NCBI RefSeq assembly: GCF_036711975.1
Contig: NC_091966.1
Coordinates: forward strand, 39,005,501 to 39,069,500
Direction of reading: 5' to 3'
DNA from: Onthophagus taurus
Taxonomy: Eukaryota > Arthropoda > Insecta > Coleoptera > Scarabaeidae
Length of the DNA: 64,000 bases
The position numbers were made by a program, and so were the translations under genes. The notes under the pieces were generated by a model. It saw only the letters and a list, made by a program, of their open reading frames with translations. It did not search any database and had not been told where the DNA came from. Numbering within the stretch: position 1 is the stretch's first letter; each line of letters starts with the position of its first letter. Shown here in pieces: positions 1 to 64,000 of the stretch.

Positions 1-449
1 TATTCCTCGTCTGCGGAGTAAAGTCCAAACATAAGGCCTAAAAAACAGGGATGCATCCCTAATTGACGGTAGAAGAAGATTAATATTTGAATGTTTTTCA
101 TGAACTATGTTCTTAATATGAATTTAATTAGACTTTCAGAGAAAAACATAACCTTTAGCAGAAAGACGATGTACAACATCAATATCCATGAAGGAAACAG
201 GATTAGTTAGAGACTCGGATACACTCTTCATGAAACCCAATATGATTAGGTTATTGCATGTGGAGTATTTTTTCAGAAGCAGAAAACTCCCCCAATTATT
301 TTCTCATTTATCATTAATTTTATAAATTTATCTCAAAATCGGAATTCTTGATCCCGCAAGACGTTTATATATCCTCATATTTATATGACATCTAGGATTA
401 CCAATATTTTTAATAGCCATTACCACATATTAATATATAATTACCACAG
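1..449. other. AT-rich stretch without recognised gene
   Basis: No open frame or structure that I can support. The sequence is AT-rich and runs into a retroelement fragment at its right end. It may be more decayed transposon, but nothing readable remains. Confidence 0.4.
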
Positions 450-645
450 ATTTAATAGTTGTATTAAATGGTACATTTCCAAACGCATGGAAACATTCGC
501 TAGTAAGACCGTTGCCAAAGAAGAAAATAGTTGAGCCCCTTCATGATTTACGACCGGTTAACATACTGCTCTGTCTAAATAAAGTCTTTGAAAAGCTTTT
601 AGAGCGCCAGTTACATCAGTATCTCGCGCTTCTCGTAAAATAATT
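450..645 (+). pseudogene. Non-LTR retrotransposon reverse-transcriptase fragment
   Basis: One frame reads about 65 codons containing the order 'AWKHSLVRPLPKKK' then 'DLRPVNILLCLNKVFEKLL'. This is the conserved N-terminal block of LINE reverse transcriptases of the Jockey/I/R1 type (the P-KK ... LRPI-LL---K--E block). It ends at a stop and no further RT block follows, so this is a short relic. The palm motif with the catalytic aspartates is absent. The family assignment rests on motif recognition only. Confidence 0.6.
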
Positions 646-999
646 GGATTTGCAAAATAGACTCCAGTGACTGAAAGAATAGATCCAACTCCGTTCTAGA
701 TTTGTTCGAAGGAGAATAAATGTTAATCACTATTATTTACATTTTGCTCAATTTTCAACACTCTATAATTGACTCGATACTTTTCTATTTTAGGTGGAGT
801 AACTCAACATACTCTATTCACCTCCGCAATAAAATACAGGAACTACCATGGGATTTCTTAGTTCTAGTAAATAAGGATGCAACATGGAAACCATCTATAA
901 ATAAAAGTTCGGAGAGTGAAATTGCATTCCAAATTGTGTTCTCTTTCTCTATTTGTGGACGATTAAAACTATCATTAATTAAGTAGTCTGTTTTTGATT

Positions 1000-1275
1000 C
1001 ATCCGAACTCGGAATAAAAAACGGTTCACTCGAACTCCACCTGGTCACGTCGTTGCATTTTCAATCTTTTCATATTGTTCCTCTAATACAGATACTTTAA
1101 ATGAAGCATACTCCTCAGGGTATTTAGCATTCATTTTTTAACATTTCATATCAGTTAGGCGTTGGGTTTTTAAAAGATTTATTACATCCTCTGTAGTTGT
1201 ATTGGGATATAAACGGTAGACATGGAAATGATGATATTTTTGGGCACCTTTAGAGTTGTATTAATTGCAGCTCCC
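1000..1275 (-). pseudogene. Retroelement ORF1/Gag-like C-terminal domain relic
   Basis: On the minus strand, with stops and frame changes, the sequence reads 'HVYRLYPNTTTEDVINLL', later 'NAKYPEEYASFKVSV', then 'PGGVRVNRF'. This pattern resembles the RNA-binding C-terminal domain of many insect retroelement ORF1 proteins, where a V-RL-P-TT-EDV block, a 'YASFKV' core and a 'WP-GV-VRRF' end occur in this order. The expected Trp codon before PGGV is a stop (TGA). The segment is noncoding today. Confidence 0.45.
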
Positions 1276-1482
1276 ATTATTGTATTGGAAGTGCGCTTTT
1301 TGCGATTATTTTTTTATAGTCATTATCAGTAGAATTTAATTGATTTTTAATCGAATCTTTGGTAGATTTAACTTCTACAAAATTATTTTGTTCTAAGTCA
1401 TTATCTCGAGTAAATTTTTTATTTTTCTTTTCTCTTATCATAGAATTGGAAAATGACAGGTGGAGTCGTAGTGACCTCTCAC

Positions 1483-1713
1483 TTATTTGCTGCAGATCTT
1501 TGAAGGTTTTGTGAATTCTTTCTCATCAGCCTGTTCTGCCATAACTAAGATCCTGCGTGCCGCAGCGGTGTCGATATAGTGCTTCACTCTGAGGAAGGTT
1601 GGGGTTACCTTCTTTTCTCTGCATCTTCGTAGAAGAGCCAAGCTACTTAATAGCTTGCGTTGTCTAATCCGTAAGTCGTCAAAATCCTTGATTTGTTTGT
1701 TGATCCTCCCCAT
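1483..1713 (-). pseudogene. Short ORF resembling the N-terminal block of a Penelope-like element
   Basis: A 76-codon open frame, rich in Arg, Leu and Lys, has a coiled helical character ('LSSLALLRRCREKKVTPTFL') followed by an 'AAARRIL' block. The arrangement of a helix, an 'RC....TP.FLR' string and an 'ARRIL..AE' helix recalls the region before the RT in Penelope-like elements. It is isolated, with no RT or GIY-YIG domain next to it. It could equally be an unrelated small ORF. Confidence 0.3.
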
Positions 1714-2804
1714 AAAGGTTGATGATATAAATACAGAATTGTTTTATGTAAACATGGCCAGAAAGTGTAAAATTTGACGATTTATTTATGAAATTAAAAG
1801 ACATGAACAGATATTTCAAACTCTCATAGAATTAGCAGAATATGAAACGTTGATTACTTCATTACATAATGCAAAGTTGTTCTATAAAATCATTAAATTA
1901 CAAAATTAATGTTAGGTATAAGTACATACTTATCCATATAAAGATTGGGAATGAGCGGGTAATTTTTTTCCTAAACAACGTTTTAGATAATAAAAGCCCA
2001 ACTTTTACAGTTAATATAACCTGATTTATTTAATAATAAATAAAGCACTTATTTATTTATTAATTTACAATAATTGTGTCACTTCTATAACTATATTATA
2101 AAACGGTATTGCAAAACTAACCGACCTATCTTACCCAACCATAATGGCGCGTATTAAAAACATTTTCGTCTTTTACTTCACTACAAGAAACACGTACGTA
2201 TCGAAATTCATTTTATTAATAAGATTGGTTTATTTGAATAGGTTAGTCGAATATTCCTAAATGGCAATGTTATAAGTAGTAAAACACTTGGGTTATTAAT
2301 TTAATTTATATAAAAAATACTCCTTTTTTATTCCAATTCTGGGTTACACGACAATTATGCGCTTTTATAGATTTATAGTACAACCTTTTAATAGCTTAAA
2401 ATATCTGTTGAAAGCTGCACTTTTTTTAAATCGCACCACGAAAAATATTTAGGACCCGCCTCAGGCACGTCTCGACTCTGTATTCGTCAAGTTTTTATTT
2501 ATTATAGGAATCACTGGTATAATAGAATATTTAGAATTTATTTATCAAAATAGCTACATACAAAGTGATTCGTTTGAAAGGTATTTCTAAAACACTTCAA
2601 ATGTTAAATCTAATATGTCGTATTAAATTTTGAATCACTTGTATTTACTAAAAATTTATATATTTTTGTATCTGTAATAATTGTATTTTGAAAAAAAGCG
2701 CACATTCTCAGTCTTGTAGCTTTTATAATTGCGTCAAGAACGGCATAAAAAAAAACGTATCGTTTTTAAAGCTAAAAATCTTACTCTACGGATTCATACT
2801 GTTG
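1714..2804. other. Intergenic AT-rich DNA
   Basis: I see no gene, RNA or repeat structure here. It is the region downstream of the leucine-rich-repeat gene on the minus strand, so its right end probably holds that gene's 3' untranslated sequence. Confidence 0.4.
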
Positions 2805-3611
2805 TCATAAATAAATCGGTTTATTTTTATTGATCAAATAGTAAATAATCATACCAACTGGTAAAACTAAAAGGACCAAACCGGCGGCGACAAAATTAAA
2901 AATAATCGAATTAAGAAATTTCGACTCCATTTGATTCTCACCATTATTGAGATTTTGGATCGGTTTGTTATCAACAACGAACGCTTTTCTTGGTTTATCT
3001 GTTGAAGTCTTATTTTCGTGATCATGATCTAATATTTCATGATCTTCCCTCCTTTCTCGATTAATCTTAGCCATACCATCAAAATCAACATCAATCCCAC
3101 CATTAATTAATTCATAAATATTTTTGAAATCACCAAGTGGATTTCGTTTTAAATTAATATACGTTAATAATCGTAACTTTAAAAGATCATTTAAAAGGTC
3201 ATCATTAATATTGGTCAATTGGTTATGACTCAAATCGATGTATTTTAGATTGGGTAAATTCGAAAACCCGTCTTTGTAAATTTTTTCTATTTTGTTATTG
3301 TCCAAAAATAGGTACCCCACGTTTGGATACGACTCCAAACATTCGAAATCACTTTGTTGCAGGTACTCGATTATGTTGTGCGAAAAAATCAGTTTTGTAA
3401 TCGATTTAGCTTCGTTTTCTTTAATGTTTTCGCAAGAAACGGACGTAAGATTCATTTTGCGATAATCGAGGCGATCGTTTATGATCGTACTTTGAGTACA
3501 AGTCAAGAATAATAATCTAAAATACAAAAACAATGTAAATAAATTTATGTAGGTAATAAAAACTTACAAAAAGAATGGAATCATCATGTGGTCGATGTTA
3601 ACGTCTGTCAT
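2805..3611 (-). CDS. Small leucine-rich-repeat transmembrane protein
   Basis: Two exons by eye: 3611-3568 and 3516-2805, joined by a short intron with GTAAG...TTTTAG borders, giving 251 residues. The first exon supplies the start, and the splice creates the hydrophobic stretch 'MMIPFFLLLFLTC', which reads as a signal peptide. Residues ~30-150 contain three to four leucine-rich repeats ('NVGYLFLDNNKIEKI', 'NLKYIDLSHNQL'). A charged linker follows, then one membrane helix at ~217-242 and a short basic tail. The likely topology is extracellular LRRs with a type I membrane anchor. LRR ectodomains usually bind proteins, but no partner or pathway can be named. I do not recognise an orthologue. The signal peptide appears only after splicing, which supports the exon model. 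Confidence 0.75.
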
Positions 3612-3619
3612 TTTGTTGT

Positions 3620-4289
3620 AAAAATTAATACTAGTTGAAAATCTGGAAATAAAAATTACAATCGATCAATTTTGGAAACAATTTTAACGAAATTATTAGC
3701 TCAAATTGTTTAGGTAGTCTCATTTTTTTATCTGGAGGATTTTTCTTATCTTTAGATAATGAGTATGGATATCTTTTTAATGTTGAAATATAAATCCTTT
3801 AAATTAAGATTATAAAATATACAAGGTGTGTCAAAAATGTTTTTAATAACACCAAACGTAAAATTGAATCCATGACTCATAGTCGTGGGGACTTTAAAGC
3901 ACGGTTTGATGAAGAGGAAGGCATGGCCAAAAGATTAAGTGTAGATTAAGAAATATAGAGAATTGTTGCGATTAATAGGAGAGAAAGGATGAGAGATTTT
4001 GAACAGGAATAAGGAAGAGGTTGATTTGATGGGGGGTGGAATATAAGAGATGGAAGAGTTGACGGAGGCTGAAAAACATAGAATATAGAGAAACCCAAAA
4101 TATTAGTCACAGAAAATAGATTGATCACCCAGAAACGACAAAACAATGATGCAGGCAGAAACGATACAGATTGCTGCTGAAGAGATCGATGGATATAGCG
4201 TAGGTATAGTGACCTACAAGGAATAAGATGGAAGAGTAATGGCAGGTTCATAAAACCCAAATAGAATCTGTATTACATACAGCGACGCA
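3620..4289. other. Upstream region of the LRR gene grading into degenerate repeat
   Basis: No gene seen. Purine-rich sequence from about 3940 onward has the base composition of the LINE that follows and may be its decayed 5' part. The promoter of the leucine-rich-repeat gene should lie near 3612-3750, but I cannot define an element in it. Confidence 0.35.
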
Positions 4290-5138
4290 ATTCAAAGTAA
4301 TTGCGAAAAAATGTCATCCCACGATATGTTGCTAGTACTAGGAGATTTCAACGCGAAAATTGGAAAGGAGGAGGTGCACAGAAATGTTGTTGGCAAGCAT
4401 AGCCTACAACATAACAAGTCCTAATGGAAATTAACTATGCCAACTCGCAGAAACGCTTAACCATGTCATCAGTAGTATTCTCAAGAGAACCTCGAAAGTA
4501 TCGAGAAGCAATGAAATAGATCATGTGCTTATACCAAAAAGAAGAGCTTCCTCTACAACTGACGTAAAGACGTAAAGTCACTACCTATTAGCAGCATACT
4601 TAAGACAACGCATCAGCAATATGCAGAAGGTGAAAAGACGGACGATCAAAAAATAAAATATCGCCAAACTAGAACTATTATGTCTAAACAGTCATACAAA
4701 TGAAAGTCAATAAGCACAAAAGTCAAAATGACAATTGGACGAGTTGAAAGAGGAAAGAAGGATGAACGGTATGATGTAGAATACAGGACAGCAATGAGAA
4801 GATATAGAAACAGGCACAAGAAGCAAACGGGAAGAGTGTACAGCACAAAGAAGAAACGTAACAAAACAGTGCAGAAAAAAGAATACTACAACAGAACAAT
4901 AAGGACGCTGAAGGATCAGAGCAAAAACAGAAGATACAGAAAATTCTACCACCTTGGTCTAAATCAAGGGATAGCTGATGCAGGGATACAGATGGAAAGA
5001 TAGTCACACTGCAGGAGAACGTATTGAACCGATAGAAAGAGCATGTCCATAAATTGCTGAAGGAAACTCATGGTTATAAGGGAAAGACTAAGTTGGATTA
5101 CGCGACTGCTGAACCAAAATTAGATCCGCAAGGATATA
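4290..5138 (+). pseudogene. LINE relic, endonuclease part (interrupted by a mariner-like element)
   Basis: Readable pieces on the plus strand include 'LVLGDFNAKIGKE' near 4325-4365, the classical endonuclease motif of non-LTR retrotransposons, and 'NEIDHVLIPKRR' near 4510-4545, which matches the later 'NQIDHVLI' endonuclease motif of RTE/CR1-like elements. Frames are broken by stops. Sequence up to 5138 is probably the linker between endonuclease and RT. The element seems to resume at 6363 after the mariner-like insertion. Confidence 0.6.
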
Positions 5139-5272
5139 CAGGTTGTTTCATGAGGAATGGTACATACGTTAATATGTTATAGATTTATTCATTTTTAGCA
5201 GAAAAGTTCCTAAAAACATGTGCTCAACTCTCAAAAGTAACTGAGATACAGCAAGTTAATGCATAAATTGAT
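5139..5272 (+). repeat. Left terminal inverted repeat of the mariner-like element
   Basis: It pairs with 6228-6362 in reverse complement over roughly 130 bases with about a dozen differences. The outermost bases follow a TA dinucleotide. Confidence 0.85.
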
Positions 5273-6227
5273 ATCACGCACGGCTGTAGTGAAATAGTCA
5301 TTTGTCAATGTTTGACATTTAACATTATTTGGTTGACGTGTCGACTAAGTTGTTGATAATGCCACACATATTGACTCATGCAGAATATGCTGTTACGGTG
5401 TTTTGTTACGGTTTCTGCAATGGAAATGCCCGTGCTGCTCGTCGTGACTATAGGAGATGGTTTCCTAACCGAGTGCTACCAAATTCAAGAGCATTTACTG
5501 AACGAACTTGAATAAATTCTTCAGTCGGTAGAACGCAGTCCATCTATCAGTATAAGAAGACTTTCTGCTCGCCTTGGTGTTCTTCATGTAAAAGTATGGA
5601 GAACATTGCGTACTCATGGCTTGTATCCACTCCATATTCAACCAGTAAAACACCTTGAACCAACAGACTTTACCAGGAAATTTGAATTTTGTAGATGAGT
5701 AATCTAACCGCGGCTTGGTTCCTATGATACTTTTTACCGACGAAGCCATTTTCACCCGTAATGAAATCAATAACAGTCGAAATAATTAGGCCTTTCGTAC
5801 TACCCGATCGTCTAACAGTGGACAGATATTTAGAGTTCTTGCGCAATGAGTTTCCAACACTGTTAGAAGATATGCCCTTGGCTACCAGAGCCAATATGTT
5901 CTTCCAGCATGATGGGGCCAAACCTTTGCGGAACGGTGAATTGGTCGTGGGGGTCTTATCAGTTGGCCAGCTCGGTCACCGGACCTTAATCCGTTAGATT
6001 ACGGAATGTGGGGATGGCTGAAAAGCGATATTTTATCAAGTAAAAGTAAACACGCGTGATGAGCTAATCGCTCGAATTACGGCCAATGCTGCACGAATCA
6101 AGGCACATCAGGATAAATTACGCGTGATATCTTCAAGAGATCAGCCAAGTGCTTCGAGTTAGGCAGTGGGATATTCCAACCCTTCCCTTAAAGTTCGAAT
6201 TTCGATATTTTATGTACACATTTAAAT

Positions 6228-6362
6228 AAATCAGTTCATACATTAACTAGCTGTATCTCAGTTGCCTTTGAGTATTGAGCACATGCTATTAGGAACTTTT
6301 CTGCTTAAAATGAACAAATCTATAACATATTAACGTATGTACCATTCCTCATGAAACACCTG
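6228..6362 (-). repeat. Right terminal inverted repeat of the mariner-like element
   Basis: Reverse complement of 5139-5272, with one indel near the tip and scattered substitutions. It is followed by TA at 6363-6364, completing the target-site duplication. Confidence 0.85.
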
Positions 6363-7495
6363 TATAATAAAGAAATCGAGAAAAGCATAAGAAAGTTAAA
6401 GTTAGGTTAAAGATAGAAAGTACGCAGAAAGATAAGCAGGCACACTAGATTAAAGGTTGAAAAAGAAAGATGAAAAAAAAATTATTCTATCCGATGGACA
6501 ATCAGAATTCAGAAGGGAAAGAGACTATAGGCAACTATATTCAATTATTAAAAGCATTATTACAACCAATTATTATAACCACATTCGTATTGAAAAGCAG
6601 TGAATAGGGAACAGATAAAAAGGGGATAATTGCATGTGTAGACCTAAGAGTGGCATTTGACACAGTTAATAAGGAGAAATTATGACAAAAGCTAAGAAAA
6701 ACGAGAATTAGTGGATTATCTAAGAAATAGGATGAAAGAGACTGGAAAATTGTAGGGGATATGGAAGAAAGGTTAAAGAGATCTATGAAAAAATGAAAAT
6801 TATAAAATTCTACAAAGAAGGCAGAGGGAAATGGGAATGAAAGAGAGAGATGTTTACCTTTCGAGTGAATAATGGGATGTGGGCTCATATATAAGGCAGA
6901 GAGTTAGAAACGCAAGCGAAATATTGGGGCAGACATGGAGCTATGGGGAAAGAATATTTAGAGAAGATTTCTGTAGAAAGAAAATTATGTTTGATGGAAT
7001 GGTGAGGAGTGTGATAACGTATGGACCGAAAATATGAGGTTGGCAGGAACAAAAGATGATGGAGGAGATTTAAGAAAGATATTGGAGGTGGGTTTTGGGG
7101 TTGAACAGGGAGAAACTCCGGGATATACATATAGTAAGAGAGTAGTTAAAGTTACAGTAAGGGCAAAGGAACGACTTTAAGCTTAAGTAGTGTGATACTC
7201 AATATAGCTTCACATCGTGGAAGGAGTTGGAATGTAGAAATAGAGATGTGGAAACACAAAAACATCGTGCTCAGGTAGAAGAGGGGAAATACAACAATAA
7301 GTATAAAATCTTAATGACGGAGGAAATTCTAGGGTATTTGATGGATTTAGGCGATTTAGGTGCGGGAATGAAGATAGAGCTATGTTGGGTAGGAGATTAG
7401 GTGAAGATGTGTAGATTGTGTGGCAAGGGTTGGGAGACAATTGAAGAGCCTGGTGCAAGAAGGGGATGTACGCCAAATATGAAGAAAATGAGATT
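6363..7495 (+). pseudogene. LINE relic, reverse-transcriptase and C-terminal zinc-knuckle part
   Basis: This continues the LINE interrupted at 5138. Readable plus-strand pieces are 'EIEKSIRKLKLG' just after the insertion (an RT N-terminal block), 'GRETIGNYIQLL' and 'GIIACVDLRVAFDTVNKEKL' near 6500-6690 (the aspartate-containing palm block A), a C-terminal 'GVEQGETPGYTYS' near 7095-7135, and a 'CRLCGKGWETIEH' knuckle near 7410-7450. Many stops and shifts are present. The motif order matches a family of RTE/CR1-like elements common in insects. Confidence 0.6.
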
Positions 7496-8230
7496 TTTTT
7501 TAAAAACGGTTAAAAAATTCGTATTTATCATTTAACATAAATACGCATGATGTTCTGCCAACTGAATCAGAATTGTGAGAGAAAATCACTTACCCCGTGT
7601 TGTAGACGGGTGCAATAATGGGATAAGTTACGTGGCGTTTATACCGTTATTGCACCAGACAATCCCATGCTATTATTTGTCCACCACACATAAATAATGA
7701 CTTTTTTATACCGTGAGGATAATACCGAAATTGTATGTTGGTGGTGTTTGATTGATGTTTTATAATGTCATTCGCAATGTTTTGTAGCTTAGAGTTGACA
7801 TATTTTTAATTGAACATACTATTGTTAGGCCATTACGTTTCCAGTGAATGTAACTTTACTAAAATGGATAGTGATAGGTCTGAAGAGGAAGAAAGGGTGA
7901 AACAGAAGCGCGGTCGTGAAAGAAATATGGAAACGAAATATACAAAAAATTAAAAGGGCTAGAGGAGAATGTCATAAGTCCACATCAACGGTAAAGCTTG
8001 TGTCAGAAAGAGAGCAAGGCAATGACTGCAAGTGCAGAAAACGATGCGTAAGAATTTTTTTTTGCTTTTGGCAGACCAGGACAAACAAGATTCATATTTA
8101 TCCAGGTAAAACACTGTAAAAGCGGTTATTAGACGGTGAAAAAAAGAAATAAAAAAATTAATAAGAAAACCATACTTACAAATTCAAGGTAGGTATTATT
8201 AAATTTATAACTGTTTTATTCCATTTTGAC
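7496..8230. other. Non-genic stretch, no identified element
   Basis: No coding sequence I can support. A small open frame near 7916-8119 is Lys/Arg-rich and has no recognisable motif. The sequence may be the 5' part of the transposase-like relic that follows. Confidence 0.35.
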
Positions 8231-8234
8231 AGTT

Positions 8235-8372
8235 TAAACTGTATTATGATCAGACGTCATATCGTCGATGATGTTAGACAACCTTCTATGTGTACCTATG
8301 TTTGTATTAAGATACGAATTCACATAGGAGGTTGTCTAAAATCAACGACGACAAGCAGTTTACATGATTTTT
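8235..8372. repeat. Imperfect palindrome (hairpin-forming)
   Basis: TTAGACAACCTTCTATGTG at about 8274 pairs with CACATAGGAGGTTGTCTAA at about 8322 with one mismatch. The pairing continues outward with interruptions through TCGTCGATGATG / ATCAACGACGAC and CAGTTTAAACTG / CAGTTT. A stem of this kind may be a foldback element or a transposon end. Confidence 0.6.
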
Positions 8373-8454
8373 CTAAACTGTGATTTGTACAATAGATTTC
8401 AATGTCTTTACGCCACGTGAATTAAACATTGGGATTAAACCAGTAACAATGTCG

Positions 8455-9065
8455 AGATTTGCAAAACTGCTGTATGCGTTCTTGATGGTATTGATAAGAA
8501 ACGCTTAGGACGCATTGCAAAGCATCTTTGTAAAAACGTAACACCCGTTCAAGATAAACGGGGTCGACACTTCAACAGACCTTGTATTATTACGGATGAT
8601 TTAAAAGAACATGTGCACGCGCATATCAACAGTTTCCCAAAACGATGTTCCCACTACAGAACCACAAAATATTACTTGTCCGACGATTTAAACATATCAA
8701 TAATGTACGATATACCTTCAAAAATACGAACCGGATATGCACCGACTAAAACAAGATAACCGTCCATACAAACCACAAATATCGTATGATTTCTATAGAT
8801 TTCCAAGAAAAGTTTAACATAAAGTTCGGAATGGCGAGCACAGACACTTGCAAAACATGTGACATCTTAAATAATAAGAAAGATAATGCAGATACAGAAT
8901 AAGAAAAGAAAAACTATGAAGCGCTGCGCTGCATGAAACACACCTCCAAAAGGCTGAGTTGTTTTATAGCAATTTTAAGGAAAAGTCTTTAGAAGCAATA
9001 GAAAATGAAGAAGTTGAAGTATTATGCTTCAAAAAACTCACATTCCGATTCAGTGGCTTTTTCAG
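8455..9065 (+). pseudogene. Relic of an insect transposase-like gene of unfamiliar family
   Basis: From 8455 an open stretch of about 100 codons lacks an early Met. It contains 'DKRGRHFNRP', 'KEHVHAHINSFPKRCSHYR' and 'YYLSDDLNISIMYD'. After a frame change come 'YDFYR', a 'DTCKTCD' motif near 8850 and more charged sequence to about 9060. I recognise this block order (an RG-H-N/RP motif, a SHY motif and a CKTCD knuckle) from repetitive predicted proteins in insect genomes that look transposon-derived, but I cannot name the family. Two or more frameshifts and stops show that it is dead. Confidence 0.5.
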
Positions 9066-9935
9066 ACCTGTCGCACAGTGGTCTAAATTCGAAAAAACCC
9101 GAACAAAAATATTTTAACGCAGTTTGGGTTGAGATAATTTTTTGAAACTTGGTATGTGGCTATAGGACTATATGCTAAAGACTGTGAACTTTTGGATCAA
9201 ATATGTCAACCGGAAGTACTAATTTACTTGAGGCCACAGTCTATTTTTTTCATATAATTTAGGTCCTTAGAATTGGATAAATACAAAATTTTATACAACG
9301 CTATTAAATCGTGAAGGATAGCTAAATACAAAATTGTTTAAACTAAATTGGTTATATAGTTTACTTCGATGTAAGGTTTCTATAAATAAATCTTTAACTA
9401 CAGAGTGTCTCACATATCTGGTTCGTTAGAACTTTTTCAGGTTCCACTATTCGTACAATTTTGAAATTTTGGTAGCATGGGTTGTTCATTCGGAACTTTC
9501 AATCTAAAATATTTTCAAGATGGCTGCCACTTCCGGTCTACCGAAGTAGACCATAACTTCGTTATTTTAAATGGAATGCTATAGTTGTTATTACACCATT
9601 TGATTGTACGTAAAAAATAGGTCAACTTTGATAAAAGTTATTGGTACCTAGCGTTTTTTGTTTTCGAGTTATTTTGGTTCTAAACTTTTTTTGGTAAATT
9701 TCACCATGCTCTTTAAAACCCCATATCTCAGCCAACGTTCATTCAAAAAAGGTCTAAATTGGTACGATTATTCTTCAAGTGCTGTCAAGTAGATTGTCAT
9801 TTGTTGTATCGGAGTATCTTATACAGGCTGGTCCAAAATTGAATTATTGTTTCTCCATTTTCAATGGCGAGAAAGTAGAAAATTTTAAATGGAACGAACC
9901 ATGCTTTTCTAGCCTATCAGAAATGGACTTTAATT
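9066..9935. other. Probable noncoding part of a transposable element
   Basis: No coding frame. The sequence has runs such as CACTTCCGGTCTACCGAAGTAG, a near-palindrome, and repeated phrases about cell-length thymidine-rich DNA that look like repeat consensus rather than unique DNA. It may be the untranslated tail of one of the adjacent transposase-like relics. Confidence 0.3.
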
Positions 9936-9939
9936 CTCT

Positions 9940-10575
9940 ATGAATTATCTACGTTGCTTAACAATATGTGTTTCTTCTTGTTCTGTTTCAGACCATTCTT
10001 CGTCATCTTCATCTTCGTTGCATCCTGCCTCATATAGCTCTTGTTCTGATTCGTGTTCTTCGTCATATCCATCTTCTTTTTCGCCATCTTTTTCTTCTTC
10101 CTGGTCTTCTACATTGTCTATTATAAGTAATCTTTTAGTCTCGATACTCATCTTTTTATGTTTTCTAGAAATGTGCTGTTGAAAATTACTTATAAATGGA
10201 TGTGAGCTGGGGGGGGTGAAATGGGGCTGAGTAGCAGTCTTTTAAATAGATCTTCATTCGTATCCAGTCTACTACATTTCCTTGTGTGGCTCTCTCTAAA
10301 TTTTCGGATTTTTTTGTTATTAGCTTCTTGCGCTTCTTCCGACAACTCTCCAATAGGTAGTAGAGCTCTTAATGACTGCAGATCCATGTATCAAAATTTT
10401 ATGAACGCTGGTTGGCATATAGTACCAACTATAAAATGGACGTACTTTTCGGCAGTTTTGAAACAATATTTATCAAATTCATTGTAATTAATATTGTACC
10501 CACTGTTTATTGCAGCCAAAATAACGCCAAATCGCTGTATTAGTTCCTCGTCAATTCCTTAAATGAAGTATAAAG
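9940..10575 (-). pseudogene. Relic of a repeated insect ORF (transposon-associated), acidic N- or C-terminal part
   Basis: On the minus strand a broken frame reads 'GIDEELIQRFGVILAAINSGYN', then 'FKTAEKYVH', then 'LRALLPIGELSEEAQEANNK' and 'FRESHTRKCSRLDTNEDLFKRLL', followed by an acidic Glu/Asp-rich tail at 10151-9945. I know the 'LPIG.LSEEAQEARNK...RKFSR..TNEDLF.RLL' signature from many uncharacterised repeated insect proteins. Stops and frame changes break it. I infer a transposon origin from its multi-copy nature in insects; the function is unknown. Confidence 0.5.
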
Positions 10576-13500
10576 TGATTAGTACATGCGCGCTTACTAT
10601 AAAATTGTCATAACAGTAATCTCTGATGATAATTTATTAAAACTACGTATCAACTAGTCACCTTCCAAGTTCTAATTTCTAATCTATATGAAATGTGAGG
10701 CAGACACACAAAAAACCGAATGTATGCATGGAGAACAGACAAACCAAACTTAAAACCTTCTAGCTCTACCGTTCATCTGTGAAATTTTTGCTCTGCATAA
10801 ATAACATTCCATTCCAGATGATTCCTTCAAATTCCCATCAAAGAATTACAGACCTACAACATGTATGAATAATTCAAATAAAGTTTTAAGAAAACGAAGA
10901 CTTTATACCTTGCCATCCACCATCGTGAAATAAAGAGAAAAGTTAACACTTATACATTTTGAGGTATATGGCTGAAGGGAGCTTATTTGGTTTGAAATAT
11001 ATATTTTTCTTCGGTTCTTATAAGAGCGGCATTTTCATGCACCCATTGTAATCTAATCGGTCTACAAAACCGTATAGATTATGGTGTGGGGTTCTTCCAC
11101 AATACAATATTATTATCATTGTCTTCCAATCGTAATGGGACTAGCAAGACACAAATAGCGAATCATGTTTTCCCTCTGCATTTGTGATGAACTTTTGTTT
11201 ATAAGTCGAATGACATCCGCTACCATCAAACCCCCACTTACAACGTAATATAGAATTTACATTTACATTTGGATAATTATCGAAACATTTAAAAAAAATT
11301 TTTTAAATATTATTTAATAAAACTGGTTCGAAGTGTTTCTGAAGAAAGTTGCAACATGGCATCCGAAACGTCAAACCTTTTCTTAAAAGACGCACGGCAA
11401 AACCCGAAAGTTTCTAGTGTTAGTTCTAGTTTTAGTTCTAATTTTAGTTCAATTAACTCCGGCCGTGAAAGCCTTCGTACTTACAAAAAAGTAGATATTT
11501 CAAGTGTTCCAGTTTTTTGCCGCACTGTATCTAACAACCACTTCCGGTTGTTAGATATGCCTGAAACTTTAAGTCTGGTATTCTATTATTGTTATGCAAG
11601 TTTACACCAAATATATGAGATTTATCTTTTAAGAAAAAGAATATAAGCATTTTATATGAAAACGGTCAAATAACACACTCAGTCACTGATCATCTTTGAT
11701 CGTTAATATCTTGGAAAGGAGCAAGTTAAAGCAAGATGTGGTTATCATGTTATATAGAGCACATCTCAAAGAATAAGAATATTCTAGCGACAAAAGTTCT
11801 TCTTGCGTCTTCTGCGAGATATATATGTTAAAACATTTGGTTGTAACTTCAAGTAGGTGTTAATTAGCTTTAAAAGAAGTGCTTATTACGTATTTCTGCA
11901 AAAATATTTTAAATATTAGAAAAGTGCCAAATGAAGACCTTTCTATACTGTTCAAGATAGCAACAACGCATTGTCTTGAAAAAGTGGAACACAATATATT
12001 TTTTTCATCTAAAGTTGTAGCATTTTATGATATTTAATACACAAGAATTGTAGTACTGTTTTATTGCGTACAGTTAGCACTAGAAAGTACATAACACTTT
12101 ATTCCTTTCACCTCTCAGTCTATTAGGACCTAAAGTACATATAACATGTAAAAAAAAACGAAAAAAAAAATTTCGAAAATTTGATTTTCGTTCACATTTT
12201 ACCGCTTGTGGACCACTGTGTGTCGGTAGCTCTTCTGAAGAAGATTTTTGATATCTTTTACGTGTTGTTAAAAATTGTTTTGTTTATTTTGTTTGATAAA
12301 AGTCTTTCCTCACCTTCTTTTAAATACTAAAAAGTTTTGAATATCATTTGATTTTTTCTCTCCCAAAAAGCATGAAATATGGATTCACATATTTCCTTCT
12401 TGTACCACAATTTGTTTTTTTACTATGATTTCACAATATATGGAAAAACTGACATTTGCTCAGATAAAATTGGCATTCTTATTTATACAAATCAAATCAT
12501 CACTTTAAATACAAACATGAAATTAATAAAGTTTTTTGCCTTTACTGAACAATTTACATATTGTTACTTATCCCAATCTTGCACCAAGCTCTTCGATTGT
12601 GACGCTTTGATGGAAGGTGGTAAGGTAGTTGAAGCGCGTACCGAGTGATGGTGGAGAGCATGGATTAGGGGGATGAGGAGGGGGATTACTAAGTTAAATA
12701 TGTAATGTAGCTATTGTATTTTAAAAATTATATATTGAAAGTGACAAACGATATATAATATATAAACTAAACTCAGTCAGAGAATTAACAATAAATTTAA
12801 AATATTTCTAGCGAGATTATCTCCGAATTAACTAGATTAAACCAAAAACTTAATTTTTGTGAACTTTGACTTTCACGTGAAGCAAATCTTTTTTGATATC
12901 CGAGAAATTACGCGTTAAAATTCATTAAGCGCATGTGGATTTATTGAACAAACAAATCAAGGCTCCGAATGGATTAATTGAAGGTGATTTTAAGTTAATA
13001 CTATTTCTTTTTAATATTTTTTTGAGTCAACCTACAATAAACAAAAAGTGATAAGACAAAAAAATTGTGATAACAAAGAAAATGTGGAACTGAGTTATTT
13101 TTAAACATAACGTTTCAACTAACCAAGGATAAAGAAAAATAAATCATAAAGTTGTTTTATTTATTAGAGAAAAGTTGTAATTAACAATTTCTTTTAATAA
13201 TACGTTTTCCTCGTGTTCGATACAATAATGAACTTAACCTTGAATATCCTCGACATTAAAATACGAATTTTAAATGAAACAACTTTATTTAAAAATCGGT
13301 TCCAACAATTTCGGTGAATAAACCATAAAAGCATATATGTATTCATATTTTTTTTAATGTTAACAAGGTCAAATCTCTCGAAATACTCGTCGATGAACCA
13401 CGAAAATAATATTGGCCCAACGAACGATAATTAAACATATTTCTAAGAGACATTTATTAAGATCAATTACGTCAGATACAAAATTTTTTGCAGCCTGTTT

Positions 13501-13985
13501 TGGATCGGTTACAAAGCTTTTATTTTGGATCTAGAAATATTTATATTTAAAAAAATAAAGTTTTCACAAAAAAATGTGCGCAGCAAAAAAAAAATGCGTG
13601 ACTTTCGACCAAGACACGTATCTAGGTTTATATATAGAAATATAATTTGCATGTTTAAAAAAGGTTTATTTCTCAAAAATTATCTTTTAAGTAATATATT
13701 TTGAACGTTATTTTCAATACTGTAATATTAGTAAATATTACTTTTCGTCGGCATCAAAATATTTTGTTGCATGTTAATAAAACCATTCCTGGTAAACGTT
13801 TATGGCTCTATGTAAACACTATTTCCGATGTTCAAACTGCGTTTAAAGCTCCTTTTTTACTATTTTTGCCCTATATTTTAAATTACAACAAGTCAACTTA
13901 TTAATTTTAATATATTTATTTATAATGGAGGTTTCAAAATTCATTTGCAAGTTAATTATTATCTTAAGAAATGAAGGTAAATGAT
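10576..13985. other. Long AT-rich intergenic or repeat-derived region
   Basis: No host gene can be supported over 3.4 kb. Near 11345-11385 a phrase CATGGCATCCGAAACGTCAA resembles the 3' segment of Penelope-like or LINE elements ('..ACGAAACGTC..'). The rest is simple AT-rich DNA with long A and T runs, notably at 12140-12180 and 13560-13600. The small open frames here show no motif and have no splice context. Confidence 0.4.
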
Positions 13986-13989
13986 TAAA

Positions 13990-14320
13990 AGTAATATTGA
14001 TAAGAAATCTTATACTTCTTCTTCATAGAAGATCTGTCGATCTGTTAATTCTGAAGTTGTTGCCTTTGAACTATTTCCTGCGCCAGCTATCTCCCGTGAA
14101 TTTACAAACACGATTTTCGGCAGTCTGTTGGCCCACGTGGTTATGCCATTGTCCCTTCCGCTGTCTTCCCCATCTCACTAATATCTGCAACGTTGCATTG
14201 ATCTCTAATATTCGACTTTCTCATTCTGTCCATTCTTGTTTTTTTCCACTATTGATCGATTACTATTCCATATGTCATTATCGGTCTTATACACGTCTTA
14301 TATCCCAACTGTATGTCTTA
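13990..14320 (-). pseudogene. LINE C-terminal relic (minus strand)
   Basis: In broken minus-strand frames, pieces such as 'RMRKSNIRDQCNVADIS' and 'HVG' can be read. These resemble the C-terminal region of craniofacial/RTE-like LINE proteins ('..R..IR..C.V.DI.....R..W..HV.RM'). No continuous frame remains. It lies immediately before another minus-strand LINE fragment and may belong to the same or a second copy. Confidence 0.45.
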
Positions 14321-14779
14321 AATAGCGCAACAGCCCAAATTAAGCCTTGGCTCCATACTTCGCCTCCAACCGTCTCGGTCTCCGGCCACTCTCTTCCAGC
14401 TTTTCATCCCGAGAATCTCCTGAGCGTCCCTGATCACGTTATCTTCCCATCCTGCTTTTGCTCTACCAGTCCTGCGTTTTCCTCTTGGTTGTCTCAGAAA
14501 CACTTTCATTGCGGCACGTCTCTCTGACATGGCAGTTATTTTATGTGTGTTGTGAGGGGGGGCTTTTTGTTCGTACCTATGTACGGATAAGAGTTTTATA
14601 TATGGGAAATTTGCTGTCTCTGTGGATGTTTCGGGATCTCATGATAGGTAACGGGGATTTCCGGTGGCTACTCGTTTTTATACATTGCTGACGAGGTAAC
14701 TAGTTATCCATTACGAAGTTGTAGTACCCGATATTGCCGCCTCTTACTGTGAATTAGGAGTTTGGTTTTATCTTCATTG

Positions 14780-15330
14780 ATCCTTAGTCCAACCTATCTT
14801 CCAGCAATTACCTGGATCATCTGCATTAATCTGCCAAGAATGTTAAGGTCATCTTCATAACCCTCCATTTGGACGGACTAGTTGATCAAGGTTGCGTTTA
14901 GTATGGGTCTTGTTGTTTTAGCCCGAACGACACTTTAAAAGCCCTAAACAGCTTAGCGCTAAAAAATACAGTGCCTGGTTTGTCGCTCTGCCACGAACTT
15001 GATGTTTCAGCCATTAGTGTGCAAACACATTGTTTCATAGCGCCTGTCATTCTCCAATTATTCTTCAATATAGTAATTGTTTCGTCTTCAGTAAATTTAT
15101 TAGTACATTTTTGTTTGATTTATCATTATAGAGTGGCTTCAATCTTTCTGGCATTTCAAGTCCCTTCCCCAGCTTTCATAACGCTTTTTTCCATTTATTA
15201 GTGCTTTTGTTTTGGTTATATCTTTTTCTACAACTGCCTCGGGAAGAACCTCCTTATCATAACTTTCTTGTTTCTGATTTGATTGTTTATCTAAGGAGCT
15301 CTCAGAGCTTTAGGCAAGTCATTACTATAA
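14780..15330 (+). repeat. 551-bp tandem duplication, copy A
   Basis: Copy A abuts copy B. Shared landmarks are GCAATTACCTGGATC (14803 and 15354, offset 551), a run over the RT palm block, and the end GTCATTACT(A/G)TAAAT. The copies differ by scattered substitutions and small indels, so the duplication is not recent. Confidence 0.85.
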
Positions 15331-15893
15331 ATCCTTATGCCAACCTCTCTTCTAGCAATTACCTGGATCGTCTGCATTAATCTGCCAAGAATGTTAAGGT
15401 CATCTTCATATTCCTCCATTTGGACGGACTTGTTCATCAAGGTTGCGTTTAGTATGGATGCGAGTCCGTTTAGTTCGTTTAGCCCGAACGACACTTAAAA
15501 ACCCCCTAAACAGCTTAGCCCTAAAAAATACAGTGCCTGGTTTGTCGCTCTGCCACCAACTTGATGTTTCAGCCATTAGTGTGCAAACACATTGTTTCAT
15601 AGCGCCTGTCATTCTCCAATTATTCTTCAATATAGTAATTGTTTCGTCTTCAGTAAATTTATTAGTACATTTTTGTTTGATTTATCATTGTACAGTGGCT
15701 TCAATCTTTCTGGCATTTCAAGTCCCTTCCTCAGCTTTCACAACGTTTTTTTCCATTTATTAGTGCTTTTGTTTTGGTTATATCTTTTTCTACAACTGCC
15801 TCGGGAAGAACCTCCTTATCATAACTTTCTTGTTTCTGATTTGATTGTTGATCTATGGAGCTCTCAGAGCTTGAGACAAGTCATTACTGTAAA
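15331..15893 (+). repeat. 551-bp tandem duplication, copy B
   Basis: Second copy of the unit at 14780-15330. It carries about 12 extra bases near 15455-15475 relative to copy A and otherwise follows it in order to the common end near 15893. Confidence 0.85.
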
Positions 15894-15897
15894 TAGG

Positions 15898-17825
15898 ATC
15901 CAGAACTGAGTCAAGTGAAGAAAAATCCTTTCCAATATTTGGAGAACTAACATTTTCAAGTTGATATGCGGTACAATGTTTTATCACTAAATACTTTACA
16001 AGTACATACCAGATATGGTGCTTCTTGTACTACACAACAGATAGAGTAGTTTTAAGAAGGAGTAAACAGATGACTAAATCAGAGATGGAAAGGCGTTAGA
16101 AAAAGCTAACTTTAAAGAGTACTAAGAGAGCAGATAAGTGCAGCATTGTAAAGTTAATTTGTATGGCTGTGGTATGGCTGTAGATGTGGTATTGTTGAAT
16201 GAGAACTGTTAATTTTGTAACAAAAGCGATTTGACTTTTTGTCTTATCAATCATTGTCGAAATCATTAAAAAATAACAGTTCCTTTTTTTTTTCTATAAT
16301 ACCTGTCAAATTGTTATAAAGTTGTTAAAATTAACAGGGAGTTTTGTTTTATCATGTTTTGAAATAAATATGTCTCACTGACGTTTATTTTCTTCAAAAA
16401 GTCGTACATCGTTAAAATATTTATCTAAAAGTTTATTAATATTTTAACCTCAACTATTTAGTTACTAAAAATGTTACTAAAAATCAGGAAAACAACATAA
16501 ATTTTATAAGGGTCCTAGATAATACCAACAGAAACCCTAAATAATTTACATTGACAAGTATTATAGAAAAAAAAACGAACTATAGTTTCTTTTAATTTAT
16601 TTATATTAAAAATTAATCCTTTTAATTTTACTAATAGATGGCGTTAATTGAAGTGTGCAAAATGTCAAAATATATCTGTCAAATAAAATGTCAGTTTTGA
16701 ATTTCTTGTCATTTTTTATCTTTCCTGATATTAATCCTGAATTATTCAAATTTAAAACGGTTATTTCTAATTATTAACTTCAATTCCAGATTTTGTATGT
16801 TTATTATAGAATAAAAAACTTATAGAGCAGCGTACAATAAAATTTGACATTTTAACCTGTCAATGAACTTTTTTCACAATTTTTTCTGTTCAAATTTAAT
16901 ATGGACAAATCCATCATATTAAAGGTATTTTATTTATTTTAATTTTTACTCTTTTATTTGGGTATAATATAAAAATTCTTGATTCAACCAGTCCATTCCA
17001 GTTCTTTTATTCCTTCAATATACAAACAAATTAATCATTCGCATTTCCATGTAAAAAAAGGAACTATAACGATAAGAATTAAACCATTTTCTCGGTGCTT
17101 AATCAACCGAAATAACATAAATATCATAAATTCCGAAATATTGATTAAGTTCGTTGCTTGTAAACAACCAATTCTTTTTCTTTTTTAACATGCTAATAAT
17201 CACGTATTCTTTTTAATAATAATTAACGATTCTATGACGTCATTTGATTAATTAATGAAATATATAAACTTTAATAGAAATAAACCATCATCGAAATTAT
17301 ATAGAACAACAAAAGAATGTAAACATAACCAATAAAAGGTGTGGGATAGAACTCTTTTTATTAAATAATTAATAAAATTGATTTAAATATGTTTTCTTAC
17401 CAGTTTCTTGTTCTTAGAATTCGAATAAATCACAACTAAATATACCCATAGTTTGGGTACCAGTGCCCTATTTTCTAGAATCCGCAACACGATTTACGAA
17501 GGACGCACCATTATTATTCTTGCAGTCGAGGAGAACTAACTGCCTGCCAAACATGCCGAAGCGGAATAGAGAAACTTTACATATTAGAGTGGGAGAGAAA
17601 TAATTTTAACGTTTTTTGATAATATTTATATTTAATTTCAAATTAACAATAAATATTTATAATTCAACGACGTCCTCGAATTTCAAATCAAAATTATATT
17701 TCAATTTTAAACAAAAAATATATTTACAGTTTCCTTTTTAAATTGTTACATCAAAAATTAATAGATGTCACATTTCTCATTTGTATTTGACATAACCTTA
17801 AATTAAAGTGTGATGTAACCGGAGT
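15898..17825. other. AT-rich intergenic region upstream of the NDUFB1 locus
   Basis: No gene seen. Small AT-rich open frames (for example 16979-17188) have no motif. One TAGATGGCGTT motif lies at about 16635. The promoter of the NDUFB1 transcript should lie at the right end, near 17700-17829, but no core element is clear. Confidence 0.4.
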
Positions 17826-17829
17826 TTTC

Positions 17830-17979
17830 ATGACGGTTTTAGGCCTCATCAACAGATATTGGATTGTAACTACTTTTCCTACGGTAGTAATCTGCGCAAT
17901 TTATAGCGATTACTCGCGTACTCAACATTGGAAGAGTCAGCTATTAAGCGAGAAGAAAAATGTTGATGATTTTGCCTAA
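17830..17979 (+). CDS. 49-residue putative membrane microprotein overlapping the NDUFB1 start
   Basis: ATG at 17830 to TAA at 17979. The peptide starts 'MTVLGLINRYWIVTTFPTVV' and continues with a hydrophobic stretch (about residues 11-25, one possible membrane helix), then a polar tail with Arg, Gln, Lys and Glu. The last 20 bases overlap the NDUFB1 ORF in a different frame, so one mRNA probably carries both. Bases before this ATG (TTC) are a poor initiation context, while the NDUFB1 ATG is preceded by AAAA, a good one, so leaky scanning is plausible. I do not recognise the peptide. Its size and single helix would suit a mitochondrial inner-membrane or assembly protein, but this is inference from the partner only. 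It may be just an upstream ORF. Confidence 0.5.
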   Translation: MTVLGLINRYWIVTTFPTVVICAIYSDYSRTQHWKSQLLSEKKNVDDFA

Positions 17980-18130
17980 AGGATGGCCATGGATGGCGTT
18001 TCCCCTTGTTGGATATGGAATAGGATGGTTTTTGGATAGGAAAGAAACCGAAAGGATGGTGTTATTCCGCGATAAAAGTGCTTTGTATGGAAGGGTATTA
18101 AAGGAAGGTGAACAACCATCTTGGCCATAG
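17960..18130 (+). CDS. NDUFB1: NADH dehydrogenase (ubiquinone) 1 beta subcomplex subunit 1 (MNLL subunit)
   Basis: Intronless, 56 residues, matching the family's usual 56-58. It has a short N-terminus ('MLMILPKGWPWMAF'), a membrane segment ('PLVGYGIGWFL', about residues 14-25), then the hallmark 'DRKETERMVLFRDKSALYGR' and a Trp-containing C-terminus ('QPSWP'). NDUFB1 is an accessory single-pass subunit in the membrane arm of mitochondrial complex I, with no catalytic residues. The start is the ATG giving the normal family length. It is preceded by AAAA and lies inside the 3' end of an overlapping upstream ORF. A polyadenylation signal follows (AATAAA near 18180). This is the only one of three copies in the window with an intact N-terminus, so it is probably the functional gene. 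The segment after it (18241 on) is antisense to the KLHDC4 3' end. Confidence 0.85.
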   Translation: MLMILPKGWPWMAFPLVGYGIGWFLDRKETERMVLFRDKSALYGRVLKEGEQPSWP

Positions 18131-18345
18131 AATGTTTTAATTGATAGCTAAGATCTAAGCTATATAGATGTTTGAGAAAAATAAATTATAAATTAAGTAA
18201 AGAAAATGTTTTATTAATATTATTTAATAAAATTAGATTTTTAATCAGTTTCCATATCTTCTTTGCCTGACCCTTCATCTCCTTCTTCATTATAACTTCT
18301 ATCCTTATCCAATTCTGAAGCCATCAGAAGATCGTCAGCACTCCA
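18131..18345 (-). pseudogene. Duplicated KLHDC4 3' end (antisense fragment next to NDUFB1)
   Basis: The NDUFB1 3' tail (CTAAGCTATATAGATG then an AATAAATTATAAATTAAG block) runs into the reverse complement of the KLHDC4 C-terminal codons and stop (near 18245), ending about 18330-18345. Compared with KLHDC4 itself there are several substitutions, so it is not under the same constraint. It shows that the ancestral locus had NDUFB1 and KLHDC4 as convergent neighbours with about 90 bp between stop codons. Confidence 0.75.
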
Positions 18346-18404
18346 TATGCCAACTTCTTCACCTCACTGTAGCATTCTGGAAGACTATTCCATGGGCCGA
18401 ATAT

Positions 18405-19930
18405 GAGGGCCTCAACTCGCGGAATTTCTTGTAGAGCTGTTCACTTGTGCTGCGCGATATCCATGCTTTTCTGGACTTTCAACTATTCCAACTTGCTTTT
18501 GAGTTCTATGAACTTTCCACTCCACAAGTCTTTGGTTTTCAAATCTAGCAATTGCATTTGCTTCAATTCCAAGTGGCTCAATATTGATCTCATTTGTACT
18601 TGTGTTGAGAGGATTTACTATGAATGCAAGAGTACTTTTGTTTGTTTTGATTTGCTCGAATCTCTCAGCGAATCCATCCTTCATGTTTTTTTTAAACTAT
18701 GCTGAAGTAATTCATGTTAATAGTGGCATTGGTCTCGTCGCTATATTGCTTCAGATTTTTTAAATGAAGTAATTTACAGCTCTCCATGTCTTCAAGAAAA
18801 AGAAGTAATTTTTTTCGAAACAAACTACTTCAAGCACGGCGCAGGCTGGGTTGCTCTTTCCTTGCAGTTTTAGATTTAGTTCATTTAGTTTCATTGTGGT
18901 ATCTACCATGAAGTTGAATTCCAATTCAGAATGATCAATGCGTTTTTTATTGAGGAATGTTTTTATTTCACTCAAGCACAAAGCAAAACGTTGCAATACG
19001 TTATCTCTGCAAAGCCATCGCACTTTATTGTGCAGGAGTAGATCAGAAAACTAGCTATCTATTTCTGCAAGGAAATCTTTAAACTGGCGATAGTAGACTG
19101 CTTTTGCCAAGATGCTGTTAATAATCTTAATTACCAAGTTTATGATTTCAAATATTTCGGCAGGAATGCTTGGGCGTAAAGCGCTTCAGATGAATTATGC
19201 AGTGAAACGTAACAATTTCGTGGTTTATTTTTTCTAAAGAATTGACATTACCCCTCCATGTATTCCTGTCATACTTTTGGCTCCATTAGTTGTTATAGAA
19301 ACGATTTTATTTATATCGATTTCGACATTTACCTGCCGAAAAGGCTAAAAAAAAAGGTATCGTGTCTTTTATGTCGCAAGACTCATCTGTAGTAAGTGAT
19401 AAGGCAGAAGCCACTTGCATATGTTACATTTGAAGACATTTTAGCAGTTCTATCTTGTACTGTTTTAGCAGATAATGGCAAATCGTTGATTTTTTTTCGT
19501 GATTTCTGCTTTGTTTTTAAAATCACGAAACAGTTCTTCAGATGCATGTATAAAACAATCTTTGACGTAGTCACCATCTGTGAATCGTTTTCCTCCTTTT
19601 GCAATTTTTAATGATACTGCAAAGCTTGCCAAATTTTTCATTATTAGAGATTACTTAGCATGGAACTTGACTGTTGTTGTTTTTTGACTGCATTTATCGT
19701 GCGTCACCGATTGGATATTTACCAGCAAACTACTTAACACTTCAGCTTTATAGTGAAGTGTCTCTCCAAATTTGACTTCTTATCGTGTGTGAGTTTTTTG
19801 TGGTAAATGAGACAAGTCGAAAGGCCATTTGTGTTGCATATGAATACAAACGACTCCATCCAATCCTGATTAAATTGTCGGTTTTCTTCTTCAGTTCTTC
19901 TCTTTTTTTACCAGATGCCAATAGGTGGCA
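18405..19930 (-). pseudogene. hAT-superfamily transposase relic (GTF2IRD2/ZBED-like)
   Basis: Minus-strand pieces in transposase order. Near 19870-19760 a BED-finger-like 'KSNLERHF' is readable. Near 19600-19390 comes a 'FTDGDYVKDCFIHA' block with 'AKTVQDRTAKMSSNVT'; near 19060-18770 'KVRWLCRDNVLQRFALCL', 'KRIDHSELEF' and 'LNELNLKLQGKSN'; near 18684-18412 'RFEQIKTNKSTLAFIVNPLN'. These match the hAT transposases that gave rise to GTF2IRD2-like proteins. The frame is broken many times. The 5' (BED finger) part recurs at the far end of the right inverted arm near 26350-26480. Confidence 0.75.
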
Positions 19931-19959
19931 AAACTGGAAAATGTTTTTTTTTAAATTTA

Positions 19960-21427
19960 GTTAATCTAAAACGGCAAACAATTTATTTACTATTATTACT
20001 TCGTTAACACGATCCTCAGATATGTAATCCAATTCTATTACTGATTATTATTATTATCCTGTTATTGTTACTATTTTTCGGTCCACTAAGTTTTTGATGC
20101 TTTCTATCACTTTTTAACTTTACCTGATTCATTTTAACATTTCTGACATTTTATGAATTTTGGAACTCAACTTAATCTGACATTATTGATATTTTCAAGC
20201 AAATTTTATACTTACTTAACTGTTTTTGACATTTTTGATACTTTGAACCCAACACAATCATCTTTGATGTCTTCACAAATTGGATATTTCCAAAAATATT
20301 TAAGTTTTTGATGTTTTCTACCATTTTTTTTTACTACACCAGACTCTTTCCGACATTTCTTATATTTTATGACTTTAAGAACTCTACTCAACCTGACATT
20401 TTTGACAGTTTCTAGCAATTTTTATACTTACCTAACTGTTATCAACCCAACGTAATAATCTTTTATGTCTTCATAATATTTGTATTTTCAAGGATTTGTA
20501 AGTTTTTGATGCTTTGTTTCACTTTTTAATTTCACCTGACTCTTTTTGACATTTCTGAAATTAATTGAATTTATAAACTCAACCCAATCTGACATTATTG
20601 ATACTTTTTGTCAATTTTTATTAACTGTTTTATACATTTTTGACACATTGAACCCAACACAATGATTTTTGATGTCTTCACAAATTGGATGTATCCAAGA
20701 ATTTTTAAGCTTTTGATGTTTTCTGCCATTTTTTAACTACACCAGAGTCTTTTCGACATTTTTGATATTTTATGACTTTAAGAACTCTACTCAAGCTGAC
20801 ATTTTTGACAGTTTCTAGCAATTTTTATACTTACCAAACTGTTTTTGACATTTTTAACACTTTTTGACACTATCAACCCAACACAATCATCTTTAATGTC
20901 TTCACAATTTTAATATTTTCACGGATTTGTAAGTTTTTGACGCTTTCTTTCACTTTTTAACTTCATCTGAAGCTTTATGACATTTTTGAAATTATTTGAA
21001 TTTATAAACTCAACCCAATCTGACATTTTTGATACTTTTTGGAAATTTTTATTAACTGTTTTTGACACTTTGAACCCAACACAATGATTTTTGATGTGTT
21101 CACAAATTGGATGTTTCCAAGAATTTTTAAGCTTTTGATGTTTTTTACCATTTTTTGAATTTAAGAACTCAACTCAACCTGCAATTTTTGACAGTTTCGA
21201 ACAATTGTTATACTTATCAAACTGTTTTTGACATTTTTTGACACTATCAACTCTACACAATTATCTTTGATGTATTTGCAATTTTGATATTTTCAAGAAT
21301 TTTTAAGTTTTTGGTGTGTTCTGTCATTTTTCAATTTCACCTGATACTTTTTGATAATTCTGACATTTTTTCAATTTAAGAGCTCCACTCAATCTAACAT
21401 TTTTGATGTTGTCAATTCCTTTCCTTT
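19960..21427 (+). repeat. ~200-bp satellite-like tandem repeat (left array)
   Basis: Diverged units share the phrase AACCCAACACAATCATCTTT (near 20247, 20447, 20651, 20875, 21071 and 21249). Spacing is 178-224 bp, and two unit types alternate: one with CACAAATTGGATGTTTCC, one with CACAATTTTGATATTTTC. The alternation suggests a ~400-bp higher-order unit. The thymidine-rich strand is the plus strand here and the minus strand in the right array. Confidence 0.75.
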
Positions 21428-21800
21428 GATGACTTTTCCCCTTGTTGGATATGGATTAGGTTGGTTTTTGGATAGGAAAGAAACCGAAAGGATGGTGTTA
21501 TTCTGCTATAAAAGTGCTTTGTATGGAAGAGAATTAAAGCAAGGTGAACAACCATCTTGGCCGTAGAATGTTTTAATTGCTAGCTAAGATCTAAGCTATA
21601 TAAATGTTTGAGAGAAATAAATTATAAATTAAGTACCTAAAGAAAATGTTTTATTAATATTGTCATTTAATAAAATTAGATTTTTTAATCGGTTTCCATA
21701 TCTTCTTCGCCTGATTCATTATCTCCTTCCTCATCATCACTTTCACCCTCATCCGATTCTGGAATATTCCTGAGTTTCCTTATCACCAATAATCGTTTTC
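21428..21800 (+). pseudogene. 5'-truncated NDUFB1 copy plus antisense KLHDC4 3' fragment (copy 2)
   Basis: From about 21428 the NDUFB1 sequence starts abruptly at the 'FPLVGYGLGWFLDRK' part, lacking the first ~13 codons, and ends at TAG 21566. The conserved 'FRDKSALYGR' is changed to 'FCYKSALYGR', which removes the charged RD pair. It then runs through the 3' tail into KLHDC4 antisense sequence, which ends near 21800 (homologous to KLHDC4 from about 23691). The left boundary is satellite DNA, with the same junction as in copy 3. Confidence 0.75.
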
Positions 21801-22160
21801 TAGAAAGGGATTCCCTGATAGCAAACAAAAATTTACCTTCTTGTTCAAAAGCAACCGAAAAAAATACCTCTTGTATTCAGGACATTCCCTGAATAAAAGA
21901 AACTCCGTATAGTTACAACGCAGGGGATGCCCCAGGAACATTTTATACATAACTGAAATCAGTTACCTATAACCAATACACAATGAAGCTTGCCTGTAAC
22001 TGGTTACAACCTAAAATTATGCAACCTTACTAACACTAGTGTCAATACAGTTGCCTATCATTTAATAATATTAATTCATGATTTAACACCACGCGGATTT
22101 ACGGTGTTTTGGTTATTTTGATAGATTTCAATATAAACAATTTAATTATTAAACAAAAAT
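21801..22160 (+). promoter_or_regulatory. 5' flank of KLHDC4
   Basis: This covers the DNA between the duplicated 3' fragment and the KLHDC4 start codon. The promoter must lie here or extend into the inverted arm, because the arm ends at about 21800. No TATA box or other firm core element is visible. A poly-A-rich context (AACAAAAAT) precedes the ATG. Confidence 0.35.
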
Positions 22161-23816
22161 ATGGGGAAGAAAGATAAAAATAAAAAGAAAGGTAAAGGTG
22201 CGGAAAAAACGGCGGTTAAAACCGAAAAAAAGATGAGCTCAAAATTAAAAAAAGAACTTGAAGCTAAAGGTGAGGTGAGTTAAAAGATACAATAATTGTA
22301 AATTCATTCTAATTAACCACCTTATTTTATTTCTTAATAATGTAGGAAGACATAGAAACGATTCTGGCACAACTTGAAAAAGAAGAAAAAGCACGATTAA
22401 AAGTAACAGAAACTTTGGTTGAACCACCATCGAGAAGGTTAAATTTCAGTCTTGTTGCTCATCCGTTAAAAGAGGAATTAATTTTATTCGGTGGCGAATT
22501 TTATAATGGCCAAAAAGTAAATTTAACCTATTTCATTTATTGACATCTAAAATCCTTTTTTGTAGACTTTTCTTTATAACGATCTTTATTTTTACAACAT
22601 CCCAAACAACACTTGGACTATTTTAAAAGCACCCGGTGCCCCCCCACCAAGATGTAGTCACCAAATGGTGGTTAATTCAGTAAATAAAGGCCAATTATGG
22701 ATTTTTGGTGGTGAATTTTCGAGTCCAACTCAATCTCAATTTTATCACTATCGAGATCTTTGGTTATTTAATTTATCTGCTAAAACATGGGAGAAAATCC
22801 AAGCTCCAAATGGACCAAGTGCTCGAAGTGGTCATAGGATGGTTTATCATAAAAAAATGATCTTTGTGTTTGGGGGGTTTCACGATAATTTAAGAGATTA
22901 TAAATACTTCAATGATCTATTTTGTTTTAATACTGAAACATATTCTTGGCATAAAATTGAAGCCCCAGGAAGTGTTCCAAATCCCAGGTCAGGTTGTTGT
23001 TTCGTTCCTTTAATTGATGGAAAGCTTTTGGTTTATGGAGGTTATAGTAAAGAAAAATTAAAAAAGGATGTTGATAAAGGACATTTTTATACTGATTCTT
23101 TTTCATTGGTGCAAGATAAAAATGATCAAACTGGGTTAAAATGGAAATGGACCCAAACAAAACTTTCGGGGATTTCACCTTCATCAAGATGTAGCATGCC
23201 CATAACTATTGCACCAAATGGATATGCATATTCTTTTGGGGGCGTTTTTGATGTTGAGGAAGATGAGGAAATATTACGCGGGAAATTCTTCAATGATTTT
23301 TTTAGTTTAGATTTAGAAAAAAATAATTGGAGATTAATTACTCTGCAAAAACGTAAAGATAAAACTAAATTAAAACAGGAATGTTCTGAAGCAATGGACG
23401 AAGATGATAAAAAAGATGATGAAGAAGAAATTACAAAAGAAGAAACCACTACCATAGCTGATGATGGTGTTTTTAAGGTTACAATAGGCCCTGCTGCTTC
23501 AACTTCAAACACAACTCAGATGGAGAGTGGAAAAGATGATGATGTTTTCACACCTTGTCCAAGAATGAATTGTGGTTTAGCTGTCAAACATGGTATTTTG
23601 TATTTGTATGGGGGAATGTTTGAGGATGGTGACCGTCAAGTTACTTTATGTGATTTTTATTCATTGGATTTAAAAAAATTGGATGAATGGAAAACGATTA
23701 TTGGTGATACAGAAACTCAGGAATGGATGGATTCAGATTCAGAATCGGATGAGGATGAAAGTGATGATGAGGAAGGAGATGATAAATCAGGCGAAGAAGA
23801 TATGGAAACTGATTAA
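22161..23816 (+). CDS. KLHDC4: Kelch domain-containing protein 4
   Basis: Three exons: 22161-22274, 22346-22516 and 22566-23816, both introns short with GT...TAG borders and in phase, giving 511 residues (human protein 520). A Lys-rich N-terminus ('MGKKDKNKKKGKG') is followed by the conserved 'DIETILAQLEKEEKA' helix, then kelch repeats (about residues 65-430) with the double-glycine signature, e.g. 'LILFGGEF', 'LWIFGGEF', 'IFVFGGFHD', 'LLVYGGYSK', 'YSFGGVFD' and 'LYLYGGMF'. These form a beta-propeller. An acidic insert lies near residues 320-345 and a very acidic tail ends the protein. The molecular role of KLHDC4 is poorly defined; a propeller scaffold is the safest description. It converges on a truncated NDUFB1 copy and lies between inverted arms that are not present around ordinary genes. 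Confidence 0.9.
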
Positions 23817-23906
23817 AAATCTTATTTTATTAAATAATATTAATAAAACATTTTCTTAATTTATAATTTATTTTTCTCTAACATCTATACAGCTTAGCAA
23901 AACATT

Positions 23907-24045
23907 TTATGGCCAAGATGGTTGTTCACCTTGCTTTAATATTCTTCTATACAAAGCACTTTTATCGCGGAATAACACCATCCTTTCGGTTTCTTTCCTA
24001 TCCAAAAACCAACGCAATCCATATTTAACAAGGGGAAAAGCCATC
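23907..24045 (-). pseudogene. 5'-truncated NDUFB1 copy 3
   Basis: The minus strand reads 'MAFPLVKYGLRWFLDRKETER' through 'DKSALYRRILKQGEQPSWP' and stops at 23907. The first ~11 codons are replaced by satellite-derived sequence. Glycines in the membrane segment are changed (GYG to KYG, GIG to GLR), which puts charges into the helix and argues against function. Its 3' end faces the KLHDC4 stop codon 90 bp away, as in the presumed original arrangement. Junction with satellite is the same as in copy 2. Confidence 0.75.
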
Positions 24046-26170
24046 AAAGGAAAAGAATTGACAACATCAAAAATGTTAGATTGAAAAAATGTCGGAATTA
24101 TCAAAAAGTATCAGGTGAAATTAAAAAATGACAGAACACACCAAAAACTTAAAAATTCTTGAAAATATCAAAATTGCGAATACATCAAAGAAAATTGTGT
24201 AGAGTTGATAGTGTCAAAAAATGTCAAAAACAGTTTGATAAGTATAAAAATTGCTCAAAACTGTCAAAAATTATAGGTTGAGTGGAGTTCTTAAATTCAA
24301 AAAATGGTAAAAAACATCAAAAACTTAAAAATTCTTGGAAACATCCAATTTGTAAAGACATTAAAAATCATTGTGTTGGGTTCAAAGTGACAAAAAGTAT
24401 CAAATATGTCAGATTGGGTTGAGTTTATAAAGAAATATCAAAAGAGTTAGCTGAAGTTAAAAAGTGACAGAAAGCATCAAAAACTTACAAATCCATGAAA
24501 ATATCAAAATTATGAATACATAAAAGATGATTGCATTGGGTTGATAGTGTCGAAAATATCAAAAACATTTAGGTAAGTATAAAAATTGCTAGAAATTGTC
24601 AAAAATGTCAGGTTGAGTAGAGTTCTTAAATGCATAAAATATCAGAAATGTCGAAAACAGTTTAGTGTAGTTAAAAAATGGCAGAAAACATTAAAAAAGT
24701 TAGAAATTCTTGAAAATATCCAATTTGTGAAGACATCAAAGACGATTGTGTTTTTATTCAGAGTGCCAAAAAGTGTCAAAAATGACAAAAACAGACAACA
24801 TCAAAAATGTTAGATTGAGTGGAGCTCTTAAATTGAAAAAAATGTCAGAATTGAAAATATCAAAATTGCGAAGATATCAAAGATAATTGTGTAGAGTTGG
24901 TAGTGTCAAAAAATGTCAAAAACAGTTTGATAAGTATAAAAATTGCAGGTTGAGTTGAGTTCTTAAATTCAAAAAATGGCAGAAAACATCAAAAACTTAA
25001 AAATTCTTGGAAACATCTAATTTGTGAAGACATTAAAAGTCATTGTGTTGGGTTCAAAGTGTTGAAAAGTCAACAATGTCAAAAACAGTTAGATAAGTGT
25101 AAAAATTGCCAAAAAGTATCAAAAATGTCAGATTGGGTTGAATTTATAAATTCAAATAATTTCAGAAATGTCAATAAGAGTCGGGTGAAGTTAAAAAGTG
25201 ACAGAAAGCATCAAAAACTTACAAATACGTGAAAACCTGGGTATTTTCTGTCCGCACTGCAACTGTTCAGGCAAATAATTTCTTTATTTGTATAAAAAAA
25301 ATATGTAGGCAAAAATCAATTTTTCGATAATTTTATGATTGATTTATCAGGTTGAAGGTTTCGAACATTATCATGAATTGTTTATAAAATTTGTTGAGTG
25401 CATTAACAGGATGAAAAAACGGCCAAACCCGAAAGACCCACCTTTACAGACGGAAGGTGCTAAAAAAATGTTTACAGACGAAGGGTTAAAGATGATTGTG
25501 TTGGGTGATAGTGCCAAAATGTGTTAAAAATGTCAAAAGTAGTTTGGTAAGTATAAACATTTCTAGAAATTGTCAAAAAAGTCAGGTTGTCGAAAAGAGT
25601 CTAGTGTAGTTAAAAAATGGCAGAAAGCATCAAAAACTTAAAAAATCTTGGAAACACCCGATTTGTGAAGATATCAAAGATAATTGTATTGGGTTCAGAG
25701 TACCAAAAGGTGTCCAAAATGTCAAAAACAGTTAGGTAAGTATTGCTAGAAAATATCAAAAATGTCAGATTGAGTTGAGTTCCTAAATTCATAAAATGTC
25801 AAAAATGTTAAAAAGAGTCAGGTAAAGTTAAAAAGTGACAGAAAGCATCAAAAACTTACAGATCCTTGAAAATATCAAAATTATGAAGACATTAAAGGTG
25901 ATTGTGTTGGGTTCAAAGTGACAAAAAGTATCAAATATGTCAGATTGGGTTGAGTTTATAAAGAAATATCAAAAGAGTTAGCTGAAGTTAAAAAGTGACA
26001 GAATGCATCAAAATCTTACAAATACTTGAAAATATCAAAATTATGAAGACATAAAAGATGATTGTGTTAGGTTGATAGTGTCAAAAAGTGTTGAAAATGT
26101 CAAAAACAGTTAGGTAAGTGTAAAAATTGCTAGAAACTGTCAAAAATGTCAGGTTGAGTTGACAACTATT
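24046..26170 (-). repeat. ~200-bp satellite-like tandem repeat (right array)
   Basis: Reverse complement of the left array units: phrases such as GATTGTGTTGGGTTCAAAGTG and ATCAAAAACTTAAAAATTCTTGG recur about every 200 bp with unit alternation. Non-satellite sequence with a short open frame (25339-25527) interrupts it near 25240-25450. Confidence 0.75.
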
Positions 26171-26480
26171 GTTGAACAACTTTTACCACCTCTCGAGAAA
26201 TTTATCCAATAGTTAAATTGGCGCTCTTAAGCCAATGAGAGCGCTTAACCATGGTAATTATCCCTTAGATATTTTATCAGGAGGATGGTAAAAGTGGGCT
26301 GAAGAATAGTAACAATAACAAGATAATAATAATAATCAGTGAATTCAATCAAGATTGGATGGAGTCATTTTCATTCATATGGACCATAAATGGACTTTTC
26401 TCATTTACCACGAAGGAAAACTCGCACACCAGAAAAACTCGCACACCATAAAAGTCAAATTTGGAGAGACACTTTACTAC

Positions 26481-27119
26481 AAAACATACTCAATTTGGTA
26501 ATAATAATAATACATATATTAAAAAAAATCAAAAATTAAGGTTGGTATTAATATTTAAAAATTAAATTACTATCTTCATTGTTGCTAATTACGGATTTAA
26601 TGTTTTTTATTCAAACTTTTTGGTGCTTTTGAGATAAGTGCGTCATCTTTGGACTCATTTTAAAGTTAAAAAATGAATAAATCCAATATTTTGTTCCACA
26701 ATGATGTTTATTTTATTTCAATCTGTAAAACTCGTGTTTCGCTTATCTCATATAGCGTCAAGCACACGGCTCTCATATTTCAAGGTAATTTTTTAACTTT
26801 TGGTTATATTAATTAGGTTTTTAGTGATATGAATATAATATCAAGATACAAGTTATATTAGCATAGTTGAAAATTAAGAATACTAAAACATTATATATTT
26901 GTGTTCTTTTTTTTTTCAAGACATATGGTAAAGTAGGTATATTTAGGAGTCTTTAGATGTACTACATAGTGGTAGATTACAGTGGAGAACTACAAAAGGA
27001 GTTCATTCATCCTTAATTTATTGTCACTACACTCTTTCAACATTACATGTTTCTTAAAATATTTATTTGTTCATTTGCAATTATTATAATAAATACATCT
27101 AATAAAAAATTCTTTGTAT
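26481..27119. other. Intergenic DNA between KLHDC4 block and IFT172 3' end
   Basis: No gene seen. On the minus strand the sequence just below 27119 holds the IFT172 3' untranslated region. TTTATT near 27062 gives an AATAAA signal about 55 bases past the stop codon. Confidence 0.45.
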
Positions 27120-30100
27120 CTATATAACAGAAGGTGTTCCAAGCCAATTTTGTATAAAAGTTAATTCACTCGAAATATTGCTATCTGGATACATCTTTGC
27201 AGCCATATTAATTTTTAACCAAATTTCTTTATTAGCTTCATACGATGATTTTGAAAAAGTCACTGTTTTATTCGATAAAGGATATCCCGAAATAATACAA
27301 GGATTTTCACCGTTAATTAAACTTGACTCATACATTCCTCGGTCATCCAAAGGAAGGGTTTGATCAACATTTTGATCCATGCTAATTGTTAGTACCCATT
27401 CTCGAACGCTATCATGTTCTTGGCGCGAATTTTCCAAGTATAAATTTTCTGGAATGGGAACGTTCGATGGAAAATCTGTTTGTACAAAATCGGTGTGATC
27501 AACTAATTGACCTTCTCCTTCCTCAATAGCTTCACAAATATCTAAATAATGATTAAGAAATACAAATGCTTCTCCGATTCTTCCCGAGTCTCTTAATTCA
27601 ATTCCGGCTTCATAAAAGCCTTTATCAGCGGGATAAATATCTGTGTATCTTAATAAACCCACAGATAACTTTAAAGCTATCCCTTTTAAAGGGCTAACTT
27701 GTTTACAAGCAATCCTCAAAGTATTAAAATGAGATATGATTAATAACGTTTTAAAATGTATTTTGTATTGAATATCTGACGATGGTAAAACTTCTGTTCC
27801 TTCGTTTAATTCGTATAGCATTTGCCTCAATCTTTTCCATAACTCGTAACTTTCTGAATCATATGTATCAGTCATTGAAAAGATATTCACACTAATTTGG
27901 TTGTAAATGTTAAAATTTTGAGTTACAGCCGGAACCCCGTATGTTATGTACAATTTCAAAGCTTCAGCAATAAAACCTTCTTTGATTAATTGCGAGGCAT
28001 ACAACGCGACGTATTTATGCAAAACCGGCGCACTGTGAGATTTTGCTTTTTCAATACACCTCGCCCATTGACCTTGTTCGACTAATAAATCTAAAGCGCC
28101 GATTATGTCAACGTCAGCTAATTGCTCCACGTTTCCCTCGGTGAGTAATCTGTCTTTGTAACGACTTTCAACGTATGCTTCGTAAGCAGGTTCGAGTTCT
28201 TTAGCTAATTTTCTTGCCCTAACCCAATCTTCGGCGGAAATGAAGGTATCGATTGCATCTTTGGTTAAGTCTGCGTTAACGTATAGTTGAGCAGCAACTG
28301 TGTGTTCGCCAATTGAAATTAATCTAAAATTAGAAAATAAATATTTAATGCTATTTATTGTGGGGTGTAGTATCTATGTAAAGATCTGAGAAACCATGAC
28401 ATCCAATTGGTTCTTTAAACAATCACAATTCCAACATGTGAGTCCTACGACCCAAGATGGTTCGAGGAAAAAAACAAATCTTCAAGATGAAAAATGAGGT
28501 AACAGAAATCACAAAAGAAGTCGCACAACATAGTAACCGATAAGAGGCGGAACATCTTAAATGTGGGCTCAGAGGAGGTATCAGAGATTAATAGTGGTGA
28601 AGCTACGAGTTGCTTTAAAGAGGATGAGGAACAGAAAAGCACCCGGAAAAGACAGAGTGACAGGCAAAATATACAAGATGGGAGGGATATCACTGGAGGA
28701 AGCTCATCTTGTTGAAGAGATGCCTACAGGAACAGGGGATTCCAACAGCGTGGAAGAATGTAGAGGTTATCTTGCAATTCGGCTTCTATCAGCTAGTCGA
28801 ACAGGCAGGTTTTGGAAAAGGCTATAGCATGATAGAGCGCCTCCAAGTCATCTATCCACATCCACTTGGTCTTCATAGATTATCAAAGAATTACCAAATA
28901 TTCAAGTTTAAAAAAAAACTTTTTCTGTGTTTTTATCTCATCTTCAATCCATTAAACTTCAATAAAAACTTGATATCTAGCAGGAAGTTTAGTACCAACA
29001 TTAAGTATAACTGAATAAAACATCAAAACGTCTATTTTTAAACCTAAATTTTATTACAACTTCAATTATTATTCCGTAAACTTCACCAATATCGTGATAT
29101 CTAACAGGAAATTTAATATCAACCCAAATAAAATCAACTTAACAAACAAACAACGTCAAGTCTTTAAGATTTAACCAAAAACTTAGTTTTTAACTCAACT
29201 TCAATCCATTAAACTTGAATAAAAACTTAATATCTAACAGAAAATTTGGTTCCAACCCAACCAACATTAACTATAACTTAATAAAACATCGAAACGTCTA
29301 TTTTTAATCCTAAATTTTATTTCAACTTCATTTTTATTCCGTCAACTTCATCAAAAACTTGATATCTAATAGGAAATTTAATATCAACCCAAATAAATTC
29401 AACCTAATAAACCAAACAACGTCAAGTCTTTAAGTTTTAGCCGAAAACTTAGTTTTTATCTCAACTTCAATCCATTAAACTTCAATAAAAACTTAATATC
29501 TAACAGGAAATTTGGTATCAACCCAACCAACATTAACTATAACTTAATAAAACATCAAAACGTCTATTTTTAATCCTAAATTTTATTTCAACTTCATTTT
29601 TATTCCGTCAACTTCATCAAAAACTTGATATCTAATAGGAAATTTAATATCAACCCAAATAAATTCAACCTAATAAACCAAACAACGTCAAGTCTTTAAG
29701 TTTTAGCCGAAAACTTAGTTTTTATCTCAACTTCAATCCATTAAACTTCAATAAAAACTTAATATCCAACAGGAAATTTGGTATCAACCCAACCAACATT
29801 AACTATAACTTAATAAAACATCAAAACGTCTATTTTTAATCCTAAATTTTATTTCAACTTCATTTTTATTCCGTCAACTTCATCAAAAACTTGATATCTA
29901 ATAGGAAATTTAATATCAACCCAAATAAATTCAACCTAACAAACCAAACAACGTCAAGTCTTTAAGTTTTAGCCGAAAACTTAGTTTTTATCTCAACTTC
30001 AATCCATTAAACTTCAATAAAAACTTAATATCCAACAGGAAATTTGGTATCAACCCAACCAACATTAACTATAACTTAATAAAACATCAAAACGTCTATT

Positions 30101-33100
30101 TTTAATCCTAAATTTTATTTCAACTTCATTCTTATTCGTCAACTTCATCAAAAACTTGATATCTAATAGGAAATTTAATATCAACCCAAATAAATGCAAC
30201 CTAACAAACCAAACAACGTCAAGTCTTTAAGTTTTAGCCGAAAACTTAGTTTTTATCTCAACTTCAATCCATTAAACTTCAATAAAAAGTTAATATCTAA
30301 CAGGAAATTTGGTATCAACCCAACCAACATTAACTATAACTTAATAAAACATCAAAACGTCTATTTTTAATCCTAAATTTTATTTCAACTTCATTCTTAT
30401 TCCGTCAACTTCATCAAAAACTTGATATCTAATAGGAAATTTAATATCAACCCAAATAAATGCAACCTAACAAACCAAACAACGTCAAGTCTTTAAGTTT
30501 TAGCCGAAAACTTAGTTTTTATCTCAACTTCAATCCATTAAACTTCAATAAAAACTTAATATCTAACAGGAAATTTGGTATCAACCCAACCAACATTAAC
30601 TATAACTTAATAAAACATCAAAACGTCTATTTTTAATCCTAAATTTTATTTCAACTTCATTCTTATTCCGTCAACTTCATCAAAAACTTGATATCTAATA
30701 GGAAATTTAATATCAACCCAAATAAATTCAACCTAACAAACCAAACAACGTCAAGTCTTTAAGTTTTAGCCGAAAACTTAGTTTTTATCTCAACTTCAAT
30801 CCATTAAACTTCAATAAAAACTTAATATCCAACAGGAAATTTGGTATCAACCCAATCAACATTAACTATAACTTAATAAAACATCAAAACGTCTATTTTT
30901 AATCCTAATTTTATTTCAACTTCATTCTTATTCCATCAACTTCATCAAAAACTTGATATCTAATAGGAAATTTAATATCAACCCAAATAAATTCAATCTA
31001 ACAAATCAAACAACTTCAAGTCTTTAAGTTTTAGCCGAAAACTTAGTTTTTATCTCAACTTCAATCCATTAAACTTCAATAAAAACTTAATATCTAACAG
31101 GAAATTTGGTATCCACCCAACCAACATTAACTATAACTTAATAAAACATCAAAACGTCTATTTTTAATCCTAAATTTTATTTCAACTTCATTCTTATTTC
31201 GTCAATTTCATCAAAAACTTGATATCTAATAGGAAATTTAATATCAACCCAAATAAATTCAACCTAACAAATCAAACAACGTCAAGTCTTTAAGTTTTAG
31301 CCGAAAACTTAGTTTTTATCTCAACTTCAATCCATTAAACTTCAATAAAAACTTAATATCTAACAGGAAATTTGGTATCCACCCAACCAACATTAACTAT
31401 AACTTAATAAAACATCGAAACGTCTATTTTTAATCCTAAATTTTATTTCAACTTCATTCTTATTCCGTCAACTTCATCAAAAACTTGATATCTAATAGGA
31501 AATTTAATATCAACCCAAATAAATTCAACCTAACAAACCAAACAACGTCAAGTCTTTAAGTTTTAGCCGAAAACTTAGTTTTTATCTCAACTTCAATCCA
31601 TTAAACTTCAATAAAAACTTAATATCTAACAGGAAATTTGGTATCAACACAACCAACATTAACTATAACTTAATAAAACATCAAAACGTCTATTTTTAAT
31701 CCTAAATTTTATTTGAACTTCATTCTTATTCCGTCAACTTCATCATAAACTTGATATCTAATAGGAAATTTAATATCAACCCAAATAAATTCAACCTAAC
31801 AAACCAAACAACGTCAAGTCTTTAAGTTTTAGCCGAAAACTTAGTTTTTATCTCAACTTCAATCCATTAAACTTCAATAAAAACTTAATATCCAACAGGA
31901 AATTTGGTATCAACCCAATCAACATTAACTATAACTTAATAAAACATCAAAACGTCTATTTTTAATCCTAAATTTTATTTGAACTTCATTCTTATTCCGT
32001 AAACTTCATCAAAAACTTGATATCTCATAGGATATTTAATATCATCCCAAATATATTCAACGTAACAAACCAAACAACATTAAGTCTTCAAGTTTTAACG
32101 AAAACCTTTGTTTTTACCTCAACTTCAATCTATTAAACTTCAGCAAAAGCTTGATTTCTAATAGGAAATTTAATACTAACCCAAATAACATTACCAAACT
32201 TGAACCTAATAAATAAAATATCGAAACGTTTATTTTTAATCCAAAATTTAATGTTAACTTCAATTCTTATCCAGTAAACTTCATCAAAACCTAACTTTTT
32301 GATAGGAAAATTAATATCATCTTATATAATTTCGTGCCAACAAACAACACATCATCAAACCTTCATTTTTTAACCAAAACTTAGTCTCTGAAAATTTTCA
32401 TTTTTAGATACTCCGTCAAGACATGGGTAATACTAGAAGCAAGATCTGTCTTAACTACGGGTCAAACTGGATGAGGAGATGCTGATGGAGAAAATCTCAG
32501 TTGGGAGAGGTGTTGTATCACGTTGGCACTGGAAGACATCTTCAAGAAACTATCGTGGGCATGAATATCGACGTCACCTACTTAAATCACCTGAGATTTG
32601 CGGACAACATCGTGCTGATAAGCAGCGACCCAGAGAAGTTGAAAGATATGCTGGAGCAACTCCATAAAGTATCAGCAGATGTGGGTCAAAATCTTAAATC
32701 CGGACACTTTCCAGTTTTCGATCTAACATTATATCTAGCTTGGCTGCGATATCAAGTCAATTGCCAATAGACTGAGAACAAACCAAAGAGCCATGGACAA
32801 TGCTCAGTCTAAGAGACAGTGCGTATAGTGGCGAGGATTGCTGGCTTAAAGTGGCGATAAGCAGGACATGTGGCAAGATAAGACAGTATCAGATGGCCGA
32901 AAAAGATCATCCAGTGGAGGCTTTAGACAACAAATCGAAGTGTGGGAAGGCCACAACGAAGATGGCTGAATGACATTATGAAGATTGGAAGGAGAAATTG
33001 GCTAAAAATGGCGCCAAACAGAAATACATGGAAAAACATGGAACTGACAAAAAAAGAAAGATGTGTTTGAAGGCAACACTTAAATTTACCTTGGTGCTAA

Positions 33101-36100
33101 AACTCTTACACAATCAATTGCTTCTTGTCCAAATAAAAATTTTCCAGCCATCCCAGCCGCTTTTAATAACGCTCTTTTAACAATTCCCTCATCTGCTATA
33201 TTTAAATTGATACGCAACAAACAATCAATAGCTTGCTTATGTTGACCGGCGAGGGCCCATTCATTTGCCTTTGAAAGTATCGTTTCTAAATCCATCGTTG
33301 AATCTTTCCCATGATTTGAAGAGCTATATTCAGCTTGAAGCGATGGTAAATGAGCTGGGAGATAATCACGGCAAACTCTTAAAGCTTCAATCCACATTTC
33401 TAAATCAAAAAACAAATTTTAATTAAATTTACTTTAAATTTAAAATTATTTACCTGAAGATTTATATTTTTGAACAATAATTTCAGGCATTTGAGCTCTT
33501 AATAACAACGATTCGAAATCAGTGTAATTCCCATCTGAGAAACAATGAAGTGCTTGGGCTTGTAAAACATCGGAAACAGCGGAAGGATCATAAGTTTCGG
33601 CCACTCTTAAGGCGTGAATCCAATTTTGACAGTGCGTATACATAAAAATGGCTTCTTTCGGTTTTCCGGCTGCGATAAATTCGCTTTCGGCTTCCGAAAA
33701 TTTCCCATCATCTTCCAAAGCCATTGCGTATTTATAATGAACCTCACTAACTTTTGATGGTAAATTTTTACACAATTGGAACGCAAAGTCGTATTGATAC
33801 GTTTCGCACGCATAATCAATACAGGCTTCTAGGATTCCGTATTTGTTTAAAAGTTTTATTGCCGAATCTATCGGTAGACTTCGTGACCAAAGAAAAGCGA
33901 CTTGATTTGCTGCGGGAGCCCCGCCGTTTTCTTTAGCTACTCGATACGATTCTTCCCAAGATCCTAGTGATCGATACATATTCATAGCTGATTTCCATTC
34001 GCCGACGGCGAGGAAATGTGCTTCGGCAGCTCTGTATTTTCCTTGCGTTTCCATTTGTTGCGCTAGATGCATGTGAGTTGTTGGGAGTAAATCGGGATGA
34101 TACTTTTCGACTAATCGAATCATGTTATCGTATTGCTCAGCTTTTTTATACATTGCAATCGCTAAATCGGCTTCGTCAACGGAGACGTATAATTTCTCGG
34201 CTTCTCTATATTTTCCTTGTTGTTCTAGTTCTTCAGCTTGTTTGATATACATGCTTATAACGTCGGCTGGGTCTAAATAAGCGGAGGCTATTGAGTGAGC
34301 TTTATCCCATTGGCCCGCTTCGTTGTACATAGAAACGGCTTCTTTGTACATTTCGGCTTTTATAAACATCTTTTCCGCTATGTTATATTCTTTTATTGAG
34401 GCGTAATGTTGCCCTAATGTTTTGTAATATTCTTTAACTGAATCAATATCGTCGATAACTTGGATGATATGAACAGCTTTTTTCCATTGTCTAGCGGTAA
34501 TTGCGGAATCTAAAGCTTTCATGGTTCGCCCGGCTTCGATGTAATGACTTATTGCGGCATCCATTTGTTTATTTTCAACTAAATAGTCTCCCCATTCTTC
34601 TTCTAAATCAACCACTTGATCTGGATTGATTATTCGGGCTAATTCAACGGCTTTATTCCAAACTTTTCCTTTTCTATAACATTCTAAAGCTAACTCGGTT
34701 TTATCGAGTTTTTTGTAAATTTCAGCTGCGGATTCAAATAATTCGTGCTTTAATAATTTTTTTAAAACGACCGCTACTAAACTGTGATCGGAAATTAACT
34801 CATTTTGTTTCAATAATAAATTAGACGCTCTAACTAATCGGTTTGATTTGACATACATCGACATTGCTTGTTCGTAATTTCCTTCATCCTCCATGATTTG
34901 GCCGACTTTTTCGTATTGCCCACCGTTTAAAAGTAACTTAACGTGTTCTTCTTTTAAATCTGTTAATTTATTGTAACCACTTTTCGTGGCTAATCGAATA
35001 ACGGAATCCCATTTATGTAATTTTTTGTACATATTCAAAGCGCCATCTAAATCCATTTGTTCTAAATAAATATTTTCGGCTGTATCTAAATTTCCGTTTA
35101 GCACGGCTAATTTAGCCCAAACTTCGGGTGATCTCCCCGGGCTGTTTTGATTCTCTTCAGACTCCTCCAACAAAAGTTTTTCGGTTTCATCCAAAAAGAA
35201 TACTTTGGAAATGTTTCCTAAACCCGCATAAGCCCGTTTAGCTAAAAATAAATCTTGATTTTTTAATCCGATGTTAACTAAGTTATGCCACATTGCATCA
35301 GCTTCTGATCCATTTCCCATTTTTTCTAAAAAAAGCACCGCTCTCCCATAATCATTATCATTTACAGCAGTTCCAAACTCAACTAATCCTTCATCTAAAT
35401 CAAATTTTATTGTATTACTCCCCTCAATTGTAATAACTTGAGTGCGCCCATTGTCTCGGATTACATCAACCACGTCACCTTTAACTTGAAGAATCGTTGG
35501 ATTTTCCGGTAAATCGATATTATACCAAACTGCTAAAGTATTTCCGGATTGAGCTACGGCTACATCGCTCGCTTCAACCCACTGTACGAAAGAAACCCCG
35601 CTAAATATACATTTTTTATCACTTGATAGTACCTCAATTAAAATTAATCTTTGTTTAACATCTCGAAACAACAATCGATTTCCGGTTTCGTTTAATTCAA
35701 GCCAATCAATTTTCGATTCATGATTGATCTGAGCAATAGTCACCCCGGTTATTAAATCCAAAACGCAAACCGTTTTCAAATCAAGTAAATAAGCAAGCTT
35801 TTTATTATCAACGCTCGAATTACGCTCGTTTAAACGCACACTTAACAAATGCGGATTTGCAAATTCAGTTCTTACAGAATACAAAACTTCGTTTATTCCG
35901 TATTCAATTAAGGATAATTCACCGGCGTTAAACGCCAAACAAATGTTTTGATTGTCGAAATAAAATTTTTCATGTCTTCCCGTATTCGTCCATAAAACTT
36001 CACTTACTAAGTTGTTGCGTAAATCACCAACAATAAGTGTTTCTGATGTTCTAGCTACCGCGTAATTATCTTTCCCCATTATTTTAATATCATCAATTTC

Positions 36101-39100
36101 TTTGCCATAATATGAATTAATTACTACGTTTGGGTAATCACCGTCGATTAATGGTTTTATTAAAATTTGACTTGGACCAACGAATGTTATTTCGTATTTA
36201 TCTTTCCAAAAGGTTCGTCTTAAAACTAAAACAAAAAATATATAATAAATATATTATAACATATTTGAATTTATCTTATTTTATATTTATAGTTATTTAT
36301 GAAATGTCCATTTTGATTTAAGTAAGATGTTCGTAACAAGTCTAGTGAAAGAGAGAAAACAAATTTTATTTATAGATGCAAAAAATAGAAATAAATTAAA
36401 AAAAGGGAGTATATAAATACAAAAAAAAGTTATAAATTAAAACTCAGCCAAAAATAGGGCTATCAACCGGAGTCTTTCTGCCCATACAAGTTCTAGTTAG
36501 CGGCAGCTTCAGTCTTTTCTGTTCATCAACAGTTTTTGAAGAAGTGGTGGTTTACTCTAGGGATAATGAGCATATGGTGGAGAAGATTGGTAGGGAAATT
36601 TAGGGTGGTTTTATGAGATAAAGATTGTATACGGGAAGTTAATGGGAGGGATATTAGTGAGGTTATAAAGGAGATCATTGCTAGGGTTGAAAAGAGGATT
36701 TTGGGGATTCCTTATTCGTGTTATAGACCTCAATGGCGATCTTTCTGCGACTTCTAAATGATGTGCTGATGTTCTAAGCGCATCGTTTAGAAGTATAGAT
36801 CCATATTCTATAATTGGTCCTATCACTGGCAGCAGTGAGATGGGGCGGTAATTTGCTGGGTCGGAAAGTGAGGAATCCTTCTTGGGGACGTAGATTATGA
36901 TAGAGGTCCTCCAGTCTTGTGGAAAATGTTGAGTTATGAGGCAGAAGTTAATTATTTCCCTGATGTAGGAGTGAATATCAAGGTCCAAGCTTCTCAACAC
37001 CTTTCTCGAGACGTTATCATAACCAGGAGCCGTGTTCTTTCCTTGGCCTAGCAGACTGAAATATTCGTCCTTCAGCATAATAGCATCTTCAGATGTTTCA
37101 GAGGGATTTATAAAAGCAAGTTGATACCAGTTGTCTATTGTGCTTTTGTTCTGGGAACAAAATGAGGCATTCTCAGCAAACGAAAATATTCCTTCCAAGC
37201 AGTCAGCATGGATGTTAACAATTCCTTCAGGGTTCGAATGTGCAGCTCCATCAGTGGGATCAGTGAGCTCTTTTATTTCAGAAAACTTTTGGTATCTAGA
37301 CAGTTTACGAACTTCCTGCCAATAATTTTTCCCCTTACATAAATTGATTTTGTTGCAGGCTTCCATATATTTCTCCGTTCTATGTTGCTGTACTAGTTTT
37401 TGTTGAGCTTGTTAAACTTATTTTTCAGTTCAGGAATCTCGCATGCTCTAAAGTCTCGGTACAGCCGTCTCTTATCTTTGATTAGGCGGATGATGAATGG
37501 TAGTAACGGAAAGGTGTAATATTTACAAATTCTAGATGGGCTCGCTTCGTCTACCGATTTCTTAAGTTTTTCATTAAACTTTGATATCACCTCCGGTGTA
37601 ATTACAGGATCTGCTCTTATGAAGTCTTTCATTGCTAAGTTGACTCTCTCCATGTTGCAAAGTTTGTAATTTTTAGTTATAGTTGGAGCAGGTTTAGATA
37701 ACTTTGATGTTGTGTTGATGTGAACAAGAAAACCCAGGTGGTCGGAGCACAGGTCAGGAACAACCTCTACTAAGATGATTAGATGTCTCAAATTTCTTGT
37801 GCAGAAAAACAGGTCTGGAGTGGAGTTCGGATTGTTCTCCATAACGTACGTGAGAGGTGTCTTGACAGAAATGTTTTTCTCTAATTATTTACCCTTACTG
37901 GAGACGTAGTTAATAAAGCGTTGACAATGGTCATCATTCAGGGTCTAGCTTTGCTCCAGTAATGATGCTTGATATGCTTTTTTAATCAAAGCCCTATAAG
38001 TAAAATTCTTCAGTTCTTTTGCGTTTTTGACTTCATCAGTTGGTTAGGCATTCCCAGAACCACGTTTTCTCTATATTTTTTTCAAATTACACTTTTTCAG
38101 AGCTCTACAATTTTTGGTTTGCAGCCTTTTGTTTCTAAATGCTCCATCGAGATCCATACCGCAAATATTGCGTCATTTTAATTGGCCAGAAATTCACACA
38201 TACAGTTCCTAATTTAATAATAAAACTTCCTTATTCAGTTAGGTGACAATGAAACGAATCTGAGTTTTCACACGTGAAATTAACAAAGCTTAGTTCTCTG
38301 CGAATTTGTAGCTTTTCTAATGGCGATCTCTTCCTGTGTATTGTTCAGGAACTTCCCAGCTTCGTTAAGAAGAGACATTACAATTGGATGCAATTATGTC
38401 ATCGGGAAAGTGTTTTTTGTATTTTAGTTTACGAAACGATATAATAAAAATTGTTGATATTTAGTCCAGGATTACTCTGGGTTTAGTTCTCTGCATTCCT
38501 CACTCGATGACATTTGCATTTAGATCACCCACCAGCAATTATTCAGGTAATTTTTCAGATAAAACATTCTTCAATTTCCGTTAGATAGTAACTAATAAAT
38601 GTAATCTGCTCTGTTCGAACCCAGATGAAACCTTCTCTCTCCTCATATTCTTTACACATTTAATATAAAAATGTTCCACCTGGTCCATATTTCTCTGGAC
38701 TTGAATCGTCCTCTAAGCCTTTTTCCATATACAGCTTGTTTAGAAATTCTCTTGGGAATTGCTTTATCCCTCATTTTCTCCGCATGACCCTACACAAGTG
38801 GCACACTTTTATGAAATTGGGGTCTAGATCCCCATATAATGCAGAGTTATAGCAACTTCGTCATTAACCATGTTCCATCCTGCCTCCAAATATGTGTTGC
38901 AGGATCTTTCTTCAAATGTCGCTAGCAATGATATCAACATCATCAGCAAAATCCAGATTTGTACGCTTTTGTTGATAATTGTGCGGCTGGTGTTGGTTCC
39001 CACATTCTGTATGACCTTCTTGAGTGCCATGTTGAAGAATATGCATTTATAATAGTATCATCCTCGCGTAACCTTTTATTTATTCTGAATCTAAGTGGTG

Positions 39101-40377
39101 TTCCATTTTATATTCTTACTACACTTTCTACCTTCACTGTTTGTTCTACTACCAGAATTAATGTAAGGCAAACTCAAAGATGTGACTTAGTTTAAACATA
39201 AGTTTAGGGGTCATAGTACTTAAAGTACCAAAATTAACGTAAACTTGAAATCAATTTGTGGCTTTTTTACCTGTTTCAAATAAAAGTAAAGATCCGGCAT
39301 TATTAGCAACAACAACTTTAAATCCGTCCATATTCCAAGATATTGAACTAACAGTGTAAAAATGTTTGATTTCTTTTTGCGTTGATTCTTCCCATAAACT
39401 ATTTCTAGGGTTCCATGTATAAACTCTTAATCTATCAAAACTTCCAACCATAACAGCCTAATTAAAAAAATATATCTTTATTATTCTATGTTCGAATCAT
39501 TTTAATTTTACCTGTCCACTTGGACTAGAACAAGCAACAGTAAACTCCTTTTCATTATTATCTCTACTATAATCAAATTGTCTCATAACTTTCCCTTGAT
39601 TATTATAAAAAATCGCTCTTTTATCACACCCCCCCACAAAAATTTGATTTTGTAACCAAGACAATGCGCAAGGTGGTACGGGATGTACGAAAACCCTTCC
39701 TTGACTCTCCTGAGATTTGTCATCGTCGTTTACGTAAAATCTTATTACATTTCCGTCGACGTGTCCAGAAAGAAAACCTGTTCCCCTCATGTTCGAACAT
39801 AAATACACCACCATACTGTCTGCTGAATATAAACTTTGAGATTTATTGGATTTTATTTGGAGGGCGCGAACTCGACCGTCCACAAGACCGGCTATTATTG
39901 GTCCTGATAGTAACCAAATCATTGAAGTCACAGATGATGATTGCATGAATTTATTACAAATAGCCTTAAAAAAATCGATTAAATTAATAATTATTAAAAA
40001 CAAATATTAACTTACTTTCTTTTCACCCCATTTTTCACCTAATCTATACACAAAAACTATACAATCAGTTTGAGCAACAGCCAATTTTGTGGAATCAGAG
40101 TTAAAAGCGACACTTTTAATGATATAAGATTTTTTCCCCGCTTCCGAATTTGATGGTTTCGTTGAAAAGTGATCTTTCTTCTCACCGTTTTCATCGAATA
40201 ATAAAATTTGTCTCTCTGAAGTAGCAGCCGCTAATTTTGCCGAATTTGGGGACCATGCTACACAAATTATTTGTTGTGGTACATCCTAAAAAAGATAATT
40301 AAATTATCTACGCTAAAAAATAAAATAATTTGTATTACATAAGACTCTAGAATATTTTTAACGTATTTAAACTGCAT
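27120..40377 (-). CDS. IFT172: Intraflagellar transport protein 172
   Basis: Seven exons: 40377-40339, 40285-40016, 39964-39512, 39457-39271, 36225-33454, 33399-33090, 28323-27120. All junctions are GT-AG with matching phases, total 5235 bases, 1744 residues (human 1749). It starts 'MQFKYVKNILESY', like the human start. The N-terminal ~600 residues are WD40-type blades, two propellers as in the family ('DVPQQIICVAWSP', 'SFDRLRVYTWNP', 'GKKLAYLLDLK'-type strands). The rest is a long helical TPR-like solenoid with repeated 'A..MY..AG.W..A' units, e.g. 'EAVSMYNEAGQWDKAHSIA'. The C-terminus carries the conserved 'EWVLTISMDQNVDQTLP' block. IFT172 is a core peripheral subunit of IFT-B that carries cargo in cilia and contacts membranes and tubulin near the ciliary tip. 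In insects, cilia are found in sensory neurons and sperm. An X-box lies just upstream. Two introns are swollen by transposons and satellite. Confidence 0.95.
28440..28902 (+). pseudogene. RTE-like LINE relic, RT N-terminal part (IFT172 intron 6)
   Basis: Plus-strand frames read 'RVALKRMRNRKAPGKDRVTG' (the 'KNNKAPG.DG' RT block 0), 'QEQGIPTAWKNVEVIL', then 'FYQLVEQAGFGKGYSMIERL' and 'IHLVFIDYQR', i.e. the start of palm block A, before the sequence turns into the 266-bp array at ~28903. The same element resumes after the array at ~32400 with later RT blocks, so the array appears to have grown inside it. The catalytic aspartate of block A survives as 'FIDYQ'. Confidence 0.75.
28903..32400 (+). 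repeat. 266-bp dimeric satellite array (~13 units) in IFT172 intron 6
   Basis: The landmark AACGTCAAGTCTTTAAG recurs at about 29156, 29421, 29687, 29953, 30218, 30484 and 30750 and so on, spacing 265-266. Each unit is two related ~133-bp halves: one has TAACAGGAAATTTGGTATC, the other TAATAGGAAATTTAATATC. Central units differ by few bases; the first and last ones are much more diverged, the usual sign of homogenisation by unequal exchange. Sequence is A/T-rich with evenly spaced short A and T tracts. No coding frame. Confidence 0.9.
32401..33065 (+). pseudogene. RTE-like LINE relic, RT C-terminal part (IFT172 intron 6)
   Basis: 'YLNHLRFADNIVLISSDPEK' near 32570-32640 is the RT palm block C, with the second catalytic Asp of FADD changed to Asn, so it is dead. 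'LEQLHKVSADVGQNL' follows, then, after frame changes, 'LRTNQRAMDNAQSKRQ' and remains of the typical RTE C-terminus to 33065. The deleted middle of the RT corresponds to where the satellite lies. Confidence 0.75.
36600..38560 (-). pseudogene. Jockey-like LINE relic with internal RT deletion (IFT172 intron 4)
   Basis: Minus strand, 5' to 3'. Near 38530 'GDLNANV' is the endonuclease motif. At 37842-37393 comes the endonuclease end and linker ('VPDLCSDHLGFLVHINT'). At 37366-36611 is an RT start with 'SLLGQGKNTAPGYDNVSRKV', 'LITQHFPQDWRTSIIIYVPK' and 'PANYRPISLLPVIG'. It then jumps directly to a late 'PIIEYGSILLNDA' block, losing the catalytic palm. The 251-codon ORF is open only because the deletion kept frame. 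It is an inactive transposon in the intron, antisense to nothing host, on the same strand as IFT172. Confidence 0.75.
38600..39200 (-). pseudogene. Second decayed LINE RT fragment (IFT172 intron 4)
   Basis: Broken minus-strand frames read 'NGTPLRFRINKRLREDDTII' (a decayed 'GLRQGD' block) and a 'FADDVDI-like' patch near 38940-38960. This suggests a LINE of the RTE/CR1 group, distinct from the Jockey-like copy beside it. The reading is weak and family assignment uncertain. Confidence 0.35.
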
Positions 40378-40445
40378 TTTTATTCACACAACAATACTTG
40401 ACACTTGTAACTTTTATATTGACAGTAGTTTTGTATATAAAATTG

Positions 40446-40459
40446 GTTGCCATGGCAAC
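40446..40459 (+). promoter_or_regulatory. X-box (RFX transcription factor site) of IFT172
   Basis: GTTGCCATGGCAAC, a perfect 14-bp palindrome matching the ideal X-box half-sites GTTGCC and GGCAAC with a 2-bp spacer. It lies 69 bp upstream of the IFT172 start codon (40377). RFX factors (Daf-19 in worms, Rfx in flies) drive ciliary genes through this site at this kind of distance. Confidence 0.9.
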
Positions 40460-40464
40460 GCTGT

Positions 40465-40475
40465 TACCAATCGAT
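40465..40475 (+). promoter_or_regulatory. Possible DRE-like site near IFT172
   Basis: CCAATCGATAA contains ATCGATA, close to the DREF core TATCGATA. It lies between the X-box and the upstream FBXO25/32 gene. A short match in AT-rich DNA can occur by chance. Confidence 0.25.
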
Positions 40476-40941
40476 AATAATTTATGTAAAATATTAAAAT
40501 TAATTTTAACACAATGTAATTATACGCAAATTAATTATAAATTGATTAATTACTTCAACATTAATTAATATATGGTACTAAATTTCAATTATTAAATCAA
40601 ATTCAAAATTATTTTTTTTATTTTGAGTAATTAATTTGATTAATAGATGGCGCTATTCAAATTTAAATTTTGAAGGGTTTTATTGTTAAAAATAAAACGC
40701 AATAAAAGAATGATAGCATAAATAATATATTTATTTAAATATATATAATATATATAATTTAAGTTTAGTAAAATATCCATCGTGTTAATAATCAATTATA
40801 TTAGTAAATATCATAAATAGCAGCCTAGTTTTTATATTTTTTTTGGAGATACACGAAAATTCTTTATCACAATGCAGAAAAAACAAATAATAATTTAAAA
40901 AGTACGCACAGCGAAAACGACGGACTACGGTCCGGACGAAT

Positions 40942-43900
40942 CTACAGGGAGAAAAATTTTAGAAATGCCGAAGGAGGAATCGGACTTGGAGGAACTAAAC
41001 CTCCAGCTTCTTGGATTCGTGCCCGAAATTCCGGACATTGATCGGCTATACAAGGATGTCCCAAACTTCGCCAGAACAAACAGCAACAATAACGACATAA
41101 AGATAACATTTCCGCGTATTGTCGATCTTCAGAAATCCCATAATTTCTAAGTAACAAAATAAAATTAAATTTAAATCAAATCAAGTACAAAAAAAATACT
41201 TTTTTAAATTATGAAATAACTCCTTCCAATCATTAGTATCTTTCTTCAATTTCATAGTTTCAATTTGTTGTTGAGTAAAGTGATAATTAGTCAATTCTCT
41301 CCAAACTCTTTGTTCATTAACAACAACGGCAATTTCTTCGCACGCCTGAGCGCTGGCAGTTAAATCTCTATGATCAGATAATCTCAAAATAACCTCCCTT
41401 ATACATTCTTCTGGTAATTGTAAAAATTGCGGTTTCATTTCCGGATTAGGTTCACAAATTTGCATTCCTCCAGCTAAAGATAAAATCTTATCGATTTTAA
41501 TAGCGTGTTGATGCCACAACAATTGAGAACCCAAAGGTCCCCCCCAACATGCATTTCTTTCGGCAGCGCTTAAAGCTCTTAATTTGGCGATGAGTCTTCG
41601 TAAGCCTCTGGGGTTATGTTGGTTCGCGGTTGCGTAATTCGCTACTTCTTCAAGCATGGCAAGTAAGACCTTTTGGGCGCAACCCGATAAAGCGGTCATT
41701 TGTTGACCTACCAAAAGGTCAAGGAGGGCGCAAATATAATTGAATCTTCGAACGTCTTTTACGGCACTTCGAAAATCGAGCTTTTTTACCGCCTCGTCGA
41801 GACCATTGAAACCGGCTATCTACTTAAAAGAGGAAGTAAGCAAAAAATTTTTGTTATTTTTTTGTATTGTGTGTAAATTTATTTTGATTCATTTATGTTA
41901 CATTTAATACAAATCGATTATTTTATCTATATTTTTATAACACTTCTCTTATCAAACAATACACAAACTCAATTATGTAAATAAATACTTGACTCAAAAT
42001 AATTTGATCTGAATCATACCTATGTGAGTCAGTTTTCTTATTTATATTGTTAAATATTTATACAATAAATATTATACAAAACGTTTATTTAGAGCGACAT
42101 TCATAGCCAATTTTTCAAGATATTCTATAGATATCATCAACACATGCTAAATAATACATATAAATAAACATCTTGACATGAAGGATATATATATCACTGA
42201 TAACGTATCTCTTCTTAAACATTATTTAATAATTGATTTTGTAGGTCTTTGAAGATGGCTCTTAGCCGAAACTAGCAACTTTATTTTATAACTTATTATG
42301 GTAAGACTGCATGCAAGATGTTGTTAAGGAAACAAGATAACAATTTATTTGAGGGAATTACTGACGGCTTAATCTTTGTCCACCGGTATAATTTAACATC
42401 TTTTCTAAAGTAGTTTTGTAAGGCCCCATCTTGTTACCTTGGTCTTCAAATTAACCTTTTGTGACATTATCTCTAAACTCTCTAAACAACTGGCTAACTT
42501 CTCTGAGAGGCTATGATATGTTCGTGACTTAATTTTCTTCAACATAGATGATATGAGTCAAAAACACATTAAACGATGCCGCCTCATACAACGAAGTAAT
42601 CTAAACCTTGATTTCACGAGCTCGGAGCTAAGGAAATATAGAAGCAGTTGTAACCACAAAAAGGCAAAATGCAGATCGTTCAAACATGTCTCATGGTATA
42701 AGACGCCCGCATTCAAAAGGTATAACGGAATAGTGCGTGAAATCTGTAAGTACACTCCAAAGAAACGCAGGTCTACAATTCAATCCAGATCAATCCATGT
42801 GCTGAGGAATATCTGTGTCGTATGCGATGTCCAAATTTCGTGGGAGTGATCCATGCCGTTAGAGGATACTTGTAGAAACACAAAATTTAGCCATACCACA
42901 AATTTTGAAAAAACTATACGTTTACATATCACATTTCGAGACCAAGTGATTGTCCAAAATCTCTTTTGATGTAAAGATATACAGAACGAGTGAAATTTGT
43001 AGCGGTATCTTAACGCAATAAGATTTTGGTCATGAACGATCTTAAGATCATGGACATCGGCTCTTCATCCTCGGAGAGATGTCAAGGTCACGTCAGGATC
43101 AATGCACAAAAGTCATAAGCATAAAGTCAAGATAACGCTAGCACCACGTAACCTTGAATTCTTAGTAATCTTATTATACAAAAAATAATTATTGCTATTT
43201 TGATGCCGAGATTAAAGAAATGGAATTTTCCGGATACGTCTATAACAGTAGCAAGCCAAGGAACATCTAGCGATTTCTTATATTTGTCAAAGAAAACGCA
43301 CCACCCGAAAAAACAACAACAACCAGAGCAGATCGCTTTATCATGATTTCTGCATTAAGAGATCAAACCGCTACAATGCTCCAAAGCAGCCTTCGGCAAG
43401 CGCAAGGAACAACAGTTTCACAAAGATTAAGGAAAAGTGCTCTAACAGCTTACAGTCCAGCTACAAGGCCTGTTTTAGCCTGAAAACACCTTAATTGGAT
43501 AGAGTACGACTGGAAAAAGGTATTATATATTTACGGATGAGTGTAGAATCTACCTATATAATGCATACTGAAGAGTTGGCGAACGTTATGCTACTTGTAC
43601 ATGGTCACCTTGAGTTACTTTTGGGAATGACTCAGTCATGTTTTGAACAGAAATTACTTTTGAGACACTCGCAAATCACGTTCCGGTTAACAGAAACGCA
43701 TTAACAGCACGAGAATACATAGCAGAGATAATAGAAGAGCATATCGTGATTGTTGCTGGATTTTTTGGTGATTTTCTGTTAATGCAGAATAATGCATGAC
43801 CACACATGGCTGGAAAATCGTATTGTTTACGAATGAGTGCAGAATGCGTATACAGAGTGTCCCGAAACGCAACGTTAAGCGGGCACCGGGTGAGAGGCCA

Positions 43901-46900
43901 ACCCATACCTGTTGTGGTAAATATAAGAAAAAAATTCCATGTCTCTTAGTTAAGTGGTAATAGACATATTTTTGAAAATGTTAAAAATCGTTCCCGTACA
44001 TCATATCTTTAGGTACTTCAAATTATAAATTTTTTAAATAACGCGTTTTTTTGCAGAAAAACAAGCAATAATATTTTTTAGGAAAAGAAAAATGGCAAGT
44101 GTTATACCATTTTGGAATCTTGACTAATCAGGCCATCTTTTAAAATAATTTGCCAAGGGTGTTGTACTACTCCTTTGTTTAGAAATCGGTTGACAGAAGC
44201 GCATTAACATCAGGAGATCCTAGCAGAGCATATAGTCATTTTTCTTGGATTTGTCGATAATGATTTTCTATTAATGCAGAATAATTCACACCACACACGG
44301 CAAGGATCGTAACACAGTGCATTGAAAAACTTGGTATTCCAAAAATGGACTGTCCTGCTGAAAGCCCGGATCTTAATCCTATTGAGCTTATTTGGGACCA
44401 GCGAAAAAGGCGTGCAAGACGTTGCATACCTACCGCAACAACACGTAAAGAGTTCTGATTGGCCCTTATTGACCAACAGAATTATTTTCCTGCTATTTTC
44501 TCTTTGCTGATCTCTATGCTAAATTCAATGACAAGTGTCATCCATTTGAGTTGTTCTTGTCCATAACAGGAACAGATATTAATCTGGATATGAGGTCAAA
44601 TTATTTTCTTTGTACTTTATCGATGTTATTTATTTTTGTTTTTTCTACATGTTTCGAGGAATCTGAGCCCTCATCATCAGGAAGAAATCGTCTATTTTTA
44701 TGAATAAATTTCCACCATGTTCCGTTTTTCTATTTGTTGTTATTGATGTTTATCGATTACTTATAAATTTTAATTTTCTCGTTGTGGTGTGTTCAGTAAT
44801 GGAGGGCCGTGACACCTCTTGAAAAATAAATAACATCGATAAAGTACAAAGAAAATAATTTGACCTCATATCCATTACTACACGTTGGTAAGAAGACAGA
44901 ACAACAATTACAAAGATATTAATCTCTTCCACTCAATTATGCTGATTATAGATGGGATGTCACCGAAGAGTTTAATATGTTCGACTTTTTAATGAGTTTG
45001 CAACGTATACGGAAGAAATGCTAACACTATCTTTATCTGTGGTGTAGCAGGGACGTTTATATTTTATGTTGGACAGAATTAGGCATAACGTGAAGAATTT
45101 TCTTTGGATTATAGAAGGTCATAATTAAATTTGGACGATTTTGTTGAATATAAAAATCTTCCGAAACGTTACAAAACTATGGAATATATGAAACGGGTAA
45201 TGTGAGATGCGGCCATCACATCTTTTTCACGATAGATGTCTTCACCGATATCTTAACCTACATTTTCACAGATTTCCTTGACTTGTGATACTAAATTAAT
45301 TTTTCCAAAGCTTTCAATTTGGATTAAAATTGTAAATATAACTTCTTGATGTTATATGGTACTGTTTTTTTATGAGATGAAAGTATTATTTTGAAATAAC
45401 CAATTTTGCTTTGATAATTCCTGTTATACTTTTTTGGCCAAATAATTGGTCACTTTGAGAAAGACTTTTAATTGGATTTTTTGATAGCATAAGTTTTTTT
45501 GTTCATTTTTAAGCTATTTGGCTATTTATAGCTTATTTCTGACCTCAAATTCTCATAAAAACGTCAAGATTAACCCAAGCCATATGGCTACCACATTTAA
45601 ATTCCTCTTTCGATTTCCAGTAGTGGAATTAATTTGGGAAGGAAAGGGTTAAGGTAAAAGAAAGATAAAACATAATTGATAAAGATGTTTTTCAGTTTCG
45701 CCTCCTTTTTCTAGCTTCTGGACGCTTTTTGACATTCTTCAATCTACTTTCTAATGTAAGTACTTCAAGACTGCACATAACACAAAATACGATCAGAAAT
45801 AAAATTGAAAGAAGACAAATAGATAAAAACCTTACATAAATATTTAAATGAGCTAAGACGATAGCAGAAAATGTTAGAAAAATATCTGTTTTTGTCATTT
45901 ATCTCGTGCAAATATGTATGGAGAGTAAGAAAAGGTTAAAAGCAATCAAAAACAGGATAATAAAGAAGCAAAAAATTTGGATTTGCAGATATGATGATAA
46001 ATTTAATGGCCAAAATGTATAGATCCATCAAAATCATTCTTATTTATTTTTTATTAAATTTTTGTATATTGAACTTCGTTTTGTTCGAAGGAAGCTTCAA
46101 ACTGAAGAATTAAGAACTATGAATATCGCCAAAATAATTCAAAAAATCAATTTAAATGTCACATTTGACGTTTCGAATGACAGTTTCAAGAAAAATTATT
46201 GAGACATGCCATTTTTAAACTTTAACCTTACTCAATATTTTGAACATTTGTATCAATACATCGAATTTTGATATATTTGAATGTTAAGAGGACTAATTAA
46301 GAGGTAAAAAAAGTTTTAAAATATCTTTCCCTTCTAAAATGTCAATTTGACAATTTGATCGAAAATTGTAATGATAAGTTTTTAATTGAGAAATTAGATA
46401 TTTTGAATAATTTCAGGTTAAGTCACATATTAAATGTTAAACTAAAACTTAAAAGTGATTATTTTTAAAAATGAAATTGTTAATATGACATTTTAATTAT
46501 ATTAAAAAGCCTAATAAAGTTTGAAATGTCAAAATGACATTTCCTATTTTAAAAATGACATTTTAAATACATATTAAAATTAATTTGTCGCTTGAAATAA
46601 AAATTAATTAAAACTGTAATCGATTGTAATTGATCAAAGTAATGAATCATGTTTATGTTTTTGAAATGTAAAAATTGGTGTTTGAAAAATAAAATGCGTC
46701 ATTCGCAAAATTATTGTTACCTCACGAGTACATTTGATTGTAATCCTACAATGTGGTTGCGATGTATTTTCTGTATCTGAATCTTCTCCAGTTTCGGAAC
46801 TTTCCTCTCTTTGCCTTTAAAACAACAATAAAAAAAATTTATATACTACGTAGATTAAATCCTTTAAAAATCAGTGAAAAAAGTGGTAACAAAGAATACA

Positions 46901-47254
46901 AACCGTTAAAAACAACTCAAGCGTGATAAAACAAATTTTTATTATTATTATCATTTTAATAACGCAAAATAAAAAACGAGAAAGAAACCATAAAATTTGT
47001 ATTGTATTGAAAAGTAAAAAATAAACTTTAATTAAATCAGGTGAGCCTAAAAAAGAAGTGAAACAAAGGAACACGTCTCGTCGCAGAAACCCAAGAGTCG
47101 AGAGAATCGATCGTCAAGTATTTGCACCTTCTCGATTCTAAAAAAATTATACTTACTTGATCATTTTTTCGAGGACTTTTTTCTTTTCCCATCCTTCCTG
47201 TGTTTTCACCCATGCTTCACCTGGAGATCGCCAATCTTTCGAAATAAATGGCAT
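40942..47254 (-). CDS. FBXO32: F-box only protein 25/32 (atrogin-1/MAFbx type)
   Basis: Four exons: 47254-47157, 46814-46721, 41819-41189, 41126-40942, all GT-AG and in phase, 1008 bases, 335 residues (human FBXO25 358, FBXO32 355). The start '[20 protein letters not shown]' matches the family N-terminus. A Ser/Glu-rich spacer follows, then '[20 protein letters not shown]' and '[16 protein letters not shown]', the conserved helical region. The F-box comes next (about residues 185-225, '[20 protein letters not shown]'). The end has the family's Cys-rich '[19 protein letters not shown]'. It is the substrate receptor of an SCF ubiquitin ligase; the vertebrate FBXO32 drives muscle protein loss, FBXO25 is nuclear. 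Flies have one gene for both, and I cannot choose; the symbol is a family guess. A FOXO-type site lies 46 bp upstream. IFT172 begins 564 bp downstream on the same strand. Confidence 0.92.
41820..42540. other. Left part of the large FBXO25/32 intron 2
   Basis: AT-rich intronic DNA. Near 42245-42285 the phrase GAAGATGGCTCTTAGCCGAAACTAG resembles the 3' part of Penelope-like elements. Nothing else is recognisable. Confidence 0.4.
42541..43325. other. Intronic DNA without firm element
   Basis: Short open frames near 42553-42849 on both strands show no motif. It may be Penelope-like or LINE debris, but I cannot identify it. Confidence 0.35.
43330..44560 (+). pseudogene. Tc1-like transposase relic(s) in FBXO25/32 intron 2
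   Basis: In broken plus-strand frames: '[18 protein letters not shown]' near 43385-43450 (helix-turn-helix region), '[12 protein letters not shown]' near 43485, '[17 protein letters not shown]' near 43695-43750, then a second catalytic-part copy near 44190-44480 with 'TPHTAR' and '[20 protein letters not shown]'. The 'PDLNPIE-IW' block is diagnostic of Tc1-like elements. The block before 'FLLMQNNA' occurs twice (43685-43800 and 44187-44285) with about 240 bp of other sequence between, so either two copies or a rearranged one. Inactive. Confidence 0.75.
44586..44873. repeat. Perfect 52-bp inverted repeat with Penelope-like sequence in the loop
   Basis: 44586-44637 (beginning GGATATGAGGTCAAATTATT) is the exact reverse complement of 44822-44873, with 184 bp between. 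On the minus strand the loop holds CTGATGATGAGGGCTCAGA and CCTCGAAACATG, a phrase typical of Penelope-like element ends. The two arms look like two element ends joined in opposite orientation. Confidence 0.9.
44900..46720. other. Right part of FBXO25/32 intron 2
   Basis: AT-rich intronic DNA with no supported gene. Short frames such as 45692-45898 (minus) are hydrophobic but isolated, and have no motif. The region 46180-46600 has repeated TGACATTT phrases, without clear periodicity. Confidence 0.4.
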
Positions 47255-47300
47255 ATCTCGCTCTTCTCTATTCACAACCCAACCTGTCCGCTACCACCGA

Positions 47301-47309
47301 TGTAAACAT
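47301..47309 (+). promoter_or_regulatory. FOXO-type site upstream of FBXO25/32
   Basis: TGTAAACAT (minus strand ATGTTTACA) contains GTAAACA, the forkhead/FOXO core. It lies about 46 bp upstream of the start codon at 47254. Vertebrate FBXO32 is a known FOXO target. An E-box CAGCTG follows at 47326-47331. Both are short matches. Confidence 0.45.
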
Positions 47310-47331
47310 ACACAATAACACAACACAGCTG

Positions 47332-48400
47332 TTTTTCCTGGAAGCGATGTTGCCAATTCGGGCGACAAAACACGAATATGAATCCGCCAGACTTTCACGT
47401 TTCGTTTCGGCGATCAGGTTATCTCGAAAGATCTCGATTTTCAATACACTTTACAATTGCTGATTTAAATTTATATTTAAGATTATTTTAAACGGAATGG
47501 ATGGTTGGTCTAGTTTTAAATTATTTTAATGTTAAACAGCTGTTCTGCGCAGTTCTCCAACAAGAAAAAAAAAACAGCCTGAGATATTCGATTTATTTTC
47601 AAGGTGAAACTCCATTTCTAACAAATGAAGTATAATTGTATTAATTTGAAATGTTGAAAAATAATTGCTGTACAGAAATAGCTCTGGAATTATCTCCTTT
47701 ATATCATAAATAAACTTAATTTGGAAATAATAATCAACGAATTTATTGAAGATTTTTGATTGGAACGCAATTTGAAGGTAAAGATTTCATTATTATTACC
47801 ATATTATATTATAATTGCTGCATTTATTATTTATTATCTTATTATTTTATTAATTATTTTTCTATAATTTAAATTTGAACGTATTAATTTTACTTTGCAA
47901 ACAGAGATGGCGCAATATCTCTGTTGTATATATTTATACAACTCACATTTTTTCAAACGCCCGTCTTATCAATACAGTATAATACATACCGAGTTGATTT
48001 ACTTTCCTATATACAATAAATAATTTAAATATTAATTTATTATGTATTATTTTGACTTTGCAAACATAGATGGCGCTCTAATTTATGTTTTTCAAATTGT
48101 CAAATTTATAAATTGATTAAACAACTCACATTTCAAATAATTACTTAAATAGGTATGGTAACAACGCCATATCTTATCAGTACAATACAGTACATACTGA
48201 GTTAATTTATTTTCCTATATACAATAAATAATTTAAATATTAATTTATTATGTACGACTTTGACATTGCAAACATAGATGGCGCTCGAATTTCTCTGTTT
48301 CAAATTGTCATATTTATAAATTGCTTTATTTGCAAAAATCAATTAATGAAGTTTCTTTAATTGGAGTTGTTCCATCACTGCTGGAATGTTAGTGCAACGT
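47332..48400. other. Intergenic region with diverged tandem repeat
   Basis: No gene. It lies between FBXO25/32 and the LINE relic. The left part holds promoter sequence of FBXO25/32. The right part has ~208-bp repeats described separately. Confidence 0.5.
47878..48330 (+). repeat. ~208-bp tandem repeat (about 2.3 units) with a TAGATGGCGCT motif
   Basis: CTTATCA(A/G)TACA starts at 47965 and 48173 (offset 208). Each unit runs through CCTATATACAATAAATAATT and ends with TTTGCAAACATAGATGGCGCTC. A partial unit at 47878-47920 has only the end (ACAGAGATGGCGCAA). The AGATGGCG core is conserved in all three. Confidence 0.8.
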
Positions 48401-48439
48401 TTTCGGTCGCTGCTTAAAACATTTTATTTAGATTTTGCA

Positions 48440-49480
48440 TTGAAATAAATATCGCTGGGTGCCAACTCTAACAATGGATGTTCTGCTTGGCCTATCTCCT
48501 GTCTGCTTTGAATTTGCATATAGAGAAGTGGCTAGAACTACCATTTAGAAATTTAAGCAATATGCTCAAAACTGCTCCGACTTGTCCTACCAATGGGCTG
48601 CGGAAGACACTAAAAGCACTGATATTGTGCTATCAATGCCGTCAGATTTGACGGGATCACTACCGGTGATTAATGCTCGATACCAGATTGTACTGCCTGA
48701 ACGGTAGTCTTGGATTGAAAACGAAAATTCTGTGGTTCAGGCAGATATTTGCATGTTCACAGATGGATCAAAAAAGCCGGAAGGGGTAAGGGCAGGAGTA
48801 TACTGCCAGACACTTCGGATTAAGTAAGCTTTCAGCCTGGGTATGTGCTGTACTGTATTCTAGGTGAAATTATTTACTATTGACATGGGTGCTAAAATCC
48901 TTCTTGAGAGAGGGGTGAAGAACATGGCAGTACGATTTTTCTCAGACACTCAAGCCGCTCTCCAGGTGCTGCAGGCCATGAAAACGGTGTTGGCTCTGGT
49001 TAATGACTGTAAAAGAACTTTAAATACACTCAGTTGTGATAACACAGTTTCTCTGATTTGGGTCCTAGGTCACTCTGGGGTTGTTGGCAATGAAGCGGCA
49101 GCTAAGCTAGCATGAGAGGGCAGTGCCAAAGCGTTTGTGGGGCCAGAGTCAGCAGGTGGTATATCATTTGCGATGGCCAAACATAGGATTGGACTGTGAG
49201 CTAAAGAGAAACTTCGCCTACTATGTTGTTTATTAACATCGACACTGTCAAACCCGTGAATATTTTAGGACTGGCTCGTAGCAGTATTAAAATTCTAATG
49301 GGTGTCTTTACTGGTCACTGCCGATTAAAGACACACTTCTACTTGTTGGGCCTAGCCGACTATGTGTGGAGGACGAAGGGACGGTTGAGCATATTTTATG
49401 CCGCTGTTAATCGTATCAGATTCTCGATTTTTAGGTCGCAGTTTATCTCCAGAAAGGATCTGAATAACTTTTAACCGTGC
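48440..49480 (+). pseudogene. LINE relic with RNase H domain
   Basis: Plus-strand frames read 'ICMFTDGSKKPEGVRAGVYC' near 48745-48805 (RNase H first Asp block), 'FFSDTQAALQVLQAM' near 48935-48985 (third block), 'TVSLIWVLGHSGVVGNEAAA' near 49045-49105 (the WVPGH-G--GNE block) and then the 'LLTGHCKL..H....G' type tail near 49300-49350. RNase H after RT is typical of R1/LOA/I-type LINEs. Stops and shifts are present, and no RT remains next to it. Confidence 0.75.
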
Positions 49481-49520
49481 AAGGTATTAATGTTCGTTGG
49501 CAGTCAATCTTGTGGTTGGA

Positions 49521-49697
49521 GACAGAGTTCAGTAGTCAGTTTTGGAACAAAGAGAGAGACAGTCAGTCTTGGTGTCCGAGACAGAGTTCAGCAGTCTGTT
49601 TTGGAGCAACGAGAGAGTCAGTCAGTCTTGGAACCCGAGACAGAGTTCAGCAGTCAGTTTTGGAGCAAAAAGAGAGTCCAAAAATATGAAAATTAGA
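49521..49697 (+). repeat. 59-bp minisatellite, three units
   Basis: GACAGAGTTCAG starts at 49521, 49580 and 49639, each followed by (T/C)AGTC and TTTTGGA(A/G)CAA. A degenerate unit lies near 49820. The open frames in this stretch are a by-product of the repeat, not a gene. Confidence 0.85.
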
Positions 49698-49699
49698 AG

Positions 49700-52600
49700 A
49701 GTGTTAAAAAAAATCAGTATTCGGAGCATGACACAGAAGAACTTTTACAACAAAAGTTGTAACAAATTGTACCCTTAACACAATGCCCTGTAACATTTTT
49801 GCTCCCAGATGCATCAATGACACAGAGTTTAGCAGTCAATTTAGGAGCAGAGAAAAAGAAGTCTGTTATTTAGAGTCAACATCGGATGCTATTTCGAACA
49901 TCTTTCACTCTTCCAAATAGACTTACACATGGCCGAAGTAAACCGTTAGGATGTACAAAGGCAGCGTTGGGCCCAAGTGCTTTGATTATACCACGTGTGG
50001 TTTAACCAATCTCACTTGAAACTACATACATACATATAGTCAAATTTGGAGTTCAGTCAGAAGACATTTGGCAGTTAGTGACGGTCACTTGAAGAGGTTG
50101 GAAGCAGTCAGAGTTCCAGTTGATGATAGAACAAAGCAAAAACGAGTTCCAGATCCAGAAAAACAGTGAGCCGTTCATGAGTTGGAATTTGAGTTCATAA
50201 AGTGGAGTTCAGTGGAAAGGTTCGGATAAGAAGAATCGAGACCAGAAACGGGAAAGAAGATCATTGATCGAAAAAATCTTCTATTCTGTGATCAAAATCA
50301 AAAGTTGTACGACAAATTTCAATTAGTTGCATACGCATTGCACACCCACACGTTAATGTAAGAGCCGCTCCTTACAATTGTATCATTTCTTTGATATAAA
50401 CTAAAAGTGTTTGAATATCCTAGGTAGTTTATGGTGGTGGAACTGAATGTATACTTTTCTGAACTGATTTTTGCTTCAAAATATAACCTTCTCAATTCGT
50501 GCTGAACAAAACCCTGTGAAACACCTGGTGGCGCAGCCTTTGATTCTGTAAGTTTCAATGACATTTAAACTAGATCACAACATCTACCTTAACGATTGTA
50601 TAACTATTTTAGATACATTAAGTCATCTGTCTCGGAGTCTGTAGCAACATTGTGATACTATCCTGTTACTACATGGCCTTGTTACTACATAGTTTGCTTT
50701 GTTGTAACAACTGTTGCAAGCACACCGTCCATTTTGATGGTTTGCAGAACCTGTAGTTAACGCTGTAGTGTTTAGGCAAAAACAAGTTAATGATAATACC
50801 GTTATCTGTACGAATGCACACTATTGCATCACGAAAAAACAGCAAAACCTAACTTTTGCACAAATGGTAGGTTGGAACTTGGAACATCAAAAAAACGGTT
50901 TTGGATATTGTGGGTTCTCTTGTTCTCACCCATGCAGGAAATAAATACCTTTTAAAACTATTTGCGTAAATTTTGCCGTTTTTATGGCAAATGAAGAAGC
51001 TGACAGTGACTAACAGTAATCTTACATCAAAAAATTATTCCACATAAATCTCGCCATTTGAGTTATTTAGCTATTCAGCAAATTTAAAAGTTTTCTACAA
51101 CTTCAAACAAATTTAGATATAACTATGGTCAAATCTGTTTTGAAATATTTTTCAAGTATATACCAATTTTGATTAAAAAAACACTATGTAATTTTTCATT
51201 ATATTTTATTTCAACAAGTTTCGCAAATCTGCCGATGAAATGCCATTACAATCACAGAAATGAAACGAAAAAGAAAAATTTGATTTGTATATGAAATTTC
51301 AATGTGTATAATACGTATTGTCAGACTGTTACAAAAACTACCGCACAAATCGCGATGTACACACGTGAAGACTTACAAATGTACCTGCTTTTAAACATTT
51401 TTGTTAGGCTCCTTTACAAAAGATTCCACTTTAATTACATTTAATAATTTCCTTTTAGCTGCCTGCATCTTCGACACACCAATAAATTCCCTAATGAATG
51501 TTATGTGGGTGAAATGCACGAAACTCCGATATTTTTGCATCTTTTCTTATTTTAAGAACTTTAAGAATGGTTTTTTAGGCAGCGGAGCACACAAACTTAT
51601 ATTTTATTAGAATTATTTACCTTTACCTATACTATAATTGTTTTTTTTTAATTTCTTAATTGCTTAAGTTAGGCGAACACTACTTTAGTAGATCAATTTA
51701 TTTTTTTTATATGAGGCACCATTAATTTTATAATAGTTAGGTGATTTTCATTCAATACCTTAAGGCAAAGTACACAGATCCCTTGTCTATTTTCATTTTT
51801 TTTTTGATAAATTCGTTTCCAATCAAACTTTTTTTTAGGAGATTTTAATTAAAAAGAGAAAATTAATTTATTGCGCCCCTATTAACTATGAAACTAAAAT
51901 TGGCGCAAATTAATTTAATTTGATACATTTGATCATTCTGGCGTCCTTGTTCAGTCTACATAAGTTTCTACAGTCTACGTATTAACCTAAAACAGTTTTA
52001 TAAGATCTACTTTTCTTTGTTACTAGGAAATCGTTGTGGACTAAAATACTAAAGCTCGTGATGTCACAATTTACTAAATAGTTATGGACGATCTTGTTTA
52101 ATGAACAGTATTGCCTAAGTAATGTACAGAATTGTTCAAAAAACGAGTTCCGTGTTAATATTGCATTGAAATTGTGATGGATTTCATGTAAATTAGAAGA
52201 ATAATTCGGTACGATTTCCAATGACAGAGATTTCCTGGATTAAAACTTATTAAAAATTAATTTTGATATTGAAAAAATCAAATTAAAAAAAAAAACAAAC
52301 AGTGCTTTTCCTTAATTATTAGGTATACAAGTCCCTATTAGTACTAGATCTACAAGTTTTACAATTCTTTTCGTCTATATAAAAATTAAGAAAATATATT
52401 CTGTTATCAGTGATGATAATTAAGTCATAATCCAAATGGAGTAATAATAATAAATACTTAATCGCTAAAGTTGTAATACAATGTAGTTGTAATTACAGTA
52501 CCTATTGAGATGTTATTAAAATTGGGGCGTGTGTGATGGACAAAGCAGTTTTGCTGGCTAGGAATTAGGGTGGCTTTGATTTTTAGGAATTCGAAATGCC

Positions 52601-52890
52601 AAAAAACCTTAAAAACTATTTTAGTAAACATTTTTAAGTATCTTAAACAATTTTAATACGCCACAGTTTCACCGTCCATCAAATAAAGCAATTCGAATCC
52701 CCTCATTTCAATCAAAAATTTGCAACAATCTTCCTTATTTTACGAGGAATGATCACATAATACCAAAGTTATCAAGAAAATCATCACAAATTCCCAATTC
52801 AAACTGCTTGTTGATTTCTTTATCCTTCTTACAACATCGTTATTATCAAATTTTAACCTATTTTATTTGTTTATCTTAAATTTAGGGGTA
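49700..52890. other. Intergenic region, possible remains of an LTR retroelement
   Basis: No gene supported. Direct phrases like GAGTTCAGTCAG and GGAGTTCAGTGG recur between 49480 and 50215, a composition seen in untranslated leaders of insect LTR elements, but no LTR pair was found. The part from 50600 to 52890 is AT-rich and holds the downstream region of the minus-strand gene that ends at 52898. Confidence 0.35.
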
Positions 52891-52897
52891 GTACTTT

Positions 52898-55800
52898 TTA
52901 GAGGCCCGGTTTCATTAAACGTTCCCCTGCGGCAATTTCTTCGTCGTCGCTCGTTGACGAAGAATCGGAGGTAGATGTTGACGACGATACCAAACGGGTC
53001 TCCCCAAAAGTCGGTTGTCTTCTTACCATTACTTTTGGTGAATCCCTCGATAAGAACCAAGATGGTCTCCGATTGTTGTTGTTGGCTGAAGAGCCACCCT
53101 CTTCGGGGATCGTATCATGTGTAATTGATCTGAAGACTCATGAAGTGTGAGGAGGAGATAAGTATGCGTTTAAATGAGATGGCGTGTTGATCGAAATGTA
53201 GATAATTATGGAAAGTTTTAACTCAAAATAATGCATTAAATATTGTTTCCAATTTTATTAAGTAGTTATTCGATGTTAAATTTGATGCATTACTTTTTTA
53301 GTTAACTCTTGAGTGATTGATGCGTTCTATTAATCTAAACCCATCTAAATTTCTAAGCTCTAAAACCCCAGCAGCTTTATAAGCGTGACCTATGAGTATT
53401 TACTAAGATTACAGCGTCCATAATAATGATGACCAGTATTTAACTTTACTCACGGTGTATAGACAACATAAACTACAATCAGTCTTTTCAGTAGTTTTAC
53501 AAGAAGTGCTAACACAACTAGTTAGTGATCATTCTCGTTAATGTGCTTTATTCCTTACGAACAACCATTTAAAAAGTTATTTATTACTGGGTGCTTGAAT
53601 TAATGTTGTTAGTTGTTTGTTTAACGAAAAGTTTTTAAATATTTTCTTTTAGTTAATATCGTTAATTGCAGAAAAAAAATGTAAGTAAGAAGTGGTTAGA
53701 AAAGTTGCGCTCTAACAGCGCAAATATTCTTACATTATTAGCACAAATGATTGATCATCGTGTACTAGTGTTACTGGCATCATCATTGATGGCAGGATCA
53801 GGGCATTCATCATCATCAACACACCCGCTAAGCTCCAGCATGGAGCCTCTACGGGCTTGTCTTCTTTGTCCGGGAGTTTGAGGCGCCGCCGGTAATTGCG
53901 TCAACGTCGGCGTTCCCATCGATGTTGGCCCTAAAGGTGTCGTCCCTAAAGTGGTTGGCCCCATTGACGTCTTTTGAAGTACTCCCAATGGATCGCCCGT
54001 TACACCATCTTCAATTAGTAGAATAGCGTTTGGACCTGCGGATCCTCTTCGTTCTTTTTGAGGAGATGATTCTGCACTGCTTATTTGACCTGAACCCGTA
54101 CTTTCTCTTCTAAAGAGACCGATTACTGAAGAACGTGGGTAATCCAAACCACCTTAAAAAGTTATACAAATGTATTTATGGTTGGTATACTATATAAAAT
54201 TTGCTTTAAAATGGTTTTTGTTTCATGACGATATCACAATTCGTTTTTGAGATATTACAAATTAAGTTGCATATGTGTCAAGTTAATCTCAATATCAATA
54301 GGGTTAAATTAAATGGTTATATCATAAGGATTTATAGGAATGAATAAAATATTATTTGGGTACTAAAACTAAATTAAATTTGCTACAAAACGGTTTTTAA
54401 ATCATCTTGATATCTTAATTACTTTTTGAGATATGATTGTTTCAAAATTGGTACTTATAATCTTAATCTGTCATAAGTGGATATACAGAGACGAATTAAA
54501 AAAATCACTACGTCAAAATTTATGGAAATAAAGAAATGAGTTTCAACGCATTAAATCTTAATAAAATTTGCTTTAAAATGGTTTTTGTTTCATGAGGATA
54601 TCACAATTCGTTCTTGAGATATTACGAATTAAGTTGCATTTGTGTTAAGTTAATCTCAATATCAATAGGGTCAAATTTAATGGTAATATCATCAGGATTT
54701 ATAGGAATGAAAAAAATATTTTTTGGGTACTAAAACTACATTAAATTTGCTACAAAACTGTTTTTAAATCGTCCTGATATCTTAATTACTTTTTGAGATA
54801 TGATTGTTTTAAAAGTTGTATTTATAATCTTAACCTGTCATAAGTGGATATACAGAGATGAATTAAAAAAATCACTACGTCAATATTTATAGGAATAAAG
54901 AAATGACTTTCACCACACTAAATATTGATGAAATTTGCTTTAATATGGTTTTTGTTTTATGAGGATATCACAATTCGTTCTTGAGATACTATGTATTAAA
55001 TTACATTTGTGTCTACTTAACCTCAATGTCAATAGGGTTAAATTTAATGGTGATATCATTAGGATTTATAGGAATCAAAATAATATTTTTTGGGTGCTAA
55101 AACTACATTAAATTTGCTTCAAAACTGTTTTTAAATCATCCTGATATCTTAATTACTTTTTGAGATATGATTGTTTTAAAATTAGTATTTATAATCTTAA
55201 CCTGTCATAAGTGGATATACAGAGATGAATTAAAAAATCACCACGTCAATATTTATAGGAATAAAGAAATGACTTTCACCACATTAAATATTGATGAAAT
55301 TTGCTTTAATATGGTGTTTGTTTCATGAGAATATCACAATTCGTTCTTGAGATACTACGAATTAAGCTGCATTTGTGTCTACTTAACCTCAATATCAATA
55401 GGGTTAAATTTAATGGTGATATCATTAGGATTTATAGGAATCAAAAAAATATTTTTTGAGTGCTAAAACTACATTAAATTTGCTTCAAAACTGTTTTTAA
55501 ATCATCCTGATATCTTAATTACTTTTTGAGATATGATTGTTTTAAAATTGGTATTTATAATCTTAACCTGTCATAAGTGGATATACAGAGATGAATTAAA
55601 AAAATCACTACGTTAAAATTTATGGAAATAAAGAAATGATTTTCAATACATTAAATCTTAATGAAATTTGCTTTAAGATGGTTTTGGTTTTATGAGGATA
55701 TCACAATTCGTTTTTGAGATATTACGAATTAAGTTGCATTTGTCAAGTTAACCTCAATATCAATAGGCTTAAATTAAATGGTTATATCATACGGATTTAT

Positions 55801-57279
55801 AGGAATGAAAAAAATAATTTTTGGGTATTAAAACTAAATTAAATTTGCTACAAAACGGTTTTTAAATCATCTTGATATCTTAATTACTTTTTGAGATATG
55901 ATGGTTTTAAATTGGTATTTATAATCTTAACCTGTCATAAGTGGATATACAGAGATGAATTAAAAAAATCACCACGTCAATATTTATAGGAATAAAGAAA
56001 TGATTTTCTACACATTAAATCTTAATGAAATTTGCTTTAAAATGGTTTTTGTTTCATGGGGATATCACAATTCGTTTTTGAGATATTACGAATTAAGTTG
56101 CATTTGTGTCAAGTTAACCTCAACATCAATAGGGTTAAATTTAATGGTGATATCATCAGGATTTATAGGAATGAAAAAAATATTATTTGGGTACTAAAAC
56201 TAAATTAAATTTGCTACAACGCTGTTTTTAAATAATCTTGATATCTCAATTACGTTTTGAGATATGATTTTTCCCAAATTTGGTAGTCACTTCAATTTTA
56301 TTAATAATGATAAAATTATATTTACCTAGAAAAGTTGCTGATGGTGAATTATAAGCTAAATATTCCTTATTTGATGCCCAAGCGGGAAATTCCGATTGCT
56401 GTAAAGGTGCAGAGCTTTCAGTTTCATCATCGCGTTTCCATGGTAAAACGCTTTCAGTGGCTGTAGGCGTTGTGACGCGCATCAAATCAACGCCTGAAAC
56501 ACCCACGCAAATAACGTTAGAAAAATGATCGAGACCCGAAAAGTGGGAGTTTGTTCCATTATCGTCGTTTACTTCGTATACGTTCAAGAAGTTTGCGAAC
56601 GCATGACAACAATCAAAAACTAACTACAACTCATGGAAAACTATTACAAGTAGATTAGTAGTGAGAGATAAATAAAGTTTCGAATTGAAATTTCGTGTAC
56701 GTACCATCGATTGAAGCTTTCGACAGTCGCCTACCACTGTCTGAGAAAAGACTGTCATCTGTAACTGAATATATACGACATAGATAGTGCCAGTTTCCGA
56801 AAGGAAAAGGTTTTTAAAGTTAAAATATGTAGCAAGCAAGAAACATTTAAGGACTTACGAAAATATACAGATAATCATGCAATCAAGCAATTAAATAAAT
56901 TAAATTGTGTTAATAACGCTTTATTAAAAAATTTTCGTGTATTGTAAATCTTTTAGAATCAACTCTAAAGGGTGCTCTTCTAAAAAAAAAGAAAATTCTA
57001 TGTGATATAACCATTCTATCTGGAAAGGGAGGGACACATGTTCGAATCATTTCGAAGCTTAATAAAATTTTTTTTTATAATCAATTCTTTTTGGCTAAAA
57101 TAGCGTACCGTTACTAAGAACGTAGTGCGCACCAAAAACGCCTCTTTCCCTGCGCCAGGGTAAGAAGCCATCAAATGGCAAAGGCCTTCGGGGCCTCTTT
57201 GCCTCGTTGGACGGATTCTGTTGACTCGAAATGCTACCACCACCTTCGGTGCCGCTGCTCGCGGGTGCTTCTTCGCTGG
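52898..57279 (-). CDS. 3' exons of an unidentified Ser-rich protein gene
   Basis: Exons by eye: 57279-57109, 56758-56705, 56619-56326, 54152-53775 and 53136-52898 (stop TAA). The first three internal exons are 171, 54 and 294 bases, all phase 1 to phase 1 with GT-AG borders, and joins are smooth (e.g. 'SATFL' + G + 'GLDYPRSSV'). The protein has a Pro/Arg block 'RPLPFDGFLPWRRERGVFG', 'DSLFSDSGRRLSKASID', a more folded 'FDCCHAFANFLNVYEVND' ... 'NVICVGVSGVDLMRVTT', then Ser/Thr/Pro-rich low-complexity sequence with 'RRES' and 'RRGS' motifs (basophilic kinase sites) and an acidic Ser-rich end. Donor of the fourth exon is weak; without splicing the frame stops at 53755, so an alternative C-terminus is possible. 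The 5' part is outside what I can find. I do not recognise the family. Confidence 0.6.
54172..56280 (+). repeat. ~367-bp tandem array filling an intron
   Basis: The landmark TTTGCTTTAA(A)ATGG starts at about 54201, 54568, 54935, 55301, 55668 and 56032, spacing 364-367, about 5.7 units. Units share TTTTTGAGATATGATT and GTCATAAGTGGATATACAGA. The units are similar but not identical. It occupies almost the whole intron between exons 56326 and 54152, leaving only short splice-site flanks. Confidence 0.9.
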
Positions 57280-57309
57280 CTAAAAATTCGTGGTAACGTC
57301 GCAAAACGT

Positions 57310-58008
57310 GACCGTTTCAGTTACTTAGTGTCCATGATTCCTTGCGAATAAGAATCGAAAAACCCACAACCAAAAAAACGACACACACACACACAATTCA
57401 AGTATAATCAAAAACAAAGTCTCTCATGCGACACTCAATAAGAGAAAATTAGTGGACGATGCAAGATTTTTGATGCATGGTTTTGATTCTGTTAGTTTTG
57501 TTATGATTACGGAAGCATAAATGACGACCAGCCTCTTGGTGATTTTGATCTTATATTCAAATCACGAAGAAATTCGTAATTTTAAATGTAAGAACTTTTT
57601 TTTAAATGAAGTTATTAGTGATCATACGTGAAATGATTTAGTAATGAAACGAGTGATTTATTATTATATGAGGTGTTTTATACTAGTATATAAACCTTCA
57701 GATAGTTGTAAATATTCTTTTTTCTTAGAGCATATTTATTGTTTAAAGCATATTTGTACTTCAAAGCTAAACTGTACTAGATGGAGATGAATAATATTAA
57801 AAGTTTATGAACAATTGTAAAATAATGTTAGATACTATACACTAGTGAATTTCGATACATTTTATTGTCCTTTAATGTTCTAATCGTAAGATATCACTTG
57901 TAAAGTCGATACGAAGTAATTTTAAAAATTTTCGATATCAGATAACCTCAATTTAAATTTTTCAAAATTATTTATTTAAATCTTTATCTACCCGGTTCAA
58001 ACCTATTG
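57310..58008. other. Region between unidentified gene exon and copia element
   Basis: No coding sequence supported. A short (AC)n run lies near 57379-57392. Probably an intron of the unidentified minus-strand gene or its 5' flank, which would put the copia insertion in that intron or promoter. Confidence 0.4.
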
Positions 58009-58013
58009 AAAAC

Positions 58014-58183
58014 TGTTAGAATAGTTAGGCAACTTAATATACAAAAATATGTGTAACGAAAAAAAAGAGACGCCGAGTTTAGTGTTAAAAGTTCTTGTTA
58101 ATAAATTAATGTAAAAACATTATAGTAAAAATAAAGTGTTTAGTTCGAACGCCAAACTTTCATTTAGAAGCAAAGTCTCATCA
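58014..58183 (+). repeat. Copia 5' LTR
   Basis: 170 bp, TG...CA ends, identical to the 3' LTR. It contains AATAAA near 58130, a likely polyadenylation signal. Confidence 0.95.
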
Positions 58184-58197
58184 GGTTATGGGCCCAG
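58184..58197 (+). promoter_or_regulatory. Copia primer-binding site
   Basis: GGTTATGGGCCCAG follows the 5' LTR directly. It is the reverse complement of the initiator tRNA-Met anticodon-stem-loop segment CTGGGCCCATAACC, pointing to priming by an internally cleaved tRNA rather than by the tRNA 3' end. Confidence 0.85.
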
Positions 58198-58282
58198 ATT
58201 ACGGCAGCTCGTACGGAAAATAACCCAAAACGGAAAAATATATTTTGAGGTTAGGTAGAAGTAAAGTTGGCGGGAAAAGAAC

Positions 58283-61200
58283 ATGGATCTAGAAAAAGGA
58301 AGACATCCGTTGTTCGACGGAACAAATTTCGATAATTGGAAATTTCGGGTAATGGTTTTATTGGAAGAAAAAGAATGTATAAACAATTTAAAGGAAATGC
58401 CCGCAGAGTATAAGGTTGGAATTAATGATACAGTAGATGAAAAGACGAGAAAAGAAAAGGAAATTGAAAAATGGTTAAAAATGGATAGAAAATGTAAGTC
58501 ATTAATCACTCAATTGGTAGCTGATAGTCATCTCGAGTATATAAAAGACAAAAGTACGGCACATGAGATGTGGAAATCATTAACACTTAATTTTGAACAG
58601 AAAGGAATAGCTAATCAGTTATTGTTAAGAAAGAAATTACTAACTATGAAGCTTGATCCAGCATGTAAAACCATGGACGATCATTTCATGGAATTTGACA
58701 AAATCGTAAGGGAACTTAAGTCTACGGGAGCCACGTTAGAAGAATTGGATATTGTATGTCATCTTCTACTTACGATGCCAGCGGATTATGGTGTGGTGGT
58801 TATAGCGTTAGAAACACTCTCTCCGGAGAACCTTAGCTTGAGTTTTGTCAAAACTCGTTTGAAAGATGAAGAAAACAAGCGGAGATCTACAGAACAAAAT
58901 GGTAAAACGGAAACGCAACCAGTTGCATTTGCGACACCAGCAAATAAAAACAAATTTAAGTCAAATGAAATTAAGAAAAGCTTTCCATACAAATGTCATC
59001 ATTGTGGCAAAGTCGGGCACAAAAAGATTGATTGTTGGAAATTAAAGAATGAACGAACAACAAAGGCAGCAAATGTTGCGGACGCTGAAGAAGTGGAATA
59101 TAGTTTTTCGGCACACACTGATGGAATGAATCTAAACTGGTGTCTGGATTCGGGAGCATCAGAACATTTGGTTAAAGGAGAAAAGAATTTAAAGAACATA
59201 AGAAACCTAAAGAAAGATGTAAGAATCAAAGTAGCCAAGACAGGTGAGGAATTGATATCTAAAAGAATGGGTGATTTAAACGTAATATCAATGGTAAGTG
59301 ATCAAAAACATAAAATAACTATCAAAGATTGTTTGATCGTACCGGGGTTGGATATTAACTTATTATCAGTACGTAAATTAGAAATGAGTAATTTTACTGT
59401 AGTATTTGAAAAAGGAACAGGAAAAGTTATTAAAAATAATAAAATAGTTGCTATGGCAACCAGAACGAATAAGTTGTATGAACTTGATTTTATAAGTGAA
59501 AAAGAATATGGTTTAGTAACGATGCTGAATGAATCTGAAGTTGAACTGTGGCACAGAAGGTTGGGACATATTAGCAATTCAAATTTAGAGAAATTGAACA
59601 AGTTGGTAAATGGATTGAATTGTAAACCGAATGCAAAACTAAGTTTCTGTGAGACATGCGTAAAAGGTAAACAAACGAAACTGCCTCATAAACAAGAAAG
59701 GTATAGAGCAAAAAGACCGTTGCAATTGATTCACAGTGATTTATTTGGTCCAATAAAAGAGTCACACGATAATAAGAAATATGTATTAACATTTATAGAT
59801 GATTTCACTCACTTTACTGTAGCGTATGCATTGAAAGCTAAAAGTGAAACGTTTAATTATTTCAAGAAGTATGAGTCAATGGCTAAAGCGCATTTTAATT
59901 CTTCAATTAGCCGTTTTCGTTGTGACAATGGTCGAGAATACATATCAAATGAAATGAAAGAACATTTTGAAAAGCAAGGTATTCAGTTTGAATTTACGGT
60001 AAGGTATACACCGGAACAGAATGGTGTTGCAGAGCGGATGAACCGCACAATTATAGAAAAAGCGAGATGTATGTTGCTGGATACTGATTTGGAAAAGGGT
60101 TTTTGGACTGAAGCGGTTCGCTCAGCAGTTTATTTGATAAATAGATCACCTACAACTGCATTAGAAAAGGTTGTACCATCTGAATTGTGGTATGGACATA
60201 AGCCAAATCTAGACAAACTTAAGGTATTTGGTTGCACTGGTTATTTAAAAATCCCATCTGAATTAGTAGAGAGTAAATTTGCAAGTAAATCCCTGAAAGT
60301 ATTTATGATAGGTTACTGTCCAAATGGATATCGGTTATATTGTCCGAGTAACAAGAAAATATATACTGGAAGAGATGTAATATTCAATGAATTTAAATAC
60401 AATTTTGATACACAAAAATTAATTGTAAATGTTGACAAAGATGAAGTAAGTTCAGATGATGGCGAACAGGAAAGAATAATAGAAGAAAACATAGAACAGA
60501 AGATCGCAATAAAAGAGAACACCGAAACAGAAACAGAAGAACGAAAAGAAGCACGCCAAAGGAGAAGACCTAAATATCTAGATGACTATGCAGTGTACGC
60601 ATTGAATGCTGAAACATTTGTACATGAAGCTCCACAAGATTATGAAGAGATCGAAAATAGAGAAGATAAGAAACATTGGTTGGAAGCTGTTGATGAAGAG
60701 TTAAAATCTTTAAAAACAAATAATACATGGACGTTACAAGAATTACCAGATAATAAGAGAGCAATTGAAAGTAAATGGGTGTTTAAAGTAAAGAAGAATG
60801 AAAAGGATGAACCAGTAAGACACAAGGCTAGACTCGTTATCAAGGGATGTTCTCAACGGAAGGGATATGATTACAATGAAACATATGCGCCTGTTGCACG
60901 TTTGACAACCGTTAGAACATTATTGTCAATAATTAGTACTCATAATCTGTTTGCATACCAATTGGATGTGAGAAATGCGTTTCTGCATGGCGATTTGGAA
61001 GAAGAAATTTATATGAAAATTCCACAAGGAATAACTGAAAATTCGAATATGGTATGCAAACTTAACAAGACGTTGTATGGGTTAAAGCAGGCACCGAGAG
61101 CCTGGAATGAGAAGTTTAATAATTTTATAGTGACACGGGGATTTAAAAGATCTCAAAACGATTTCTGTTTGTACACAAACTCAAAAGAAAAGGTTTATTT

Positions 61201-62155
61201 ATTGTTGTATGTGGATGACATTATAATTGCAGGTCACAAGAAAGATTTTATGCAACAAACAATAAAAAATTTGAAAGACAATTTCCAAATGACAGAATTG
61301 GGAAAATTAAACTTCTTCTTGGGAATAAAAATACAAGAAACAACGAGAGGATTGTTTTTGTCACAATCGTCTTATTCAAGGTCACTTTTAAGAAAATTTA
61401 ATATGGAAGAGTGCAAACCATCAAAAACGCCAATTGACGCAAAATTGTATGATGAAAATACTGAAGGTACGTGTATTGTGGATGAAAAGCCTTATAGGCA
61501 ATTGATTGGCTGTCTGATGTATTTAATGCTAACAACAAGACCTGACTTGAGTGTAGCGGTAAATTATTATAGCCGCTACCAAAGTAATGCAACTGAAGAA
61601 CAATGGCGGGGATTGAAACGAATACTTCGATACATAAAGGGAACATTGGATTATGGATTGTTTTACGAACGATCGAATAAAAAGGAAGTGTTGGTTTCAT
61701 ATGCAGATGCCAATTGGGCGACTGATAGGGATAGAAAGTCAACGAGTGGATATATAATTGAAGTTTATGGAGCAGTGGTTCACTGGACAACTAGAAAACA
61801 AACGTCGGTGGCTTTGTCGTCGACAGAAGCCGAATATGTGGCCCTGGCTACGGCTGCTACTGAACTTATTTGGTTGAAAGAATTGTTAGACGACATGGGG
61901 GTTAAGATTGAGATTCCTGTTGTAATGTTTGAAGATAATCAGTCTGTTATCTACTTGTTGGACAAATGGGAGCATAAGCGATTGAAGCATGTTGATGTTA
62001 AGTACAATTTTGTGCGGGATTTGTGTATGAATGGGATTGTTGATGTAAAGTATGTTCCAACAGATAATCAAAAGGCGGACATTATGACAAAAGGTCTGAG
62101 TCACGGTAAATTTGTAGAATTCCGAACGTCTTTAAATATTGTAAATTCTTTTTGA
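58283..62155 (+). CDS. Copia Gag-Pol polyprotein
   Basis: A single frame of 1290 residues. Gag (~1-230) ends in a CX2CX4HX4C knuckle (residues 238-251, 'CHHCGKVGHKKIDC'). The aspartic protease has 'DSGAS' at ~289. The pre-integrase 'LWHRRLGH' zinc-binding region is at ~418. Integrase D486, D548, E584 form the DDE triad with 35 residues between the last two, as in the family. The reverse transcriptase has Asp 895 ('LDVRNAFLHG') and YVDD at 976-979. RNase H has Asp 1142 ('YADANW'), the Glu of 'SSTEAEYVAL' near 1188 and Asp 1218. Domain order is the copia type, integrase before RT. No stop, frameshift or missing catalytic residue was seen. The gag/pol ratio is set in copia by splicing, not by a frameshift, consistent with one ORF. 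A recently active element. Confidence 0.95.
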   Translation: MDLEKGRHPLFDGTNFDNWKFRVMVLLEEKECINNLKEMPAEYKVGINDTVDEKTRKEKEIEKWLKMDRKCKSLITQLVADSHLEYIKDKSTAHEMWKSLTLNFEQKGIANQLLLRKKLLTMKLDPACKTMDDHFMEFDKIVRELKSTGATLEELDIVCHLLLTMPADYGVVVIALETLSPENLSLSFVKTRLKDEENKRRSTEQNGKTETQPVAFATPANKNKFKSNEIKKSFPYKCHHCGKVGHKKIDCWKLKNERTTKAANVADAEEVEYSFSAHTDGMNLNWCLDSGASEHLVKGEKNLKNIRNLKKDVRIKVAKTGEELISKRMGDLNVISMVSDQKHKITIKDCLIVPGLDINLLSVRKLEMSNFTVVFEKGTGKVIKNNKIVAMATRTNKLYELDFISEKEYGLVTMLNESEVELWHRRLGHISNSNLEKLNKLVNGLNCKPNAKLSFCETCVKGKQTKLPHKQERYRAKRPLQLIHSDLFGPIKESHDNKKYVLTFIDDFTHFTVAYALKAKSETFNYFKKYESMAKAHFNSSISRFRCDNGREYISNEMKEHFEKQGIQFEFTVRYTPEQNGVAERMNRTIIEKARCMLLDTDLEKGFWTEAVRSAVYLINRSPTTALEKVVPSELWYGHKPNLDKLKVFGCTGYLKIPSELVESKFASKSLKVFMIGYCPNGYRLYCPSNKKIYTGRDVIFNEFKYNFDTQKLIVNVDKDEVSSDDGEQERIIEENIEQKIAIKENTETETEERKEARQRRRPKYLDDYAVYALNAETFVHEAPQDYEEIENREDKKHWLEAVDEELKSLKTNNTWTLQELPDNKRAIESKWVFKVKKNEKDEPVRHKARLVIKGCSQRKGYDYNETYAPVARLTTVRTLLSIISTHNLFAYQLDVRNAFLHGDLEEEIYMKIPQGITENSNMVCKLNKTLYGLKQAPRAWNEKFNNFIVTRGFKRSQNDFCLYTNSKEKVYLLLYVDDIIIAGHKKDFMQQTIKNLKDNFQMTELGKLNFFLGIKIQETTRGLFLSQSSYSRSLLRKFNMEECKPSKTPIDAKLYDENTEGTCIVDEKPYRQLIGCLMYLMLTTRPDLSVAVNYYSRYQSNATEEQWRGLKRILRYIKGTLDYGLFYERSNKKEVLVSYADANWATDRDRKSTSGYIIEVYGAVVHWTTRKQTSVALSSTEAEYVALATAATELIWLKELLDDMGVKIEIPVVMFEDNQSVIYLLDKWEHKRLKHVDVKYNFVRDLCMNGIVDVKYVPTDNQKADIMTKGLSHGKFVEFRTSLNIVNSF

Positions 62156-62166
62156 ATATATAAGTT

Positions 62167-62175
62167 GTGAGGGGG
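62167..62175 (+). promoter_or_regulatory. Copia polypurine tract
   Basis: GTGAGGGGG lies immediately before the right LTR, the position of the plus-strand DNA primer in LTR retrotransposons. Confidence 0.75.
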
Positions 62176-62345
62176 TGTTAGAATAGTTAGGCAACTTAAT
62201 ATACAAAAATATGTGTAACGAAAAAAAAGAGACGCCGAGTTTAGTGTTAAAAGTTCTTGTTAATAAATTAATGTAAAAACATTATAGTAAAAATAAAGTG
62301 TTTAGTTCGAACGCCAAACTTTCATTTAGAAGCAAAGTCTCATCA
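62176..62345 (+). repeat. Copia 3' LTR
   Basis: 170 bp, identical to 58014-58183, followed by the AAAAC target duplication. Confidence 0.95.
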
Positions 62346-62350
62346 AAAAC

Positions 62351-63410
62351 GATAATCTTGACTTAATTAACAAAGAAAATAATCAATATTTGTATGGATT
62401 AATGAAATTTGGATGAAAACTTACAAAACTAATTTGAACATATTGGAAAATTTATCGTTGAAATCAGAAGAAAATGAATAGATATTTGAAAATTAATTTA
62501 AAAGAGGATCAAAATTATGAAATATCATGCATGATTATAAATAATTTTAAAATTTTTAAATAATAATTTGACAAATTGAATTAGAGATATTTCAAATGTC
62601 AAAGTTGGTAACATTGAAAAAACTAAAGTACAAGTTTCAAGCCGATGAATTTAACCAATCAGGAGACGTTATTTGAAAATTTAACATTCGAAAAACGGAA
62701 TTTATCAACAATATGGTGGTTCTGTTGTCTGAAGAGACGCACGCATTTTTTTTGCTCTCCAAAAAAATAAATTAAATCAACGTTTAACGAGTGTAAAATA
62801 AAACATCCGTTCCTATCCAACCACTGAAGAAAACAATCGATCCTGTTCCTATCGAAGAATCCAACAGTTCCTGTCACGAAGAAAATATCCTGAGTTTGAC
62901 CTCCAAAGTTTTCATAAAAACAAACTGGCTAAGTTAAGTTATTTTTTTTAATAATTTATTGTTTTGTTGATTCAAACTTTAAAAAACTCTTCTTACCTTC
63001 AATACGAAAAGTTTTTGAGGTTAGGATTACAATTTCCTTAATTAATTTAATTTTTCACGAGTTTAAAACCATAACAATATCCGAGTTGATAAATATTACT
63101 TCGTATTAACTAATCTAGAGAATTTGTTTCTTATATTCAGTAAATTCTGTTAATTTTGTCGACAACATTTCATCTTAAGTTTCAGTTTCTCTGGACAGTG
63201 TTGCTTGAACCTGCTTTTGACCTTGAGATATAATTCGACTATTATATTTGAATATTTAAATTTCTCAATTTAATAAAAATCAATTTATTATTAACACTTA
63301 GTTATGTCATTTTTATTAAAATAATTCTTTTCGAAAGATGGCACATTGCTATGGATCTAATAAGCCAGAATCTCAAACAGACTTAATTGATTCATCATAC
63401 AATGATACTG
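62351..63410. other. AT-rich DNA between copia and LINE 3' fragment
   Basis: No gene, RNA or repeat structure seen. The small open frame near 62659-62877 (minus) has no motif. Confidence 0.4.
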
Positions 63411-63414
63411 AGCT

Positions 63415-64000
63415 GAAATATGATAAATAGATGCAAAAATCTGAAATCAAAAATGATAGAAAAGTTGTACGTAAGCAATAATATTTTGAACGTATCAGAA
63501 ATACCAGGACTAATAGTCAATGTTCACAAAACGAAGGAGATGAGAAGGAGAGGATCAATAGTAGAGAATAGAAGAGACTTGGAACGAAATGAAGCATTCG
63601 TTTACCTTAGTAGCATTGTTGGGTTGAAAGATGGAGGGGCAGAGAAGAATGTGAAAAAACGAATATAAAAAGCAGCTGGTGCGTTCTGGCGAAATAAGAA
63701 CATTTCAAAAAGAACAAAATTTCGCTTGTTCAACAGCAAAATAAAGTCAGTCCTCCTGTATGGGTGTGAAACATGGAAGGTCGCCAAAGTGATGTTGAAC
63801 AAATTACAAGTGTTCGTTAATCAATACCTGCGACGCATTACAACAAATCAACTACCGATTAATGACCAAATCAAGGAGAGGAAATGGCGTTAGCTGGGCT
63901 ATACATTAATCAAGCCTCATAGAGCAGTTGAAATGTCAGCGCTTGACTAGAAACACCAAGGAGCGAGGAGATGAGGGCTCCCAAGAAAAACGCGGAAGAA
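63415..64000 (+). pseudogene. LINE relic, RT tail and C-terminus, cut by window end
   Basis: Plus-strand frames read 'PGLIVNVHKTKEMRRRGS', 'NEAFVYLSSIVGLKDGGAEK' (the 'FVYLGS' block), 'RTKFRLFNSKIKSVLLYGCE' with 'TWKV', 'LQVFVNQYLRRI', and finally 'GLPRKTRKK'-like end. This is the thumb and C-terminal region of RTE/CR1-like elements ('SVLLYGCETW'). Premature stops are present (e.g. near 63666). The element may continue beyond the window. Confidence 0.75.

Follow-up and report, generated by a model that had tools for sequence, protein, structure and literature searches.

In the 64,000-nt stretch of Onthophagus taurus DNA analysed here (the window), the gene for the complex I subunit NDUFB1 is preceded by an upstream open reading frame (uORF) of 49 codons that runs into it in another reading frame. 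We consider it probable that the two make up one bicistronic gene, from which a single-helix microprotein is translated at a weak AUG and NDUFB1 by leaky scanning; the uORF would then be the counterpart of the uORF on Drosophila CG18624, and its product an accessory microprotein of the respiratory chain. The arrangement was already reported for Drosophila in 2008, and the locus described here is most likely another member; the main interest lies in what the peptide does. The features of the locus are as follows.

17777 to 17782, forward strand: initiator-like TCATTT (A+1 at 17779), candidate transcript start with a 51-nt leader, by consensus match only.
17813 to 17818, forward strand: start-stop ATGTAA in the leader, from the sequence.
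17830 to 17979, forward strand: uORF with one predicted hydrophobic helix and a weak start context, from ORF, hydropathy and AlphaFold.
17960 to 17979, forward strand: overlap of the two frames, 20 nt, from the ORF coordinates.
17960 to 18130, forward strand: NDUFB1 (complex I MNLL subunit), 56 amino acids, from PF08040 and a PDB match.
18180 to 18185, forward strand: AATAAA, possible poly(A) signal, by motif; another at 18226.
21429 to 21563, forward strand: truncated NDUFB1 copy without the uORF, from similarity search.
23910 to 24044, reverse strand: second truncated NDUFB1 copy without the uORF, from similarity search.

According to the ORF listing of the window, the uORF (17830-17979, forward strand, 49 amino acids, ATG start) and the NDUFB1 frame (17960-18130, forward strand, 56 amino acids) lie in different reading frames and share the 20 nt of 17960-17979, which confirms what an earlier note on this DNA had described, a 49-codon ORF ending 20 bases inside the 56-codon NDUFB1 ORF. 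In the genomic sequence the uORF begins upstream of the NDUFB1 start and is not fused to NDUFB1. The note's further claims of a poor context at the first ATG and a good one at the second (TTTTC-ATG-A, weak; GAAAA-ATG-T, good), and of a hydrophobic segment in the 49-codon ORF, likewise hold. The downstream ORF is NDUFB1: it matches Pfam PF08040 (E 1.4e-19; score 69.9 bits, cut-off 27) over profile positions 6-58 of 58, above the family cut-off and near full length, and its best match in the PDB is Drosophila NDUFB1 (8ba0_f, E 1.9e-16), the two aligning from residue 2 of NDUFB1 here with the 56-residue fly protein. Searches with NDUFB1 in the prokaryote and viral contig collections confirmed no relative, as expected there.

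The interval between the two starts (17833-17959, forward strand) is free of AUGs where 2.4 would be expected (P 0.09), a number small enough to limit the weight of the finding; two occur on the opposite strand. With its weak first start, good second start and AUG-free interval, the locus fits the earlier proposal that the contexts suit leaky scanning. The candidate initiator TCATTT at 17777 is the sole TCAKTY match in 17600-17965 and lies upstream of the uORF, with no RGWYV downstream element at +28 from its A+1 (17779); from there to the uORF start the leader holds the start-stop ATGTAA at 17813 and no further AUG. A looser initiator match, YYANWYY at 17870, falls inside the uORF, so that a transcript start skipping the uORF is conceivable. 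The NDUFB1 coding sequence is a single exon in D. melanogaster, D. pseudoobscura and Anopheles according to the available text of PMC551531; as its exon counts cover coding exons only, the leader may contain an intron.

The NRG motif of respiratory genes, RTTAYRTAAY, is described in annotated insect OXPHOS genes, some substitutions being allowed (PMC2241641, available text). The looser pattern TTAYRTMA has 42 matches in the window (48 expected); those near NDUFB1, at 17746, 17788 and 17811, carry no weight, because all three read TTAYRTCA and depart from the core TTAYRTAA. Within 10 kb of NDUFB1 there are only these three variants and no exact NRG core. A sigma-70 promoter scan was also run, the result of which is not meaningful for an insect.

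The strongest evidence that the upstream frame is more than a leader accident comes from the fly. Hayden & Bosco 2008 (PMC2276209) count the fly NDUFB1 gene, CG18624, among 44 conserved-peptide uORFs; in the portions of that paper available, its uORF is of 54 amino acids with Ka/Ks 0.11 (p<0.0001), the main ORF (mORF) has Ka/Ks 0.06, the most distant uORF-mORF association is an EST of the tick Boophilus microplus (CV448373), and uORFs that showed signs of being fused to the mORF were left out. The earlier note had made its interpretation depend on conservation of the upstream peptide, and this part is borne out for Drosophila, where the frame upstream on the NDUFB1 mRNA is under purifying selection, with the association reaching the tick EST; the interpretation as a whole is probably right in outline. 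The fly uORF resembles the present one in being an upstream ORF on the NDUFB1 mRNA that is separate from the main ORF, with 54 amino acids as against 49 here; the likeness is one of gene, side and length, the available text of PMC2276209 being silent on a hydrophobic half of the fly uORF and on any overlap with the start of NDUFB1. From same gene, same side and similar length we infer that the two peptides are homologous. In the open-licence literature, as far as its accessible text goes, no function is named for the fly NDUFB1 uORF peptide and no later work on the peptide was found; PMC4965872, considered as a source on an NDUFB1 uORF, was set aside, its available text being concerned with mouse Ndufb11.

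The uORF peptide has a single hydrophobic stretch, at residues 12-26 (15-residue Kyte-Doolittle mean 1.83), and AlphaFold, run from the single sequence, predicts one helix over residues 3-48 (best-model pLDDT 84.9, range over five models 57.0-84.9, pTM 0.42); the predicted shape is consistent with a single-pass membrane protein. The earlier note did not recognise the peptide, and this stands: Pfam gave no match up to E 10, in a search whose HMMER filters discard most weak hits, and the PDB gave a single match, an irrelevant intein (E 0.38). No complex I chain in the PDB was matched at E up to 10. The viral contig collection confirmed no relative of the peptide, as expected there, and in its own genome (290.8 Mb, 33 contigs, as for all own-genome searches) the peptide matches only itself. 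COX14 (PF14880) is a possible identity; the peptide itself has no Pfam match to it or to any other family. PET100 (PF09803), considered for its likeness to the peptide, was rejected since the peptide gives no Pfam match, and is further excluded because the one PF09803 match of the genome (E 2.0e-26), which has no BLASTP similarity to the uORF peptide, lies on another contig (C10).

By eye, W, P, Y and D occur at equal spacing in the uORF peptide and in mammalian NDUFB1. The peptide was nevertheless rejected as an NDUFB1 paralogue, the similarity being not significant by BLASTP (no match), by hhalign (P 0.54; the profile was thin, Neff 1.7) or by shuffling: the score summed over five NDUFB1 sequences was reached by 205 of 3000 segment shuffles, and that of the best single comparison, with mammalian NDUFB1, by 159 segment shuffles and 112 plain shuffles, out of 3000 each.

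Two proteins on one mRNA have precedents in Drosophila, among them stoned and Snapin, which are different proteins and not complex I subunits. Their first cistrons are poor in AUGs (Wall 2005, as described in the available text of PMC11892635), and the dicistronic mRNAs resemble the one proposed here in this deficiency of internal AUGs in the first cistron and in the diverged start context of that cistron, which the same text reports. Further precedents are Sloth1 and Sloth2, which act in complex III assembly: like the pair predicted here, they are two short single-helix proteins of the respiratory chain encoded on one mRNA. Their first Kozak context is weak and the second good, and leaky scanning is backed by reporter tests (PMC9681215, available text); the same combination is found here, where leaky scanning is proposed from sequence. 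The Sloth ORFs differ in lying 5 nt apart without overlap and in being alike (27%), as far as the available text of PMC9681215 reports, whereas the frames here overlap and the resemblance of the uORF peptide to NDUFB1 is not significant.

In the mechanism that we favour, a single mRNA would start upstream of 17830 and carry both overlapping cistrons. Part of the ribosomes would initiate at 17830 despite its weak context, yielding a single-pass membrane microprotein of 49 residues; the remaining ribosomes would scan past 17830, meet no AUG and initiate at 17960, giving NDUFB1. The uORF would thus be this insect's counterpart of the conserved-peptide uORF on Drosophila NDUFB1 (CG18624). Its shape and its mRNA partner suggest that the microprotein probably resides in the mitochondrial inner membrane and would serve the respiratory chain as an assembly or accessory factor, not as a stoichiometric subunit of complex I, and the common mRNA would fix its ratio to NDUFB1. 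A stoichiometric role would be unlikely, if the fly peptide is the same, because the papers on fly complex I report no fly-specific subunit: they give 43 subunits, NDUFC1 and NDUFA2 being absent (PMC10036122, PMC9977279), and in the available text one of the two finds no fly-unique subunit and the other finds mammalian counterparts for all 29 supernumerary subunits. Since these structures account for 43 subunits, a co-encoded microprotein is more likely an assembly or regulatory factor. A bolder version, which we regard as an unlikely possibility, is that of an arthropod-wide inner-membrane microprotein, missed by annotation, which is made from the NDUFB1 mRNA, serves the assembly of the distal membrane arm of complex I and may be a very diverged NDUFB1 duplicate; the last point refers to the W, P, Y and D spaced alike in mammalian NDUFB1, and its model is Sloth1 and Sloth2, which are proposed as duplicates of each other.

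Taken by itself, the uORF is weak evidence, its length being mildly unusual and its codon usage no better than background, and a chance frame in the leader, or one outside the transcript, has to be weighed. The window has 816 forward-strand ATG ORFs, 51 of which reach the length of the uORF or surpass it, and 49 codons would stay open with a probability of 0.037 given the base composition of 17833-17959, or of 0.013 given that of 17600-17829. The codon-usage score, trained on 1904 codons from five long ORFs of the window, gives no coding support, because scores equal to that of the uORF or higher occur in 30 of 146 background ORFs and in 1041 of 5000 shuffles; the uORF frame scores higher than the two other forward frames and lower than one reverse frame, and NDUFB1 scores well above it. 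As none of the ORFs used for training is a known small membrane protein, the test is insensitive. The ordinary codon score, the number of ORFs of such length and the loose initiator match at 17870 within the uORF all speak for chance. Against it stands the GC content, which in 50-base bins is 0.10-0.24 over 17600-17799 and 0.36-0.42 over 17800-18149, followed by 0.18, 0.10 and 0.38: it rises at about 17800, just ahead of the uORF start, and drops after NDUFB1, and the GC-rich block spanning both frames is counted in favour of the uORF. The case is strengthened above all because a conserved uORF of comparable length is published for the orthologous Drosophila gene (PMC2276209, available text), and we hold a chance frame to be distinctly unlikely.

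Unlikely, too, is a purely regulatory uORF, the translation of which would tune NDUFB1 output while its peptide would serve no purpose of its own. Overlapping uORFs generally reduce translation of the main ORF, and the peptide matches no known family; regulation is also discussed in the available text of PMC2276209. In the same study, however, the fly uORF shows conservation at the amino-acid level (Ka/Ks 0.11). A length of 49-54 codons, with a predicted hydrophobic helix in the present case, also exceeds what regulation needs; so weak a start would moreover presumably repress little. A very improbable explanation is that the uORF and NDUFB1 encode one longer product, of which the uORF supplies the N-terminal portion, a sequencing error having separated the two frames or a frameshift or splicing joining them. 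The PDB has a 135-residue pig NDUFB1 chain with its NDUFB1 match at 82-134, which points in this direction; NDUFB1 here, on the other hand, starts at a well-placed AUG of its own and is complete from there, its alignment with the fly protein beginning at residue 2, and uORFs with signs of main-ORF fusion were left out of the fly study (PMC2276209, available text). The bicistronic gene is the reading retained here as probable.

NDUFB1 occurs elsewhere in the genome. The own-genome profile search with PF08040 found four places above the family cut-off, among six matches at E up to 10. Two are the truncated copies of the window, in both of which the similarity begins at the base equivalent to 17992, leaving them without the uORF and without the first 11 codons; both have kept an open frame. 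Each copy differs from intact NDUFB1 at 6 of 45 residues, with dN/dS of about 0.35 (0.058/0.165) and 0.51 (0.073/0.142), and they differ from each other at 7 residues (dN/dS about 1.1, 0.088/0.080); these values, from 10-11 base changes each, would be compatible with relaxed or no constraint. Another contig holds a second NDUFB1 gene (C6:11296421-11296564; L005 1447-1641), which is intact and diverged (35 of 54 residues identical; dN 0.29, dS 2.7, saturated, against NDUFB1 of the window). With the uORF peptide as query, tblastn of the 3,107-base C6 locus reached E 0.84 at best, and none of the three frames in the 150 bases ahead of the C6 gene resembles the peptide; NDUFB1 can thus persist without the uORF in cis, if the C6 copy is expressed, a point that counts against the bicistronic reading. 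Farther upstream, the C6 locus gives the impression of being repeat-derived.

The 3' part of NDUFB1, together with the tail of a convergent kelch-repeat gene, makes up a segment that occurs in the window in three copies (17992-18317, 21428-21761 and 23738-24045), one of them inverted; two are 90% and 85% identical to the segment at 17992-18317. They point to local duplication, and an inversion perhaps parted the complete NDUFB1 from the kelch gene. The kelch-repeat gene has an open frame at 22566-23816 (forward strand, Pfam kelch) and is flanked by direct and inverted arrays of degenerate repeat units (20087-26162, self-BLAST). Elsewhere in the window, an unbroken frame of 1296 residues at 58265-62155 (forward strand) looks by eye like a Copia-type retrotransposon polyprotein, and a frame of 935 residues at 33446-36253 (reverse strand), with TPR matches (best PF23878, ELP1; also PF24762, IFT140/IFT172), gives the impression of an intraflagellar-transport protein.
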